Below, piece after piece: positions 1 to 64,000 of a DNA stretch of 64,000 bases. Below the pieces are notes generated by a model. It saw nothing but the letters and a program-made list of their open reading frames with translations, was not told the origin of the DNA and did not search any database. This DNA is from Desulfoglaeba alkanexedens ALDC. Its GTDB lineage: Bacteria > Desulfobacterota > Syntrophobacteria > Syntrophobacterales > DSM-9756. The translations under genes were made by a program, and so were the position numbers. Position 1 is the stretch's first letter; each line of letters opens with the position of its first letter. Location of the stretch: NCBI RefSeq assembly GCF_005377625.1, contig NZ_CP040098.1, positions 2,163,501 to 2,227,500 of the forward strand, in the 5' to 3' direction.

Positions 1-55
1 GCCAAATTCTATTTCCCCTCCCCTTGTGGGAGGGGATTAAGGGGAGGGGGATTTT
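1..55 (+). repeat. Dispersed CCCCTCCCC-rich repeat, copy 1
   Basis: An AATTCTATTTCCCCTCCCC head is followed by a short GTGGGAGGGG arm and ATTAAGGGGAGGGGG. The same unit recurs near 48191-48255 in this orientation and near 15340-15400 inverted. The C-rich and G-rich arms can pair into a hairpin. It lies in the space after the gatA stop codon. No coding capacity or transposase is associated. The rest of 56-157 holds nothing I recognise. Confidence 0.75.
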
Positions 56-157
56 TTGACATTCGGAGGGCTTCCAAGCCCTGGACACCTGCGGGATGGA
101 TGCCGGTCCCGGCCGAGGGGCGTTCGACGGGGTCACGCGAAAGGCAATCGGCGTTCG

Positions 158-206
158 AAGGAACCTCAGAGCCCGACTTTCGTGAGCTTGTTTTTGGACA
201 ACCTCT
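158..206. repeat. Dispersed hairpin repeat, copy A (downstream of gatA)
   Basis: About 49 bp beginning AAGGAACCTCAGAGCCCGA and containing TGAGCTTGTTTTTGGACAA matches 36858-36905 with only a few differences. The arms GAGCTTG and CAACCTC pair with one mismatch around TTTTTGGA; the second copy pairs perfectly. It abuts the gatA stop codon, so it could act in transcript 3'-end formation, but there is no clear U tract on the gatA strand. Confidence 0.6.
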
Positions 207-1669
207 CAGTCCAGGTCCGGCTTCCTCTTGACCTCCGGCAGGGCCTGTTCGAAGTGCCAGGCGACCTGAAGCACCCGGTCTTCACGAAAGTGAGGTCCCA
301 GGATCTGCAACCCGATGGGAAGGCCTTCCCGGGTGAACCCGCACGGCACGGAGACACCCGGCACCCCAGCCAGGCTGGCGGGAAGCGTGAAGACGTCGCT
401 CAGGTACATCTGGAGGGGGTCGTCGGTTTTTTCGCCGATCTTGAACGCGGGGAAGGGACTCACGGGTGCCAGGATGGCGTCGCACACCTTGAAGGCTTCG
501 ATGAAGTCGTTGCGGATGAGCGTCCGAACCTGAGACGCCTTTCGGTAGTAGGCGTCGTAATAGCCTGCCGAGAGGCTGTAAGTTCCCAGCATGACCCGGC
601 GTTTCACTTCGGGGCCGAATCCTCGGGAACGGGTCAGACAGTACATGGAAAGCAGATCCTTCGCTTCTTCCACCCGGTATCCGTATTTCACGCCGTCATA
701 GCGCGCCAGATTGGAGCTGGCTTCCGCCGGGGCGATGATGTAATAGGCGGCGACTCCGTATTCCGTGTGCGGGAGCGACACTTCTACCCGCCGGGCCCCG
801 AGACGTTCGCAGGTACCGATGGCTTTTTCCACCGCATCGGCGACATCGGGATCGGTCCCTTCCACAAAATATTCCTTCGGAATGCCGAGCCGAAGGCCTT
901 GGACGGGCCGTCTCAAGGCGGCCGCGTAGTCCTCCACCGAAATGTCCACGGACGTGGAATCCCTGGGGTCGTGTCCCGCCACGGCCTGGAGCACCAGGGC
1001 CGCGTCTTCCACGTCCTTGGTGATGGGTCCGATCTGGTCCAGCGAGGAAGCGAAAGCGACCAATCCGTAGCGGGAAACGCGGCCGTAGGTCGGTTTCAAC
1101 CCAACCACGGAACAAAAGGATGCCGGCTGGCGGATGGACCCTCCTGTGTCCGTCCCGATGGCCGCCGCGCAAAGGTCCGCCGCTACGGCCGCCGTGGACC
1201 CACCGCTGGAGCCGCCGGAGACCCGTTCCGTATCCCAGGGATTTCGAACCGCGCCGAATGCGGAATTCTCGTTGGACGATCCCATGGCGAACTCGTCCAT
1301 GTTCGTTTTGCCCAAAAAGATCGCACCTGCGCCTTTGAGGCGTTCGACGGCGGTGGCGTCGAAAGGCGGCCGGAAGTTTTCGAGGATACGCGATCCGCAG
1401 GTGGTTCGGACTCCCTTGGTGCACAGAACGTCTTTCAGCGCCAGGGGCATCCCGGCAAGCGGCTTTTCCCGGACATCAGGGCGATCCCGGTCTATCTCCT
1501 CGGCCTGGGCAAGGGCTTGGTCGGCGAGCACGGTGATGAAGGCGTTGAGTCGCGCATCGACGGCCTCGATCCGGCGAAGGAAGGCGCTCACGATTTCGAC
1601 GGCGCTCACTTCTTTTCGCGCCAGGAGGTCACGGAGTTCGTGCAAGGTCAAGGCGTGGAGCTGCGGCAT
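206..1669 (-). CDS. gatA: Asp-tRNA(Asn)/Glu-tRNA(Gln) amidotransferase subunit A
   Basis: GatA is the amidase subunit of GatCAB. It releases ammonia from glutamine or asparagine so that misacylated Glu-tRNA(Gln) or Asp-tRNA(Asn) can be amidated in the cytoplasm. The 487-residue protein is full length. The amidase signature is visible: the catalytic Lys in PLALKDVLC, and the Ser-cis-Ser-Lys scaffold in the Gly/Ser-rich [15 protein letters not shown] stretch. The start ATG lies 25 bp after gatC on the same strand, so the two form an operon. gatB is not in the window. The likely ribosome site (CAGGTG) is weak, which fits coupling to gatC. A gat operon implies that the organism makes Asn-tRNA or Gln-tRNA indirectly. 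Confidence 0.97.
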
Positions 1670-1694
1670 GGGGGCACCTGCTTCAAAGGGGTTT

Positions 1695-1985
1695 TCAGAT
1701 CACCTTCGGAACGACGAAACTCACCCCGTCGGTCCGAGGAGCGTTCGCCAAACCGGCCTGCCGTTCCAAGGAAGGCCGGACGTCGTCGGAGCGGAAGACG
1801 TTCTGGATCTGGATGGCGTGGGTCGTGGGTTCCACCTGAGACGTATCCACCTGGTTCAGCTTTTCGATGTAGCCCAGGATGCTGTTGAGCTGACGGGTCA
1901 TGCGCTCCACTTCGGTGTCGTCCAGTTCGAGCCGCGCCAACTCGGCCACGTGGCGGACTTCCTCTATCGTGATCTTTTCGGTCAT
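1695..1985 (-). CDS. gatC: Asp-tRNA(Asn)/Glu-tRNA(Gln) amidotransferase subunit C
   Basis: This 96-residue GatC wraps between GatA and GatB and stabilises the GatCAB complex. The family pattern is clear: [16 protein letters not shown] near the N-terminus, then [17 protein letters not shown], then a C-terminal [10 protein letters not shown]-like segment (here [11 protein letters not shown]) and the closing VPKVI. An upstream in-frame ATG would give 106 residues. The ATG at 1985 is preferred because GGGGAGA sits about 7 bases before it, and the family normally starts M-x-x-I-T-x-E-E-V. It is the first gene of a gatCA pair. Confidence 0.95.
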
Positions 1986-2361
1986 CTGCATTCTCCCCGC
2001 CCGGTCCATCGGCATCTCAGGGCCGAACCGGCCCTCCCTGATCGCTTTTTGAAATCGCCGCCCTCTCGGGTGCTTTTCGGGCTGCGAGAGCGGTGGGTGT
2101 TGCGAGAGTTAGTCTCTACCACAGACCGATCCTCCACGACAAGCGTGTGGCTTGCCGGCCTGCCTGCCGGCAGGTAGGCGACCCCCGTCACGGTCAAGGC
2201 TGCTCCCATCAAGGGATCAGAATCACTGACTTTTGACTGCCGAACGGGCTCCTGGAATATCGAGAAGGCTTGACACCGGAGGCGGGCCTGGGGGATATGG
2301 AGGCGCCGCCGGCGGGAACGGCCGGGGAAATCGACAAGCAAAACCGAAGGCGAAGGAACGC
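1986..2361. other. Divergent intergenic region between gatC and helicase
   Basis: No gene is seen in these 376 bp. On the plus strand, TTGACT at 2233-2238 and GAATAT at 2255-2260 (16-bp spacer) form a plausible but unproven sigma-70 promoter for the helicase. A near-palindrome around CCTGCCGGCAGG at about 2158-2179 resembles dispersed GC-rich repeats. Confidence 0.4.
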
Positions 2362-4257
2362 ATGCTGGAACTTTCGGAAGAGCAGCGGAAAGCGGTGGAG
2401 TACGTGGACGGGCCGTCGCTGGTGACGGCGGGCGCCGGAAGCGGAAAGACTCGAACCCTTACGGCCAAGATCGCCCACCTGGTGAACCGGCTCGGCCATG
2501 ATCCGGCTCGGATCCTCGCCATCACCTTCACCAACAAGGCGGCCGGCGAAATGAAAAGCCGCCTGCGGGCGGTCACGGGCCGACCGGCCGAAGCCTTCCC
2601 CTGGGTTCGCACTTTCCACAGCGCCTGTTTTCAGATCCTCAAGGAGCACTGCGAGGTTCTGGGCTATCAGAAGCCCCTCACCATCCACTCGGAATACCAG
2701 CAGAAGACCAATCTGAAGAGAGTGCTCGGACGACTGGACCTCGATCCCAAGCTTCTCAACCCGATGCGGGCGGCCATTTCCCGGGCCAAGAATTCGGAAA
2801 ATCCCTGGCACGCCCTGGACCATTCCTTCCGCGTTCCGAGAAAACGGGAAGCTTACGAACTCTATAACGAACTCCTGGTACAGCAGAACGCTGTGGACTT
2901 TGACGACATCCTGATGCTCACCCGGGACCTGCTCCGAAACTACGGCGAAGTGCGTGAAATCTGCCGGGGACTCTTCGATTATATCCTGATCGATGAGTTC
3001 CAGGATTCCAACGCCATCCAGAACGAAATCGTCGACCTGCTCCTGAGAGACGGCCGGCTGACGGTGGTGGGCGACGACTACCAGAGCATATACCGGTTTC
3101 GCGGCGCCGATCCGGTGCATTTCATCCGCTTTCCGGAAAAGTTCCCCGGGGCCGCGGTGTTCCGACTCGAGGAGAACTACCGCTCGACCGAAGCCATCGT
3201 GAAGGCTGCGGAAGCCCTGATCGCTCACAACCGGTACCGGATCGAAAAGACCTGCTTCAGCCGGCGTTCGGGCCCTCCCGTCGCCGTCCGAGGCTTTACG
3301 GGCGAAGACCTCGAAGCGGCCTGGGTGGCCGACTGCTGCTGGCAATACCATCTTTACGAGAAGATCCCCCTGGATCAGATGGCCGTCCTCTACCGCACCC
3401 GCTTCTGTTCGCTCGCTTTTGAACGTGCTTTCCGTTCGTCGGGGATACCCTATCAATTGATGGGGGGACGGGGATTCTTCGAACGGAGGGAAGTGCAGGA
3501 CATCAACGCCTACCTTGTCGCCAGTGTCAATCCGAGGGATGACGCCTCATTCGAACGGATCGTGAACGTCCCCAGGCGGGGCATTGGTTCCGGAACCCTT
3601 CAGAAGATCATGGGCTACAAGGCGGGGCCGCTTTCGATGCAGGAGGCCTGCCGGCTGGCCTTTGAAGACGGCGTTCTCCCGAAGAAGACGGCGAAGGAAC
3701 TGGGGCGACTCCTCCATCTACTGGAAAGCCTCGGCCGGGAAAGACCCGATCGGGCCATCCGCCGGATCCTGGAAGAAACCGGCTATGTGGAGTATCTGGA
3801 AGCCTTTGCGGAAAATGAACGCGATGCCGGAGAGCGCCTGGAGAACATCGAACAGATGGTGCACGCGGCTTCTCAGAAACAGACCATCGCCGAATACCTG
3901 GAAGACTGCGCCCTACTTCGGGAAGACCAGGACGACGCCGACGACGGCCACGGGGTGCGGCTTTCCACCTTCCACGCCGCCAAGGGACTGGAATACCGGG
4001 TGGTTTTCGTTGCGGGCGTGGAAGAGGGGCTGCTGCCTCACTGGCGGTCGGTAACGGTCGGGACCGGCCAGGAGGGCGGGGCGCTGGAAAACGAGGCGGG
4101 AATCGAGGAAGAGCGGCGCCTGCTTTACGTGGCCATGACCCGGGCTTCGGAGCGGCTGCACCTCAGCTGGTGCCGCACCCGGAGGGGCGAACTTGTGAGC
4201 CCCAGCCGCTTCCTGGACGAACTTCCGGAAGGCTTGATTGTTCGAGAAGATTTGTGA
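2362..4257 (+). CDS. UvrD/Rep/PcrA-family superfamily 1 DNA helicase
   Basis: This is an ATP-dependent 3'-5' DNA helicase of superfamily 1, of the kind used in repair or replication restart. The 631-residue protein shows the motifs in order: Q-motif LSEEQRKAVEY, Walker A GAGSGKT, motif Ia ITFTNKAAGEM, Walker B LIDEFQDSN, motif III VVGDDYQSIYRFRGA, motif IV LEENYRST, motif V STFHAAKGLEYRVVF, and motif VI LLYVAMTRASERL. The open frame extends upstream to 2233, but ATG 2362 has AAGGAA just before it and gives the family N-terminus. At this length it could be Rep-, PcrA- or UvrD-like, so no symbol is given. It is transcribed divergently from gatCA. Confidence 0.93.
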   Translation: MLELSEEQRKAVEYVDGPSLVTAGAGSGKTRTLTAKIAHLVNRLGHDPARILAITFTNKAAGEMKSRLRAVTGRPAEAFPWVRTFHSACFQILKEHCEVLGYQKPLTIHSEYQQKTNLKRVLGRLDLDPKLLNPMRAAISRAKNSENPWHALDHSFRVPRKREAYELYNELLVQQNAVDFDDILMLTRDLLRNYGEVREICRGLFDYILIDEFQDSNAIQNEIVDLLLRDGRLTVVGDDYQSIYRFRGADPVHFIRFPEKFPGAAVFRLEENYRSTEAIVKAAEALIAHNRYRIEKTCFSRRSGPPVAVRGFTGEDLEAAWVADCCWQYHLYEKIPLDQMAVLYRTRFCSLAFERAFRSSGIPYQLMGGRGFFERREVQDINAYLVASVNPRDDASFERIVNVPRRGIGSGTLQKIMGYKAGPLSMQEACRLAFEDGVLPKKTAKELGRLLHLLESLGRERPDRAIRRILEETGYVEYLEAFAENERDAGERLENIEQMVHAASQKQTIAEYLEDCALLREDQDDADDGHGVRLSTFHAAKGLEYRVVFVAGVEEGLLPHWRSVTVGTGQEGGALENEAGIEEERRLLYVAMTRASERLHLSWCRTRRGELVSPSRFLDELPEGLIVREDL

Positions 4258-4282
4258 CCGGCACGGTCCCCTCGCGGACGAA

Positions 4283-4307
4283 CGTCGAAGGGCCTTTCGC
4301 TTCGACG
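4283..4307. terminator. Hairpin between convergent genes (weak terminator candidate)
   Basis: CGTCGAAG and CTTCGACG form a perfect 8-bp stem around a 9-base loop between the helicase stop and the convergent small gene. No U tract follows on either strand, so factor-independent termination is doubtful. Confidence 0.3.
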
Positions 4308-4328
4308 CCCCTCGATCCGCCTCGCGCC

Positions 4329-4631
4329 TCAAGGGCCGCTTCGGAAGACAAAGACGTAGGCCTCGCGGTCCACCGAAACGGTCACATCGCCGCCTCGGGA
4401 TTCCGCGTAGACCAGCCAGCCGGGCTTGTGTTCGTCGCAGCATTCCACTTTGGGGGAATAGGTTCCGGCCTCGCGATCGTACCAGGCGAGAAGCATGGGT
4501 TCCGCCAGTCTTTCGCGCGCTTTTTCTTCGGCGAGCCGCCTGGCCGTCTGGAAATCGACGGTCCCTGACGGCGACCGCACATCAATGGGCTTCGAAAGCA
4601 TTTCTCGTGTCAGGGCCTTGCAGGCCGTCAT
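4329..4631 (-). CDS. Small conserved protein resembling the AF1514 family
   Basis: A 100-residue soluble protein with no signal peptide. The pattern SGTVDFQTARRLAEEKARE, then PMLLAWYDREAGTYSP, then GWLVYAESRGGDVTV and a C-terminal YVFVF resembles the small AF1514-type (DUF5619) proteins of anaerobes. That family assignment is from memory and not certain. GGAGG sits about 7 bases before ATG 4631, which rules out the upstream in-frame ATG at 4676. There are two adjacent Cys (VECCDE) but no metal-binding pattern. Function is unknown, and the gene is alone on its strand. Confidence 0.75.
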   Translation of the reverse strand: MTACKALTREMLSKPIDVRSPSGTVDFQTARRLAEEKARERLAEPMLLAWYDREAGTYSPKVECCDEHKPGWLVYAESRGGDVTVSVDREAYVFVFRSGP

Positions 4632-4868
4632 GGTATGCCTCCTTCGATCCTTCGGAACATCCGCCCCTTCGAACACTGAGAGGCCGTTTTCCCTGGCGGT
4701 TTTTTGCGGCCGTAGAATTCAAGCGGCGCTGCCGGAAATTCCCGGCCGAAATCGGATGACACCGCAGTCGGACGGTGATAAAGATGAACCCAAAAAAAAC
4801 GGATCCTGCCGGCAATGGGAAGATGCGGTGTGAACCCGGCCGGTGGGTGAGACAAGGAGCCAGCCGCC

Positions 4869-5072
4869 GTGAGTACCGTCATGCCTGAAGGCGAAAGCAT
4901 CCGAAAGGCCGTCAAGTGGGTTTCCGACAACCTTGAAGAAGACCCCTGCCGGTCCGTCAAGAAGCTGGTGAACGAAGCGATCGTCCGGTTCGATCTCTCG
5001 CCGGTGGACAGCGAGTTCCTGATCCGACTCTATTGCTCCAAGGAAAAGGCCCAGACAGCCTCGCCGGATTGA
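4869..5072 (+). CDS. Small conserved hypothetical protein
   Basis: A 67-residue protein, mainly predicted helix (GESIRKAVKWVSDNLEED, then SVKKLVNEAIVRFDL). The start is GTG 4869, because AAGGAG lies nine bases before it; the in-frame ATG at 4881 would be 21 bases from that site. There are no transmembrane segments and only two Cys. I do not recognise a characterised family. Its coding bias and good ribosome site argue that it is real. It converges on the ferredoxin gene. Confidence 0.7.
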   Translation: MSTVMPEGESIRKAVKWVSDNLEEDPCRSVKKLVNEAIVRFDLSPVDSEFLIRLYCSKEKAQTASPD

Positions 5073-5081
5073 AATCGGGTT

Positions 5082-5125
5082 CCGCCCGGCCGCTCGGGCG
5101 GGTTCCGGCGTCCGCCCGCCTTTCT
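5082..5125 (+). terminator. GC-rich hairpins between convergent genes
   Basis: CCGCCCG/CGGGCGG (5082-5101) and an alternative GGGCGG...CCGCCC pairing (5096-5119) precede GCCTTTCT. Their position between two convergent stop codons suggests a terminator, although the U tract is short and overlaps the ferredoxin stop. Confidence 0.35.
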
Positions 5126-5318
5126 ATTCCGTTATGACGATCGCTTCGTTGGGACATCTGCGGGCCACTTCCCGGCACTTGCCGTGAAGGCGGGGCGGGA
5201 TTTCGTCAAGTACGGCCACGGCCTTCTTGCTTCCCTCCTGGAAACGGAAGACTTCCGGGCATTCCTTGACGCAGATGCCGATGGTGCCGCACTTCATCTG
5301 GTCCACTGCCACTTTCAT
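5124..5318 (-). CDS. Single-cluster ferredoxin with incomplete Cys motif
   Basis: A 64-residue acidic electron carrier. The Cys are at 10, 16, 20, 48 and 55 (KCGTIGICVKECPEVF, GKCREVARRCPNEAI). This is the spacing of Pyrococcus furiosus ferredoxin, where C11, residue 14, C17 and C56 hold the cluster and C21 and C48 form a disulfide. Here the second ligand position is Ile13, not Cys or Asp, so a [3Fe-4S] cluster or an exchangeable iron site is expected. GGAGGAG precedes ATG 5318. A much longer open frame runs upstream but lacks coding character. The gene is monocistronic, and its redox partner is not evident. Confidence 0.88.
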   Translation of the reverse strand: MKVAVDQMKCGTIGICVKECPEVFRFQEGSKKAVAVLDEIPPRLHGKCREVARRCPNEAIVITE

Positions 5319-5639
5319 CGCTCGCTCCTCCTGCCGGCTGTCGGCGGCTTCGCTGGTTGCGGGGGGCGCACCTCCCGAAACGTTCTTTTTCTGATCGATA
5401 ACCCGTCGCAAGGCATCTTTCAACGTTTGAACGCAGTGAGCGGTTCCGGAACCGGATCGCCTTCCCGGAACCGGGCGGGGCGCAGCGGGGTGGCAGGGGT
5501 GGATTGTTTCTTTGAAAAGTCGGGCGATAAGGTGTAGTTTGCCGAAAATCGGCGGATTGGAGGGATTCAGCCGTTTTCGAATAGAGGCGGCGCTACGGAG
5601 CCAGGCTATAGATCCTGTGAATCGAGAGGGGGAGTACGG
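5319..5639. other. Divergent intergenic region, ferredoxin / ilvE
   Basis: No gene is seen. On the plus strand TTGAAA (5512-5517), a 17-bp spacer and TAGTTT (5535-5540) form a weak promoter candidate for ilvE, leaving a leader of about 95 bases. GCCGA/TCGGC at 5541-5553 could fold as a small hairpin. No T-box or known riboswitch was recognised. Confidence 0.3.
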
Positions 5640-6713
5640 ATGAAGATCGTGATTCAACCCGCACGACCGGAACAGCGGCGCGACAGGCCTGCGGGCGACA
5701 AGCTGGTGTTCGGTAAAAACTTCAGTGATCACATGTTCCTCATGGACTACCGGGAAAATGGTGGCTGGCGGGATCCCAGGGTGGTGCCTTACGATAATCT
5801 GACCATGGATCCGGCGGCCATGGTGCTCCACTATGGCCAGGGCATCTTCGAGGGGCTCAAGGCCTATCGCTGGGCCGACGGACGCATCCACCTCTTTCGC
5901 CCTGAAAAGAACGTGGAACGGTTCAATCGGTCGGCACGCCGCATGTGCTTGCCCGAGGTGGATCCGAATCTCCATCTGGAGGCCATAGAAGCCCTGGTCC
6001 GGATCGATGCGGAGTGGGTCCCGCGGAGCGCGGGTTCCTCGCTTTACATCCGGCCCACCATGATCGCGACCGAAGCGGCCCTGGGCGTGCGCCCGGCTCA
6101 TGAATGCCTCTTCTACATCATCACCGGACCTGTAGGTGCCTACTACCCTGAGGGGTTCAATCCGGTGAGAATTTATGTTTCGGACGAGTACGTGCGGACG
6201 GTTCGGGGCGGCCTGGGGGAAGCCAAGACCATGGCCAACTACGCGGCGAGCCTTTACGCCCAGGAAATCGCAAAGAAAAAAGGCTTCACCCAGGTGCTCT
6301 GGCTCGATGCCGTGGAACGGCGCTACGTGGAGGAAGTGGGGACCATGAACATCTTCTTCCGGATCGACGACGAACTGGTGACCCCGCCGCTCACCGGGAG
6401 CATTCTTCCGGGCATCACCCGCGATTCGGTGATCCAGCTGGCCGGGCACTGGGGAATCAAGGTGACTGAGCGGCTCATCAGCATCGACGAGGTGATGGAA
6501 ACCATAGAGACCGGGGCCATGAAGGAGATCTTCGGAGCCGGCACGGCGGCTGTCATTTCCCCGGTTGGTTCTCTTTTTTTCAAGGAGAAGACTTACAAGG
6601 TCCAGGACGGCGGTGTGGGCGAATGGTCCCGGCGGCTCTTCGATGAAATCACGGGCATCCAATACGGAGAAAAGGAAGACCCCTTCGGCTGGGTGAGGGA
6701 AGTCAAGCCATGA
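5640..6713 (+). CDS. ilvE: Branched-chain amino acid aminotransferase
   Basis: This PLP-dependent fold-type IV enzyme interconverts Leu, Ile and Val with their 2-oxo acids, using glutamate/2-oxoglutarate. The 357-residue length and N-terminal layout match the class II bacterial/eukaryotic-type enzymes. Visible marks are HYGQGIFEGLKAYRW, YIRPTMIATEAALGV, the PLP lysine K196 in GGLGEAKTMANYAAS, EEVGTMNIFF, and LTGSILPGITRDSV. ATG 5640 is preceded by GAGGGGGAG. It is a single gene followed by a strong terminator. In an organism that also has iorAB, it may serve either biosynthesis or amino-acid catabolism. Confidence 0.95.
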   Translation: MKIVIQPARPEQRRDRPAGDKLVFGKNFSDHMFLMDYRENGGWRDPRVVPYDNLTMDPAAMVLHYGQGIFEGLKAYRWADGRIHLFRPEKNVERFNRSARRMCLPEVDPNLHLEAIEALVRIDAEWVPRSAGSSLYIRPTMIATEAALGVRPAHECLFYIITGPVGAYYPEGFNPVRIYVSDEYVRTVRGGLGEAKTMANYAASLYAQEIAKKKGFTQVLWLDAVERRYVEEVGTMNIFFRIDDELVTPPLTGSILPGITRDSVIQLAGHWGIKVTERLISIDEVMETIETGAMKEIFGAGTAAVISPVGSLFFKEKTYKVQDGGVGEWSRRLFDEITGIQYGEKEDPFGWVREVKP

Positions 6714-6844
6714 GAGGGTCGATCCGCCCGCTGGTTCGGCCGTCGCTGAAATGTAACAGACAAGGGGTTGAATTCCATTCGGCAGGTGGTTACCTAAGAA
6801 TCAGGTAGGCCGACATCACGTCGCCTTCTCCTAACCCCTCCTAG

Positions 6845-6886
6845 ACCTGCCCGGTTTGACCCCTCCAGCCGGGCAGGTTCTTTTTT
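6845..6886 (+). terminator. Rho-independent terminator after ilvE
   Basis: A perfect 10-bp stem, ACCTGCCCGG (6845-6854) with CCGGGCAGGT (6869-6878), has a 14-base loop and is followed by TCTTTTTT. It lies about 130 bp after the ilvE stop codon. Nothing else was found in 6714-7002. Confidence 0.85.
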
Positions 6887-7002
6887 GACCTTGTGGATGT
6901 CTCTCTGACGCGCCGGGGGTGACGCCTCAACCGGGCCCACGTGGTTTGCTCGTTCAGGCATGTTCCAGCAACGGGGCGTCAGCCGCCGCATCGCAGCGGG
7001 TT

Positions 7003-7581
7003 TCAACCGGTATCGACGAAATTCCGGCCGGCCTGGCGGCATTCATCCAAAGCGGCGGGGTGATTTTGGATGTCGCCCTTGTGTTCGATCTGTCGAAAGC
7101 AGAGCTCCCCTGCGTAATCCATGTCCAGGGCGTCGAAGAAATAGTGAAGGGTCAGGGCGGCGCAGTCGAAGAGGCGCTTACCGCGGGTGGCTCCGGCGCT
7201 CAGGAGAAACCCCTTTCGTGCGGAGCGCCGCGACGGCCGTTCTTCGCGCTTTTCCAGTTCACGGCGCATGTAACAGGCCTGGGAACGGTCGATAAGGAGC
7301 TTCAGCTGTCCCGTGACGCCGTAAAAGTAGATGGGGGAGGCGACGACGATCCGGGGGGTGGCTTCAAGGAGGGGGTAGACGTCGGTCATGGCGTCTTCCA
7401 CCACGCATTCGCCCGTTGCTTCGCAGCCGCCGCAGCCGATGCAGCCCTGCATCCTGAGCCGGCGCACGTAGACCCGGATCGGTCGAGCCCCCCCGGCTAC
7501 CGCTCCTTCGAGAAACGCGTCCAGCATGGTGTCTGTGTTCCCCCCTTTTCGAGGTGACCCGTAAATTCCGAGAACGTCCAT
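7003..7581 (-). CDS. Flavodoxin-fold NAD(P)H-dependent FMN reductase / iron-sulfur flavoprotein
   Basis: A 192-residue flavodoxin-like protein. The N-terminus IYGSPRKGGNTDTMLDAFL is the FMN-phosphate loop of the FMN_red/NADPH-dependent family. A Cys-rich insert GCIGCGGCEATGEC is typical of iron-sulfur flavoproteins (Isf-like) and may bind a [4Fe-4S] cluster. ASPIYFYGVTGQLKLLIDR is the conserved flavin-side motif. The start at 7581 has AAGGAG about 9 bases upstream; the longer open frame runs into pyrD. It is the last gene of the minus-strand pgeF-pyrK-pyrD run, 68 bp after pyrD. It probably shuttles electrons from ferredoxin or NAD(P)H, but the acceptor is unknown. Confidence 0.87.
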   Translation of the reverse strand: MDVLGIYGSPRKGGNTDTMLDAFLEGAVAGGARPIRVYVRRLRMQGCIGCGGCEATGECVVEDAMTDVYPLLEATPRIVVASPIYFYGVTGQLKLLIDRSQACYMRRELEKREERPSRRSARKGFLLSAGATRGKRLFDCAALTLHYFFDALDMDYAGELCFRQIEHKGDIQNHPAALDECRQAGRNFVDTG

Positions 7582-7649
7582 GTCAGGAACTCCTTGCGGG
7601 ATGATCGGGCGAGTGCCGGCCGGCTTTCGATTTGGTGTGGCAGGGGCAA

Positions 7650-8630
7650 TCAGAACCGGCACGCTTCTTCGGCAAAGGGAAAGCGGCATTCGGCGTCGAG
7701 TGTCCCGATGTAGTCTTCGATGCGGGAGAGTCCCAAGAAGCGGAGAACGCGTTCGATGCCTTCGAGGATTTCCATGGTGGCCGTAGGGCGGACGAAGTTG
7801 GCGGTCCCCACCTGGATCGCACGGGCGCCCACCAGCAGAAATTCCATGGCGTCCACGGCGCTCGCAATGCCGCCGATCCCGATAACCGGGCAGCGGACGC
7901 TCTGAACCGTTTCGTAGACACACCGGAGAGCGATGGGCTTGATGGCGGGTCCGGAAAGGCCCCCCACCAGGTTCGCCAGCTTGGGGCGGCGCGAAAACGC
8001 GTCCACGGCGAGCGCCGATACGGTGTTGATGCAGGAAACGATGTCGGTTCCGGCGGCTTCCACGGCCTTTGCCACGGCGGCGATGGACGTGACGTTGGGG
8101 GTGAGCTTGGTGATCAGCGGGAGCCGCGTCGCCCGCCTCACTTTTTCCACGAGGTGCCCCGCCATGGCCGGGTCGGCTCCGAAGGCCATGCCGCCTTCCT
8201 TGACGTTGGGGCAGCTGATGTTCAGTTCCAGGGCGGCGATCCCGGCGATGCCGTCCAGTCGGGAGGCCAGCTCAACGTATTGATCCGCCGTGTTTCCCAA
8301 GATGTTCACGATCACGGGCACCCGGCGCGACTGAAGGGCGGGGAGCTTTTCTTCCAGAAATTTATCAATACCCACGTTTTCCAGTCCGATGGCGTTGATC
8401 ATTCCCGACGGGGTTTCGACGATCCGGGGCGGCGGGTTGCCCGCACGCGGCTCCAGCGAAATCCCCTTGACCACCACGGCCCCAAGCCTGGTGAGATCGA
8501 CGAAATCGGCGTATTCTTCCCCGTAGCCGAAGGTGCCGGAAGCCACCATCACGGGATTGGCCAGGGTCAACGGTCCTAGACGCACACGAAGGTCGGTGGC
8601 GTGACCGGCGGCGGCTGCATCTTGTTCCAT
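7650..8630 (-). CDS. pyrD: Dihydroorotate dehydrogenase B, catalytic subunit
   Basis: A class 1B enzyme that oxidises dihydroorotate to orotate in pyrimidine synthesis, passing electrons to PyrK and on to NAD+. The 326-residue protein shows NPVMVASGTFGYGEEY, VVVKGISLEPRAGNPPPR, the active-site base Cys140 in LNISCPNVKEGG, ITKLTPNV, and PVIGIGGIASAVDAMEF. ATG 8630 lies inside the end of pyrK (55-bp overlap), so translation is probably coupled. The longer open frame (to 9206) overlaps pyrK and is not used. The Cys base and the PyrK partner distinguish it from membrane-bound class 2 PyrD. Confidence 0.96.
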   Translation of the reverse strand: MEQDAAAAGHATDLRVRLGPLTLANPVMVASGTFGYGEEYADFVDLTRLGAVVVKGISLEPRAGNPPPRIVETPSGMINAIGLENVGIDKFLEEKLPALQSRRVPVIVNILGNTADQYVELASRLDGIAGIAALELNISCPNVKEGGMAFGADPAMAGHLVEKVRRATRLPLITKLTPNVTSIAAVAKAVEAAGTDIVSCINTVSALAVDAFSRRPKLANLVGGLSGPAIKPIALRCVYETVQSVRCPVIGIGGIASAVDAMEFLLVGARAIQVGTANFVRPTATMEILEGIERVLRFLGLSRIEDYIGTLDAECRFPFAEEACRF

Positions 8631-9445
8631 CGAATCGATCCTGCCTCGAAGATGGGTCCGTCTTTGCACACATGGACATAACGGTCGGCGTTCGGAGCCT
8701 TCGGATCGGGCGCGGGAAGCGCGCAACCGAGGCAGGCGCCCAGGCCGCAGGCCATGAGAGATTCCAAGGACAGTTGGGCCGGAGTTCCTCGGGAGAGCGC
8801 CCACTGTGCCACCGCGAATTGCATGGGGAGGCTTCCGCAGGCATAGATCACGGCCGGCCGCCAGCGGTCTTTTTCCAAAACGCGGCGGAAGAGGTCGACC
8901 ACGGTGCCGCAGAAACCCGCGGTTCCGTCGTCGGTGCTTCGATGAACGGGGAGGTTGAGTTCCGAAAAAGTGCTTTCCGGAAGCATTTCGGCGGCGGTTC
9001 GGGTGCCGTAGAAGAAGTGGATGTCGACCGCGCCCCCGAAGAAGGCGCTCGGTTTCGCCAGCTGATGCAGGAGTTCGTAAAGCGGGGCTACTCCGATTCC
9101 GCCTCCGACTACGGCCACCGGTCCGGGACGGTCCGGCGGCCGGAAGGCGTTTCCAAGCGGACCCACGACGCTCACGCGCGATCCTTGCCGCGTCTGGGAA
9201 AGCCACCAGGTGCCGCGGCCCACCACGCGGTAGAGGATTTCAAAGACCGCGCGTTCGGGATGGATGCGATGGAAGGAAAAGGGGCGGCGGAGCAGCGGGT
9301 CTGTGCCTTCCCTGATTTGGAGCATCACGAACTGGCCCGGCCGGGCTTCCGCCGCGATCCGCGGGCATTCCAATACAAGCCGCCAGGTGGTGTCGGCGAC
9401 TCCTTCGTTGGCGAGAATCAGGGCTTCTTCCTGGTATTTTCCCAT
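8576..9445 (-). CDS. pyrK: Dihydroorotate dehydrogenase B, electron-transfer subunit
   Basis: PyrK carries FAD and a [2Fe-2S] cluster and links PyrD to NAD+. In the 289-residue protein, RRPFSFHRI is the FAD-binding RxxS motif, VVGPLGNAF and VAVVGGGIGVAPLYELL form the NAD-binding module, and CGLGACLGCALP plus a later VHVCKDGPIF give the Cys cluster. It starts 10 bp after pgeF ends and overlaps pyrD. The order pgeF-pyrK-pyrD makes one minus-strand operon with the flavodoxin-like gene. The C-terminal tail after the last Cys is Pro-rich and slightly long. Confidence 0.95.
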   Translation of the reverse strand: MGKYQEEALILANEGVADTTWRLVLECPRIAAEARPGQFVMLQIREGTDPLLRRPFSFHRIHPERAVFEILYRVVGRGTWWLSQTRQGSRVSVVGPLGNAFRPPDRPGPVAVVGGGIGVAPLYELLHQLAKPSAFFGGAVDIHFFYGTRTAAEMLPESTFSELNLPVHRSTDDGTAGFCGTVVDLFRRVLEKDRWRPAVIYACGSLPMQFAVAQWALSRGTPAQLSLESLMACGLGACLGCALPAPDPKAPNADRYVHVCKDGPIFEAGSIRWNKMQPPPVTPPTFVCV

Positions 9446-9455
9446 GAGCGTGCCT

Positions 9456-10238
9456 TCAGTTTTTGCGGCGCCAGCCCACGACGGCGGCCATGCGGCCGGT
9501 GATGCGCTCCCTGCGGTAGCTGAAAAAATCCTGCGCCTCGCAGACGGTGCATCGGCCGGCGATTTCGATCCTCTGGGGGAGCAGCCCCGCGTCCATCAGT
9601 TGGCGGCGGCTGATGGCCCAAAAGTCAAAGAAATTCGGGGCGGTTCGGAATGGTAGGAACGATGGGGGCAGTTCTCTTCGATGGTTGACGAATTCGGCGC
9701 AGCATGGGCCCAGCGACGGGCTGACGGCGGCGACCATGCGCCGCGGGTCGCATCCGAATCTTTCTTTGAGGAAACGGACGGTTTTGGGGAGGATCTCCTT
9801 GACGCTTCCGCGCCAGCCGCAGTGGACGTTGGCCGCGACCCGCTTCTCCGGGTCCACGAGGAAAACCGCTTGGCAATCGGCGATCTTGATCATGAGGCCG
9901 ACGCCCGGAAGGCGCGTAACCAGGGCGTCCCCGGGCGGAGCCGGTACGAAAGGGCGCCCCGGATCTCGGGTTTCCAAGACGCTTTCGTCCACGACCTGGA
10001 TCTCCGTTCCATGGACCTGCGGAGACGAAACCAGGTGATCGAAACCCAGGAACCTCTTGACACGGAGCAGATTTTCATTCACGTGCTCGGGGCGGTCGCC
10101 GTTGGTCCAGGCTGTGTTCAATGTGTCGTACGGCGGAAGACTCACACCGCCGTGGCGGGTGAAGACCCCGTGGGTCAGACCGTCGAGTGCTTCGAGCAGG
10201 CGGTAGGTGATGGGTGTGAGTTCTGAGGGAATCGGCAT
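9456..10238 (-). CDS. pgeF: YfiH/PgeF-family purine nucleoside phosphorylase-like protein
   Basis: A 260-residue member of the YfiH (multicopper-oxidase-like, LACC1-related) family. Known members are purine nucleoside phosphorylases/adenosine deaminases or peptidoglycan editing factors. The zinc-site residues are present: His in SSPQVHGTEIQ, Cys in MIKIADCQAVFLVD, and His in VAANVHCGWRGSV. SLGPCCAEF and a DFWAISRRQL segment complete the pattern. It leads the pyrK-pyrD operon and starts at ATG 10238. Role by family only; the choice between nucleoside and cell-wall substrates cannot be read from the sequence. Confidence 0.88.
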   Translation of the reverse strand: MPIPSELTPITYRLLEALDGLTHGVFTRHGGVSLPPYDTLNTAWTNGDRPEHVNENLLRVKRFLGFDHLVSSPQVHGTEIQVVDESVLETRDPGRPFVPAPPGDALVTRLPGVGLMIKIADCQAVFLVDPEKRVAANVHCGWRGSVKEILPKTVRFLKERFGCDPRRMVAAVSPSLGPCCAEFVNHRRELPPSFLPFRTAPNFFDFWAISRRQLMDAGLLPQRIEIAGRCTVCEAQDFFSYRRERITGRMAAVVGWRRKN

Positions 10239-10695
10239 GGAGCGCTCGTTGTGGTTTCACATTCGGGTCTTGGGGAAGTCACGCCCAAGGCGTGGTGCCT
10301 GGCGCTCTCCACGGGCCGGCTCCGCAGTCGGGCCGTAGCGGCTCCGCCGGGCATGGTACCGTTCCAAGGCGCCTTCCCGCCTGCGTGTCGGTGACGGGAA
10401 TCGCGGACATTTGTCTATAACACGAACCCCCGCGCGCTCAAAGGTTTAGTCTCATTGCGTTGACAGATACCCCCCGATTGCTGCTTATTAGAGAAGGTGG
10501 CCGAATTCATTGGCATCTTTCTCATGATCAGGTTGGTGGAACGTGGGAGTTTGGAAAGAGAACAGAAAAAGGTTAAGCTTTTTGTCGATCAGAGCGGCAA
10601 CCGCAGGGCGGAGTGATGAAACCCCGATGAGTCTGGGTGCCGTGGATGAGGACCGTGATGGTTCAAGAATGTCATGAGTGTGGAGGATCCCCTGG
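10239..10695. other. Divergent intergenic region, pgeF / iorA
   Basis: No gene is seen in 457 bp. Plus strand: TTGACA at 10460-10465 with TTATTA at 10485-10490 (19-bp spacer) is a possible but over-spaced promoter, leaving a leader of about 200 bases before iorA. CACGCC/GGCGTG (10280-10294) is a small hairpin. No riboswitch class was recognised in the leader. Confidence 0.3.
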
Positions 10696-12558
10696 ATGCA
10701 GTCTCTACTGAGAGCGAAAAGCGACGGGAAGCAGTTCTTGTTGGGAAACGAGGCTATCGTGCGCGGCGCCCTGGAAGCGAATGTGCGATTCGTGGCCGCC
10801 TATCCCGGTACTCCGTCCTCGGAAATCATCGATCGCTTCTTCGAGATCGGCGAAGCATCGGGTGTTTACGTGGAGTATTCGGTCAACGAAAAGGTGTCGG
10901 TGGAGACCGCCTGCGCGGCTGCTATATCCGGCCTGCGGAGCCTCTGTTCCATGAAGCACGTGGGGCTGAACGTCGCGGCGGACGCCTTCATGACCCTGGC
11001 CTACGTGGGGGTGAAGGCCGGAATGGTCATCGTCAGTGCCGACGATCCGTCGCTCCATTCCAGCCAGAACGAACAGGACAACCGTTACTACGCCAAGATG
11101 GCCAACGTGCCCATGCTGGAGCCGGCCACGCCTCAGGAGGCCAAGGACATGACGGCGGCCGGCTTGGAGCTGTCCGAGCGTCATCGGATTCCTTGCCTGC
11201 TTCGGACCACCACACGAGTGAATCACTGCCGAGGCGTGGTGTCGCTCGGCGACCTGCCTTCCGTGGTCCCCAAAGCGGAATTTGTGAAGGATCCGTTCAA
11301 CCTGGTGGTGGTCCCCATGGTGGGCCGCAAGCTGAGGCTGGCTCTTCTTAGGAAACTGGCGGAACTCCAGGAGGCGTCGGAAAACAGCCCCTTCAACCGA
11401 GTGGCGGGGACAGGGAAATGGGGGATCGTGACCAGCGGTGTGGCGTCGCTTTATGCTCGGGACGCCGTCAAGGAGCTGGGCATCGAGAGTCGGGTGTCCA
11501 TCCTGAAGCTGGGCTTTACGAATCCGCTGCCGCGAAGACGGATCCAAGGTTTTCTTAAAGGGATGGAAAAGGTGTTGGTGGTTGAAGAGTTGGAGCCGTT
11601 CCTGGAAGAAGCGGTCAGGGGCATCGCCCAGGAAGCGGGGATCAGCGCCGTCATCGCCGGCAAGGGGGACCACCTGATTCCGCGGGCTTTCGAACTGGAC
11701 ACCGCAAAGGTGAAACGGGCGGTGAGCGGCTTCTTCGGCGTTCCCTATCAGCCGCCGACCCTCCTCGAGGTCCCCGATCTTCCGGCTCGACCGCCCAACC
11801 TCTGTCCGGGATGTCCTCACCGGGCCACCTACTATTCGGTGAAAAAGGTCTTCGGCGAAGACGCCGTGTACCCCACCGACATCGGCTGCTACACTCTGGG
11901 GCTTCTCCCGCCACTCAACATGGCGGATTTCCTCATCTGTATGGGATCCAGCATTTCAACGGCCGGAGGGTTCAGCAAGGTTCTCGACCGGCCGGTGGTG
12001 GCCTTCATCGGGGATTCCACTTTCTTTCACGGTGGGATTCCCGGGCTTGTCAACGCCGTGACCCATCGCCACAATCTGCTCTTGGTGATCCTGGATAACG
12101 GCACCACGGCCATGACGGGGCACCAGCCCCATCCGGGCGTGGAAATTACCGCGGAAGGGGTGAAGGAGCCGGCCGTCAAGCTGGAAGACGTGGTGCGGGG
12201 CTGCGGCGTTCAGCGGGTCCGTGTTGTGAATCCGCTTCAGGTGAAAAAGACCGAGGAGGTGCTGAAAGAGCTGCGCGAAGCCATGAAGGAGGGCGGTGTC
12301 TCGGTCCTCATCTCCAAGAGTCCCTGCCCGCTGTTCGAACGACGGATGCTCAAGAAGAAGCAAAAGGTCGTCTTCCAGGTTGTCGAAAGCTGCAATCTCT
12401 GTAAAGAATGCCTGACGTCCTTCGGCTGTCCCGCCTTCGTGTGGGAAAAGGGAAGCGACCGGGAAGAACGCGTGCGCATCAACGAAGCCCTGTGCAACGG
12501 GTGCGGGGTCTGTTCCCAGCTGTGCTCTTCCATCAAACCCAAACGGATTGAGGCTTAA
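10696..12558 (+). CDS. iorA: Indolepyruvate:ferredoxin oxidoreductase alpha subunit
   Basis: The TPP- and Fe-S-containing subunit of an oxygen-sensitive aryl-2-oxoacid oxidoreductase, which makes aryl-acyl-CoA and reduced ferredoxin. In the 620-residue protein the N-terminal pyrimidine-binding domain starts LLGNEAIVRGALEANVRFV and has AYPGTPSSEI. The TPP pyrophosphate domain has LCPGCPHRATYYSVKK, DIGCYTLG and GDSTFFHGGIPGLVNAV. The C-terminus has two cluster motifs, CNLCKECLTSFGC and CNGCGVCSQLC. ATG 10696 follows GGAGG by nine bases. It forms an operon with iorB 48 bp downstream. It points to amino-acid or aromatic-acid metabolism driven by ferredoxin. Confidence 0.96.
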   Translation: MQSLLRAKSDGKQFLLGNEAIVRGALEANVRFVAAYPGTPSSEIIDRFFEIGEASGVYVEYSVNEKVSVETACAAAISGLRSLCSMKHVGLNVAADAFMTLAYVGVKAGMVIVSADDPSLHSSQNEQDNRYYAKMANVPMLEPATPQEAKDMTAAGLELSERHRIPCLLRTTTRVNHCRGVVSLGDLPSVVPKAEFVKDPFNLVVVPMVGRKLRLALLRKLAELQEASENSPFNRVAGTGKWGIVTSGVASLYARDAVKELGIESRVSILKLGFTNPLPRRRIQGFLKGMEKVLVVEELEPFLEEAVRGIAQEAGISAVIAGKGDHLIPRAFELDTAKVKRAVSGFFGVPYQPPTLLEVPDLPARPPNLCPGCPHRATYYSVKKVFGEDAVYPTDIGCYTLGLLPPLNMADFLICMGSSISTAGGFSKVLDRPVVAFIGDSTFFHGGIPGLVNAVTHRHNLLLVILDNGTTAMTGHQPHPGVEITAEGVKEPAVKLEDVVRGCGVQRVRVVNPLQVKKTEEVLKELREAMKEGGVSVLISKSPCPLFERRMLKKKQKVVFQVVESCNLCKECLTSFGCPAFVWEKGSDREERVRINEALCNGCGVCSQLCSSIKPKRIEA

Positions 12559-12606
12559 AGCGGCCCGGGGCGGCGGATGCGACGGAAATCGACGGAGAGG
12601 ACATTC

Positions 12607-13236
12607 ATGACCCGAACGGAAAAGCGGACTGTGGACGGCATGCGAATTTTCTTTACCGGGGTCGGGGGACAGGGCACGCTGCTGGCGACCCAGATCACCG
12701 GTGAAGCGGCCCTGCAGGAAGGACTGCCCGTTTCCATGAGCGAAATCCACGGCATGGCCCAGCGGGGCGGGGTGGTCGAATCTTCCATCGTGGTGGGGGA
12801 TCTCTGGAGCCCGACCATTTCGGATGGTGATGCCGACGTGATGGTCGCCTTCGAACCCCTGGAGGGCCTCAGGGCTCTCCCCAAGTGCCATGCCGGAACC
12901 ATCGCCCTTGTGAACAAAACCCCCATCGTTCCCTTCACCGTGGCCGTCGGCCAAGGGATTTATCCACCCGTGGAAGAGATCGTCCAATCCATCGCACGGG
13001 TCCTGGAGCGGGTGGTGACTTTGGACGCCACCGCCATGGCCCGGGAGGCGGGAAACGAGAAGGCCACCAATATCGTGATGATCGGGGTGCTGGCCGGCTT
13101 GGCCCTGCTGCCCGTTTCCCGGGACAGCTGGATCCGGGCGATCAAGAGCGTCCTTCCTTCGAGACTCCATGATTTGAACCTCAAGGCCTTCGAACAGGGT
13201 TTTCGCGAAGGGACGGCGGCGGCAAAGGCTGCCTGA
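12607..13236 (+). CDS. iorB: Indolepyruvate:ferredoxin oxidoreductase beta subunit
   Basis: The 209-residue gamma-domain-like subunit that pairs with IorA. The hallmark GVGGQGTLLATQITGEAAL is near the N-terminus, followed by SEIHGMAQRGGVVESSIVVGD and DVMVAFEPLEGLRALP. ATG 12607 has GGAGAGGA just upstream and replaces the longer start at 12577. It is co-transcribed with iorA. Together the pair supplies reduced ferredoxin that other redox proteins in the genome could use. Confidence 0.95.
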   Translation: MTRTEKRTVDGMRIFFTGVGGQGTLLATQITGEAALQEGLPVSMSEIHGMAQRGGVVESSIVVGDLWSPTISDGDADVMVAFEPLEGLRALPKCHAGTIALVNKTPIVPFTVAVGQGIYPPVEEIVQSIARVLERVVTLDATAMAREAGNEKATNIVMIGVLAGLALLPVSRDSWIRAIKSVLPSRLHDLNLKAFEQGFREGTAAAKAA

Positions 13237-13574
13237 GCCTTCGAAACGGCATGGGCCGCACAGGATTTTCGAGCGGCGGCAGGCAGCGCAGGATCCAAAA
13301 ACCCGGGGTTGACATGGCCCTTCTGCTTTCCTTCCGAATTGCCGATACGGTAATTGAAGGCGTTTTGTTTGGTGGAAGGCCCACTTGCCGATGCCGTGGA
13401 AGGCGCCCTCGGAGTGATCCGAGTTTTCTTTGACTTGGCACATGAATTGCTTATAATCATGTGCATGAAGGCGAATAGATTGTTGACGTCTTCACGAAAT
13501 CAAGGTAAAGGGAACCGATCCTCAGGAAGGGGTTTGAACGATCCCATGAACGGGTCGGAGTGGAGGAAGGCGGC
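13237..13574. other. Intergenic region carrying overlapping promoters
   Basis: These 338 bp separate iorB from the H-box protein gene. Apart from the sigma-54/sigma-70 promoter at 13430-13457 I see no gene. A further TTGACA at about 13308 lacks a convincing -10. No strong terminator after iorB was found. Confidence 0.5.
13430..13457 (+). promoter_or_regulatory. Near-consensus sigma-54 promoter overlapping a sigma-70 promoter
   Basis: TTGGCACATGAATTGCTT (13435-13452) has the -24 GG at 13437-13438 and the -12 GC at 13449-13450, exactly 10 bases apart. It matches TTGGCAC...TTGCTT of the RpoN consensus. TTGACT (13430-13435), a 16-bp spacer and TATAAT (13452-13457) give an overlapping sigma-70 promoter. 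The start codon it would drive is about 110 bp downstream. Confidence 0.82.
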
Positions 13575-14975
13575 ATGATCATCAGTCATGATCTTCTCGA
13601 GAAGACTTGCAAGAACATGATCGAGACAATCCTGTTTTGTTTGGATCATGCTACCAAGGGGACGATTTACCGGATCGGACCGATGCCGGAGTTGCGGTCG
13701 GTACGCATCACGTCGGGGATCCGAGACGAGATCACCGGGTCCATCCATTGGGGCCTTCCGGAGACCTCGGATTACAACCCGCCCGGAAAGACGTGGGAGC
13801 AGTATCGTGACCGGCCGGGCCATGTGCTGGAAGCCATGGGCTGGTGTGTGGAACGCCAGATGAGCTGGACGGCCGACAATCCTTATGAAGATCTTCGGAG
13901 CGTACGCAAGCAGCTCATCGGCGAAGCGGAAGACTGCCACCACATGGAACCCGTTCTGGTGAAAAAGGTGGATCTTTACGGAGAAGACGCCTTCCGCCTG
14001 GAGTACCCGGTTGCGTGGAACGGAACGCCTATCTGGAAGGATACCGAATACGTGGTGGTGGCGGTGATCAAGATCCATTTCCGCCCGAACACCATCCGCC
14101 GCGGCGACCGAAGCACCAAGGTGATCAAGAAGCTCAGTCACGTGCTGGGTACGGAGATGTTTTCCAACCATCTGCGGGAGACGCTGTTTCAGGCCCGTGA
14201 GGAACTGACCAACCAGCGGTTTCAGTCCTGCAACGCCCTCGCACACGAACTTCGGAACACCCTGGTGAAATTGAGTTTCATCTTTTCGGCTATCAACGCG
14301 GAAATCAGCTATCTTCGCGAACAATGGGAGGAGCAGCTGCGGAAGTCGGTGGCCGGTCTCGAGGACAAGGCGGCGATCCTCGGTCGTTTGAACATGCTCA
14401 TTCTTGGTCGGATGCACGAACTGAACGGCCGTGCCGACATGGCGCAACTTTCTACGGAACTGATGTCGGACCAGGAAGAACTGGCGCAGCTTCCGCTGCT
14501 TCCGGAGCAGAGTGAGCAGTGGCTGCAGCACAAGATTTTATGGAAGTGGGAGCATCTGCTGTCTCAGAGCGATGTGTGGCGCCAGGAAGAGAAGGAGATC
14601 CACGAACTCTTGGAACGGCTGAAGCGGGCGCTGTGGATCGGAACGGATCCGTCGCTGGCGGAACGAATGCTTCATATCCCCGAAGATATTCGGGTTCTGT
14701 GGCCGAAGGTGGTCTATACCGAGTTTTCGCCCGAAAGGATCCCGCTTCTGGACGACATTCTGAGACTCTTGGAACACCCGCAACTGACCATTCCTCACAA
14801 GCGGCAGACCCTGAAGATCCTCTCATCCCTTAAGGCGCTGGCCGAAACCATTCCGGACGTGGAAAAGCGCGCCAACAAGATCCTGTTTTCGCTCAAGAAC
14901 GGCAATACCGCGGACGATGGGGAGGTCCCGCCTGGAGACGGCGGCTTGGAAGCCGCCGCCGGAAATCCCCGGTGA
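13575..14975 (+). CDS. Protein of unknown function with a histidine-kinase-like H-box
   Basis: A 466-residue soluble protein that I do not recognise. The first ~200 residues look like a mixed alpha/beta domain (YVVVAVIKIHF strand region). Around residue 224 the sequence NALAHELRNTLVKL closely resembles the phosphoacceptor H-box of histidine kinases (H-E-L-R-N-x-L). It is followed by long helices (EISYLREQWEEQL), but there is no ATP-binding N, G1 or G2 box. The C-terminal ~150 residues are helical. ATG 13575 follows GGAGGAAGG. It is transcribed alone from a strong sigma-54-type promoter. It might be a phosphotransfer or scaffold protein, or the H-box may be chance. Confidence 0.8.
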   Translation: MIISHDLLEKTCKNMIETILFCLDHATKGTIYRIGPMPELRSVRITSGIRDEITGSIHWGLPETSDYNPPGKTWEQYRDRPGHVLEAMGWCVERQMSWTADNPYEDLRSVRKQLIGEAEDCHHMEPVLVKKVDLYGEDAFRLEYPVAWNGTPIWKDTEYVVVAVIKIHFRPNTIRRGDRSTKVIKKLSHVLGTEMFSNHLRETLFQAREELTNQRFQSCNALAHELRNTLVKLSFIFSAINAEISYLREQWEEQLRKSVAGLEDKAAILGRLNMLILGRMHELNGRADMAQLSTELMSDQEELAQLPLLPEQSEQWLQHKILWKWEHLLSQSDVWRQEEKEIHELLERLKRALWIGTDPSLAERMLHIPEDIRVLWPKVVYTEFSPERIPLLDDILRLLEHPQLTIPHKRQTLKILSSLKALAETIPDVEKRANKILFSLKNGNTADDGEVPPGDGGLEAAAGNPR

Positions 14976-15548
14976 TTCCCCCCCGTATCCGCGTCCCCGC
15001 CCTGATCGATCGACCTTTCCCATCGGCGAAACGATAAACGAAAGCCGCTGCGTTCAAGGGAGGCTTTTCCCCCTGCGCGCTGGGTGTTCGTCCGCCCCCA
15101 GGGTCCAGCATCATGCCTGAGTGGAGGGATCTACAGGGGGGTGAAATTCCACCTTGTTCCCAAGCTCCAGCTTGGGAACACAACTGTGCAGAAGCTCCAG
15201 CTTCGGTTCCCATGAGGCCGCGACCCATGCACCTCATCACGAGGAGCCCCAGATCTACCGAAGACCATGCAATCGTTCAAATCTTTGGCAGCGTTCTAAA
15301 GTGGAGATCTTAAGCAAAAAGGTTAACCAAGGTCAAAAAATTCCCCTCTGCCCCCTCCCCTTAATCCCCTCCCGCAAAGGGAGGGGAAATAGAATTTGGC
15401 ATCAAATATTAGGTCTATTATTTTCTACGCTACCAATTCTCTACAGTGAGGCGAAGCTGGAGCTTCCCGGGCAGGCCGTTCCCAAGCAGAGCTAGAGAAC
15501 GAGGGGAGGTTCCGCCGCCACCTGGCTGTGTTCGGGCGAGCCGGGGGA
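14976..15548. repeat. Intergenic repeat cluster between convergent genes
   Basis: This contains several repeat units. A hairpin with arms GTTCCCAAGC and GCTTGGGAAC around TCCA lies at 15156-15179, and GAAGC/GCTTC around TCCA at 15191-15204. A unit from about 15292 to 15350 (GCGTTCTAAAGTGGAGAT onwards) recurs inverted at about 20086-20144. An inverted CCCCTCCCC-rich unit lies at about 15340-15400, and a degenerate GTTCCCAAGC copy at about 15478-15505. No gene is seen. Confidence 0.75.
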
Positions 15549-17000
15549 CTAAGGGCTTGGATTAGGGGCCTTTTCGGAGACGATGTAGCGGATGGTCACT
15601 GTGTCGCTGGTGCCCGGTGCGAGCTTCAGGGACGAAGGTGAAAGGATGATCCCGGCGCTCAGGGTGCCGGAGCGGGACAGGTTGTCCAGTCGGACGGGGG
15701 CCGTATAAAGGGTGTGAATGCTTTCGAGCAGCGTCTTTCCGCCCATGACTTCCACCTTTTCGGGTTCGACAGCCATTTCGGAGAGGATCAATCCTTCCGG
15801 AAGCCGCCCCGTCCAATCCACCTGAACGGGGACCACCTTCGATGCGGGCGTGTCCAATACTACTTCAACGGTGGCGGGATTGACGGAGTGGAGGAAGACC
15901 CCCGGCGGCAGAATGATGTTCTCCTGGGTGATCGGGAACACGTTCCGCCCTTCTTCCGCCTTGGCTAGGCTGACCCTCACGGCCACCTGTTCGGGTTTGA
16001 GCGACTTGAGCAGAGCACTTGATCCATGTAGTTGTAGGTGGACTTCCGTGACCGACGTCTCAAGGATCTGGTACTGAAACGGACGATTCACGTATTCGAT
16101 GGGCACGCTCAGTGCGATCAGAGTGTCGCGGCTCCTGGTGAATCCGAACCAGATGCCCGTCATGACGATGAACGAAAGCAGCGCGGCCACAACGAGTCGG
16201 GTTCGTTCTCTGCGCTGTTTGTCTCCTCCATCGTCTTTGGAAATATTCAGGTGTTCCTGTAGAAGATGGGCGAGATCTTCCGGTTGCAGTATGGGTTTGA
16301 TCCAGTTGTCCTTGGCTACCGTTACACGCCCCCGTTCTTCGGAAACGGCGATGACCAGCGCGTCGGTCCGTTCGGCCAGGCCGGCGGCCGCACGATGCCT
16401 GGTCCCGTAAAAGGTGGGAAGGTCCTGGCGCTGGGAAAGCGGCAGGAGAACACCCACTTCAACCACCCGGTTTCCCTGGATGACAATGGCTCCGTCGTGG
16501 ACCGGATTATTGGGCCAGAAAATGCTCATGAGCATTTCGGGAGAAACCGTGCCGTTCCAGGGGATGCCCCCGTGGACCAGTTCCCGCAGGTCTTCTTTTC
16601 CCGGAATGACGATGAGTGCCCCGATGCGCTTCTTGCCCATTTGAAAAACCGTGTCGACTATGGTTTCAATGGGCGTGGGTGTTTCGCGCAGCGGCGAACC
16701 CCAGAAGAAGGCTTTGAAGTTACGGGCCTGGAGCACCGAACGGATTTCATTTCGGAAAACCACGATAATGATGATGGCGGCTGCGGCTGTGATGGCCTGG
16801 AGTGCCCAGCTGGTCAGGATGAGTCCCAGGGATGCGGCCATTTCCTGGACGAGCCACACCGATGCGATGCCCGCCAGGATCCGGAAGGCGTTGGTGTTCC
16901 GAAACAGGACGTACAGGCGGAAAAGTACGTAGCTGTTGAATGTGATATCGACCAGGTCCTGCCAGCGGATGCTTCCGATGAAGGCCCAAAACTGAGACAT
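15549..17000 (-). CDS. Diadenylate cyclase (CdaA type) fused to YbbR/CdaR domains
   Basis: This should synthesise the second messenger c-di-AMP from ATP at the membrane. The 483-residue protein has three N-terminal membrane segments (about 20-85), then a DAC domain with both catalytic motifs: DGA at 169-171 (PVHDGAIVIQG) and RHR at 201-203 (GTRHRAAAG). A further membrane segment (about 268-288, VVAALLSFIVMTGIWFGF) is followed by an extracytoplasmic region of about 195 residues that looks like YbbR repeats. In Firmicutes CdaA and its YbbR-domain regulator CdaR are separate neighbours; here they are one chain. The gene starts immediately after the DUF2914 gene. Residues for catalysis look intact. 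Confidence 0.9.
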   Translation of the reverse strand: MSQFWAFIGSIRWQDLVDITFNSYVLFRLYVLFRNTNAFRILAGIASVWLVQEMAASLGLILTSWALQAITAAAAIIIIVVFRNEIRSVLQARNFKAFFWGSPLRETPTPIETIVDTVFQMGKKRIGALIVIPGKEDLRELVHGGIPWNGTVSPEMLMSIFWPNNPVHDGAIVIQGNRVVEVGVLLPLSQRQDLPTFYGTRHRAAAGLAERTDALVIAVSEERGRVTVAKDNWIKPILQPEDLAHLLQEHLNISKDDGGDKQRRERTRLVVAALLSFIVMTGIWFGFTRSRDTLIALSVPIEYVNRPFQYQILETSVTEVHLQLHGSSALLKSLKPEQVAVRVSLAKAEEGRNVFPITQENIILPPGVFLHSVNPATVEVVLDTPASKVVPVQVDWTGRLPEGLILSEMAVEPEKVEVMGGKTLLESIHTLYTAPVRLDNLSRSGTLSAGIILSPSSLKLAPGTSDTVTIRYIVSEKAPNPSP

Positions 17001-17006
17001 TGCCTC

Positions 17007-17483
17007 TCAATCCGTTATGCTGAAACGTACGGTGCCCAACAGGTTGTTGCGTTCATCCGAAATTTCCACGCGCCAGGGTCCCTTATCGGTTTCCCGAAGC
17101 CGAATCAGGCTGTAGGTAGCCCACCGTGGAGGATTTACTTTGAGGCGGATCTGAGTGCTCAACCGGTCCCGATGGTACCAGCGGTGATAGATCCACTGGG
17201 TTGTCGGGACCGGATCCAGCAGCGTGTAGCAATAGACCTGGCCGGCCGATACAGGAAAGGCGTAGCCCTTGTTGACGGGGCGCATCTGGTCGATGGCCTC
17301 GCACATGGCCGTTTCAGCAAGGGCCAGCTGGGATGAGCGGCTTTCTTCGGCGGGTTGAACCGCTCCGTCTGCCGGGGATCCCTCTGTGTCCAACGCGTCC
17401 TGAGCGTTCACCGGAACAACCGCTCCGGCAAGAAGGAGCCAGGCGAGAAAAGGCGCGCCGAGTGCAAATTTCTTCAGAGGCAT
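17007..17483 (-). CDS. Exported DUF2914-domain protein
   Basis: A 158-residue protein with a signal peptide (MPLKKF, then the hydrophobic LAWLLLAGAVV ending near VNAQD). An acidic linker is followed by a DUF2914-like domain: FPVSAGQVYCYTLL, WIYHRWYHRDRLSTQIRLKV, and GPWRVEISDERNNLLGT. The ATG at 17483 is chosen because GGGGAG lies eight bases upstream and it gives the signal peptide; the open frame extends to 17642. Its stop is 7 bp before the cyclase start, so the two form an operon. The domain's role is unknown; its export side matches that of the YbbR region. Confidence 0.82.
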   Translation of the reverse strand: MPLKKFALGAPFLAWLLLAGAVVPVNAQDALDTEGSPADGAVQPAEESRSSQLALAETAMCEAIDQMRPVNKGYAFPVSAGQVYCYTLLDPVPTTQWIYHRWYHRDRLSTQIRLKVNPPRWATYSLIRLRETDKGPWRVEISDERNNLLGTVRFSITD

Positions 17484-17654
17484 GCGGCGACTCCCCACAA
17501 GCGCGACCGGGCATGGATGCCCTGGCACTCCAGTTAAATCACATATCTGACCGAGATCAGTCCCGGAAGGGCCCAGGAGACTGGAATTCAGTCCGCTCAG
17601 ATGGTGAGTTGAATCGGGAAGGTCAAGCGAAGCTTGGACCATTTCAACATTTCT

Positions 17655-17682
17655 AAAATACCAACGTTATGCTTTTCGTCAA
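17655..17682 (-). promoter_or_regulatory. Sigma-70 promoter candidate for the DUF2914-cyclase operon
   Basis: On the minus strand TTGACG (17682-17677), a 16-bp spacer and TATTTT (17660-17655) form a promoter about 170 bases upstream of the DUF2914 start. The surrounding AT-rich sequence stands out from the GC-rich background. Confidence 0.5.
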
Positions 17683-17775
17683 GGACATGCTTGCCGAGAT
17701 GGTGTTTTGGAACCGTTCGGCCGGTCCATGACGTGTGATACGGCGCCGCCCGAAGGACGGGGAGAGGAGGCTTCT

Positions 17776-18435
17776 GTGTTGAGGTCTATGAGAGTTGGAC
17801 GTATCGGGAGGGGGTGGCCGGCCGTGCTGGGCCTCCTGTGGGTGCTGGCGGCAATCGCGTCCGCGGCCCGCACGCTTCCGGAAGAGGGCGTGGTGGCCAA
17901 GGTGTTTGACGGTGACACGGTCCTTTTGCACTCCGGAGAACGGATCAGGTACTTGGGGATCGATGCCCCCGAGGTGGCCCATGACCGCCGGCCGGCGGAT
18001 TGTTACGGGTACGAGGCGAAGGAACGAAATGCGCGGTGGGTGCTGGGAAAGAAAATCCGGCTTGAATACGAAGGCGAGCCCAGGGATTCCTATGGTCGGC
18101 TCATGGCCTACGTTTTTCTGACCGATGGACGTCTCATCAACGCCGAATTGGTTCGGGAAGGTTGCGCCTGGGTTTTCCGAAAAGACATATCGCCCCGCAT
18201 GTTCGAGCGCCTTCTTTCCGCTCAGCGGGACGCCCTGGCGTACCGACGGGGTATGTGGGATGCGTGCCCGGTGGAACCGGAAGACCGGTACATTGGAAAC
18301 AAGCGCAGTTATGTTTTCCATCGGCCGCATTGCCGGTTTGGAAAAAAGGTGTCGAAGACTAATCGCGTGGTCTTCTTCACCCGTTGGTCGGCACTGGAGA
18401 AAGGCTATCATCCCTGCAGGCGCTGTAAGCCTTGA
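17776..18435 (+). CDS. Secreted thermonuclease-family nuclease with C-terminal Cys/His motif
   Basis: A staphylococcal-nuclease-like (SNase) enzyme expected to cut DNA or RNA outside the cytoplasm. After a signal-like hydrophobic stretch (AVLGLLWVLAAIASA) come KVFDGDTVLL, RIRYLGIDAPEV and DSYGRLMAYVFL, which hold the Ca2+-binding Asp, the catalytic Arg and Glu, and the second Arg. The last ~45 residues (VFHRPHCRFGKKV ... GYHPCRRCKP) form the His/Cys tail often found after such domains, probably a zinc site. GTG 17776 or TTG 17779 fit the GGAGAGGAGG site best; ATG 17788 is an alternative. It is divergent from the cyclase operon and monocistronic. Confidence 0.9.
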   Translation: MLRSMRVGRIGRGWPAVLGLLWVLAAIASAARTLPEEGVVAKVFDGDTVLLHSGERIRYLGIDAPEVAHDRRPADCYGYEAKERNARWVLGKKIRLEYEGEPRDSYGRLMAYVFLTDGRLINAELVREGCAWVFRKDISPRMFERLLSAQRDALAYRRGMWDACPVEPEDRYIGNKRSYVFHRPHCRFGKKVSKTNRVVFFTRWSALEKGYHPCRRCKP

Positions 18436-18629
18436 AGGCTCTCCGCCGGCGGGCCCGAGCCGGCTTGCCGATCCACGCGGAGGAAGGCTTGGAACCGGGA
18501 ATGTGCTGAACATTCGTAGCGGGCGCCGGCGCCGTGATTTTCGGTTTGTCCTGCGGCATCGTGGCGGAGCGGGATGTGCCGCCCGGGGGCTGCGGAGCGG
18601 GAGGTCCCAGGCGGTTTTCTCGTTTTTCC

Positions 18630-18670
18630 TTGACACGGAGGGGTCGACCCTGTAACACGGACCAGTCCGT
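18630..18670 (+). promoter_or_regulatory. Promoter with two palindromic operator candidates upstream of the TetR gene
   Basis: TTGACA (18630-18635), 17 bp and TAACAC (18653-18658) make a promoter. The perfect palindrome GGGTCGACCC (18641-18650) lies between the boxes. ACGGAC-CA-GTCCGT (18657-18670), with a GACCAGTC core of the kind TetR-family dimers often bind, overlaps the start region. Autoregulation by the downstream TetR protein is inferred. Confidence 0.6.
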
Positions 18671-18701
18671 CACTATGGACGCCGAAGGATGAGGGCAGAC
18701 C

Positions 18702-19634
18702 ATGAAAGGCAGGAAGCAACAGGCGGTACGGCTCCTGATCGAAAGGTTCTCCCGCGAGGGGCGCCCGGAAGCTCTTGTGGCCTTTTTCGAGAGCCGGCTG
18801 GCTCGAGCCGGTTCTCCGGAGCAGGTGCTTCAGGAAGCCCTGGAGACGTTTTGGGAAACCCGCAAAGTGATCCGGGAGGCGGGTGCTCCTGTGGATCTTC
18901 CCCTCTCCTCGCTGCTCGATATCCTCCAGCAGGCAGTCGTGGCTTGCGGGGTGGCTCCGGAGACGTTCTACCGCTTGGTCGCGCGGCAGCTCCTGGATGA
19001 AACCGAGGCGAACGACGGGGCGCGGGAGTTGCCGAGCGTGAGCACGCGGGAGAAGATTCTGAACGCGGCGCTGGAACTCTTTTCCGACAAGGGATTTCAT
19101 CAGGCGACGGTCGACGAGATCGCGGACCGGGCCGGCGTGGGCAAGGGCACCCTCTATCGGTACTTTTCCAACAAGGAAGCCCTTTTTCACGAGCTTGTCC
19201 AGTCCCGGCTCAAGGACCTGGAACGACAGGCGGAAGCCGTTCTCGACGGGCAGGACGACGTCCTCACCATGATCCGCAAGTATCTCCGGATCTACTTTGA
19301 ATTTTTCGACAAAAACCAGAGGCTCTACCGGGTGATGGTCCAGGAACATCCGGAGTTCGGGGAACGAGTGCAAGACCTTTACATTGAAAAGATCCTGAGG
19401 CGAATCCCTCTGCTGAAACGCAAGGTCTATGAAGCTCGACAGCGGGGAGTCCTGAGGGATGTGACCTTCAACACCACCTTTTACGGTGTGATGGGCTTCA
19501 TCCATGGGGTCATCCAGCGCTGGCTCGCTCACGACTGCAGCTACCCGCTCATGGAGGAACTGCCCGCCGTGCAGGAAGTGCTGTTTTACGGATTTGTTCA
19601 GCAGAGGAAATCGGAACCGATCAGCGTAGAATGA
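18702..19634 (+). CDS. TetR-family regulator with an unusual N-terminal extension
   Basis: A 310-residue DNA-binding regulator. The TetR helix-turn-helix sits at about 114-160: TREKILNAALELFSDKGFHQ, then VDEIADRAGVGKGTLYRYFS. A ligand-binding helical domain follows. Ordinary TetR proteins begin with the helix-turn-helix, but here about 110 helical residues precede it (FESRLARAGSPEQVLQ onwards), so the protein has an added domain of unknown role. It ends 21 bp before acpP, so it is co-transcribed with acyl carrier protein and probably controls fatty-acid or lipid genes. Two palindromes sit at its own promoter. Confidence 0.9.
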   Translation: MKGRKQQAVRLLIERFSREGRPEALVAFFESRLARAGSPEQVLQEALETFWETRKVIREAGAPVDLPLSSLLDILQQAVVACGVAPETFYRLVARQLLDETEANDGARELPSVSTREKILNAALELFSDKGFHQATVDEIADRAGVGKGTLYRYFSNKEALFHELVQSRLKDLERQAEAVLDGQDDVLTMIRKYLRIYFEFFDKNQRLYRVMVQEHPEFGERVQDLYIEKILRRIPLLKRKVYEARQRGVLRDVTFNTTFYGVMGFIHGVIQRWLAHDCSYPLMEELPAVQEVLFYGFVQQRKSEPISVE

Positions 19635-19655
19635 ATGACGGAGGAGGACAAAAAG

Positions 19656-19895
19656 ATGGATACCAATGAAATGCGTCGGAAAGTGGTGGATATCATAGCC
19701 TCTCAGCTGGGCGTGGAAAAGGACATCATTACGCCCGAAGCGCACGTGGTGGACGACCTTGGAGCCGACTCCCTGGACGTGGTCGAACTGGTCATGGCCC
19801 TGGAGGAAGCCTTCGATCTGGAAATCCCCGACGAAGATGCAGAAAACATTCGCACGGTGAAAGATATCTTCGATTACCTGGAAAAGTCCCTGTGA
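19656..19895 (+). CDS. acpP: Acyl carrier protein
   Basis: A 79-residue acidic carrier for growing acyl chains in fatty-acid synthesis. The phosphopantetheine site is Ser in [19 protein letters not shown], followed by [18 protein letters not shown], the classic AcpP helix II-III region. ATG 19656 has GGAGGAGG about 7 bases upstream, so the earlier in-frame ATG at 19635 (inside the spacer after the TetR stop) is not preferred. The usual fab neighbours (fabD, fabG, fabF) are absent; only the TetR gene accompanies it. It may therefore be the housekeeping ACP or a dedicated second copy. Confidence 0.94.
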
Positions 19896-20034
19896 CGTCG
19901 ATCCGTCAGAGCCGCCGCGGAAAGGCGCGGCCCGAGGCCGCAAGGAAGTTTGCGGCTGTCTGAGAATACCCTTTACCCTTCTGGGAATAGGGCGTCCGTT
20001 TTTTCGCGTAGGGGGCGGTTCGCGAACGGAATTT

Positions 20035-20144
20035 CCACCTTGTTCCCAAGCTCCAGCTTGGGAACACAACTGTGGAGGGGAGAGAGGGGGATTGTTTTGA
20101 CCTTCGTTAACCTTTTTGCTTAAGGTCTCCACTTTAGAACGCTA
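20035..20144. repeat. Composite dispersed repeat after acpP
   Basis: The GTTCCCAAGC/GCTTGGGAAC hairpin at 20042-20065 is followed by a unit ending at about 20144. That unit is the inverted copy of 15292-15350 (about 60 bp, mostly identical, including the TTAAGCAAAAAGGTTAAC core). It shows that these repeats move or recombine as composite blocks. Within 19896-20408 I see no gene. Confidence 0.75.
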
Positions 20145-20234
20145 GCAAATACTTTGCGTCAAAGTTAGTAGTAATCGGCGCCTTTGCGCGCCTCGAAGAG
20201 TCCTGGTCAGGGCGCAGCCCATGAACCTCAAAAG

Positions 20235-20260
20235 GAACGGCGGCCGATAAGCCGCCGTTC
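20235..20260. terminator. Strong hairpin, possible bidirectional terminator
   Basis: GAACGGCGGC (20235-20244) and GCCGCCGTTC (20251-20260) form a perfect 10-bp stem with loop CGATAA. TTGTTTG follows on the plus strand and CTTTTG on the minus strand. It could end the transcript of the 65-residue minus-strand gene. Confidence 0.55.
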
Positions 20261-20408
20261 TTGTTTGTGGAAATCGTGCCCGAGTCGGTTGGAACGATCC
20301 CGGCGGCGAGCTGGCGGTCTTTCCAGCGGCTCCGATCCGCCTGCCTAGGTTCCCCGCCTCGAGGGCTCGACCGGCGCCCGGCGACTCCGGGTTCCCCGAA
20401 AGGCCCCC

Positions 20409-20606
20409 TCATTCGTCACCGGGTGGAACGGCCGACAGGTCCCGTGTGAAGTCGGGGGCCTGTGCGTCCACCACCGTATTTTTCAGCGCCCAAAAGATGC
20501 TCTTAAAATGCGACTCGAAATTGGTGGGAGAGATACGCCCCAATTCGATAAACTTGATCACGATCTCTTTGGCAAGGCGGAGGATTTTTTCGTCATCGGG
20601 ATTCAT
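20409..20606 (-). CDS. Small conserved hypothetical protein
   Basis: A 65-residue protein with a confident helical pattern (DDEKILRLAKEIVIKFIEL, then GRISPTNFESHFKSIFWAL). It has no Cys, signal or membrane segment. ATG 20606 is preceded by AGGGGCGAG. I do not recognise a named family; the style is of short proteins conserved among deltaproteobacteria. It is divergent from the dcw cluster, and its leader contains the strong hairpin at 20655-20711. Confidence 0.7.
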   Translation of the reverse strand: MNPDDEKILRLAKEIVIKFIELGRISPTNFESHFKSIFWALKNTVVDAQAPDFTRDLSAVPPGDE

Positions 20607-20654
20607 AACGGTCTCGCCCCTGTGGATTCGTCGAAGTCCGGCGCCGTCGAAACC

Positions 20655-20711
20655 AAGAAAAAAGCCTCTGCTGGTTGGAGGGAAGGCCGGAAACGGTAAG
20701 CAGAGGCTTTT
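20655..20711 (-). terminator. Strong intrinsic terminator in the 5' region of the 65-residue gene
   Basis: A 13-bp perfect stem (20660-20672 with 20699-20711; core AGCAGAGGC/GCCTCTGCT) is followed on the minus strand by TTTTTTCTTGG. No minus-strand gene precedes it. It is therefore either an attenuator for the gene starting at 20606, or the end of a small RNA transcribed from about 20900-20710. On the plus strand the run is only TTTT. Confidence 0.6.
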
Positions 20712-20925
20712 CTCGGGTGAACGGCAATACCCGGTTCAGGCATCCCCGTCCCGATGGGACCTCATTAGCACGGATGTGCGGCGGGAAGCAAGCAGGAATG
20801 TCTCGGGGGTGAAGTTTCCTTGTAGACCGTTGATGTTGGGGGGGGGTTCCGCCCACCTGTTCCCACCTGGATCGGAAAGTGGATTCTTTCGTATAAATAA
20901 AAACTTCAATCCCATGGATTTTGGT

Positions 20926-20990
20926 TTGACACAACCGCGAAGGGGGTGCTATGTAGCCGGCCAGTGGGAAAAGGTGGAAATTGGGGGGCA
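20926..20990 (+). promoter_or_regulatory. dcw cluster promoter and MraZ-type boxes
   Basis: TTGACA (20926-20931), an 18-bp spacer and TATGTA (20950-20955) form a promoter. Just downstream are TGGGA (20965), TGGAA (20975) and a TTGGGGGG stretch (20981-20988) at about 10-bp spacing. This resembles the repeated TGGGN boxes through which MraZ represses its own operon. The last box doubles as the mraZ ribosome site. Confidence 0.6.
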
Positions 20991-20993
20991 AAC

Positions 20994-21455
20994 GTGGGAC
21001 TCCTGAAGCAGCCGCGCTTCCGCGGACATTCCTTTCACCGCCTCGACAGCAAGGGACGGCTTCGGATTCCCACGAAGTTTCGCGAAATTCTGCAGCAGAA
21101 CTATACCGACGGGCTCATTCTCACCAACATGCCCAACTGCCTCGTGGCCTATCCGCCCGAAGTATGGGAAGAAATCGAAAGCAAGGCGGTCACGATGTCT
21201 CAAGTTCAACCGCAGCAGCGGTCGTTCGTTCGTTACTTCATCGCCAGCGCCGTCGAATGCGAATTCGACAGGCAGGGCCGCATCCTCATTCCACCGCTGC
21301 TGCGGGCGCGAGCCGAAATCGACCAGGAAGTGTTGCTGATCGGGGCCATGCAGAGTATCGAAATCTGGAGCCGCGACAGTTACGAACGGGAAATGGAGCG
21401 GAGCAAGCAGAATTTCGACCAGATGGCTCAAGACGCTTCGGTGATCGGTGTCTGA
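20994..21455 (+). CDS. mraZ: Transcriptional regulator MraZ
   Basis: A 153-residue AbrB-like DNA-binding protein that regulates the dcw cluster. Both SpoVT/AbrB-type halves are visible: FRGHSFHRLDSKGRLRIPTKF in the first and ASAVECEFDRQGRILIPPLL in the second. The start is GTG 20994, because GGGG lies about 7 bases upstream and it gives the family N-terminus; the open frame extends to 20946. It is the first gene of a long plus-strand cluster ending at ftsZ, with its own boxes in the leader. Confidence 0.94.
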   Translation: MGLLKQPRFRGHSFHRLDSKGRLRIPTKFREILQQNYTDGLILTNMPNCLVAYPPEVWEEIESKAVTMSQVQPQQRSFVRYFIASAVECEFDRQGRILIPPLLRARAEIDQEVLLIGAMQSIEIWSRDSYEREMERSKQNFDQMAQDASVIGV

Positions 21456-21589
21456 TGCCCGTGGCGTGTCCGCGTCGTGTTTCCTGCTGATCTTGAAATC
21501 CTGTGGCGATCCCGTGAAGGTGAACGCCGGCGCCGGTTTCCTTTAAGGGGCCTTGCCGCGCGGGAAGTTGAAATCGTGAAGGCCTTCCA

Positions 21590-22540
21590 ATGAGTCTTTC
21601 GCAAGAGACCAGGCATGTTCCGGTGCTGAGGGACGAGGTGATCGAGGCTCTGGCTTGCACCGCGGGCAAGCGCTACGTGGACGGAACGATCGGCGGTGGA
21701 GGCTATGCGGAAGCGATCCTGGAAGCGTCCGGCCCGGACGGGCTCCTGCTGGGCCTCGACTGGGACGAAGACGCTCTGAAACGGGCCGCGCGGCGGCTTT
21801 CACGGTTTTCGGGACGGTTCTTTCTGGAAAGAGGAAGCTATGATAATCTCTCGGCTTTCCTCAAGTCCCGGGGATGGGAACGGGTGGACGGGATCGTGTT
21901 GGACTTGGGGGTGTCGTCGGATCAGGTGGAGGACGCCGACCGGGGATTCAGTTTCGCATGGGACGGACCGCTCGACATGAGGATGGACCGGGGGAATCCT
22001 GTGACGGCTGCGGATCTGGTGAACCGGCTCCCGGAACACGAACTGGCGGATGTCATCCGGACGCTGGGTGAGGAACGGTGGGCCCGGAGGATCGCTCGGG
22101 CCATCGCCGCCCGGCGTGCGGATCGGCCCTTTTCCAGGACCTTGGAACTGGCGGCATTGGTTGCGGCCGTCGTTCCGAAAACGGCGGACAGCCGCCGGAT
22201 TCATCCGGCGACGCGCACGTTTCTGGCTCTCCGGCTGGCGGTGAACCGGGAGCTCCAGGTGCTGGAGCGTTTTCTCCAGTCGGCTCTGGACCTTTTGAAT
22301 CCCGGTGGGCGGCTGGCCGTCGTCACTTTCCATTCCCTGGAAGACCGTCTGGTGAAGCGGGCTTTCCAGGAGTGGGCCAAACCGTGCCGCTGCCCGCCCG
22401 AGGCACCGAAATGCACGTGCGGCGGACAGGCTTGGGTGAGGCTGCTTCCGCGAAAGGGTGTCCGGCCTTCGGAGCAGGAAGTGGCGGCCAATCCCCGGGC
22501 TCGGAGCGCACGGCTGAGAGCGTTGGAAAGAAGGCTTTGA
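21590..22540 (+). CDS. rsmH: 16S rRNA (cytosine-1402 N4)-methyltransferase
   Basis: RsmH (MraW) methylates N4 of C1402 in the 16S rRNA P-site using SAM. The 316-residue protein carries RHVPVLRDEVIEAL, the SAM-binding GTIGGGGYAEAIL, DGIVLDLGVSSDQ, the DMRMD motif (PLDMRMDRGNPVTAADLVN), and RIHPATRTFLALRLAVN plus VVTFHSLEDRLVK near the C-terminus. A Cys-containing segment (CRCPPEAPKCTCGG) is typical of the family. It is the second gene of the dcw cluster, about 130 bp after mraZ. Confidence 0.96.
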   Translation: MSLSQETRHVPVLRDEVIEALACTAGKRYVDGTIGGGGYAEAILEASGPDGLLLGLDWDEDALKRAARRLSRFSGRFFLERGSYDNLSAFLKSRGWERVDGIVLDLGVSSDQVEDADRGFSFAWDGPLDMRMDRGNPVTAADLVNRLPEHELADVIRTLGEERWARRIARAIAARRADRPFSRTLELAALVAAVVPKTADSRRIHPATRTFLALRLAVNRELQVLERFLQSALDLLNPGGRLAVVTFHSLEDRLVKRAFQEWAKPCRCPPEAPKCTCGGQAWVRLLPRKGVRPSEQEVAANPRARSARLRALERRL

Positions 22541-22634
22541 GGCGGGTTGTGCGTGAAAGCGCCGGAAAGGCGGCCCCGGCGGGTGCGGGAGGACGGATCC
22601 AGGGTGATGTTCACGGAAGCCGGGATTGGGGGCG

Positions 22635-22940
22635 ATGGCGAAGCGCGAAGTTGGCGGAACGAGGGCAACGGATTTCAACACGTGGGTTGTGCGGGCGGGC
22701 GTTTTGGCCGCCGCCGCGCTGGTTCTCGGTATTTTCCAAGTCTGGCTCCACGTGCATCAGATCCGGGACGGATACCGCGTGGCCCGCATGCAGCACGCCT
22801 GTGAAGTGGAACAGGACTTGAGGCGGAAGCTGGACGTCGAATGGCAGCGCCTGGCGTCTCCGGCCGCGCTGGAAAAACTTGCGACGGGCCGGTTCGGCTT
22901 GAAGCCGCCTCGGCCGGATCAGAAGGTTCTTCTTCCTTGA
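22635..22940 (+). CDS. ftsL: Cell division protein FtsL-like
   Basis: A 101-residue bitopic membrane protein: a short cytoplasmic N-terminus, one membrane span (VRAGVLAAAALVLGIFQVWL), then a periplasmic helical stretch (RMQHACEVEQDLRRKLDVEW) expected to form a coiled coil with FtsB. It ends with a PAALEKLATGRFGLKPP motif typical of FtsL/septum-initiator proteins. Sequence conservation of FtsL is low, so the call rests on topology and position between rsmH and ftsI. ATG 22635 follows a GGGGGCG site; TTG 22626 is a less likely start. Confidence 0.85.
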   Translation: MAKREVGGTRATDFNTWVVRAGVLAAAALVLGIFQVWLHVHQIRDGYRVARMQHACEVEQDLRRKLDVEWQRLASPAALEKLATGRFGLKPPRPDQKVLLP

Positions 22941-22956
22941 GTGGAGTGTACGCGGG

Positions 22957-24951
22957 ATGCGATCGCCGAAGCGGCTGCAGAAACGTGATATGAGTCCGCG
23001 GTTTTGGGCGTGTTGCACTTGCTTGCGCTGGCTGGCCGTCGGGGTATGTCTTTGCGTTTTGGTGAAGGCGTTTCAACTCCAGGTGCTGGAGCACTCGGTC
23101 TGGGCGGAAAGGGCCGATGCTCAGACGCGAACCACCCTGGATATCCCGGTTTATCGGGGATCACTCATGGATCGTTCAGGGCGGCTGCTGGCGGTTTCGG
23201 TGGGCCAGCCGTCTTTGTTCGCCGACGGCATGCATGTGACCGATCCGAAGGGAACCGCGGAAAAGCTGGCATCCATACTGAGTGAACCCGTGCAGGAGCT
23301 CGAAGGCAGGCTCAGGACCCGGAAGAGGTTTATCTGGATCCGGCGCAATCTTTCGGATGCTCAGGCACTGGAATGTCGGCGAGCCCGGCTCCCGGGGGTT
23401 TACCTCACCACCGAATACCGGCGGTTCTATCCTCTGGGGGACTCGGCCGGGCAGGTCTTGGGATTCACCGGGGAGGACGGCGCGGGGCTGGAAGGCGTGG
23501 AAAGAGCCTATGACGGATTGCTGCGGCAGGCGGTCCGAAAGGTCGGAGGCTTCCGAGACGGTGGACGTCACAGGATGTGGCTCGATACGGTGCCCCCGCC
23601 GGTGGCGGAAGAGCGCTACGGGCTGAAACTGACTCTGGATGCACGCATCCAGTCGCTTTGTGAGCGGCACCTGGAAGAGGCCGTCAGGGAACAGGAGGCT
23701 TCCGCCGCCGAAATGGTCGTGCTGGACGCTCGGAGTTTCGAGGTGGTCGCCATGGCCAATTGGCCGCCTTTCGATCCCAATCGGTACGCGTCGTCATCGC
23801 CGGGGGAATGGCGGAATCGGGCCATCGCGGATCTTTTCGAGCCTGGAAGCGCCTTCAAGGTGTTCTTGGTGGCGGCGGCCCTGGACGCGGGCCGGGTTCG
23901 GGGGAACGAACGGATATTTTGTGAAAACGGAGATTTCAGGCTGGCGCGTCACACCATCCATGATGTTCACCCTCACGGGTGGCTCACTCTTTCGGAAGTC
24001 CTGAAGTATTCGAGCAACATCGGGGCTGCCAAGCTGGCCATGGAGGTTGGAAGTGAAACGTATCACCGGTACATCCGGGAGTTCGGTTTCGGGAGCCGAA
24101 CGGGAATCGACCTGCCGGGTGAAGGGGCGGGCCTCGTCCGTTCATGGGATGCGTGGCGGCCCGTCGATCTGGCATCCTGCGCGTTCGGACAGAGTCTCGC
24201 GGTGACGACCCTGCAGCTTACCTGCGCGGTGGGAGCCATCGCCAACGGGGGGCTCATGGGAGTACCGAGGGTGGCGGGTGAAGCCGTCGCCCCCGACGGC
24301 CGTACGCTGAAACGGTTCGGAGGGCATCCATGGCGCCGGGTCGTCACCAGGGAGACGGCCGAACGTATCCGAGAGATGATGCAGGCGGTTACCGAACAAG
24401 GCGGCACGGGAACCCAGGCGGTTCCGGCGGGATATCCGGTGGCCGGGAAAACGGGGACGGCGCAGGTGCTGGATCCTGAGACGGGCACCTATTCCAACGA
24501 GAGATACACGGCCGTTTTCACGGGTTTCGTGCCGGCCGATGATCCCCGGATCGTCATGACGGTGGTCGTTCACGATCCCCGTAAGAGTATCTACGGCGGC
24601 GTGGCCGCGGCCCCCGTTTTCAGAAAGGTGGCCGCTTCGGCGCTTCCGCATCTGGGCGTGCTGCCACGCCGTGATCCGCCGTCTCCGACCGCGGCGGTGC
24701 GCCGAGCGGCGGCTCCCACGGCTCCCGCTGCAACCTCGAGTCCGCCGGCTTATGCTTCCCGGAACGCCTCTGAAGCCCTCCTTCCGAATCTCTGCGGGCG
24801 GACGCTGAAATCGGCCTTGAAGGAGCTGTCGGCACTCGGCGTAACGGCGCGCTTCCAGGGAAGCGGCCTCGTGGTGGAGCAGGATCCGCCGGCCGGTACG
24901 GTCCTTCGCGATGCTTCGGAAGTGAGGCTGGTACTCGAGGATCTCTCATGA
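22957..24951 (+). CDS. ftsI: Septal peptidoglycan transpeptidase FtsI (PBP3) with PASTA domain
   Basis: The class B penicillin-binding protein that crosslinks septal peptidoglycan. The 664-residue protein has an N-terminal membrane anchor (about 18-42), a pedestal domain (PVYRGSLMDRSGRLLA), and the three transpeptidase motifs: S298-x-x-K301 (EPGSAFKVF), S352-S-N354, and K498-T-G500 (GKTGTAQ). A C-terminal PASTA domain (about 608-664, LPNLCGRTLKSALKELSALG) is present, as in spore-former and deltaproteobacterial homologues but not in E. coli FtsI. Its stop overlaps the murE start (ATGA). Confidence 0.96.
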   Translation: MRSPKRLQKRDMSPRFWACCTCLRWLAVGVCLCVLVKAFQLQVLEHSVWAERADAQTRTTLDIPVYRGSLMDRSGRLLAVSVGQPSLFADGMHVTDPKGTAEKLASILSEPVQELEGRLRTRKRFIWIRRNLSDAQALECRRARLPGVYLTTEYRRFYPLGDSAGQVLGFTGEDGAGLEGVERAYDGLLRQAVRKVGGFRDGGRHRMWLDTVPPPVAEERYGLKLTLDARIQSLCERHLEEAVREQEASAAEMVVLDARSFEVVAMANWPPFDPNRYASSSPGEWRNRAIADLFEPGSAFKVFLVAAALDAGRVRGNERIFCENGDFRLARHTIHDVHPHGWLTLSEVLKYSSNIGAAKLAMEVGSETYHRYIREFGFGSRTGIDLPGEGAGLVRSWDAWRPVDLASCAFGQSLAVTTLQLTCAVGAIANGGLMGVPRVAGEAVAPDGRTLKRFGGHPWRRVVTRETAERIREMMQAVTEQGGTGTQAVPAGYPVAGKTGTAQVLDPETGTYSNERYTAVFTGFVPADDPRIVMTVVVHDPRKSIYGGVAAAPVFRKVAASALPHLGVLPRRDPPSPTAAVRRAAAPTAPAATSSPPAYASRNASEALLPNLCGRTLKSALKELSALGVTARFQGSGLVVEQDPPAGTVLRDASEVRLVLEDLS

Positions 24952-26507
24952 CTACAGAACGGGCGGGACAACCCGCGGCCAGCCCCCTCCACGAACTTCT
25001 GGCCGAACTCGAAGTCTTTGAGCTTTCGGGGAATGCAGCGGTGGCCGTCAAGGGATTGGCCTGCGACAGCCGCCGGGTTCAGCCGGGAGACCTTTTCGTG
25101 GCGCTCCGGGGTTTTCGCGTGGACGGGCACCGGTTCGTGGATCAGGCCATAGAACGGGGCGCGGCGGCGGTTGTCGTGGAAGAATATCGCGAATCGTTTC
25201 CCGAGGTAACGCGGGTGGTGGTCCCCGATACCAGAAAGGCCTTGGCCCGGCTGGCTTCGGCGTTTTTCGGGCACCCCGGCTGCTCGCTCCATCTCATCGG
25301 CGTGACGGGAACCAATGGAAAGACCACGACGACGCTCCTCCTGGAAAGCATCCTGCGGGAGGCGGGCCACCGAGTGGGGGTTTTAGGGACTCTGGCCTAT
25401 CGCTGGGGTGCCGAGGTTCGAAAGGCCGCCATGACCACTCCGGAGTCTCTGGAAATCCAGAAATACCTTGCAGCCATGCGGGACGACGGAATGACCCACG
25501 TGGTGATGGAGGTCTCTTCTCACGCTCTGGCGCTGAGCCGCGTGGAAGGTTGCCCGTTCCGGGTGGGGGTGTTCACCAATCTGAGCCAGGATCATCTCGA
25601 TTTTCATGAAAATATGGAAGCCTATTTCCAGGCCAAGACGTGCCTTTTCACCCGGTGCCCGGCCCGAGCCCCCGCTCCCCCCGTTGCGGTGATCAACGTG
25701 GACGACCCTTACGGCAGGCGCCTGGCGGGCATGGTGCCGGGCCCCCCGGTCACCTTTTCCATCGAAGACCCCGGAGCGGAAATCCACGCGGAGAACGTGA
25801 CCCTGAGTGCCTCCGGCATCCACATGACGGTCCGCACGCCCGTCGGCCGGCTGGACCTGCGGTCCGCCCTTCTGGGGCGGCTCAACGCGTCCAACATCCT
25901 GGCCGCCGTCGGCGCCGGGGTGGCTTTGGGCATGCCGACTGATGCCCTCGTCCGGGGAATCGAAGGGGTCCGGGGCGTGGACGGGCGGCTGCAGCGCCTC
26001 GCCACGGCAGGCGGGTTTGATGTGGTGGTGGATTACGCCCACACCCCGGACGCCATGGAGAAGGCGCTTGCGTGCCTTCGGGAGTTGACCCGGGGGCGCC
26101 TCTGGGCGGTTTTCGGCTGCGGCGGAGATCGAGACCGCATCAAGCGTCCCCTGATGGGCCGTGTCGCCGCTCGCCTTGCGGATCTGGTGGTGCTCACCAG
26201 CGACAATCCCCGAAGCGAGGACCCGGCGGCCATCTTGCGGGAGATCGAACCCGGGGTTGAAGCGGAAGGGCTTTCCCGCTTCGAACCTCGGGACCTTCCC
26301 GTTTCGGATCGCGGATACACGGTGATTGCCGATCGTAGGGAAGCCATCGAATACGTGCTGTCGCGGGCGCTTGCGGGCGATCTGGTTTTTGTGGGGGGCA
26401 AAGGCCACGAAACCTACCAGATCGTGGGCGACATGATCCTCGATTTCGACGACCGTCGGGTGGTGGCGGAGTTCTTCCGGCCGGCCCGGGCGGCGGCCGA
26501 TGACTGA
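24948..26507 (+). CDS. murE: UDP-MurNAc-L-Ala-D-Glu:meso-diaminopimelate ligase
   Basis: An ATP-dependent Mur ligase that adds the third stem-peptide residue in the cytoplasm. The 519-residue protein has GVTGTNGKTTTTLLLESIL (Walker A), the carbamylated-Lys region, DYAHTPDAMEKAL, and DNPRSEDP. DNPR is the signature selecting meso-diaminopimelate rather than lysine, so the wall is DAP-type. ATG overlaps the ftsI stop by 4 bp and its end overlaps murF by 8 bp, a tightly coupled operon. Confidence 0.97.
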   Translation: MTTERAGQPAASPLHELLAELEVFELSGNAAVAVKGLACDSRRVQPGDLFVALRGFRVDGHRFVDQAIERGAAAVVVEEYRESFPEVTRVVVPDTRKALARLASAFFGHPGCSLHLIGVTGTNGKTTTTLLLESILREAGHRVGVLGTLAYRWGAEVRKAAMTTPESLEIQKYLAAMRDDGMTHVVMEVSSHALALSRVEGCPFRVGVFTNLSQDHLDFHENMEAYFQAKTCLFTRCPARAPAPPVAVINVDDPYGRRLAGMVPGPPVTFSIEDPGAEIHAENVTLSASGIHMTVRTPVGRLDLRSALLGRLNASNILAAVGAGVALGMPTDALVRGIEGVRGVDGRLQRLATAGGFDVVVDYAHTPDAMEKALACLRELTRGRLWAVFGCGGDRDRIKRPLMGRVAARLADLVVLTSDNPRSEDPAAILREIEPGVEAEGLSRFEPRDLPVSDRGYTVIADRREAIEYVLSRALAGDLVFVGGKGHETYQIVGDMILDFDDRRVVAEFFRPARAAADD

Positions 26508-27948
26508 AGAGGTGAAGGTGGACTGGTCCGTTTCCCGCATCATTGAAGCCACCGGAGGCCGGTTGGTCCGGGGAGGGATGGGCGCGTCGGTTCGGGAAAT
26601 TTCCACCGACAGCCGCCGCATCGGGCCCGGCGACGCCTTCGTGGCGCTTGTGGGGGAAAACCACGACGCCCACCGCTTTCTAGCCCAAGCGGTGGATCGG
26701 GGAGCGGCGGTCCTGGTTGTTTCCCGGGAAGAGGCGGTTTCGACCGTCCGGGGCGATGTCCCCATCGTGCTGGTGGAGGATACGCTTCGGGCTTTGGGCG
26801 ATCTAGGAAGATACCGGCGGAACCGGGCGGCCATTCCCGTTGTGGGCATCACGGGAAGCAATGGAAAGACGAGCACGAAGGAAATGGTGGCGGCTGTGTT
26901 GAGCACCCGATGGAAGGTGCTCAAAAACGCCGGAAATTTCAACAACCTGATCGGTGTTCCCCTGACGCTCCTTTCGCTGGATTCCAGCCACGAGGTCGCC
27001 GTGATCGAAATGGGGATCAACGTTCCGGGCGAAATGGAACGACTGGTGGCTGTCGCCGAGCCCACGGTGGGACTCATCACCAACATTCACCCGGCGCATC
27101 TCGATGGACTCCGGTCGGAAGATGCGATCCTGTTGGAAAAGGCCGCCCTGTGGCGCGCGCTTGGAAGGGACGGTCTGGCCGTGGTGAACCGTGATGATGA
27201 GCGGCTGGATCGGCTGGCTTCGTCGATTCCGGCTCGAAAGGTGACCTTTTCGTCGAAATCCCGGGAGGCCCACGTGAGGGCTTCCGGGCGCCCGGACTTT
27301 TCCGGGGGCCGGACGCGTTTCGCCGTTGATTTCGAAGGCAAGGTTCTTCCGGTGACCTTGGCCGTCATCGGGGAGCACCAGATGCATAACGCCGTTGCAG
27401 CCGCGGCTGTCGGTTACGGCCTCGGGCTGTCGCCCGAAGCCGTCGTCGAGGGGCTGAACGGGCACCGGCCGGTGCCGCAACGCATGGAGACCCTGTCGCT
27501 TCCGGACGGCACGATCATCATCAACGATACCTACAACGCCAATCCCGTTTCCGTGATGGAAGCGGTGCGGACGGCCGTGCAGGTGGCGGGGAAACGCCCC
27601 GTGGTCGTGGTGCTCGGAGAAATGAGGGAATTGGGACCACAGTCGCCGCAATATCACCGAAGGGTCGGGAGGCGGATCGGGGGCTTGGGGCTGAGTCGCC
27701 TCATCACCCAGGGGCCGCTCGCACAGGAGATCTCCAGAGGAGCCAGGGAAGTGGGTTTTCCGGCATATAGGTGCTGCCACGTGGAAAATCATGAAGAGGC
27801 CGTGGCGGAACTGCTCCATCACTGGTATCCCGGTGCCTGGATTTTGCTCAAAGGTTCACGGGGAATGCGGATGGAGCGGGTGCTTGAAGCGATCCTTCAG
27901 AGGATGGGGCCGCCCGGCCGCCCCGCCGGGGAAGAAGAGAGCGCATGA
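26500..27948 (+). CDS. murF: UDP-MurNAc-tripeptide:D-Ala-D-Ala ligase
   Basis: MurF adds the D-Ala-D-Ala dipeptide, finishing the soluble UDP-MurNAc-pentapeptide. The 482-residue protein shows ISTDSRRIGPGDAFVAL, the Walker A GITGSNGKTSTKEMVAAVL, GNFNNLIGVPLTLL, EMGINVPGEME, and INDTYNANPVSVMEAV with VVLGEMRELG. It overlaps murE by 8 bp and murD by 4 bp (ATGA). In most bacteria mraY follows here; in this cluster murD follows directly, with no room for mraY. Confidence 0.97.
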   Translation: MTEEVKVDWSVSRIIEATGGRLVRGGMGASVREISTDSRRIGPGDAFVALVGENHDAHRFLAQAVDRGAAVLVVSREEAVSTVRGDVPIVLVEDTLRALGDLGRYRRNRAAIPVVGITGSNGKTSTKEMVAAVLSTRWKVLKNAGNFNNLIGVPLTLLSLDSSHEVAVIEMGINVPGEMERLVAVAEPTVGLITNIHPAHLDGLRSEDAILLEKAALWRALGRDGLAVVNRDDERLDRLASSIPARKVTFSSKSREAHVRASGRPDFSGGRTRFAVDFEGKVLPVTLAVIGEHQMHNAVAAAAVGYGLGLSPEAVVEGLNGHRPVPQRMETLSLPDGTIIINDTYNANPVSVMEAVRTAVQVAGKRPVVVVLGEMRELGPQSPQYHRRVGRRIGGLGLSRLITQGPLAQEISRGAREVGFPAYRCCHVENHEEAVAELLHHWYPGAWILLKGSRGMRMERVLEAILQRMGPPGRPAGEEESA

Positions 27949-29486
27949 AAGGAACGACCCCTTCGTCGGCGGCGCCACGGTCGGCCGAATCCCCTTCAGC
28001 CGCGTTCGCGCGTACCTTGGTGGTCGGGCTTGGTGTCTCGGGCCGAGCGGTCTGTGAGCTGCTTTGCCTGCGCGGCGTGGAGGTGACCGGGACGGATCTG
28101 GCGCCGGAGGCGACGCTCCGGAACCTGCTGGTTCCGCTGGAATCGCTGGGATGCCGGTTTCACCTGGGATCTCACCGGGAGGAAGACTTCCTTTCGGTGG
28201 ACCAGATCGTGGTGAGCCCCGGCGTGCCGTTGGGCCTTCCGCCGCTTCAAGCGGCCGCGGAGCGGGGCATCGAGATTGTGGGCGAAATGGAATGGGCCTG
28301 GCGGCAGACGGACGTTCCCACCGTGGCCGTCACAGGAACCAACGGAAAGACGACCACCACGCACCTGGTGGGAGAGTTGCTCCGGGCTTCGGGCAAACGT
28401 GTTTTCGTCGGGGGAAACATCGGCGTTCCCCTGACCCGCTGGCTGCTGGACCGGGAAAGGCGGGCGCGCTCGGAAGAGAACTTCGAGACCGTTCCGGGAA
28501 TCGACGCGGAACTTCTGGTGTTGGAAGTGAGCAGCTTTCAGCTGGATACGGCCCGCACCTTCGCCCCCGACATCGCGGTGCTTCTCAACGTGACCGAAGA
28601 CCACCTGGACCGTTACGAAAGCTTCGCCCATTATGCGGATTCCAAGTTTTCCATCTTTTCGCGGCAGTCCAAGAACCAGGTGGGGATTCTGAACGGTGAC
28701 GATCCCGTCTGTCGTGAAGGAATCGACCGGGTTCCGGGGCGCCGGTTCATTTTCTCACGGAAGGATCCTAGGGCCGACGCCTTCGTGCGGGACCGCCGGG
28801 TCCGGATTTCCTTGCCGGGCAGGGACTCCTTTTGCCTGGACTTGAGCGCCTGCCCCCTCCAGGGGATCCACAATGAACAAAACATACTGGCGGCGGCGCT
28901 AGCCGCCGCCTGTGCCGGTGGGAGCCCCGCCGCCATGCAGGACCGCCTGAACAACGTTCGGCCCATGCCTCACCGGATGGAATCCGTCAGAATGTGGCGC
29001 GGCGTCGAGTTCGTAAACGATTCCAAGGGAACCAACGTGGGGGCCGTTGTGAAGGCGCTGGAAAATTTCCATCGACCGGTATGGCTCCTCATGGGCGGCA
29101 GGGACAAGCTGGGATCGTACGAACCGCTTCGGAGGCCGATGGAAGCGAAGGTGCGGGGGGTACTGGCCTTCGGGGAGGCGGGTCCACGTATCGCGAAGGC
29201 CGTGGGAAACTGGGTTGCGGCGGCGGTTTACGAAGGCTTGGAAGAGGCTTTCAGAGCGGCCGCAGCCGGAGCGAAACCCGGAGACGTGGTCCTCCTGTCT
29301 CCAGCCTGCTCGTCTTTCGATCAATACAGGAGCTACGGGGAAAGGGGCGATCATTTCAAGGCGCTGGTTTGGGCGCTTCCCGATGAAAGTGAAGGGAGCG
29401 GGATCGCGGGAGATGGTCCCCCCGCAGGCGCGGCGTGTTGCCAGGATTCGCCCCGAAGCGGGGCCAACGGACTGCGAGGCGTGTGA
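27945..29486 (+). CDS. murD: UDP-MurNAc-L-Ala:D-Glu ligase
   Basis: MurD adds D-glutamate to UDP-MurNAc-L-Ala. The 513-residue protein has an N-terminal Rossmann domain (LVVGLGVSGRAVCELL), the Walker A AVTGTNGKTTTTHLVGELL, LLNVTEDHLDRYESF, and MPHRMESV followed by FVNDSKGTNVGAVVKAL. The C-terminal domain includes LLSPACSSFDQYRSYGERGD. About 35 residues after that domain (starting near ALPDES) extend beyond usual MurD length and overlap nothing conserved. The stop overlaps ftsW by one base. It is directly coupled to murF upstream. Confidence 0.96.
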   Translation: MKGTTPSSAAPRSAESPSAAFARTLVVGLGVSGRAVCELLCLRGVEVTGTDLAPEATLRNLLVPLESLGCRFHLGSHREEDFLSVDQIVVSPGVPLGLPPLQAAAERGIEIVGEMEWAWRQTDVPTVAVTGTNGKTTTTHLVGELLRASGKRVFVGGNIGVPLTRWLLDRERRARSEENFETVPGIDAELLVLEVSSFQLDTARTFAPDIAVLLNVTEDHLDRYESFAHYADSKFSIFSRQSKNQVGILNGDDPVCREGIDRVPGRRFIFSRKDPRADAFVRDRRVRISLPGRDSFCLDLSACPLQGIHNEQNILAAALAAACAGGSPAAMQDRLNNVRPMPHRMESVRMWRGVEFVNDSKGTNVGAVVKALENFHRPVWLLMGGRDKLGSYEPLRRPMEAKVRGVLAFGEAGPRIAKAVGNWVAAAVYEGLEEAFRAAAAGAKPGDVVLLSPACSSFDQYRSYGERGDHFKALVWALPDESEGSGIAGDGPPAGAACCQDSPRSGANGLRGV

Positions 29487-30643
29487 TGAGCCGAATCGAG
29501 AGGCTTCCGCCCGAAACCGGCAGGGACTTTCCACCGGAATCGAATTCCGACGGCCGAGTGATCCTGTTGTGGCTTCTCGTCCTGGCGCTTGTGGGCTTCG
29601 GCCTGGTCATGGTTTACAGCGCGAGCGCCGTGATGACGCTACGGAAGTATTCGGACTCGTTATATTTTCTCAAGAGGCAGGTGCTTTTTGCCGCAGTGGG
29701 CGTCGCCGTCGCCTGGGGGGCGTCGCGGGTTCCTTACCCGTGGTACCGGTTCCTTTCCCGATGGATCCTGGGGTTGGCTTTCGCGCTGCTGGTCCTGGTG
29801 CTGGTTCCCGGCGTGGGCCGGGAATTCAATGCGGCCAGACGCTGGTTGCCGCTGGGTCCTCTTTCCTTTCAGCCTTCTGAAATCGTCAAGGTGGTCTGGA
29901 TCGTCTATCTGAGCGCGTACCTGGCTGAAAAGCGCGAAGTGTTGCAACGGTTCCGGCAGGGGCTTTTCCCGGTTGTGCTCCTTTTCGGAGTTCTGGCGGG
30001 CCTTCTGCTCATGGAGCCGGACTTCGGTGCGGTGTGCATCCTTGCCTTCGTTACGGCCGTGATGCTACTGGCCGGCGGGATTCCCTGGCGGCATCTGATG
30101 CTGTTCGCGCTGCCGGCGTTTCTGGGCTTTTACCTGGCGGTGGTTCGGGTGCCGTACCGGCTGGAGCGGATCACGGCCTTCACCAATCCATGGACGGACC
30201 CTCTGGATTCCGGCTACCACCTGATTCAATCCTGGATAGCCGTGGGTTCGGGAGGCCTCTGGGGCAAGGGGCTCGGTGCGAGTCAGCAGAAGCTGTTCTA
30301 TCTTCCGGAACCCTTCACGGACTTCGTGTTTGCGGTGTTGGGTGAGGAACTGGGGTTTGTGGGGATTGCGGTGCTGGTAGCGCTGTTTTTTGTGTTTTTC
30401 TGGAAGGCGCTGAACGTGGCTCAGGATGCTCCCGAACCCTTCGGGTCGTTCTTGGGGCTGGGGCTGGCTTTCCTGATCCCTCTTCAGGCCTGGATCAACA
30501 TGGGGGTTGTTCTGGGACTGCTTCCGACCAAGGGGCTGACGCTTCCTTTCATTTCCTACGGGGGCAGTTCGTTTCTGGCCAATTGCCTGGCCGTCGGAAT
30601 CCTTCTGAACATTGCGCGGCGAAGCGATATGCGGGCGGCTTAA
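29486..30643 (+). CDS. ftsW: Septal peptidoglycan glycosyltransferase FtsW
   Basis: A SEDS-family multi-spanning polymerase that works with FtsI at the septum. The 385-residue protein has about ten membrane segments, beginning VILLWLLVLALVGFGLVMVYS. The SEDS marks are visible: LGPLSFQPSEIVK, LLLMEPDFGAV, YHLIQSWIAVGSGGLWGKGL, and GLLPTKGLTLPFISYGGSS. ATG 29486 shares a base with the murD stop; the open frame extends to 29435. Position between the mur genes and presence of FtsI favour FtsW over RodA. murG normally follows; here murC begins 2 bp after. Confidence 0.95.
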   Translation: MSRIERLPPETGRDFPPESNSDGRVILLWLLVLALVGFGLVMVYSASAVMTLRKYSDSLYFLKRQVLFAAVGVAVAWGASRVPYPWYRFLSRWILGLAFALLVLVLVPGVGREFNAARRWLPLGPLSFQPSEIVKVVWIVYLSAYLAEKREVLQRFRQGLFPVVLLFGVLAGLLLMEPDFGAVCILAFVTAVMLLAGGIPWRHLMLFALPAFLGFYLAVVRVPYRLERITAFTNPWTDPLDSGYHLIQSWIAVGSGGLWGKGLGASQQKLFYLPEPFTDFVFAVLGEELGFVGIAVLVALFFVFFWKALNVAQDAPEPFGSFLGLGLAFLIPLQAWINMGVVLGLLPTKGLTLPFISYGGSSFLANCLAVGILLNIARRSDMRAA

Positions 30644-30645
30644 AC

Positions 30646-32049
30646 GTGTACAAACGATACCAGCACATCCATTTCGTGGGGATCGGAGGCATCGGGATGA
30701 GCGGCATCGCGGAGGTGCTGCTGAACCTGGGCTACCGCATCAGCGGGTCCGACCTTCGTGAGTCGGACACCACGCGGCGCCTTGAGGGGCTCGGCGCAAA
30801 GATCTGCATCGGTCACCGCGAAGAAAACATCCAGGGGGCGGACGTGGTGGTGCTCTCGTCGGCCATCGGGGAAGACAATCCCGAAGCGGTGGCGGCGCGC
30901 CGGGTGGGGAAGATCCCGGTCATCCGCAGGGCGGAAATGCTCGCCGAACTCATGCGACTCAAGTACGCGGTGCTGGTGGCGGGGGCTCACGGGAAGACAA
31001 CCACAACGTCCATGGTGGCGACGGTGCTCGCGCGCGGGCGCCTGGACCCCACTGTGGTGATCGGAGGAAAGCTCAACGCTTGGGGCACCAACGCCAAGTT
31101 GGGCACCGGGGAGTTCGTGGTGGCGGAAGCGGACGAAAGCGACGGAACCTTCCTGCTGTTGCCTCCGACCATCGCCGTGGTGACCAACATCGACCTGGAG
31201 CATGTGGACTACTACCGGGACCTGGACCACATCCGGGAAACCTTTCTCACGTTCATCAACCGGGTTCCGTTTTACGGCCAGGCGGTGCTCTGCTTGGAGG
31301 ACGAAAACATTCAGGAACTGCTGCCCAGGATCGAGAAGCGGTTTGTCACCTACGGGTTTTCCCCACAGGCGGATTTCCAGGCGCGAGATGTGGAGACGGA
31401 AGGTCTCAAGACCCGTTACCGAGCGTTCTTCCAGGGCGAAGAATTGGGCGGGATCGAGATCCGGATTCCAGGACGCCACAATGTATTGAACTCCTTGGCT
31501 GCGGTGGCGGTGGGCCGGGAGCTGGAGATCGACTGGCCGAGTATCCAGGCCGGCTTAGAAGACATGACGGGTGTTCAGCGGCGTTTCCAGATCAAGGGCG
31601 ATGTGGACGGCATCCTGGTTCTGGACGATTACGGGCATCACCCGACGGAAATCCGCGCGGTACTCGATTCGCTGGCCGAGTGCTTTCCGGACCGGCGGCG
31701 GGTGGTGGCCTTCCAGCCGCACCGTTACAGCCGCACACATGGGTTGATGGATCAGTTCGCCAGGTGCTTTTACCAATCGGACGTGCTTCTGGTGACTGAA
31801 ATCTACGCGGCCGGCGAAGCTCCCCTTCCCGAAGTATCGGGAGAGGTTTTGGCCGGGAAAATCGCGGCTCACGGGCATCACGAGATCCGCTACTGCCCGA
31901 CGCTGGAGGACGTGACAGCGGAATTGCTCCGGATCGCTGTACCCGGGGATGTGGTGATCACTCTGGGGGCCGGGAGCATCTGGCAGGCGGGTGAGCGGTT
32001 CTTGGAAGCGCGAAAGGCCGGAAAAGGGCGCCTTGGAGTGAGGGCATGA
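30646..32049 (+). CDS. murC: UDP-N-acetylmuramate:L-alanine ligase
   Basis: MurC attaches the first stem-peptide residue. The 467-residue protein starts VYKRYQHIHFVGIGGIGMSG, the family's nucleotide-binding loop. It has AHGKTTTTSMVATVL, EADESDGTFLLL, NIDLEHVDYY, VQRRFQIKG, DDYGHHPTEIRAVL, and FQPHRYSRTHGL. The start is GTG 30646, two bases after the ftsW stop; an ATG-type frame from 30583 would run inside ftsW and lacks family similarity. Its stop overlaps the murB ATG by 4 bp. Confidence 0.96.
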   Translation: MYKRYQHIHFVGIGGIGMSGIAEVLLNLGYRISGSDLRESDTTRRLEGLGAKICIGHREENIQGADVVVLSSAIGEDNPEAVAARRVGKIPVIRRAEMLAELMRLKYAVLVAGAHGKTTTTSMVATVLARGRLDPTVVIGGKLNAWGTNAKLGTGEFVVAEADESDGTFLLLPPTIAVVTNIDLEHVDYYRDLDHIRETFLTFINRVPFYGQAVLCLEDENIQELLPRIEKRFVTYGFSPQADFQARDVETEGLKTRYRAFFQGEELGGIEIRIPGRHNVLNSLAAVAVGRELEIDWPSIQAGLEDMTGVQRRFQIKGDVDGILVLDDYGHHPTEIRAVLDSLAECFPDRRRVVAFQPHRYSRTHGLMDQFARCFYQSDVLLVTEIYAAGEAPLPEVSGEVLAGKIAAHGHHEIRYCPTLEDVTAELLRIAVPGDVVITLGAGSIWQAGERFLEARKAGKGRLGVRA

Positions 32050-33005
32050 CCGTGGCGGTCGAAAATCGTGCCGGAAACGGGGTCGATGCCAAACGGCCCG
32101 CGTGGGAACGCCTGAAACGGCTTGCTCAGGTGGACCTTTCCTGGGACGAGCCGCTTTCGGCGCACACGACGTTTCGAATCGGAGGGCCAGTGAAATGCCT
32201 GGCGCGGCCGAAGACGGAAGATGCCTTGAAAGCCCTGTTGCGCTGGGCGGCGGAAGCATCGGTTCCGTATTGGGTGCTGGGAGGGGGGAGCAACGTACTG
32301 GCTCCCGACGGCCCCTGGGAGTCTCTGGCGATACGACTGGACGGCATGTTCGGCGCCGTGGAATGCGCGGAGGCGGCGGGGGGCGCGGTCCGATTGAAAG
32401 TCGGCGCTGGGGTGAAGCTCGCGCGTCTTCTCGGCTATTGCCTTCGGTATCGGTTGAGCGGGATGGAATTTCTGGTGGGCATACCGGGAACGCTGGGTGG
32501 GGCGGTGGTCATGAACGCGGGGACCGCCGAAGGAAGCCTTTCCCAGGTGCTGGAAGGGATCTCGGTTCTCTGCGCCGATGGGTCTTCCCGCTGGATGCCG
32601 ATCGGCGAACTCAGTCCCGGGTACCGTTTCTTGAACCTTCCATCGTCGGTCATCGTCCTGGGGGCGACGCTCTCCCTTCGGCGTGCGCCGCGGGAAGAGA
32701 TTCGAAGACGAATGAGCCAGGGGATGAGGGTGCGCCGGCGCACTCAGCCCCTCAATCTGCCTTCGGCGGGATGCGTGTTCAAGAATCCGCCAGGCCGCCC
32801 GGCGGGGGCGCTCATTGAATCGGCCGGCCTCAAAGGCTGCCGGATCGGCGGTGCTGAGGTCTCGACCCGGCACGCCAACTGGATCGTCAATCGCGGGGGA
32901 GCTACGGCCGGGGACGTCCGGCAGGTGATGGAACGGGTGGAAGAGCGGGTTTTCAAACGCTTCGGTGTCCGACTGGAACGGGAAATACGGGTGTTGGAGC
33001 CATGA
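32046..33005 (+). CDS. murB: UDP-N-acetylenolpyruvoylglucosamine reductase
   Basis: An FAD enzyme that reduces UDP-GlcNAc-enolpyruvate to UDP-MurNAc with NADPH. The 319-residue protein shows SAHTTFRIGGPVKCLARP, LGGGSNVLAPDG, MEFLVGIPGTLGGAVVMNAG, and the catalytic region PSAGCVFKNPPGRPAG. The proton-donor serine of E. coli MurB (in GSFFKNP) is Cys243 here, a natural Ser-to-Cys variant. GTRHANWIVN-like TRHANWIVNRGGATA ends the third domain. It is coupled by 4-bp overlaps to both murC and ftsQ. Confidence 0.95.
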   Translation: MTVAVENRAGNGVDAKRPAWERLKRLAQVDLSWDEPLSAHTTFRIGGPVKCLARPKTEDALKALLRWAAEASVPYWVLGGGSNVLAPDGPWESLAIRLDGMFGAVECAEAAGGAVRLKVGAGVKLARLLGYCLRYRLSGMEFLVGIPGTLGGAVVMNAGTAEGSLSQVLEGISVLCADGSSRWMPIGELSPGYRFLNLPSSVIVLGATLSLRRAPREEIRRRMSQGMRVRRRTQPLNLPSAGCVFKNPPGRPAGALIESAGLKGCRIGGAEVSTRHANWIVNRGGATAGDVRQVMERVEERVFKRFGVRLEREIRVLEP

Positions 33006-33823
33006 CAGGAAAGGCCAACCAATATCGGCGCGATCCGGGGGACAGGACCTGTCGGGTCGTTTGGTTCAAGACGATCGGTGTCCTCGTGCTGGCCGGTTTC
33101 GCCGTGGTGGGTCTGAGCGCCGCCTTCGCCCGCGGCTATCATGCGCTTCTCGAGAGTTCCATCCTTCAGCTGCGCAGCGTGGAGATCACTGGGTTGGAAC
33201 GACTGGATCGAAGGACGGTCCTGGACACCCTGGGCGTGCCCAAGGGGGCGAACGTCCTTTCGCTTCGCCTGGATAGGTTGGCTCGAAGGCTGGAAGGGTT
33301 GCCGTGGGTCAAAGACGCTGTTTTGAGGCTGGATGCTCCCGGGAGGCTGGTAGTCGCCGTTCGGGAACGGAAACCCTTCGCCGTGGTGCACGGGGACACG
33401 ACGTATCTGGCGGACGAGGAGGGGCGCCTGTTTCTTGAGACTACGGTTCAGTCGCATCTGGAGCTTCCTCTCATCACGGCTCGCAGTCTCCAGGAACTCA
33501 AGGACGGAACGGACCTGCGCCCGGAGATTTTTCAGGCCTTCAGGGATCTGCTGGAGACTCTGGAACGGACCGACTGGCTGCCGCCGAGCGCGGTGTCGGA
33601 ATTCCGCTGGGAGGATCCCTTCGGTTTCGTTCTCCTGACCAACCCGAAAGGAGTGACGGTTCGCGTGGGCCGCGGCGGTTTCAAGGAAAAGCTGGACCGG
33701 CTGCATCGGCTGCTGATGGTTCTGCAGGAACGGAATCTTCTGGAGGCGGTGACGGCCGTCGATCTGGATTACGTAGACCGGGCTTTCGTCAAGGGTCGTT
33801 TTGGGGAGTCCACGGGGGTTTAG
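33002..33823 (+). CDS. ftsQ: Cell division protein FtsQ/DivIB
   Basis: A 273-residue bitopic divisome protein that bridges the early ring and the septal synthases. One membrane span (VLVLAGFAVVGLSAAFARGY) follows a short basic cytoplasmic end. The POTRA domain begins LQLRSVEITGLERLDRRTVL and continues through LSLRLDRLARRLEGLPWVKD, then RLVVAVRERKPFAVV. The C-terminal beta domain is present. ATG overlaps the murB stop. A 135-bp gap separates it from ftsA. Confidence 0.93.
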   Translation: MTGKANQYRRDPGDRTCRVVWFKTIGVLVLAGFAVVGLSAAFARGYHALLESSILQLRSVEITGLERLDRRTVLDTLGVPKGANVLSLRLDRLARRLEGLPWVKDAVLRLDAPGRLVVAVRERKPFAVVHGDTTYLADEEGRLFLETTVQSHLELPLITARSLQELKDGTDLRPEIFQAFRDLLETLERTDWLPPSAVSEFRWEDPFGFVLLTNPKGVTVRVGRGGFKEKLDRLHRLLMVLQERNLLEAVTAVDLDYVDRAFVKGRFGESTGV

Positions 33824-33958
33824 GCCAAACGCGTCGGAGATCCACGATCTCTACGGATTGCGGCGGGCTCGGGCGTCGTGCGGACCCGGAAGTGACGGCG
33901 GCAATCCCGCTTAAGGCTTCGGTCATTTTCGCGGTCGGTGGGCACTGAAGGGGAGGAA

Positions 33959-35182
33959 ATGGCCAAAAAAGAAGAACTCATCGTCGGGCTCGATTTGGGC
34001 ACCACCAAGATCTGTGCGGTGGTGGGTGAAGTGACTCCCGAAGGGATCGACATCGTGGGGGTTGGAACCTCCCCGTCCTTGGGGATGAGAAGCGGGGTGG
34101 TGGTCAATATCGACCAGACCGTGAACTGCATCCGAAAGGCGATCGACGAAGCGGAACTCATGGCCGGCTGCGAGATATCCTCGGTGTATGCGGGGATTGC
34201 GGGTACCCATATCACCAGCCTGAACAGCCACGGGGTGATCGCCATCAAGAGCCGGGAGGTCACGCCGACGGATATCGATCGCGTCCTTGATGCAGCCCGC
34301 GCCATCGCCATGCCCTTCGACCGGCAGGTACTGCACGTGCTTCCTCAGCAGTACATCGTCGATGAACAGGAAGGCATTCACGATCCGCTGGGGATGTCCG
34401 GCGTACGGCTGGAAGCCAAGGTCCACATCATTACGGCCGCCATCAGCGCGGTGCAGAACCTGGTCAAGTGCTGCGAGCGGGCGGGGCTGCACGTGCGGGA
34501 CGTGGTGCTGGAGTCACTGGCTTCGGCTGAATCCGTGCTGGACCCCGACGAAAAGCAGCTGGGTGTGGCGCTGGTGGACATGGGGGGCGGAACGTCCGAC
34601 CTGGCGGTGTTTCGAGACCAGGCCATCCGGTATTCCTGCGTCATCGGTCTGGGCGGAAACCACGTGACCTCCGATATCTCCGTGGGACTTCGTACGTCCA
34701 TGGACGAAGCGGAAAAGATCAAGAAACAATACGGCAGCGCCCTGGTGGAACGGGTGGATCCTCAGGAGGTGATTGAAGTGGGTTCGGTGGGCGGCCAGAA
34801 ACCCCGACAGCTGGCGCGGTCGATCTTGGCCGAGATCATCGAGGCCCGCGTGGAAGAAATGCTCAAAGTGGTGGAACTGGAACTGATCCGCTCCGGTTAC
34901 ATCGAATCGCTTCACGCCGGGGTGGTGCTGACCGGAGGCGTTTCGCTGCTTCCGGGAATCAAGGAATTGGCTGAGCGGGTCTTCGACCTGCCGGTCCGGA
35001 TCGGGGTGCCGTACCGGTTCGGCGGACTCGGAGACGTGGTGAAAAACCCCATCTATGCCACGGCGACGGGCCTCATCCTCTACGGCCGGCAGCACGGCCC
35101 TCAAGAGAGGTATGCGTCACCGGAAAGCGGACTGTTCAAGCGCCTGTGGCAGTCGTTGAAACAATGGCTCAAGGAGTTCTAG
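33959..35182 (+). CDS. ftsA: Cell division protein FtsA
   Basis: An actin-like ATPase that tethers FtsZ to the membrane. The 407-residue protein has IVGLDLGTTKICAVVGEV (phosphate 1), the 1C insertion domain, LGVALVDMGGGTSDLAVF (phosphate 2), and GVVLTGGVSLLPGIKELAE (adenosine). The end LWQSLKQWLKEF is an amphipathic membrane-targeting helix. ATG 33959 follows GGGGAGGAA closely; GTG 33938 is an alternative that adds seven residues. Confidence 0.96.
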   Translation: MAKKEELIVGLDLGTTKICAVVGEVTPEGIDIVGVGTSPSLGMRSGVVVNIDQTVNCIRKAIDEAELMAGCEISSVYAGIAGTHITSLNSHGVIAIKSREVTPTDIDRVLDAARAIAMPFDRQVLHVLPQQYIVDEQEGIHDPLGMSGVRLEAKVHIITAAISAVQNLVKCCERAGLHVRDVVLESLASAESVLDPDEKQLGVALVDMGGGTSDLAVFRDQAIRYSCVIGLGGNHVTSDISVGLRTSMDEAEKIKKQYGSALVERVDPQEVIEVGSVGGQKPRQLARSILAEIIEARVEEMLKVVELELIRSGYIESLHAGVVLTGGVSLLPGIKELAERVFDLPVRIGVPYRFGGLGDVVKNPIYATATGLILYGRQHGPQERYASPESGLFKRLWQSLKQWLKEF

Positions 35183-35313
35183 GAAGCCGCCCGCGGGGGT
35201 GCCGCGTCCCATGGGGGAGCGGACGTCTTACAGCGGCTTTCGAGGCATCGGGTGAGGGATCGGTCAGGGGCACAGAAGTCAACCCAAGCATAGCGACGGG
35301 AGGGCAAGGCAGC

Positions 35314-36513
35314 ATGGAACGACTTACATTGAACGGAGCGACAATCAAGGTCCTGGGAATCGGGGGAGGCGGCGGCAACGCCATAAACAACATGATAGCG
35401 GCCGGGATGCAAGGTGTGGATTTCATCGCGGCCAACACCGATTTCCAGGTGCTCGAACAGAATTTCGCCGAAATCAAGATTCAGCTGGGAACCAACCTGA
35501 CCAAGGGGCTGGGGGCCGGGGGCGACCCGGGAATGGGGGCCCGGGCGACACAGGAAGACATCGACAAGATCAAGGAAGCCGTCCAGGAAAGCGACATGGT
35601 GTTCATTACGGCGGGACTCGGCGGCGGGACCGGAACCGGCGGGGCCCCTCTGGCGGCCCAAGTCTGCAAGGAGCTGGGCATCCTCACGGTGGCCGTGGTG
35701 ACCAAGCCCTTTACCTTCGAAGGCCGCGTGCGGCAGCGAAACGCCGAAGAGGGCCTCAAGGCTCTCCAGGAGGTGGTGGATACGCTCATCACCATCCCCA
35801 ACGACCGCCTCACCAGCCTCGCCGACCGTCGGGCGACCCTGCTCGACATGTTCCGCCGCGCCGATGACGTGCTGCTCCACGCCGTCAAGGGAATCTCGGA
35901 TCTCATCATACAGCCGGGGCTCATCAACGTGGACTTTGCCGACGTGAAAACGGTGATGAGCGAAATGGGACTCGCCATGATGGGAACGGGTGTGGGCCGC
36001 GGCGAAAACCGGGCTGTCGATGCCGCCCAACAGGCCATCTCCAGTCCGCTGCTGGAAGACATTTCCATCCACGGGGCCCGGGCCGCACTGATCAATATCT
36101 GTGCCGGGCCGGATCTGGGCATGTATGAATTTGAAGAGGCGTCGTCCATCATTTATAAAGAAGTGGATGAAGAGGCCCAGATCATCCTGGGGACCACCAT
36201 CGATCCCAACATGGAAGAGGAACTGCGCGTGACCGTGATCGCCACCGGGATCGGCCAGCAGCGGCAGCAGCAGCCCCAGCCGCCGCGCATGACGCGGTCC
36301 GCTCGGGTCCGGCCGATTCAGCCGGAACCGATCGTTCCGACTTTCGAACCCGTGACCATGGGAGCGGGGGCGCCCCGCCGGCAGGTTCACAGGGAAGCCG
36401 CGCAGCAGGACGAAACGCCGCGCCGAAGAAACTTTTTCAAAAGACTCACGGGGGGAACACCCGAAGAAGAAGACTGGAACATACCTACTTTCATCCGTCG
36501 CCAGGCCGATTGA
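35314..36513 (+). CDS. ftsZ: Cell division protein FtsZ
   Basis: The tubulin-like GTPase that forms the division ring. The 399-residue protein has KVLGIGGGGGNAINNMI, the tubulin signature in GLGGGTGTGGAPLAAQVC, the T7 loop region INVDFADVKTVM, and a flexible Gln/Pro-rich linker. The C-terminal peptide DWNIPTFIRRQAD matches the FtsA/ZipA-binding tail. ATG 35314 has GGGAGGGCAAGG upstream; the open frame extends to 35146 inside ftsA. It closes the dcw cluster. Confidence 0.97.
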   Translation: MERLTLNGATIKVLGIGGGGGNAINNMIAAGMQGVDFIAANTDFQVLEQNFAEIKIQLGTNLTKGLGAGGDPGMGARATQEDIDKIKEAVQESDMVFITAGLGGGTGTGGAPLAAQVCKELGILTVAVVTKPFTFEGRVRQRNAEEGLKALQEVVDTLITIPNDRLTSLADRRATLLDMFRRADDVLLHAVKGISDLIIQPGLINVDFADVKTVMSEMGLAMMGTGVGRGENRAVDAAQQAISSPLLEDISIHGARAALINICAGPDLGMYEFEEASSIIYKEVDEEAQIILGTTIDPNMEEELRVTVIATGIGQQRQQQPQPPRMTRSARVRPIQPEPIVPTFEPVTMGAGAPRRQVHREAAQQDETPRRRNFFKRLTGGTPEEEDWNIPTFIRRQAD

Positions 36514-36611
36514 GTTTGCGCTGAAGGCCCGTTCGACCGTCGCGCGGCTGCAGGTTTCGCGGAGAGCGGGTGGGCGGTTCGCGAACGGCACATAAGGAGC
36601 GGCTCATGCCC

Positions 36612-36853
36612 TGTAGGAGCCGGCTTGCCGGCGACCAGGGTCAACGCGGCATTGCTGGTTTTGCGGGTCGCGGGCAAGCCCGCTCCTACCGACAACGGAA
36701 CACCGGGACGATCGCCTTGACGGAAAACCGGGCCGATCCCATGTAGGAGCCGGCTTGCCGGCGATCCTGAATCGCTGTAGGAGGCCCGCCCTCGGGCCGA
36801 TGCGGCGGGGCATTCAGGTTGGTTCATCGTGGCGAGGGCGCCGCTCCTACAGG
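36612..36853. repeat. REP/BIME-like cluster (at least five units)
   Basis: Units share the head TGTAGGAGC and a GC palindrome (CCGGCTTGCCGG or variants). Forward units lie at 36612-36636, 36742-36767 and 36776-36802. Inverted units lie at 36666-36690 and about 36828-36853. Alternating orientation is the arrangement of BIME elements. Further copies are at about 48023-48083 and 56907-56931. Confidence 0.8.
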
Positions 36854-36857
36854 AACA

Positions 36858-36905
36858 AGGAACCTCAGGGCCCGAAGAGCATGAGCTTGTTTTTGGACAA
36901 GCTCT
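36858..36905. repeat. Dispersed hairpin repeat, copy B
   Basis: This matches 158-206. GAGCTTG and CAAGCTC form a perfect 7-bp stem around TTTTTGGA, preceded by AAGGAACCTCAGGGCCCGA. It is directly upstream of the radical SAM gene. Confidence 0.65.
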
Positions 36906-36994
36906 TATCGTGATCCCGACGGCTCCGGCCCATCCTTTCCCTGGCACGACGAAAGAGAAGTTCCTGATTCGGAATTCCCCGTGGCAGGGTGACC

Positions 36995-38740
36995 ATGAGC
37001 TGGAAGCAGGTCCGGCGCCATCAACAATGGCTGGCCGAGGAAAAAGGGAGTTTCCGCCGCCCGGAAGGCGGCAGGATCCGGGTCGCGCTGGCCTATCCCA
37101 ACCGATACGGCGTGGGGATGTCCAACCTGGGCTTCCAGGCGGTGTACGGCCGGTTGAACGCCCTGGCCGATGTGGGTTGTGAGCGCGTCTTCTATCCGGA
37201 GCCGGAAGATCTGCCTTCCTTTCGAGACCATTCCGAAAAGCTCCTGTCCCTGGAAACCAACCGGCCGGTAGGCGATTTTCATCTGCTCGCCTTTTCCGTC
37301 TCCTATGAAAACGACTATCTGAACCTCCTGGAAATGCTGCGCTTTGCGGGGATTCCCCCGAAGAGTTCCGATCGAAACGCACCCCATCCACTGGTGGCCG
37401 CCGGAGGCGTGGCTGTCTTCCTCAACCCCGAACCGCTGGCGCCCTTCATCGACTTTTTCTTTATCGGGGAGGCCGAGGCCCTCCTTACCCCGTTCTGGGA
37501 GCATTGGAAAACTCTGGAGGGGCTGAAGCTGGATCGCTCGGCCCTGCTGAGAACCCTGGGTTCCCAATGCCCGGGAATCTACGTCCCAAGCCTGTATGAG
37601 CCGGTTTTCGATCCGTCCGGCCGCCTGGAAGCCCTGGTACCGTCCGGCGAAGCGCCCGCCCGGGTGGCCTTTCAACGGGCCGATCTGTCGCGAGAGACGG
37701 TCTGCCGCACGGTGGTGCTCACGCCTCACACGGAATTCAGCGATGTCTGCCTCGTGGAACTGGGGCGGGGATGCGGCAGAGCCTGCCGATTCTGCGCCGC
37801 CGGCTTCGTCTATCGCCCTCCCCGTTACCATACGGCGGCAAAGATCCTCGCCGCCGCGCGTGAAGAACTTCGGCGCACGTCGCGACTGGGCCTCGTGAGT
37901 GCGGCCGTTTCCGACCATCCCGAGATCCGGACGCTCTGCCCGGAACTCGTCCAGGCGGGAGCTTCCCTTTCTTTTTCGTCGCTTCGGGCCGACGGCGTCA
38001 GCGATGAACTCCTGGCGGCGCTGGATGAAAGCGGCCACCAGGCGGTAGCCATCGCCCCGGAAGCCGGTTCGGGAAGGCTGCGCCGGGTGATCAACAAGCA
38101 CCTGTCAGAGGAGCAGATCCTCCAGGCGGCGGAACGCCTGACCGAATTCGGGGTGTTCAACCTCAAGCTCTACTTCATGATCGGCCTCCCGACCGAAACC
38201 AGGGAAGATGTATGGGAAATCGTGGAACTCACCAAGAGAATCAAGCATCATGTCCTTCAGAGAAGCCGCGGCAGGAAGCGCTTGGGGACCATCACTCTGA
38301 GCGTGAATTCCTTCGTTCCCAAACCGTTTACGCCGTTTCAGTGGGTCCCCTTCGCGGGAGTGGGGACACTTAAGGAGCGGGCTCGGTGGATCAAGGCGGC
38401 TCTGGGCAAAGTGGCCAATGTGCGGGTCCATTTCGATGTGCCCAAGTGGGCCTACGTCCAGGCACTGCTCGCAAGAGGCGACCGGCGTGTGGCAGGGTTC
38501 CTGGAAAAGGTGGCACTGGACGGTCTTTCCTGGTCTCAAGCGTACAAGGTGCTGCCCTACAATCCCGACTTTTGGGTGATGCGCGAGCGGGACCGGGACG
38601 AGCCGTTTCCCTGGGAAGTCGTCGACTATGGACTCCGCAGGTCTTTTCTGTGGGAAGAATACCGAAAGGGCCTGGACGAAAAGGAAAGCCCTTTTTGCGT
38701 GCCCGAAAAGCCGTGCAGGCGCTGCGGGGTTTGCGGGTAG
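36995..38740 (+). CDS. Radical SAM protein with N-terminal B12-binding-like domain
   Basis: A 581-residue enzyme of the uncharacterised radical SAM family related to TIGR03960. The N-terminal ~200 residues look like a cobalamin-binding fold (RVALAYPNRYGVGMSNLGF, AFSVSYENDYLNLLEMLR). The SAM [4Fe-4S] site is CGRACRFC in GRGCGRACRFCAAGFVYRPP. IAPEAGSGRLRRVINK and FNLKLYFMIGLPTETRED continue the barrel. The C-terminus has an extra PCRRCGVC motif, perhaps a second cluster. Family members often sit beside a DUF2344 partner and ribonuclease G; neither is here. Substrate is unknown. ATG 36995 is chosen over GTG 36989. Confidence 0.88.
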   Translation: MSWKQVRRHQQWLAEEKGSFRRPEGGRIRVALAYPNRYGVGMSNLGFQAVYGRLNALADVGCERVFYPEPEDLPSFRDHSEKLLSLETNRPVGDFHLLAFSVSYENDYLNLLEMLRFAGIPPKSSDRNAPHPLVAAGGVAVFLNPEPLAPFIDFFFIGEAEALLTPFWEHWKTLEGLKLDRSALLRTLGSQCPGIYVPSLYEPVFDPSGRLEALVPSGEAPARVAFQRADLSRETVCRTVVLTPHTEFSDVCLVELGRGCGRACRFCAAGFVYRPPRYHTAAKILAAAREELRRTSRLGLVSAAVSDHPEIRTLCPELVQAGASLSFSSLRADGVSDELLAALDESGHQAVAIAPEAGSGRLRRVINKHLSEEQILQAAERLTEFGVFNLKLYFMIGLPTETREDVWEIVELTKRIKHHVLQRSRGRKRLGTITLSVNSFVPKPFTPFQWVPFAGVGTLKERARWIKAALGKVANVRVHFDVPKWAYVQALLARGDRRVAGFLEKVALDGLSWSQAYKVLPYNPDFWVMRERDRDEPFPWEVVDYGLRRSFLWEEYRKGLDEKESPFCVPEKPCRRCGVCG

Positions 38741-38943
38741 AAGCCGGTCGAAAGCCGCCGGAGCCTGGCGTCGCGGCGCGTTCCGTTCCCGGTGGCGCCC
38801 TCGCGGCGCCGTGGTTGCCGGCTGTGGGGAAGATGGTTAAAAGGGGTTAGTGTTTTGAGTGATTTTTCGTTTTGTGATAGGTTGCTTGACGTGATTCGTG
38901 ATCGTCTTTTCCAGGGGAATTGGGGCAAGGAGTTGGCCGTTTG

Positions 38944-39864
38944 ATGAACGGGAACAATTATTATGGAATACTCGGGGTCTCGCCCCAGGCGGGTCCCGAA
39001 GAGATCAAGAAGGCCTATCGGCGGCTGGCTTTGGAGACGCATCCCGACCGGAACCCGGGAAATCGTGAAGCCGAGGAACGTTTCAAGCGGATCAGCGAGG
39101 CCTACGGCGTCCTGTCCGACCCCGTGAAGCGTGCCCAGTACGATCAGTACCGGAGGTTCGGGTTCGCCGGCGGGCCGCGTGCCGCGGGTGGTCCCGAGGC
39201 GCGGGCCGGGTTCCGATACAGCCAGGAAGAAATCTTCCGGGATTTTTTCAGCAGCCGCCAGGCTCGAGAGATTTTCGAAGAGATGCAGCGGGAATTCCAG
39301 CGAATGGGGTTCCGTTTTGACGAGCGGTTTCTCAACAACTTCTTTTTCGGCGGGAAGTCACAAGTCTTTCAGGGGGTCTTTTTCGGAGGGCCGGGCGGGG
39401 TGAGGATTTTTCGATTCGACCCTACGGGCCGAAAGCCGGGACGCCAAGGATTTGGGGCACAGCCGGCGGGGAAATCAACGCATCCACACGCACAGCCGTC
39501 CCTGGTTGTCCCTGTTCTGAAGGCCACGGGCTCTCTTCTCTGGCAGGCAGGCAAACAGCTCGGAAAGCGTTTGGCTCGGAAGGTCATGAACTGGGCCGAA
39601 GCCGAAGCGGACCGCGAAGACGCCCGGCAGGAAAAGCCGGACATCCTTTACCGGTTGGCCATCGATCCCCGGGACGCCCTGGAAGGCGGCGTGGTTGAAG
39701 TGGAACTGCCGCACTTGGAACGCAACAAGCGCGTGGCGGTGAGGATTCCGCCCGGCGTCCGGTCCGGGAGTCGCCTCCGCCTGAAGAACCTGGGGCACCG
39801 GCTGGGGAGCGATACGGTGCGCCGTGGAGACGTTTACTTGGAACTCGTGGTGGAAACGACATGA
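38944..39864 (+). CDS. DnaJ/CbpA-like J-domain co-chaperone
   Basis: A 306-residue J-domain protein that would stimulate DnaK ATPase. The J-domain (about 4-70) has [20 protein letters not shown], the HPD motif in [10 protein letters not shown], and [18 protein letters not shown] Phe/Gly-rich linker with [18 protein letters not shown] follows. The C-terminus has one DnaJ substrate-binding domain ([36 protein letters not shown]). There is no zinc-finger domain, so it is CbpA-like rather than true DnaJ. AAGGAG lies about ten bases before ATG 38944. Confidence 0.9.
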
Positions 39865-39908
39865 AGACGGCGGATGGTTCGTGGCTTTCCAAACAGGAGG
39901 GGCAACAG

Positions 39909-40232
39909 ATGTTGGATCTCATCAAGAAGGGCCTGCTGGCGGGTCTGGGAGCCGTAGTGGTGACCAAAGAACGGGTGGAGAAGGCGACCCAGAAGCTGGT
40001 GGAGGAAGGCAAGATTTCGGCGGATGAAGCAGAGAAGCTGGCTTCGGAACTCGTCGAAAGCGGTGAGAAACAATGGCATGAAGTTCAGGCCAAGATCGAG
40101 GAAAGCGTTAAGCGGGCGACGGAGAACTTGAATCTCTGCAACCGGCGGGAGTACGAAGAACTGAAGTCCCGCGTGGAGGCGCTGGAAAAACGCGTGACCG
40201 TGGTGGAAGACCTCACCCGCGAGCCCGAGTGA
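39909..40232 (+). CDS. Phasin-like coiled-coil protein
   Basis: A 107-residue helical protein, MLDLIKKGLLAGLGAVVVTK, then two amphipathic helices (KLVEEGKISADEAEKLASEL, REYEELKSRVEALEKRVTVV) that should form coiled coils. This is the architecture of PhaI/PhaF-like granule-associated proteins and of small stress-linked phasins. The open frame begins at 39861, overlapping the J-protein stop, but GGAGGGG sits just before ATG 39909. It is probably co-transcribed with the J-protein. Binding partner unknown; no polyhydroxyalkanoate genes are nearby. Confidence 0.75.
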   Translation: MLDLIKKGLLAGLGAVVVTKERVEKATQKLVEEGKISADEAEKLASELVESGEKQWHEVQAKIEESVKRATENLNLCNRREYEELKSRVEALEKRVTVVEDLTREPE

Positions 40233-40425
40233 ATCGGGCATCGATGCCTTCCCTTGAAACGGATCGAAACCCGCCTGGAGTTTATCGAGAGGCCCTGTCC
40301 CTTGAAAGCGGAAACGGCCCGCCCGCCGTTCCGTTCGGCCGTCGGGTTTCTCCCGCATCGTAACCTTCCCCCTCAGGCGGCGAAGGGGCGGGCTGTGGTC
40401 TGACGCCGGCGGCGGAGAGACACTG

Positions 40426-42078
40426 GTGGAAGTCAAGGCCTTCATGCACGTCGGCCGATTCAAAGACATTGTTCTGATCCTTATCAAGTACGGATTCGAC
40501 GATGTGGTGGATCGGCTCGACTTTCCGGCCAAAAGCCTGCTGGAGCGGATCCATCCCATAGATACTCAGATGAGTACCTGGGAGCGGATCCGGCGGGCAT
40601 TGGAAGATCTGGGGCCGACCTTCGTCAAATTCGGCCAGATGCTGAGTCTTCGGCCGGATCTGCTGCCCTATGCCCTCATTATTGAACTGCGGCGGCTTCA
40701 GGACAACGTGGCCCCCGTGCCGTTCGATGCCATCCGGCAGCTGGTGGCGGACAACCTGAAAAAGCCCCTGGAAGACGTCTTCATCCATTTCGACCAAGTC
40801 CCAATGGCGGCAGCTTCTATGGCCCAGGTTCACCGCGGGGTGCTGAGGGACACCCGCCAGGTGGTGGCGGTCAAAGTGCAGCGGCCCCACATCCGCCAAA
40901 TAATCGCAAAAGACCTTTACATCCTGGAAGCTATCGCTCGGGAGCTGCACGAAAGGTCTGAAGACCTTCGTATTTACACCCTGCCGAAACTGGTCCGAGA
41001 ACTCAAAAGGACCATGTTTCGCGAACTGGATTTCACCCTGGAGGCTCGAAACATAAAGATCGTGGCGGCCAACTTCCGCGACGATCCCGAGGTCCGCATG
41101 CCGGCGGTATTTGAGGCGTACTGCACCCGTCAAATGCTGACCATGGAGCTGATCCGAGGAACCCGGCTCCAGGATTTGGTCGCCGCAGGTACGGTGGACG
41201 GAAAGGAACTGGCGCGGCGGGGCCTCCGGGTCATCGTCAAGCAAATCCTTTTGGACGGTTTTTTCCACGCCGACCCGCATCCTGGAAATATCCTGGTTCA
41301 GGAAAACGGGGTACTGTGCTTCCTGGATTGGGGCATGGTGGGGCGACTCACCCGCGAAACCCGTTTCCAGTTGATCGACCTCATCGACGCCATCGTGGAA
41401 AAGGACAGCGAACGGGTCATGGAAATGCTGATCCAGCTGAGCCAGGGAACCACCGAGCCCAACGAAGCCTATCTGCAGCGGGAGATTCTCGACATCTTGG
41501 ACGCGTATCACAGCGTGTCGCTGAAACACTTGGACCTAGGCCAGCTGCTCCTGGAACTGACCGGTCTTCTCCGCGAACACCGCCTCCAGCTTCCTACGGA
41601 TCTCGCCGTCATGATCCGCGCACTCGTGACCGCCGAAGGCACAGCCCGCCAGATCTATCCCGACCTGAACGTGGTGGAGGAAGCCGAAGGCTACGTGAAG
41701 GCGCTCGCCACGGAGCGATGGAAGCCGGCGGAAATCATGCGGAACCTCCGGAGGACACTCCGCCACATGGGCGTGCTCTATAGGCAGCTCCCCATGCGCG
41801 TTTCCCAGATTGTCGAAAAAGTGGAACGAGGCGAGCTGAGTGTCCATTTCCAACACGAAAACCTGGGGGATTTCCGCCGGAGCATTGAAAACAGCTCCAA
41901 CCGCCTCACGCTGGGCATCATCATAGCCGCTATGATCATCGGATCCTCCATGGTCATCACCACCGGGGTCGAACCCTTTCTTTTCGGGTTCCCCGCCTTC
42001 GGAATCCTCGGCTACATGATCTCCGGTGTGCTGGGGCTCTGGCTGGTTTTCAACATCATCCGATCGCGGAAATACTGA
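40426..42078 (+). CDS. UbiB/ABC1-family atypical kinase
   Basis: A 550-residue membrane-associated protein-kinase-like ATPase; the family supports quinone synthesis or lipid homeostasis. The marks are the KxGQ motif (FVKFGQMLSLRPDLLP), the Ala-rich loop AAASMAQVHRG replacing the usual Gly-rich loop, KVQRP, and the catalytic HADPHPGNILV with LDWGMVGRLT. Two C-terminal membrane segments follow (LGIIIAAMIIGSSMVI, GYMISGVLGLWLVF). The start GTG 40426 has GGAGAG nearby; ATG 40444 is an alternative. It is a single gene ending at a terminator shared with the convergent selenoprotein gene. Confidence 0.92.
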   Translation: MEVKAFMHVGRFKDIVLILIKYGFDDVVDRLDFPAKSLLERIHPIDTQMSTWERIRRALEDLGPTFVKFGQMLSLRPDLLPYALIIELRRLQDNVAPVPFDAIRQLVADNLKKPLEDVFIHFDQVPMAAASMAQVHRGVLRDTRQVVAVKVQRPHIRQIIAKDLYILEAIARELHERSEDLRIYTLPKLVRELKRTMFRELDFTLEARNIKIVAANFRDDPEVRMPAVFEAYCTRQMLTMELIRGTRLQDLVAAGTVDGKELARRGLRVIVKQILLDGFFHADPHPGNILVQENGVLCFLDWGMVGRLTRETRFQLIDLIDAIVEKDSERVMEMLIQLSQGTTEPNEAYLQREILDILDAYHSVSLKHLDLGQLLLELTGLLREHRLQLPTDLAVMIRALVTAEGTARQIYPDLNVVEEAEGYVKALATERWKPAEIMRNLRRTLRHMGVLYRQLPMRVSQIVEKVERGELSVHFQHENLGDFRRSIENSSNRLTLGIIIAAMIIGSSMVITTGVEPFLFGFPAFGILGYMISGVLGLWLVFNIIRSRKY

Positions 42079-42125
42079 ATCTCAACTCGGGCTCTTAGTA
42101 CAGCTCCGCGGGCTATGGAGCAACA

Positions 42126-42149
42126 AAAAGGGGACCGTTCGTCCCCTTT
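42126..42149. terminator. Bidirectional terminator between ubiB-like gene and selenoprotein gene
   Basis: AAAGGGGAC and GTCCCCTTT form a 9-bp stem around CGTTC. On the minus strand the stem is followed by TTTTTGTTG counting the AAAAA on the plus side, so it is strongest for the minus-strand selenoprotein gene. Confidence 0.75.
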
Positions 42150-42193
42150 GTGGATTCCGTTTCCTGAAACCGACGAACCCAACCGTCCTGCGA

Positions 42194-42514
42194 TCAGCAG
42201 CAGCTGCAGGAGGTTCCGCACCCTCCACCGGTTCCAATGGGAACCTGGCAATCGATCCTGAAACCGGACATCATGCCGTAATCCACGTAATCCACGGTCA
42301 AGGCCTGAGTCAGATCCATCAGAGCTTTTTCGACAATCATCGTGAAACCGTTGACCTCAAACACTTCGTCATTGTCGTTAGGTTCGTCCAGAACCATGGC
42401 CAACGATGATCCGCTTCACCCTCCCTGTTGGAGGAAAATACGAATGGGGTGTATTTCCTTCCCCTCGAAATACTCCTTCAGAATCTCTTCAGCTTTGGGA
42501 GTCACCTGAACCAT
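42194..42514 (-). CDS. HesB/IscA-like selenoprotein (in-frame UGA read as selenocysteine)
   Basis: The frame from ATG 42514 (GGAGAT seven bases before) reads VQVTPKAEEILKEYFEGKE, then IRIFLQQGG. A TGA follows at 42418-42416, codon 33, and the frame continues without shift into SGSSLAMVLDEPNDNDEVF and a Cys-rich end CGTSCSCC. In HesB/IscA-like proteins this position is the conserved metal-binding Cys of the GGC(S/x)G loop. The UGA therefore sits exactly where selenocysteine replaces Cys in the known HesB-like selenoproteins. A SECIS-like hairpin lies just downstream. The product is 106 residues with U33. Ordinary gene finders would report only the 69-residue C-terminal piece. Role by family: Fe-S or metal handling. 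Confidence 0.88.
42375..42406 (-). promoter_or_regulatory. Bacterial SECIS-like stem-loop
   Basis: On the minus strand, downstream of the UGA, GGTTC (42395-42391) and GAACC (42385-42381) form the apical stem with loop TGGAC. TCGTTG (42406-42401) pairs with TAACGA (42380-42375) as an outer stem, with a 5' bulge GCCAT. The loop begins 26 bases after the UGA and has G in its second position. Both agree with the bacterial SECIS model. Confidence 0.8.
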
Positions 42515-42548
42515 TTCAATCTCCTCTCATGGTGTGGTTTGTGCCTTG

Positions 42549-42577
42549 CATTTAGTCACAACCCGTCGTGGTGTCAA
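42549..42577 (-). promoter_or_regulatory. Sigma-70 promoter candidate for the selenoprotein gene
   Basis: Minus-strand TTGACA (42577-42572), a 17-bp spacer and TAAATG (42554-42549) lie about 35 bases before the start codon. Confidence 0.6.
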
Positions 42578-42653
42578 GGAAAAGGCTGAAACGGGCGGGA
42601 AGATGCCGACAAAGGATCGGGCTCCCCCGGGAGCGGGAATGCTCCTTCTTGAA

Positions 42654-42682
42654 TTGCGACCGCGCGTGTGTTCTGCTATAGG
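42654..42682 (+). promoter_or_regulatory. Sigma-70 promoter candidate for the DUF166 gene
   Basis: TTGCGA (42654-42659), a 17-bp spacer and TATAGG (42677-42682) lie about 45 bases before the start codon. The selenoprotein promoter faces away, about 80 bp to the left. Confidence 0.5.
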
Positions 42683-42728
42683 CCGATGTGGGTTGGGTTG
42701 CAACTTCGATGGATCTAGGAGGAATTCG

Positions 42729-43400
42729 ATGGCAAAAAGGCAGAGGATTTTCGTGGTGCAGCAAAACGGAAGTGCGGAAGCGAAAGTTGCAGGGATCCGG
42801 CAGTTCGGCCGGGATGCCTTCGAACTGCAAGTGTTTTCCATCGACGAGCGGCTGCCGCCGGTTCTCGACGAATCTGAAGGCTTCCTTCCCGATACCATCG
42901 ATGCGGATCTGGTGCTGGATTTTCTGACACACCCTGATCTTTCTTACGACCTGGGACTGCGCTGCCAGGAGTTGAAGATCCCGGTGGTGGCATCCGGAAA
43001 GAAACACCGGATTGGAGGCGTGGTGACGCCACCCATCTGCTGCGGGCTTTCCAGGCAGGTCGGCCTGGGCCGATACGGGGAAATGTTCGGAGCCCCCGAA
43101 TTCAGCGCCGAAGTCGAAAACGGGCTGCTGGTGCAGCTTGACGTGATCCGTGGAGCGCCCTGTGGAGCGACGTGGAGGGCCGCACAAAAGGTGGTGGGAC
43201 TCCCGGCGGAGCAGGCGGTGGTCCGCATCGGCCTGGAGACCCAGTTCTTTTGCGTCGCGGATCCATCGAGCTGGGACCCGCTCTGGGGAAAGAGTCCGGT
43301 CCACTTCGCGGGAAAGGTCCACAGCAAAGCCTTGGAACGGGCCCTTCAACGGAAATGCCTAACGGTCGCATCGGGAAAGTGCGGAGCGGGGCGTGCATGA
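42729..43400 (+). CDS. DUF166-like protein
   Basis: A 223-residue soluble protein resembling the DUF166 family of anaerobes and archaea. An N-terminal alpha/beta region (RIFVVQQNGSAEAKVAGIRQ) is followed by SYDLGLRCQELKIPVVASG, the Cys-containing TPPICCGLSRQVGLGRYGE and RGAPCGATWRAAQKVVGL. The clustered Cys suggest a metal or redox centre. AGGAGGAATTCG before ATG 42729 is an excellent ribosome site; the open frame extends to 42534 but without coding character. It is divergent from the selenoprotein gene and 20 bp from the Tim44-like gene. Function is unknown. Confidence 0.78.
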   Translation: MAKRQRIFVVQQNGSAEAKVAGIRQFGRDAFELQVFSIDERLPPVLDESEGFLPDTIDADLVLDFLTHPDLSYDLGLRCQELKIPVVASGKKHRIGGVVTPPICCGLSRQVGLGRYGEMFGAPEFSAEVENGLLVQLDVIRGAPCGATWRAAQKVVGLPAEQAVVRIGLETQFFCVADPSSWDPLWGKSPVHFAGKVHSKALERALQRKCLTVASGKCGAGRA

Positions 43401-43420
43401 GAACGCATGAGGAGCGGAGG

Positions 43421-44332
43421 ATGTTGAAGAAGTTCAGTGTGCTGGTAAGTTTGATTTTTGTCTTCTCAGGGGTCTTCGCGGTTTTCGTTGAGACCGGCGA
43501 TGCCCGCCGTTTGGGTGGTGGAAGGTCTTTCGGGAGCAGCTCCGGCTATCAGCGAAGCGTCCCCAGGCAATCCCTCCCCCAAAAGAGTCCCGGGGTGACG
43601 TCGCAACGCGCGACCCAGGGGCAGGCCCAGCCCGGAGCCATGGCTTCCAGAGGGATCTTCGGGGGCATCGGCGGCATGGTGTCGGGGCTTATCATGGGTA
43701 GCCTCATCGGGAGCCTCCTTTTCGGAGGCGGTATGGGCGCCTTTAAAGGCTTCGGCCTTTTTGATCTGCTGATCTTCGGTCTGATGGCCTATCTGTTGTA
43801 TCGTATGGTGCGAAGCAGGAGGTCCGCGGCGGCGCAGGCAGCCGGCTATGGAGGACTTGCCGGGACCGGTTCGTCCCGTGAGGCGGGTTCCCAGCCTGTG
43901 GCCGGCGGCTGGGGCGGCCTCAGCGCGGGGGAATCGGCCGAGCCGAAACGGCCCTTACTGCCTGAAGGCTTTGACGAGAAGAGTTTTCTTGAAGGCGCCA
44001 AGAAGGCGTACGCGCGACTCCAGGAAGCCTGGAACAAGCGGGACCTGGAAGACATCCGGCTCTTCGCGGTCCCCGAGGTTTTCGAGGAAATCGAACGCCA
44101 GGCCAGGGAATCGAAGGACAACGAGCGCACCGAAATCATTCTCGTCAATGCGGACCTTTTGGAGGCGAGGGAGCTGAATGGAAAGATTGTGGCGAGCGTC
44201 CTCTTTGACGTGATGATGCGCGAGAACGCGTCCCAGGAAGTTCCGGAGCAGGTCCGCGAAATCTGGCATTTCAGCAAAGCCAAGAGCGAAGGGGCCAAGT
44301 GGATGCTGGAAGGCATCCAGCAGGTGGAATGA
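43421..44332 (+). CDS. Tim44-like domain membrane protein
   Basis: A 303-residue envelope protein. A signal/anchor sequence (LKKFSVLVSLIFVFSGVFAVF) is followed by a Ser/Gln-rich stretch, then a Gly-rich hydrophobic pair of segments (GGIGGMVSGLIMGSLIGSLL, FGLFDLLIFGLMAYLLYRMV). The C-terminal ~130 residues are a Tim44/MRPL45-like fold: DEKSFLEGAKKAYARLQEAW, RLFAVPEVFEEIERQ, and VREIWHFSKAKSEGAKWMLE. The start ATG 43421 has AGGAG about 8 bases upstream; ATG 43397, overlapping the preceding stop, is an alternative. It is probably co-transcribed with the DUF166 gene. Bacterial members are of unknown role. Confidence 0.85.
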   Translation: MLKKFSVLVSLIFVFSGVFAVFVETGDARRLGGGRSFGSSSGYQRSVPRQSLPQKSPGVTSQRATQGQAQPGAMASRGIFGGIGGMVSGLIMGSLIGSLLFGGGMGAFKGFGLFDLLIFGLMAYLLYRMVRSRRSAAAQAAGYGGLAGTGSSREAGSQPVAGGWGGLSAGESAEPKRPLLPEGFDEKSFLEGAKKAYARLQEAWNKRDLEDIRLFAVPEVFEEIERQARESKDNERTEIILVNADLLEARELNGKIVASVLFDVMMRENASQEVPEQVREIWHFSKAKSEGAKWMLEGIQQVE

Positions 44333-44462
44333 ACCCGGGGAGCGGGGGTCCGTGCGGGGCTGCGTCGCGCGTTGCGAGTCAGGTGATTGTGATGCGGGTA
44401 CGGGCGGCCCCAGGGGGGTACCGGCGTTGCCGGCCGCCTCAAGGTGGGAGCCCGCTAAGAAA

Positions 44463-45914
44463 TCAACCGCTTGGTAGTCTCTCGGATCCTCGGCTGTTCC
44501 AATCGCGGCTGATCCAGGCCGCCCGAATGACCTTGGATGTGCCCCGAGAGACGGCGACCCGTTCGTCCAGGCGACGGCCCACAATCCAGCAGATCTTTTC
44601 GGCGTCGCAAAGGATGGGGATCCTCGGCCGGAGGGACCGCGGGATCCTGGCGTCCACAAAGAAATCCTGGAGTTTCTTGGAACCTCCAAGGCCCAGCGGG
44701 CGGAAGCGATCTCCGGGCCGCCATGAACGGACGGTGAGGGGCCAGCGGATCCGGTCCGCGTCCATGCAGACTTCCAACGGCGAACCGTGAGCGGTGCCGG
44801 ACGGTGGGTTCGGTTCCGCCTTCAGAACCAGTCGTGCTTGAAGAGACGGGAATTCAAACGATCCCGTCTCAGGAATTTTGAAGTCGAACGGAACCGCTTG
44901 CTGCGGTTCCGCCGCTGCAAATTCCAGGCGATCCCCTTCCAGCCGTGCTTTCAAACCGCCGGGGAGGTCCACGGACCGCCCGGAATGTTGTCTTTCGATC
45001 AGCTTCATCACAGATTCGACGTGGTGAGCGTAAAGGCCTCCGAGATGCCCGCGCTGCAGGCCGACGGCGTGCCGAATCAGGCGACGCCTCACGGCGGGGC
45101 CGTGGCAGCGAAGCCGTGCGACACTCAGAGCCGTCTCACCTGTCGAGCCTTTGCACTTCACCTCTTCCCACAACCGGGAAACCTCTTCGCTCCAGAAGGA
45201 TTCTTCGGCCGTCGCCAGCTCGGCATGCCGACAGAGGGTTTCGGTGATCCGCGGGTGGAAGACCGCCTCAAGTCTTGGAAGGATTTCCAGCCGGATGCGG
45301 TTCCTCAGGCAGTGGCCGGGAATCTGGTTGGTGGAGTCCTCACGATACGTCAATCCTTTTTCTTTCAGGTAGGCCAGGATGTCTCGGCGCGGGGCGAAAA
45401 GAAGCGGACGGATGCAGCCCCCTGCCGTTGCGGGACGCATGCCCGAAAGCCCCGCCGGGCCGGTGCCGCGAAACAGGCGCAGCAGCACTTCTTCAGCCTG
45501 GTCGTTCGCGTTGTGACCCAGGGCCACTTTGTCCAACCCGCAGGAACGCTTCGCCTCATCGAGCGCCGCCAACCGGCAGTCCCGGGCCGCCATTTCCATG
45601 GAAACTCCGCGGGCTTTCCGGTAAGCGCCCACATCGGCCGTCTTGACGACGACCGGAACCTGGAAAGTCGACCCCAGGTTCATGACGAAGGCCTTGTCTT
45701 CGGAGGACTCGGCGCCTCGGAGTCCATGGTCGAAGTGGAAAATTATCAGCCGTTCCGTGCCCGTCTCGTCGCGAAGGGCGAGGAGGGCGCTCAGGAGGGC
45801 GACGGAATCCGGGCCGCCGGAAACGGCCGCCAGCACACCTTCTTCAGGATGCAGCAGGTCGTGGCGTCGGATGTGATCAAGAACCCGGGCTTCGAAAGCT
45901 GTGAGGGGCGGCAT
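44463..45914 (-). CDS. tilS: tRNA(Ile)-lysidine synthetase
   Basis: TilS converts C34 of the CAU-anticodon tRNA(Ile) to lysidine using ATP and lysine, an essential step. The 483-residue protein has the PP-loop AAVSGGPDSVALLSALLALR, HFDHGLRGAESSEDKAFV, ALGHNANDQAEEVLLRLFRG, RPLLFAPRRDILAYL, and LRNRIRLEILPRLE. The C-terminal TilS domain carries RPGDRFRPLGLGGSKKLQDF and FVDARIPRSLRP. ATG 45914 overlaps the stop of the upstream membrane-protein gene, so the two are coupled. The open frame extends to 46016 but the family starts here. Confidence 0.95.
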   Translation of the reverse strand: MPPLTAFEARVLDHIRRHDLLHPEEGVLAAVSGGPDSVALLSALLALRDETGTERLIIFHFDHGLRGAESSEDKAFVMNLGSTFQVPVVVKTADVGAYRKARGVSMEMAARDCRLAALDEAKRSCGLDKVALGHNANDQAEEVLLRLFRGTGPAGLSGMRPATAGGCIRPLLFAPRRDILAYLKEKGLTYREDSTNQIPGHCLRNRIRLEILPRLEAVFHPRITETLCRHAELATAEESFWSEEVSRLWEEVKCKGSTGETALSVARLRCHGPAVRRRLIRHAVGLQRGHLGGLYAHHVESVMKLIERQHSGRSVDLPGGLKARLEGDRLEFAAAEPQQAVPFDFKIPETGSFEFPSLQARLVLKAEPNPPSGTAHGSPLEVCMDADRIRWPLTVRSWRPGDRFRPLGLGGSKKLQDFFVDARIPRSLRPRIPILCDAEKICWIVGRRLDERVAVSRGTSKVIRAAWISRDWNSRGSERLPSG

Positions 45915-46729
45915 CAGGTGTTGATGTCGGATGCCTGGGAAGGCTGCTCTCCGCGAGGGTGCGGGGGCGGGTTCTTCCCGCTGTCCGCGGTGATCAGAGG
46001 GACCGCGTCTTTCCACTTCCGGCCGCGGATCAGGAGTTTCCCATCACTGTTGATGACGGTGTTGTCGTCGAGAATCACCAGGCCATAGCGTTCGGCGACG
46101 TGGCTTTTGTAGCGGTATTCCATGGAACACTTCCTGAGCTTGTAGTTGAGTACCAGGAGAACCAGCGCAAAAAAGGATGCCAGGCCGAGAACCACGGCAG
46201 CCGAAAGCAGCAACACCCGAAGCGAGGTTTCCCCCACCGTTCCGATGAGCCCGATCACCACGTCCAGGTTGTAAATCAGCCCGATGGTTCCCGCCAGAAG
46301 CAGCAGCAGGCCGAGGTAGGGGAGCCGCTGCACCCACTGGACCAGGGCCGCAAGGCGGTAGATTTTGCCTGTCCGCTCATCGTAGGGAGCGGGTTCCTGC
46401 CGCTGCGCGCCGGCGTCCTCCTGTGGTGAGGCGCTTCCCAGGTAGTTGTTGAAGCCCACGATAATGGTGCCCAGCAGAAAGGTCACCCCCACCGGGGCCA
46501 GGAACGCGATAAGAAAGTAAGTCTTCCAGGGAAACGGAATATCCACCGGTCCGAAACGGTCGTAACCGTCGGTTCCCAGCTGGTAAAACCAGCAGCCCAC
46601 GAAGATCAGTACTTCCAGCCACACAAGAAACAACAGGTATTTCTTGAACAGGTCCCGGCGTTCCGAATCGTCGAAGAGGGCGGACAGCCCGTGACCATTG
46701 GCCTTGGTCGCTTTGGATGTGTCGTCCAT
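45914..46729 (-). CDS. Conserved four-span membrane protein of unknown function
   Basis: A 271-residue protein with about four hydrophobic segments: LFLVWLEVLIFVGCWFY, FLIAFLAPVGVTFLLGTII, LPYLGLLLLLAGTIGLIY, and VLLLSAAVVLGLASFFALVL. A loop with RTGKIYRLAALVQWVQR separates them, and a basic C-terminal region includes YRYKSHVAERYGLVILDDNT. The tail is Pro/Gly-rich. No family is recognised. It is translationally coupled to tilS, which would share its promoter. It is divergent from purC. Confidence 0.8.
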   Translation of the reverse strand: MDDTSKATKANGHGLSALFDDSERRDLFKKYLLFLVWLEVLIFVGCWFYQLGTDGYDRFGPVDIPFPWKTYFLIAFLAPVGVTFLLGTIIVGFNNYLGSASPQEDAGAQRQEPAPYDERTGKIYRLAALVQWVQRLPYLGLLLLLAGTIGLIYNLDVVIGLIGTVGETSLRVLLLSAAVVLGLASFFALVLLVLNYKLRKCSMEYRYKSHVAERYGLVILDDNTVINSDGKLLIRGRKWKDAVPLITADSGKNPPPHPRGEQPSQASDINT

Positions 46730-47031
46730 GGTTCACTTCTGTCGTTTGGGAAAGGAGCTGCAATCGGTTTTCAACGAGTTCATGCAAAATACCAGAAGCC
46801 GGTCCCGAGGGCAATGCGCAACCGGAAATAAATGAACGGGATTCGCCTCATGCGGGCCCGGCGTGGCCGCAACGGACCGACCATTCGCACGGGGTTGCCC
46901 TGCAGAGCGGGCTTTTGCTCATGTTCAAGGAGGACTTCTTGTGTTAAGAAAAGAGGTCCGAAAACGGCCGGATGCGAAGCTTGCCGGCCGAGAGCCGATC
47001 ACCATTTTCTCATAAGAAAGGGACGTGAAGG
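46730..47031. other. Divergent intergenic region, membrane protein / purC
   Basis: About 300 bp with no gene. A TTGCTC at 46914-46919 has no well-spaced -10. No purine riboswitch or other leader element was recognised. Confidence 0.35.
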
Positions 47032-47928
47032 ATGAGCACCTCGCCAGTCTACCGGACGGATCTGGAAACACTTCCGCTTCTTTCGCGCGGCAAGGTGCGC
47101 GATATCTACGATCTCGGCGATTCGATCCTCATCGTGGCCACCGACCGCATTTCGGCATTCGACGTGGTGATGCCGACCCCCATTCCGAACAAAGGGAAAA
47201 TCCTGACCCAGCTTTCGGCCTTCTGGTTCGACTTCTTTAAAGACCTGACGCCCCATCACCTTATCAGTACCGATGTTCGAAGTTTCCCCGAGTCGTGTGC
47301 ACCCTATGGGGACATTCTGGAGGGGCGGAGCATGTGGGTGAAAAAAGCGAAGCCGCTTCCGGTGGAATGCATCGTCCGCGGCTATCTAGTGGGATCGGGT
47401 TGGAAGGATTACCGAAAGACGGGAGCGGTCTGCGGAATCGCCCTGCCGCCGGGGCTCCGGCAGGCCGAGCGGCTCCCCGAACCTCTTTTCACGCCGTCCA
47501 CCAAGGCGGCGGAAGGGGCTCACGACGAAAACATCTCCTTCGAGCAGATGTCGCGTCTGATCGGTGCGGCACCAGCCGCAAGGGTCCGCGACCTTTCACT
47601 GGAAATCTACAAGCGCGGGGCCGCCTATGCCCTTGAAAAGGGCATCATCCTCGCGGACACGAAGCTGGAATTCGGTTTTCTGGATGGCGAGCTCCTTCTG
47701 ATCGATGAGGTGCTGACTCCCGACTCCAGCCGGTTTTGGCCGGCTGACCGCTACCGCGTGGGCGAAAATCCGGAGAGCTTCGACAAGCAGTACCTCAGGG
47801 ATTACCTGGTGGATTCGGGTTGGAAGGATTCCGACCCGCCGCCGGAATTGCCTCCGGAAGTGGTGGAAAACACGACGGCGAGATACCTCGAGGCGCTGGA
47901 GCGGCTCACCGGCCGCGGCCTGGCCTAA
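47032..47928 (+). CDS. purC: Phosphoribosylaminoimidazole-succinocarboxamide synthase
   Basis: SAICAR synthetase, an ATP-dependent step of purine synthesis joining aspartate to CAIR. The 298-residue protein has [74 protein letters not shown], and [12 protein letters not shown] with [21 protein letters not shown] precedes ATG 47032. The length is that of the larger (yeast-like) PurC form. It is monocistronic, followed by repeats rather than a recognised terminator. Confidence 0.96.
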
Positions 47929-48261
47929 GAGCGGGTCCGACAAAGAGAAGCCGGCGATCCGGATCCGTTGGTGGAGCGGGCCTCGGCCGCGATGAACAAA
48001 CCCCAATGCCCCGCCCCACTCCATCGGCCCGAGGGCGGGCCTCCTACAGGTGCCTCATTGTAGGAGCGGCCTTGGCCGCGAAGGATGCTTCCCACCTTGT
48101 TCCCAAGCTCCAGCTTGGGAACACAACGGTGCAGAAGCTCCAGCTTCGATTCCCATGAGGCCGTTCCCAAGCCAGAGCTTGGGAACGAGGGGAATTCTAT
48201 TTCCCCTCCCCTTGTGGGAGGGGATTAAGGGGAGGGGGAGAGGGGGATTTTCCACGATGGA
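47929..48261. repeat. REP-like and composite repeat block between purC and the ParB-domain gene
   Basis: REP-like units lie at about 47970-47992, 48023-48050 (inverted) and 48058-48083 (GTAGGAGCGGCCTTGGCCGC). The hairpin GTTCCCAAGC/GCTTGGGAAC is at 48099-48122, GAAGC/GCTTC at about 48134-48147, and a second GTTCCCAAGC hairpin at 48163-48186. The CCCCTCCCC-rich unit is at about 48191-48255. The block resembles 15140-15510 and ends only a few bases before the next start codon. No gene is seen. Confidence 0.8.
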
Positions 48262-49317
48262 ATGTTCATGAAGCGAGTGGAAAGGGAAAACGTGACAGCG
48301 GCTGCCGACGCGACGCCGGGGAAGCCCGAAGGTCGGCTTTCGGCGGATGTATCGGCCTATCGGCTGGAATCCGTGACGTTCGATCGCTTGGACCGGGGCG
48401 ATCGCCGTTTCGAAATCTCCTCCTTTGTGGAACCTTCCGAGTTGCAGGATTCGCTGGCCGCAGAAGGCATGGTGACGCCTCTCTGTCTTTTCGAAACCGA
48501 AAACGAACGCTTTATCGTCGTGGACGGTTTCAAGCGGCTGCGGTGGCTCGAAGATAGCGACCAACCCCGTTTTCAAGCCCTGGTCCATCCTCCAGGGACG
48601 AACCTGGCGGTGCTCTGGCGTAAACGCATCGAAGCGAAACTTTTCGGCCCGCCGCTCAATCTCGCGGAGAAGGCTCAAGTGGTCCAGAAGGCGGCGGAGT
48701 TCTATCCGCCGGCCGAAGTGTTTCGGAGGATCCTTCCTGTCTTGGGGCTGAGCGGCAGGGCGGAAAGCGTGGCCGCCTGGTGCCGGGTCAGTCGCTGGAA
48801 CGTAGGGCACCTGGAGGCCCTGGCCCGACAAGTCATCGGCGAGCGGGCGGCGCTCCTTCTTACCCGCTGGGATGAAGGAAGCCGCTCGGCCGCGGTACGC
48901 GTTCTCGATCTGCTTCGGTGCAGTGCGAGCCTCCAGGTGGAAATCCTGGAACGTGTTCATGATCTGGCGCTTCGCGACGATCTGCTTCCTTCGGAGGTCC
49001 TGGGCCGTGCGGAATTGAGGGAAATCCTGGATTCGGAAGAACTCAACCGCCGTGAAAAGACCCAGGCCGTTCGAGAGCGGCTCTTTGACTGGTACGCTCC
49101 CAGGCTTCGGGCGAGGCGGGAACATTTCGCCCGCGAGTTGGAGCGGCTGAGTCTGCCTGCGGCGGTGCGCATTGAACCTCCCACGGCCTTCGAAGGTGGA
49201 ACATGGCGGGCGCAGATCGATTTTTCAAATGCGGAAGACCTGGAAGAACGGGCCCGCCTCTTCCAACGCTTGGCGGAATCCGGGGCCGTTGAACGGCTGA
49301 TGCGGGGTCCGCGATGA
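48262..49317 (+). CDS. ParB-like nuclease-domain protein
   Basis: A 351-residue protein with a ParB/sulfiredoxin-type N-terminal domain: RRFEISSFVEPSELQDSLAA, MVTPLCLFETENERFIVVDG and FKRLRWL, corresponding to the ParB box around GxxRxxA. The middle (VAAWCRVSRWNVGHLEALAR) resembles the ParB helix-turn-helix. There is no ParA gene nearby, so a chromosome-partition role is doubtful. It precedes the SPL-like radical SAM gene by 89 bp on the same strand. ATG 48262 or 48268 may start it; no good ribosome site is visible because the dispersed repeat runs up to the gene. Confidence 0.8.
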   Translation: MFMKRVERENVTAAADATPGKPEGRLSADVSAYRLESVTFDRLDRGDRRFEISSFVEPSELQDSLAAEGMVTPLCLFETENERFIVVDGFKRLRWLEDSDQPRFQALVHPPGTNLAVLWRKRIEAKLFGPPLNLAEKAQVVQKAAEFYPPAEVFRRILPVLGLSGRAESVAAWCRVSRWNVGHLEALARQVIGERAALLLTRWDEGSRSAAVRVLDLLRCSASLQVEILERVHDLALRDDLLPSEVLGRAELREILDSEELNRREKTQAVRERLFDWYAPRLRARREHFARELERLSLPAAVRIEPPTAFEGGTWRAQIDFSNAEDLEERARLFQRLAESGAVERLMRGPR

Positions 49318-49406
49318 CCTGCCGAAAGTCCCTTCCCTTCACACAAACGGCACGGTCCGCCCCCTTTAGAATCTTCACGACCCGGCTACCGGCGGGAGCC
49401 CCCTGA

Positions 49407-50585
49407 ATGTCGCCCTTTTGCGTCAGCCCTCCCAAAAAGGTCATGGTGGAAGCCTCGGTCCTGGACGGAACCCTCGTTTCCGCCCTCCGGCGAAACCTGC
49501 CGGATGCCGCCTTCCAGGTGTGGGACAAGGTGCCTCAAACGACTGAATTCGATCCGGGTCGTTTGGACGTGATCCAATATCGGGGTCGATTTCTTCGCCC
49601 GTGCCCGGGCACCCGGAACTATCTCTGTTGCGGATACCAGATCCTCCATTTCGGAACCCAGTGCAGCCTCGACTGTTCCTATTGCATCCTCCAAGCTTAC
49701 CTTCAGGAGCCCAATCTTCGGTTGTTCGGAAACACCGGAGATCTTCTGAGGGAAGCGGACGAAGTGCTTCGCCGCAATCCCGAAACGCTCTACCGGGTCG
49801 GCACCGGCGAGTTCACGGATTCCCTGCTGCTGGACTTGTGGACGGAATTTTCCAGGCTGGTGGTGCCTTATTTCGCCGGGCGGCCCAACGCGGTCTTGGA
49901 ATTGAAGACAAAAACCCCGTTTGTCCGCAACCTGGAGGGCCTGGACCATGGGGGAAATACCATAGTGGCCTGGTCGCTCAACGCGGAAGCCGTGTGCCGC
50001 CGGGAAGAACCTCGAGCGGCTTCCTTGAGCCGCCGGTTGGAAGCGGCGCGCCGGGTGGCCGACTGGGGCTATCGGCTGGCGTTTCACTTCGATCCCATGA
50101 TCGTGCATCCAGGCTGGCGCGAAGGGTACCTGGAGGTGCTGCACCGGCTATTCGATGCGGTGGATCCGGCCGCCGTAGTCTGGATCAGCCTGGGGGCCTT
50201 CCGGTTCATGCCCTCGTTGAAGCCCGTTCTGCAGTCGCGCCACCCTCACACGAAGATCGCGTCCGGAGAATTCATCCGGGGTCTGGACGGAAAGATGCGC
50301 TATTTTAGAGATATTCGTGTGGAACTTTACGCGCCCATGGTGGATGCTATACGGCGAATCGATCCGTCGCTCTGCGTCTACCTCTGCATGGAAAGCCCGG
50401 ACATATGGCGTGAAACCTTCGGCTTTTCGCCCGAAGATCGCGGAGGGCTTCCGAGGATGCTCGACCGGGCGGTTCAGGATCGGATGGGTATCGGCACCGC
50501 CTGCCGCCGGAGTGCCGGTGAACAGCGGGAAGTCTTAAGCGGCCGGGAAGGAGTCCTGGATGGAATTTACAGCAGTGGAACGTGA
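49407..50585 (+). CDS. SPL (spore photoproduct lyase)-family radical SAM protein
   Basis: A 392-residue relative of SplB DNA repair enzymes. The SAM cluster is C86-x3-C90-x2-C93 in QCSLDCSYCILQAYLQ. WSLNAEAV and GYRLAFHFDPMIVHPGWREG align with conserved SplB segments, as does FRFMPSLKPVL. In B. subtilis SplB a Cys in the ASCTSD segment donates the hydrogen atom; here that segment reads GEFTDS, so the Cys is absent. It is therefore not a standard spore photoproduct lyase. GGGAG lies nine bases before ATG 49407. It overlaps the next gene by 26 bp. Confidence 0.85.
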   Translation: MSPFCVSPPKKVMVEASVLDGTLVSALRRNLPDAAFQVWDKVPQTTEFDPGRLDVIQYRGRFLRPCPGTRNYLCCGYQILHFGTQCSLDCSYCILQAYLQEPNLRLFGNTGDLLREADEVLRRNPETLYRVGTGEFTDSLLLDLWTEFSRLVVPYFAGRPNAVLELKTKTPFVRNLEGLDHGGNTIVAWSLNAEAVCRREEPRAASLSRRLEAARRVADWGYRLAFHFDPMIVHPGWREGYLEVLHRLFDAVDPAAVVWISLGAFRFMPSLKPVLQSRHPHTKIASGEFIRGLDGKMRYFRDIRVELYAPMVDAIRRIDPSLCVYLCMESPDIWRETFGFSPEDRGGLPRMLDRAVQDRMGIGTACRRSAGEQREVLSGREGVLDGIYSSGT

Positions 50586-51555
50586 TGCCGTCCGTTCGTG
50601 GAATCGCTACATGGACCACGAGGTACCGTTGGTTTTGAGGCGGACCGCCGATCCACGTTCCGAGACATTGCGGGACTTTCTGGAAACCCTGATGTCCCTG
50701 GCGGACCGTGTCCGGGGAGGCGTTCTCGAAGAAAAGGAAATGCCGGGCCTTCCCGCGTTTCTTATCGGGGGCGCCTGGCGTTACCACGGCCTTCCCCGCG
50801 CCATGGAACTCAGGCCCTTTCTGGATCTCCTGGCCTTCCAGGTGGAGTCTCCCGCGCAAGCATGGCCCGAAAGCCTGCGCGTCGCCGCACTGGGGGTCGA
50901 AAACCCGGCGACGCTCAAGGTTTTCGTGACGCCCCAATGCCCCCACTGCCCGCGGGTGGTCCAGGACTTGGCGCCGCTGCCCTTCCTCAACCCAAAGGTT
51001 CAAGTCGTTTTGGTCGACGGCGAACTTTTTCCGGAAGAGGCCCGCGAATACGGCATCCGCGCCGTACCGGCCGTCGTTCTGGACGAGTATTTCCGCTGGA
51101 CCGGCCCGGTGCGCGTCGCGGAAGTGCTGGAGGCGCTGGCGCGACGGGAAGGATCCGATATGAGCCCGGAAGCCATGGTTCGGATGCTCAAGGAAGGGAA
51201 TGCGGAAGGATTGGCCCGGCTGATGATCGCCGCCGGCCGTGTGTTTCCCGGCTTCGTTGAGGTGATCTCCCATCCCGAATGGTCGGTTCGCTTGGGAGGC
51301 CTGGTGCTGGCCGAAGAACTGGTTTCGAAAATGCCGCAGGGGTTCGGGGAGATTCTTTCGGCCCTCTGGGATCGCATGTACGAATGGCCGGAGGCCGTGC
51401 AGGGAGACATTCTCTATCTCACGGGCCTAAACGGGGATCCGGAGTGGGTGGGGGAAATCCAGAGCTTCCTCGAGGGGCGGAACGTGAGCGCCGACCTGGT
51501 GGAGGTGGGCCGGGAGGCCCTTGAGGCCCTTTTGGGCCGAACAAGTCCGGTATAA
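50560..51555 (+). CDS. Thioredoxin-fold (PDO/AhpF N-terminal-like) protein with extra C-terminal domain
   Basis: A 331-residue protein. The first ~100 residues resemble a degenerate thioredoxin fold without a CxxC. The second fold has an active C127-P-H-C130 in VFVTPQCPHCPRVVQDL and a cis-Pro region GIRAVPAVVLDEYF. This tandem arrangement is that of protein disulfide oxidoreductases and AhpF N-terminal domains. The last ~120 residues (SPEAMVRMLKEGNAEGLARL onwards) are helical, HEAT-like. AAGGAG lies seven bases before ATG 50560, inside the SPL-like gene, so the two are coupled. It may provide thiol chemistry to its neighbours. Confidence 0.82.
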   Translation: MEFTAVERDAVRSWNRYMDHEVPLVLRRTADPRSETLRDFLETLMSLADRVRGGVLEEKEMPGLPAFLIGGAWRYHGLPRAMELRPFLDLLAFQVESPAQAWPESLRVAALGVENPATLKVFVTPQCPHCPRVVQDLAPLPFLNPKVQVVLVDGELFPEEAREYGIRAVPAVVLDEYFRWTGPVRVAEVLEALARREGSDMSPEAMVRMLKEGNAEGLARLMIAAGRVFPGFVEVISHPEWSVRLGGLVLAEELVSKMPQGFGEILSALWDRMYEWPEAVQGDILYLTGLNGDPEWVGEIQSFLEGRNVSADLVEVGREALEALLGRTSPV

Positions 51556-51560
51556 AGGCC

Positions 51561-51616
51561 GGTGCGGGCCCCGGCGTCCGGTGTGGGCCCCGGCGTGCGG
51601 TGGGGCCCCATGTGTC
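51561..51616 (+). repeat. Short GC-rich tandem repeat
   Basis: A 19-bp unit (CGGTGYGGGCCCCGGCGTS) occurs about 2.7 times between the thioredoxin-fold gene and the convergent Fe-S gene. It is too short and spacer-free to be a CRISPR array. Confidence 0.7.
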
Positions 51617-51650
51617 AACGCTCGATCCAGGGTGGAAACGCACGCCCTCT

Positions 51651-51851
51651 CTAAGCTGCAGCTCCCTTGAGAATCGCTTCCAGGGCTTTTCGGTTGGACT
51701 CGTATTCCGGCGTGAAAAGCGGCGGACACGCCTCCAATGAGATGTCCCTTTTCGCCAGCCGCGCGGCGAAGGCCATGCAGGTGAGCTCGCCGCATTTCTT
51801 GCAGTTGGTCTTGGGCAGATGCTTGAGGATCTCAGCGACATTGAGCTTCAT
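51651..51851 (-). CDS. Small [4Fe-4S] protein of the CdhE/CFeSP N-terminal type
   Basis: A 66-residue stand-alone iron-sulfur domain with C17-x2-C20-x4-C25-x16-C42 (KTNCKKCGELTCMAFAARL, EACPPL). This is the pattern found in the corrinoid Fe-S protein gamma subunit and in RnfB-type 4Fe-4S domains (PF04060-like). AAGGAGGTG before ATG 51851 is a near-perfect ribosome site, so this short gene is real. It is single, with no partner in the operon. It is likely an electron carrier or an activator domain for corrinoid or radical chemistry. Confidence 0.85.
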   Translation of the reverse strand: MKLNVAEILKHLPKTNCKKCGELTCMAFAARLAKRDISLEACPPLFTPEYESNRKALEAILKGAAA

Positions 51852-52139
51852 GGTCGACACCTCCTTTGCCTTATGGATCAACGATTACTCCACGCCGTCG
51901 GATCCAGCGGTTCGTCCGGCAAGGAAGTCCGCTGGCGGAAGAAGATGTTTCATCTACGTGTCGCGAGAAGCAGAGGGCGGACCAGCTTGAACACACAACC
52001 TGCAACCGGGCGATGCACCGAGTTTCAGATTCACGCCCACGGGAAAAGTTCGATAAAAAACGTCACCGGAAGAACCGGCGGCTCGATCACACCGTCTGGA
52101 ATGATCCAATATCAATGTAAGCACTGGGGATTTTAATGG

Positions 52140-53585
52140 TCAAGCCGACCGGGTTCCGGCGGCTCGCCGTCGGGTGTGGCCCGCGCCTCGAAACCCGTCG
52201 GCCTGAATACCGAAGCGCCGCATGATCTGTTGAAGCACCTGGCGTTCCAGGCCGCAGATGCGCGCCGCCTGGCTGACGTTTCCCTGCGTCAGGGTCAGCA
52301 GCCGTTCGACGTAACTCACCGTGAACCGGCGGAGCACCTGTTCTTTGGCTTCCTTGTAAGGAAGGTCATGAAGCGCCGTGTCCTGGGGATGTGCGGCCTT
52401 GGGGCCGTTTCCAGGAAAGCCCACGTCTTCGGGGCGGATGTCGCGGTCGGGGGAAAAGAGAATCCCGCGCATGATGATGTTTTCCAGTTCCCGAACGTTT
52501 CCTTCCCATGGATATCGCAGAAACATTTCCATCAATTCCGCGGAAACGGACTTGCCCGGCCGGTTGAGTTCCGTCCCGTGGCGCTTTAGAAAGTGGTCCA
52601 CGAGAAGGGGAATGTCTTCACGGCGCTTCCTGAGCGGCGGAAGGGCGATGGGAACGACGTTCAGGCGGTAGTAAAGGTCTTCGCGGAACTCCCCGCTCTT
52701 CATCTTTTCCTGCAGATTGCGGTTGGTGGACGCGACAACCCGCACATCCACGTGGATGCTCTTGGTGTCGCCCAGGGGCTTGATGGTTTTTTCTTGGAGT
52801 ACGCGCAGGAGTTTGGTTTGGATGTTGGTGCTGATGTCCCCGATTTCGTCCAGGAAGAGGGTTCCCGTATGGGCTTCCTGGAAGAGGCCGATGCGGTTTT
52901 GGGTGGCGTGGGTGAAGGCGCCCTTGCGGTAACCGAAGAGTTCGCTTTCCAGGATGTTTTCCGGCACCGTGGGGCAGTTCACAGCCACGAAGTTCTTGGA
53001 GGCGCGGTCGCTCAAATTGTGAATGGCCCGGGCCACGAGGTCTTTGCCGGTGCCCGATTCCCCTGTGATGAGCACCGTAAGATCCGACTTGGCCACCATC
53101 TGAATCGTTTCGTATAGGCGCTGCATGGCCGCGCTTTTCCCCACCAGGTTCTGAAAGGCTTGATGCTGCTTCACGTGCTTTTGCAGTCTGAGGTTCTCCC
53201 GGAGCAGTCGGCTGCGTTCCAGTGCTTTTTCCAAGGTCAGGATCAGACCTTCGTGGTCGAACGGCTTGGTGATGAAGTCGTAGGCGCCGCCTCGGATGGC
53301 CTGCACCGCCAGTTCGATGCAGCCGTGGGCGGTCATCATGACCACAGTGAGCCAGGGGTGTTCGCGGCGCAGGTGCTCCAGGAGATCCAGGCCGTCCATC
53401 CCAGGCATCTTCATGTCGACCAGGGCCAGGTCCATGGGTTGTTCGCTGAGGAGCCGCAAGGCGTTCTCGCCGGACGAAGCCGTGAGGACCTCGCAGTTCA
53501 GGTCCTCGGGCAAGGTACGCTTCAAGAGTTTCAGTAGATCCGCCTCGTCGTCCACGATCAGTATTCTCTCTTTGAAATCCGTCAT
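52140..53585 (-). CDS. Sigma-54-dependent response regulator (GAFTHA variant)
   Basis: A 481-residue NtrC-family regulator. The receiver domain has IVDDEADL and phosphoacceptor D57 in LALVDMKMPG. The AAA+ domain has Walker A GESGTGKD (175-182) and Walker B LFLDEIGDI. The sigma-54-contact loop reads GAFTHA (222-227) instead of GAFTGA. A Fis-type helix-turn-helix (NVSQAARICGLERQVL) is near the end, with a basic tail. ATG overlaps the kinase stop by 4 bp. It is the partner of the upstream membrane kinase. Confidence 0.94.
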   Translation of the reverse strand: MTDFKERILIVDDEADLLKLLKRTLPEDLNCEVLTASSGENALRLLSEQPMDLALVDMKMPGMDGLDLLEHLRREHPWLTVVMMTAHGCIELAVQAIRGGAYDFITKPFDHEGLILTLEKALERSRLLRENLRLQKHVKQHQAFQNLVGKSAAMQRLYETIQMVAKSDLTVLITGESGTGKDLVARAIHNLSDRASKNFVAVNCPTVPENILESELFGYRKGAFTHATQNRIGLFQEAHTGTLFLDEIGDISTNIQTKLLRVLQEKTIKPLGDTKSIHVDVRVVASTNRNLQEKMKSGEFREDLYYRLNVVPIALPPLRKRREDIPLLVDHFLKRHGTELNRPGKSVSAELMEMFLRYPWEGNVRELENIIMRGILFSPDRDIRPEDVGFPGNGPKAAHPQDTALHDLPYKEAKEQVLRRFTVSYVERLLTLTQGNVSQAARICGLERQVLQQIMRRFGIQADGFRGAGHTRRRAAGTRSA

Positions 53586-55105
53586 GAAAATGCTTCATCC
53601 TCCGCCGTGACGGGGAGAACCACCGTAAAGGTGGAGCCCTTCCCGGGTTCGCTTTGCACCAGGATGTCGCCTCCGTGGTTCTTCACGATGCCGTAACTCA
53701 CCGAAAGCCCGAGTCCCGTGCCTTCCCCCGTGCTCTTGGTGGTGAAAAATGGGTCGAAGATCCGCGAGAGGTCTTTCGGCTGAATGCCGCAACCCGTGTC
53801 TTCCACGTCCACGTGAACGACGCCTTCGGTTCCTTCGGTCGGTACGTATCGGGTGCGGATCCTGATCTCGCCTTCCTTCGCGATGGCCTGCTTGGCGTTC
53901 ATGATGAGATTCATGAAAACCTGCTTGATTTTGTTCCTGTCCAGCACAAGGGACGGGACATCGGGATCGAACTCCTTGACCAAATTCACCCGGTCCAGAT
54001 CCAGGTGGTGGCGGACCACGTTGAGTACCTCGTCGATGGTGTCGTGAAGGGAGGCCGTCTCCTTTCTCGTATGTGTGGTTCGCGAAAAGCTCAGTAGATC
54101 TTCCACGATGATCTTGCAGGTGCGCGCGTGTTTTTCGATGGTCCGGAGGTCCGCATACTTCTCGGACCTTTCAGGTTCATCGCGGATGAGGAGCTGGGTG
54201 TAACCCAGGATGATGCTCAGCGGGTTGTTGATTTCATGGGCGATGCCGGCCGCGAGCTGCCCGATGGAAGCCAGCTTGTCGGCTTGGAGCAGCTGCTGCT
54301 GCATCGCCTTTCGTTGGGAAATGTCCTTGGCCACGAAATGGAAGGTTTCCGTCTTCTCGCCGATCTCGCATTCCGCGGAAGCGCTCAGCAAAACGCTCAG
54401 CTCTTTTCCGTCCCGGGTTACCAGGTCGATTTCCGCATCGTTGACGTAGCAGTGACGTTGCAGCTGCTCGCGCAACCCTTCCCAGTCTTCCGGCCTGGCG
54501 AAGAAGTCCGGCAAGCGAAGTTCCCCCTGATCGACGGCCCCGTCTTCGATACCGAGCATCCGTTTGCCGGCGGGATTCATGTCCAGGAGCTTCCCTGTTC
54601 CCGCCGTGATGGCGATCATGTCCCGGGACGCCTCGAAAATCCTCCGATACTTCGTTTCCGACCGCACCAGCTCCCGGGACCGCTCGGCCACCAGGTCTTC
54701 CAGGTTGCGGTTGAGGTAGAGAAGCTTCTCGTGGGCCTGCTCCAGGGCTGCCTTGTCCTGGGCCATCTGCTGGTAAACCCGCCAGACCCGTTTGAAAAAG
54801 AGTGTGGTCGACCCCACCAGGGCGAACATCAGCGTGTTCATCCCGCCGCTGAAGGGTCGAAGGATGTCCCAGGTCTCCCTTCGGCCCGCCATCATGAGGA
54901 GGATCTTGGCGATATGGCCGACACCCCGCGAGATGGCGAATCCCACCAGAGCATAGGAAACCCAGATCAGGTAGGTCCAGATTATGTTGTCTTCATCGCG
55001 CTTTCGAAGCTTGGTGGCGTGGTGAACGCAGAGGAATGAAAAAAGGATCATCAGCGATGATCCGGCGAAATCGATGATCCATATGGGAAGCATGGGAAGG
55101 ATCAT
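53582..55105 (-). CDS. Membrane-bound PAS histidine kinase
   Basis: A 507-residue sensor kinase. The N-terminal ~110 residues hold several membrane segments (WIIDFAGSSLMILFSFLCV, IIWTYLIWVSYALVGFA). A coiled coil (AALEQAHEKLLYLNRNLEDL) precedes a PAS domain (YRRIFEASRDMIAITAGTGK). The HisKA box is AAGIAHEINNPLSIILGYTQ, and the ATPase boxes are NLIMNAKQAI, DTGCGI, FDPFFTTK and GTGLGLSVSYGI. It is between the small membrane protein (4-bp overlap) and the regulator, so the three are one operon. The signal may be sensed through its membrane domain or the neighbour. Confidence 0.93.
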   Translation of the reverse strand: MILPMLPIWIIDFAGSSLMILFSFLCVHHATKLRKRDEDNIIWTYLIWVSYALVGFAISRGVGHIAKILLMMAGRRETWDILRPFSGGMNTLMFALVGSTTLFFKRVWRVYQQMAQDKAALEQAHEKLLYLNRNLEDLVAERSRELVRSETKYRRIFEASRDMIAITAGTGKLLDMNPAGKRMLGIEDGAVDQGELRLPDFFARPEDWEGLREQLQRHCYVNDAEIDLVTRDGKELSVLLSASAECEIGEKTETFHFVAKDISQRKAMQQQLLQADKLASIGQLAAGIAHEINNPLSIILGYTQLLIRDEPERSEKYADLRTIEKHARTCKIIVEDLLSFSRTTHTRKETASLHDTIDEVLNVVRHHLDLDRVNLVKEFDPDVPSLVLDRNKIKQVFMNLIMNAKQAIAKEGEIRIRTRYVPTEGTEGVVHVDVEDTGCGIQPKDLSRIFDPFFTTKSTGEGTGLGLSVSYGIVKNHGGDILVQSEPGKGSTFTVVLPVTAEDEAFS

Positions 55106-55593
55106 GACGCTTCATCCTCCACGCGCCCCCCGTCCGCCGATCGAAGCAGGTGGTGGAGCGATGAAAAGAGAAACACGATGGCGGGAACGCACAGGAGGTG
55201 GTCCATCTTGGTCACATAGAAAACCAGGGCGACCCACTCGACCCCCGGGTTCGGAGAAATCCAGGCGGTGAAAACACCTGGGGTCGCGATCTCGAAAAGG
55301 TCCCCCCGAGCTTCTAGGTGGTGGTTGATAAAGGTGTCCACGTTCCACAAAATGAAGAACAAGGCCGCGTACTGGAGCCGCCGCCAGCCCTTGTGAGCCG
55401 TGAGCCGTCGCTCACGAAGCCAGTAAATGAGAATGCCCATGGAAAAGGCGAAGAAGGCGTGGGCCATCTGGTGCACATAAAGCCCTTCGGGTTCCGCGTG
55501 CACCTGAACGGCGAAGGCGGGAAGCGGAAACAGGAGCCCTGCAAGCAGGAAGGCGGCGCTTCCTCCCACCCCAAAAATCCGGCATCTCATCAT
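55102..55593 (-). CDS. Small membrane protein, first gene of a two-component operon
   Basis: A 163-residue protein with a signal peptide (SAAFLLAGLLFPLPAFA) and three or four membrane segments. His residues recur at membrane edges: YVHQMAHAFFAFSMGILIYW, DTFINHHLEARGDL, and TKMDHLLCVPAIVFLF. These could bind haem or metal, but this is speculation. It overlaps the kinase start by 4 bp and is the likely partner or input module of that kinase. No named family is recognised. Confidence 0.8.
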   Translation of the reverse strand: MMRCRIFGVGGSAAFLLAGLLFPLPAFAVQVHAEPEGLYVHQMAHAFFAFSMGILIYWLRERRLTAHKGWRRLQYAALFFILWNVDTFINHHLEARGDLFEIATPGVFTAWISPNPGVEWVALVFYVTKMDHLLCVPAIVFLFSSLHHLLRSADGGRVEDEAS

Positions 55594-55639
55594 TTGTCCT
55601 TTCGTTTGCCGCGCGAAGTCGTCGCCAATGACGACAGCC

Positions 55640-55736
55640 TGTCGAAGCTCGCGACATTTTCTGTAAGGTTATAAAATCATTTGCGGAAAGCCAACCCCTT
55701 TCGATTTGGAAGAGGCCTTCGTCGCTTTCCGCGACG
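55640..55736. promoter_or_regulatory. Two inverted repeats, candidate enhancer sites
   Basis: TGTCG-N7-CGACA (55640-55656) and CGTCGC-N5-GCGACG (55720-55736) share a TCG/CGA core. They lie about 220 and 140 bp upstream of the predicted sigma-54 start site, where activator sites are usually found. Confidence 0.55.
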
Positions 55737-55842
55737 GTTTTCCCAAGCCCATGGGCTTCCATGGACTCCCCTCCGCAGGGAAGCGAATGCCAACCTACTG
55801 AAAGAATTAAACAAAAGGCTCATAGTTCAACGCCTCTCTCAT

Positions 55843-55860
55843 TTGGACCCATTCTTGCTT
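55843..55860 (+). promoter_or_regulatory. Sigma-54 promoter upstream of the GcvH-like gene
   Basis: TTGGACCCATTCTTGCTT has the -24 GG (55845-55846) and -12 GC (55857-55858) 10 bases apart, and matches the TTGG and TTGCTT halves of the RpoN consensus. The start codon lies about 115 bp downstream. Confidence 0.78.
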
Positions 55861-55973
55861 AAGTGAATAGGCGTCGGCCGCGACGCCCCAGGTCCAAAAA
55901 AGGACGGTTTCGGGCGAGCGGCACCGTCCAACGAATCCACTGAAACGGAAACTCCAGACCAGGAGAGGATATC

Positions 55974-56885
55974 ATGGAAAGAAAAAGCGAGAAGATCAAG
56001 AAGGTTCAGGGCTTCAACATTTTGCAGGACGAATGCATTTGGATGCGTTCGGGAATCGTGGCGTTCAAGCGGTGCGAAAACGCCTATGACTGCAACAACT
56101 GCAGTTTCGACAAGGCCATGACCGCGGCCCTCCGTTCCGGCAAGAAGGCGGCTGACGGCGAGCTTCGATCCTTCCGGGAGCAGGCCAAGGAGCACAGCTA
56201 CATGGAACGGATGTGCCGCCATATGCTCACAGGCCGCGTGGCCGTGCGCAAGTGCGGGAACGACTTTCGCTGCGACGTCTGTGAATTCGACCAGATGATG
56301 GAAGACGTGGACGCCATTTACCCCGTGGGGGCGGTCCCCGTGGCGGAAGTGGCGGGCTACAGGTACGCGGACAGCTATTACTACCATGAAGGCCACGCTT
56401 GGGCGCGGGTGGAATACGGCGGACGGATCCGTGTGGGGCTCGACGATTTCGCTATGAAGCTGCTCGGGAGGCCCTCAGGTCTGGAACTTCCCGGGGTGGG
56501 ATCCGCATTGCGGCAGAGTGAGCCGGGGCTTTGCCTGAAGCGCGACCGCAACGAAGCGGAAGTGCTGTCGCCCGTCGAAGGCACGGTCATCGCCGTGAAC
56601 GTGGATGTGTTGAAGCAACCGGAAAGGGTCAACGCCGACCCCTACAGCCAAGGCTGGCTCTTCCTGGTGGAACCGGAAAGGCTCAAGAAAAACCTGGAAT
56701 CGCTCTATTTCGGCGAAATCGGAAAAGACTGGCTGACTCACGAAGCAGAAAGCCTGCAACAGCTAATTTTTTCCGAATTTCCAGCCATGGCGGCTACCGG
56801 CGCTCCGCCCGTGGACGATGTCTACGGGGCGGTTCCAGAGGTGGGCTGGGATACGCTGGTGCACGAATTTCTGAAGACACGCTGA
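55974..56885 (+). CDS. GcvH-like protein with duplicated Cys motif and no lipoyl lysine
   Basis: A 303-residue protein. Two identical-spaced Cys sets, C21-x12-C34-x5-C40-x2-C43 and C81-x12-C94-x5-C100-x2-C103, both end in C-x-F-D-(K/Q)-M. They look like metal or Fe-S sites. From about 130 a glycine-cleavage H domain follows: YADSYYYHEGHAWARVEYGG, VGLDDFAMKLLG, LELPGVGSALRQSEPG, and AEVLSPVEGTVIAVN. The lipoyl Lys expected eight residues before the SPVEG Pro is Arg192, so lipoylation is not expected there. ATG 55974 has GGAGAGG upstream. It is monocistronic behind a sigma-54 promoter and between two sigma-54 two-component operons, so it is probably their target. Confidence 0.88.
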   Translation: MERKSEKIKKVQGFNILQDECIWMRSGIVAFKRCENAYDCNNCSFDKAMTAALRSGKKAADGELRSFREQAKEHSYMERMCRHMLTGRVAVRKCGNDFRCDVCEFDQMMEDVDAIYPVGAVPVAEVAGYRYADSYYYHEGHAWARVEYGGRIRVGLDDFAMKLLGRPSGLELPGVGSALRQSEPGLCLKRDRNEAEVLSPVEGTVIAVNVDVLKQPERVNADPYSQGWLFLVEPERLKKNLESLYFGEIGKDWLTHEAESLQQLIFSEFPAMAATGAPPVDDVYGAVPEVGWDTLVHEFLKTR

Positions 56886-56906
56886 ACCGGGCAGTGGGTC
56901 TACATT

Positions 56907-56931
56907 TGTAGGAGCCGGCTTGCCGGCGACC
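56907..56931 (+). repeat. Single REP-like unit
   Basis: TGTAGGAGC followed by the CCGGCTTGCCGG palindrome, identical in type to the cluster at 36612. It lies between the convergent GcvH-like and archaemetzincin genes. Confidence 0.75.
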
Positions 56932-56986
56932 AGGGATGCGGATCGCTCGCCTTGCCGGACAACCTCCCAAGCCGTGCCCGCGGGGT

Positions 56987-57544
56987 CTACCCGGTCAGGT
57001 TTTTCAGCATTTCCCGCCAGAGCCCCAGGCAGGAACGGCACAGGCGGAGCGGCACGGCGTCCAGGTGGGAGAGCTTGGTGACCGACTGCATGAGGCAGTC
57101 GGCATGGCGGCAATGGACGAGCCCGAAGGTGTGAAGGAGTTCATGGACGACGACCTTGGTGGCGCGTTCCATGAACACCTCTCGTTCCAGGTGGGTTCCG
57201 TCTTCCATGGTTTCCAGGCGATGGAGCGACACCACAGCGGCGCGGCCGGAAAGCTGAGCTTCGCCGTAGACATGGGTGAAGATGGGAAGGAACAAATCCT
57301 TTACGGTGATTCCTAGGATCCGGTAGCAGTCCTGGTGGGTTCCCGCCAGGTGTTCCAGGACTTTGGCCGCGTGGTGTTGGTTGCGAAGCGGATTGAAGGC
57401 GTCTTCCAGGATCTCCACGTCCGGCAGCACTTCTACAGGGAGGGCGAAAAATCCGGCGATGTTTTCCGCCAGTTCTCGGAGGATGCCGGCGCTGACGCGG
57501 CCGTAGGGGACGATCCCAACCTTTTTGTCGGAACGATCGCTCAA
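56987..57544 (-). CDS. amzA: Archaemetzincin-family zinc metalloprotease
   Basis: A metzincin-type protein with the full archaemetzincin signature. HELLHTFGLVHC gives the three zinc His and Glu; then C-x4-C-x-M (CRHADCLM), and C-x2-C (CRSCLG) about 16 residues later forms the second, structural zinc site. IVPYGRVSAGILRELAENIA begins the family's N-terminus. No in-frame ATG precedes that region. TTG 57544 gives 185 residues, typical of the family; a GTG overlapping the regulator stop (about 57609) is an alternative that would couple the two genes. It is last in the minus-strand kinase/regulator operon. Substrate unknown. Confidence 0.88.
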   Translation of the reverse strand: MSDRSDKKVGIVPYGRVSAGILRELAENIAGFFALPVEVLPDVEILEDAFNPLRNQHHAAKVLEHLAGTHQDCYRILGITVKDLFLPIFTHVYGEAQLSGRAAVVSLHRLETMEDGTHLEREVFMERATKVVVHELLHTFGLVHCRHADCLMQSVTKLSHLDAVPLRLCRSCLGLWREMLKNLTG

Positions 57545-57606
57545 GGTCGTGTGTGGGTCGTTGCGTTCATGGGGTCGACAGGTGGAGTTTTCATGGCCGC
57601 AGAGCT

Positions 57607-58962
<1,356 letters not shown>

Positions 58963-59004
58963 GGCGACTCCCGGAGGGTGGGGCAAGGTTGACGAATAGA
59001 GCAC

Positions 59005-60537
59005 TCAATCGTGGGAGACGGGAAAGCTCACCCGGAAGCACGTGCCCTCGCCTTCCTTGCTTTCTACGTCAATTTCCCCATGGTGCTCCTTGATGATGCC
59101 GTAGACCACCGCTAGGCCAAGCCCCACGCCCTTGTCGTGGCTCTTGGTGGAAAAGAAAGGTTCAAAAATCCTGGATTTGAGTTCTTCCGGGATGCCGTGG
59201 CCTGTGTCCCGGACTTCTATGGTGACCCGGTGCTTTTCAGAGTCGAAGCGGGTCCGTAGGGTCAGCCTTCCGCCGCTCGGCATGGCTTCCATGGCGTTGA
59301 AGACGAGGTTCATGATGGTCTGCTGGATCTGATTGAGATCCCCCGAAACCGAGGGCACTCCCGGCTGAAAATCGGTTTCCAGGGCGATTTTCTGTAGTTC
59401 CATTTTGTGCTTCAACAGGAGCACGATCCGTTCCATGACGTCGTTGACCTGGACGGGACGCCGCACGATGGGCCGATGTCGGGAAAAGCTCAAAAGATTG
59501 GTCACGATGTCGCCGCAGCGTTTTGATTCGTTGGCGACCAATTCCAGGAAGCCTTCCATCTCTTTGAGTTCTTCCCTTCCCATGCCGCCTTCCGCCCGCT
59601 TCACCATCCGCAGCATCACCTTGGAAAAGGTGTGGATGGCGGCGATGGGGTTGTTGATTTCGTGAACGGCGCTCGCCACCAGTTTACCCAGGGCGATCAT
59701 CTTGTCTTCGTTCACCAGGCGCGCCAGGTCTTCTTTGATCTTCCGTGTTTTTTCTTCCACCTGCTGCTGGAGCGTGGAACTGATGTCCCGCCAGATTTCG
59801 ACCACCAGTTCCACGTCCCCGGCATCTCCGGTAAGGGGGTAGGCCATGACGTCGTAGTAATGGGTCTCGGTTTCGCTTCCGTGGTGCTCGTGGAGGGCGT
59901 GGGCCGACTCCTTTTTGAGAATCGCTTCGCGAAGGGGGCAGGCGTGTTCCGGCCCGCCGCAGACCTCCGGGCTCCGGTGGCTCACTTCATGGCATTTTCG
60001 CCCGATCACCTGCGCGCGGTCGAGCCCCACCGACTGCAGGAGGGCGTCGTTGGCGTCCACGATCGTGCGGTCGGGGCGGATCACCATGATGGGGTCCCGT
60101 ACTACGCTGAAGATTTTCTGAAGTGCGTTTCGGGCGAAGCTGATTTCCCGTTCACGGTCCTGGAGGGTGGCTTCCATGCAGAGCAGATCTTCGCAGATCC
60201 GCGACATGGGAAGATCGATGACGCGCAGTTCCCGGGGCTTTCGCTGCAACAGGTCTTGCAGCAGCTGCGGGTTTCCGGTGAGTTCGATGACCAGGTCGAG
60301 TTCCGGAAGATCGAAGAAATCCGTATAGTCTTGCGTGGTGAAAATCCCCTTTTCCTTGGCCAGCCGGTAGCCGGGGGCGTCGGGGTTGATATCCGCCACG
60401 GCCACCACCTCGCCTCGAAGGTGCGTCAGCTGGCCTTCTTCAAGGAGGTTCAGGATGCGCCGGCATCGGTTTCCACCGCCGATGATGGCGATCTTGAGGG
60501 GCTTTTCGGTGGTGACGAGGGTTTTTTCTTCCGCCAT
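59005..60537 (-). CDS. Soluble histidine kinase with N-terminal Rossmann-like domain and Cys-containing PAS
   Basis: A 510-residue cytoplasmic kinase. Residues ~15-110 look like a nucleotide-binding Rossmann fold: IAIIGGGNRCRRILNLLEEG, VVAVADINPDAPGYRLAKE, and LDLVIELTGNPQLLQDLL. A PAS domain follows (DPIMVIRPDRTIVDANDALL) with GRKCHEVSHRS and later Cys (VCGGPEHACPL), suited to redox or haem sensing. HisKA is ASAVHEINNPIAAIHTFSK; the ATPase boxes are NLVFNAMEAM, DTGHGI, FEPFFSTK and GVGLGLAVVYGI. It may read NAD(H) or another nucleotide. It lies 25 bp after the NuoF/GltD-like gene and upstream of its regulator. Confidence 0.93.
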   Translation of the reverse strand: MAEEKTLVTTEKPLKIAIIGGGNRCRRILNLLEEGQLTHLRGEVVAVADINPDAPGYRLAKEKGIFTTQDYTDFFDLPELDLVIELTGNPQLLQDLLQRKPRELRVIDLPMSRICEDLLCMEATLQDREREISFARNALQKIFSVVRDPIMVIRPDRTIVDANDALLQSVGLDRAQVIGRKCHEVSHRSPEVCGGPEHACPLREAILKKESAHALHEHHGSETETHYYDVMAYPLTGDAGDVELVVEIWRDISSTLQQQVEEKTRKIKEDLARLVNEDKMIALGKLVASAVHEINNPIAAIHTFSKVMLRMVKRAEGGMGREELKEMEGFLELVANESKRCGDIVTNLLSFSRHRPIVRRPVQVNDVMERIVLLLKHKMELQKIALETDFQPGVPSVSGDLNQIQQTIMNLVFNAMEAMPSGGRLTLRTRFDSEKHRVTIEVRDTGHGIPEELKSRIFEPFFSTKSHDKGVGLGLAVVYGIIKEHHGEIDVESKEGEGTCFRVSFPVSHD

Positions 60538-60562
60538 GGTTCGCTTCCAAAGGGCTCAAGCA

Positions 60563-63500
60563 TCAGAGCTTCACGAACAGTTCGGCTCGCTTGGCCCGCG
60601 CGCATTTCGGGCAGAGTTTTCGAAACACCGATTTCTCCATCACCTGGTCGCTGCGGCTGGTGACGTATTCCAGGTACCGATCGGGAACGAAGGCGCCGCC
60701 GCACGACGCGCATCGAATGACGGGAAGCCTGTTGAGGACCGTTCCGCAAAGCCGTATCTCACGTTTTTCGTTGTCTTCAATGCATTCAATGGCCCCGGTG
60801 GGACAGACCAGTGCACAGGCTCCGCAGGCGATGCAGCGCTCGGCCACCCGGGGATAGTCGGTGAGGATCCGTTCCGTGGTGCTGATGGGGGAAAACTGGA
60901 GGGCGTGCACCTTCATCTGGTCTCGGCAGACCCGTTCGCAGGCGCCGCAGCGGATGCAGACATCGCAGCGTAGGCACCGCATGGCTTCTTGACGGGCCTG
61001 TTCTTCATTGTAGCCCAGTTCCACCGGGTTGAAATTTCGGCGTCGCTCTTCGGCGGGAACCAGCGGCATGGTGGGTCGGCGCGCGGTGACCTTTTCCTCC
61101 GCGGAAATCGGTGCGAACGGTACCCTGTCGCGGCGGTGAGCGCGAAAGATGGGCGGCGGGCCGCTCCTTCCGGAAAGCATGTAGTCGATGTCGAGAGCCG
61201 CCTGTTTGCCGGCCGCAATGGCTTCCACCACCGTGGCGGGTCCGGTCACCGCGTCGCCGCCCGCAAAGATGTCCGCCACGTTGGTGCAGGTGGTGTACGG
61301 ATCCGTGACGATGAGGTTGCGCGCGGTCACCTGGACGGGGATCGCTTCGCCGAAGTGAGTCAGGTCCGGCTGCTGGCCGATGGCGGTGATCACCGCGTCC
61401 ACCTCGATCTTGAATTCGCTTCCCGCCACCGGGATGGGGCGTCTCCGGCCGCTGGCGTCCGGCTTCCCCAGCCGTGCCTTCAGGCATTCCAAGTAGGTCA
61501 CCCGCCCGTCCTCGCCGCCCACTCTGAGGGGAACGGCCAGAAAATGGAACCGGACGCCCTCTTCCATGGCCTGGGCGATTTCTTCATGGTGCGCCGGCAT
61601 CTGGTCCCGGGTTCGGCGGTAGGCCACGTGCACTTCCCGGCATCCCAGGCGGACGCTGGTTCGAGCCGCGTCCATGGCCGCGTTTCCGCCACCCACCACC
61701 ACGACCCTGTCACCGGGTCTTCGGCGGTCGCCCAGGTTCACTTCGCGCAGGAAGGCGATGGCGTCGTAGACCTGGGGGAAGTCGGTCTCGCCTTCAATCT
61801 TCAGCTTGTAGCCTTGGTGCGCTCCGATTCCCAGAAAGAACGCCTCGAAGCCGTCTTCCCGCAGTTCGTCGATGGTGACATCCCGGCCCACGGTGATCCC
61901 CGTCCGGATTTCCACACCCAGCGCGAGGATCATTGCGATTTCCTTCTCCACCACTTTTCGCGGCAGCCGATATTCCGGGATGCCGGTCATGAGCAGGCCG
62001 CCGGGGATGGGCAGGGCTTCGAAGATGGTCACGCCGTAGCCCATGAGGGCCAGATAATGGGCGGCGGCCAGGCCGGCCGGGCCGGAGCCGACGACGGCCA
62101 CCTTTCGGCCTTGAGAAGGAGCGGGCTGGTGCGGCCTGTAGGCCCCAGCCTCTTCCGCCCGTTCCGCCACGTAGGCCTTGAGGTACTTGATATTGATGGG
62201 ATCGTCCAGGTTAGCCCGCACGCAGGCCCGCTCACACGGGTGCGGGCAGATGAGCCCGCACACCCAGGGGAACGGGTTGTCCAAGCGGATGATTTCCAGG
62301 GCCTCCTTGAACCGTCCTTGGGCCAAGTGAGCCAGGTAGCTCGGAATGTCGATGCTTGTGGGGCACGCCATCTGGCACGGAGCCGGAAGCAGTTTCGGGC
62401 AGACCCGGGCCAGGCAATGGCGGTTTTCCGTGTGCATCCGGTATTCGGTGGAGAAAAACTGAAGGGACGTCCAAACCGGGTTAACCGCTTCCCTGCCGAA
62501 GACACAGTCGGCCTGTTTCTTCAAAGTCTCGCAGGCCGCCCGCAGCCGCTCCAGGGTTCGAGCGTCGCCTCGGCCGTCTATCACGGCGTCGAGGAGGTCA
62601 CGGATTTCGCAAAGCGCTCTATAACAGGTCGGGCAGTGGGCTCCAGGCTGATTCAGGACGTAGCTCAGGTCTTTTCGGACCTTGGAAACGATACAGGTGC
62701 GCTCATCCAGCACTTCGATGGTTCCCACCGCCATGGCACCGCCCAGTTCGCGGATGGTTGCGTGGTCCAGCGGCAGTTGGATCATTTCATAAGGAAACAG
62801 GCCGCCCAGGGGACCGCCGGCTTGGAAGGCCTTGGGTTTTCGTCCCGGCTGAAGACCGCCTCCCACCGTTTCCACCGCGTCGAAAACCGAGGCGGTAAGG
62901 GGCATTTCGGCGAAACCGGGGTTCCTCAGGGGGCCGCTCAGCCGGAAGATCCGGGTCACCCCGTTCGACGGGGTTCCCGGCGAACCGAACCCGTAGAGGG
63001 CTTGCTGGGCGATGACCGGAAGAACCGCCAACGTTTCCACACTGTGGCACAGGAATTTCCCTGAAGCGATTTTTCGCCGGTCGGCGTCGGCGAGGGACGA
63101 TTGGAGAAATGCTCGAACGAGCGCCTCGTCTTCCAACAGGAACGCCTTTTCGGTGGAGATCACCCGAAAGGTTTCGGGAAGGACTTCACGGGGAAAGGTG
63201 ATCTCGGATTCTTGGAGATCGGTCCAGGCGTGTTCGAGCCGTTCCCGGGCCAGGTGGGCTCGAGCGGGAACCAGGACCACCACATGGCGGGCCTTGACCA
63301 GAGCAGCGGCGAGAATGGCGCCTTCGATCAGCTGGTGCGGGCAGCCTTCAACGAGAAGTAGGTCGCCGGTGACCGTCGTGGCCGGAAGACATCCCTGGAC
63401 GACAAGGGTCGAAAAGGCTCCGGAATGGCGCGCCTCCCGCCAGACGGGCGCCAGGGGACGGCCGTCCAGTCGGCTCACGTCGAGGATGCCGGCGTTTTTC

Positions 63501-63967
63501 ACGCGGTCCAAGAGAGCGTCGAACCCTTCGCGAACGAAATGGTCCACGCCCGCGTAGCCGTCCTGGTCCAGGTATTCCTGGAGCGATGTCGGGTCCAGGG
63601 TTCCCACGAACTGGGTCACGACGATCTTTTGGGGCTCGTAGAAGCTGCGGAACGGTTTCCCTGCGAGCCATTCTTCGAGGGGCCGGGCCTCCCGCAGGTG
63701 CCGCTCAATGATCTTGGGCACCATGTCCGGGGTCACGAGCTGGTAGAGCGCCGCGACCGGTCCCTGGCGCACGGTGAGCATGACGTCTTTCCCTTCGATG
63801 CCTCGCCATCCCACCAGGCGCACCCGGACAGGGGCCAGTTGATCGTGGCCGTGTTCCTTGACTGACCGCAGCAGCGCCTCTCGAACGGCCAGCACTTCGT
63901 CCAGCGGTTTTCCGGGAAAGGTGGCGATGTCGATGACGAGCGGGGTGTTGGACGACGGTTCGGACAT
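60563..63967 (-). CDS. NuoF-like / GltD-like fusion flavoprotein with ferredoxin domains
   Basis: A 1134-residue fusion. Residues ~100-510 follow NuoF order (VEGCPHQLIEGAILAAALVK, LPLDHATIRELGGAMAVGTI, GAHCPTCYR, FFSTEYRMH). The FMN/NADH-binding GRGGAGFPTG and NADEGEPGT motifs are not found, and the first Cys of the CxxCxxC cluster is Gly. Residues ~525-985 are a GltD/NfnB-type module: CPKLLPAPCQMACPTSIDIP, VAVVGSGPAGLAAAHYLALM (FAD), VVVVGGGNAAMDAARTSVRL (NAD(P)H). Then come CLRCDVCIRCGACERVC, CIACGACALVCPTGAIEC, and a zinc-ribbon-like CASCGG...CPKCA. AGGGAG precedes ATG 63967. It heads the kinase/regulator operon seen here; more genes may lie beyond the window. Confidence 0.9.
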   Translation of the reverse strand: MSEPSSNTPLVIDIATFPGKPLDEVLAVREALLRSVKEHGHDQLAPVRVRLVGWRGIEGKDVMLTVRQGPVAALYQLVTPDMVPKIIERHLREARPLEEWLAGKPFRSFYEPQKIVVTQFVGTLDPTSLQEYLDQDGYAGVDHFVREGFDALLDRVKNAGILDVSRLDGRPLAPVWREARHSGAFSTLVVQGCLPATTVTGDLLLVEGCPHQLIEGAILAAALVKARHVVVLVPARAHLARERLEHAWTDLQESEITFPREVLPETFRVISTEKAFLLEDEALVRAFLQSSLADADRRKIASGKFLCHSVETLAVLPVIAQQALYGFGSPGTPSNGVTRIFRLSGPLRNPGFAEMPLTASVFDAVETVGGGLQPGRKPKAFQAGGPLGGLFPYEMIQLPLDHATIRELGGAMAVGTIEVLDERTCIVSKVRKDLSYVLNQPGAHCPTCYRALCEIRDLLDAVIDGRGDARTLERLRAACETLKKQADCVFGREAVNPVWTSLQFFSTEYRMHTENRHCLARVCPKLLPAPCQMACPTSIDIPSYLAHLAQGRFKEALEIIRLDNPFPWVCGLICPHPCERACVRANLDDPINIKYLKAYVAERAEEAGAYRPHQPAPSQGRKVAVVGSGPAGLAAAHYLALMGYGVTIFEALPIPGGLLMTGIPEYRLPRKVVEKEIAMILALGVEIRTGITVGRDVTIDELREDGFEAFFLGIGAHQGYKLKIEGETDFPQVYDAIAFLREVNLGDRRRPGDRVVVVGGGNAAMDAARTSVRLGCREVHVAYRRTRDQMPAHHEEIAQAMEEGVRFHFLAVPLRVGGEDGRVTYLECLKARLGKPDASGRRRPIPVAGSEFKIEVDAVITAIGQQPDLTHFGEAIPVQVTARNLIVTDPYTTCTNVADIFAGGDAVTGPATVVEAIAAGKQAALDIDYMLSGRSGPPPIFRAHRRDRVPFAPISAEEKVTARRPTMPLVPAEERRRNFNPVELGYNEEQARQEAMRCLRCDVCIRCGACERVCRDQMKVHALQFSPISTTERILTDYPRVAERCIACGACALVCPTGAIECIEDNEKREIRLCGTVLNRLPVIRCASCGGAFVPDRYLEYVTSRSDQVMEKSVFRKLCPKCARAKRAELFVKL

Positions 63968-64000
63968 CAATGCAGGCTCCCTTTCACTGAATACGGCCCG

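Follow-up and report, generated by a model that had tools for sequence, protein, structure and literature searches.

The minus strand of the window, by which we mean the whole analysed stretch of 64,000 nucleotides of the Desulfoglaeba alkanexedens ALDC genome, carries a gene that almost certainly encodes a HesB-like (IscA_HesB_Se) selenoprotein, in which an internal UGA is decoded as selenocysteine (Sec). The features of the locus are collected in Table 1. The earlier note had described a single frame that is broken by the TGA at codon 33 alone, and the translation of the frame agrees: the encoded protein reads MVQVTPKAEEILKEYFEGKEIHPIRIFLQQGGUSGSSLAMVLDEP...CGTSCSCC, and the terminal stop codon of the gene is a UGA too. 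An AGGAG-like motif, the same or similar, is also present 5' of the ATG in near relatives of the gene. The terminator that had been claimed to follow the full-length frame is present as a pattern, shuffled sequence yielding 0.8 such sites. The claim of a minus-strand promoter fared less well. The TTGACA hexamer is exact (42577-42572), but the -10 element TAAATG matches at only 3/6 positions and the promoter scan reported no site. An Rfam scan of positions 42150-42650 of the window matched no family.

Table 1. Features at the HesB-like locus (positions are those of the window)
Feature	Position	Strand	Basis
HesB/IscA-like selenoprotein gene (probable), 106 residues, Sec at residue 33	42514-42194	-	open frame with TGA read as U; NF038090 and Pfam Fe-S_biosyn above cut-offs
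In-frame UGA (Sec33) at codon 33	42418-42416	-	aligned with first conserved Cys of IscA
TTG-started frame of 69 residues, 3' of the UGA	42403-42194	-	
Bacterial SECIS upper stem-loop, GGTTC (42395-42391), loop TGGAC (42390-42386), GAACC (42385-42381)	42395-42381	-	pairing kept and codon co-variation in Sec members; lost in Cys paralogs
Optional outer stem of the SECIS hairpin, TCGTT/AACGA	42406-42402 with 42379-42375	-	pair counts, fold
Ribosome-binding site (Shine-Dalgarno) AGGAG, 6 nt 5' of the ATG	42525-42521	-	sequence
Weak promoter-like element, TTGACA, 17 nt, TAAATG	42577-42549	-	sequence; under scan threshold
Intrinsic terminator-like hairpin and T run, 3' of the full-length frame	42149-42127	-	terminator pattern scan

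When the UGA was read as a residue, the protein scored 116.3 bits with the NCBIfam model NF038090 (IscA_HesB_Se), against a curated cut-off of 85 and over profile positions 1-101 of 101; the query also had its terminal stop translated to a residue, so that one extra letter lies outside the match. A six-frame search of the genome with the same model gave 109.1 bits at this locus. One family model therefore spans both flanks of the UGA, on each of which HesB-like sequence had been claimed. The Pfam model for the A-type fold (PF01521, Fe-S_biosyn) also scored above its gathering cut-off (43.2 versus 26.3 bits). The cut-off of TIGR01911 (HesB_rel_seleno) was not reached (33.7 of 66.35 bits), nor were those of the IscA, SufA and ErpA equivalogs (41.8 of 150.6, 38.3 of 136.2 and 33.6 of 117, respectively).

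Among solved structures, AQ_1857 and IscA of E. coli are the most similar in sequence, and the UGA aligns with their GGCSG / SGCSG cysteine. This is the first conserved Cys, in line with the claim that the TGA replaces the conserved Cys of the GGC loop. A structure model that was built on an alignment of four sequences (mean pLDDT 77.5) predicts an A-type (IscA/SufA) fold, matching the IscA and SufA structures (1r94, E 1.4e-7; 1s98, TM 0.73), and has a flexible Cys-rich C-terminal tail (pLDDT below 50). Paired C-terminal cysteines are found in 99 of the 106 distinct Sec members of the family that were read. Directly at the Sec, the protein reads USGS (42418-42407), whereas UxGP, the motif that is given for HesB-like selenoproteins (TIGR01911; PMC13188914, table 1), is found in each of the other 105 Sec members.

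The presence of selA, selB, selC and selD had been inferred in the earlier note, and within the genome (3.37 Mb, a single contig) all four were found, each above its cut-off. These are the tRNA-Sec (selC, anticodon TCA, 75 bits), SelB (379 bits versus a cut-off of 242), SelA (623 versus 268) and SelD (380 bits; G000:C1:409171-410097). Absence of selB or tRNA-Sec had been named as grounds for refutation; both are present. SelD of this genome is a selenoprotein as well, with an in-frame UGA in AGAGUASKIG, and this constitutes independent evidence that the genome decodes UGA as Sec at another gene.

A search of genome contigs with the protein recovered three relatives, and the search with the NF038090 family model was far more productive: it gave matches above the cut-off in 125 of 297 genomes of the same phylum, mostly with exactly one TGA within the match. 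The nearest named relative found was that of a Syntrophobacteraceae MAG. An alignment with HesB-like proteins had been proposed as a check, and in the 131 family sequences that were read (119 distinct, as a few loci were fetched twice) the site of Sec33 is a UGA in 115, spanning many genera, a Cys in 16, and no other residue. A general recoding of UGA, read here as another amino acid such as Trp, has a negligible probability and nothing specific to recommend it beyond a frame that is open if the UGA is read through, given that the HesB-like gene itself terminates at a UGA, that Cys is the sole alternative seen at the site and that tRNA-Sec and SelB are present. Against close relatives, pN lies far under pS both upstream of the UGA (pN 0.08-0.23, pS 0.57-0.99) and downstream of it (pN 0.15-0.29, pS 0.56-0.78), a pattern which indicates that the gene is under purifying selection on both flanks.

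The published model of the bacterial SECIS (PMC13188914) specifies an apical loop of 3-9 nt, a stem of 4-16 bp, a distance of 16-37 nt between UGA and loop, a G among the first two loop nucleotides and an MFE of at most -7.5 kcal/mol. The hairpin identified here, which lies 20 nt 3' of the UGA, falls within all of these constraints, having a loop of 5 nt with a G at position two (followed by another G), a stem of 5 bp, a UGA-to-loop distance of 25 nt and a fold energy of -9.0 kcal/mol when 45 nt from the UGA are folded (range -9.0 to -12.6 kcal/mol). A SECIS-like stem is by itself weak evidence; a comparable 5-bp Watson-Crick stem, with one of the first two loop nucleotides being a G, accompanies 276 of the 1737 TGAs of the window (16%).

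The family provides considerably more information. Across the 106 distinct Sec genes the stem is paired in 95.8% of the cells, versus 12-64% after shifting the partner strand by 1-4 nt, and the middle pair (25-35) is C-G in 83, T-A in 19 and T-G in 4 genes and broken in none. The codons involved vary together, Ala GCT occurring with Glu GAG (81 genes), Val GTT with Glu GAA (17) and Val GTC with Gly GGA (2). Moreover, GCT makes up 81 of the 83 Ala codons at the stem position but only 90 of the 589 in the remainder of these genes. Most of the pairing is gone from 13 Cys members, in which GCC is the favoured codon. The relatedness of the sequences inflates the pairing counts, yet it is no easy explanation for why the Cys paralogs, and the other codons of these genes, behave differently. 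Judged by this conservation and co-variation in 106 relatives, which is far beyond chance, the inner hairpin is a genuine SECIS.

The outer stem that had been claimed in addition is present at this locus but not conserved across the family, each of its pairs being kept in 42-86 of the 106 Sec genes, and on these counts it was rejected as a family-wide feature. In four Sec members (L116, L120, L122 and L125) the usual SECIS stem is broken, and GTC ATG GAT CAG is found versus GCT CTG GAT GAG in the others; folding suggests that these have a variant SECIS with a shifted hairpin of the CCATG/CATGG type.

As an alternative, the UGA could have arisen by nonsense mutation of a gene that once had a Cys codon at this site, or could be a sequencing error, with a pseudogene or two short products as the outcome. 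The 69-residue frame downstream of the UGA would accommodate a second product, but that product would be missing the strands with which the fold begins, as well as the conserved Cys/Sec. Considering that 115 relatives from many genera have the UGA at this codon and that purifying selection extends downstream of it, a pseudogene or a separate downstream gene is excluded as the main reading. The SECIS, conserved in the UGA forms only, and the complete Sec machinery argue in the same direction, and we regard this explanation as very improbable. The decoding of the UGA as Sec in the HesB-like gene is strongly supported by the sequence evidence, and the claim of a HesB/IscA-like selenoprotein with UGA and SECIS was borne out by a family score over the cut-off and by the presence of the Sec genes.

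In 13 genomes of the phylum, Sec and Cys copies of the gene lie side by side, about 0.4-1 kb apart (loci L023, L024, L025, L031, L038, L041, L044, L093, L119 and L129-L132). The SECIS pairing is mostly absent from the Cys copies. The two copies are possibly selenium-responsive isoform pairs, which are found in methanogens, or duplications en route to the loss of Sec. Clustering of the gene neighbours at 107 loci gave no clear recurrent partner or pathway pointer: the two largest clusters appear to consist of frames that run antisense to the HesB-like gene itself, and local synteny (UbiB-like kinase, DnaJ-like) is confined to near relatives.

With respect to the mechanism, SelB with Sec-tRNA(Sec) would bind the hairpin downstream of the UGA, and the insertion of Sec at residue 33 would yield a 106-residue protein with the A-type (IscA/SufA) fold. 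In IscA, three cysteines bind iron or Fe-S. The selenol would take the place of the first of these, and the flexible Cys-rich tail CGTSCSCC may provide the remaining ligands. On balance, we lean towards a role in which the protein binds Fe-S clusters and passes them on, or performs a similar task with metals, in this anaerobe. The literature describes the molecular function of the HesB-like selenoprotein family as unclear (PMC11097638, PMC13188914), and a disruption mutant of the Methanococcus maripaludis HesB-like selenoprotein still fixes nitrogen (unpublished observation cited in PMC11097638).

There is an appreciable, though less than even, probability that the protein is a real selenoprotein with another task, namely that of a thiol/selenol redox enzyme, or of a heavy-metal or selenium binder, acting via the selenol and the tail cysteines. 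According to a review of selenoproteins in prokaryotes, most of the uncharacterised families are expected to have redox roles (PMC13188914), and the flexibility of the Cys-rich tail in the model is consistent with such an activity. However, the predicted fold is that of IscA, the Sec lies where IscA has a metal-ligand Cys, and the protein has neither a thioredoxin fold nor a UxxC motif, which speaks against this reading.

Pfam PF01521 is weak on this subfamily, missing some of the copies that NF038090 finds, and claims of absence are limited accordingly; within that limit, the model detected no A-type (IscA/ErpA-like) protein in the genome other than the HesB-like selenoprotein. PF01521 has 16 matches in 39 genomes of the order; 14 of these matches contain the UGA, and none of the 16 scored like canonical IscA, SufA or ErpA, so that the order appears to be without ordinary IscA/ErpA. 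Several of these genomes are without any PF01521 match, and the HesB-like protein may thus not be essential. It could be that the Sec protein is the organism's only A-type carrier, which would make A-type Fe-S trafficking in the cell rely both on selenium and on a selenolate as cluster ligand, but we consider this unlikely. A lineage with a selenoprotein as its apparent sole A-type protein would be a place to approach what HesB-like selenoproteins do.

HesB-like selenoproteins were among the 25 bacterial families of a 2006 catalogue, with examples from Syntrophobacter (including Syntrophobacter fumaroxidans), Desulfovibrio and Geobacter, and Sec-to-Cys conversions with a remnant SECIS were described for them (PMC1794560); they also appear in a 2026 review (PMC13188914). 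The gene described here adds one ordinary member to this family, which was recognised about twenty years ago and for which NCBIfam keeps a separate model. In addition, it offers a clean example of how a bacterial selenoprotein can be verified from sequence, as the codon pair behind the hairpin is fixed in the Sec form and no longer constrained in the Cys paralogs.

Compared with the A-type Fe-S carriers IscA, SufA and ErpA, the protein is alike in its predicted fold, in the position of the first conserved Cys and in the Cys-rich C-terminal tail, but it has Sec in place of that Cys and scores far under the equivalog cut-offs. TIGR01911, the model that the 2026 review applies to HesB-like selenoproteins, fits it less well than NF038090, with which it shares the full-length match, the Sec at the same site and the Cys-rich C-terminus, and from which it deviates in the USGS sequence, the sole such case among the 106 Sec members. 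With the HesB-like selenoproteins of the literature (PMC1794560) it has the fold family, the Sec in the GG(C/U) loop, the bacterial SECIS and the occurrence in Deltaproteobacteria in common, and no substantial difference was seen.
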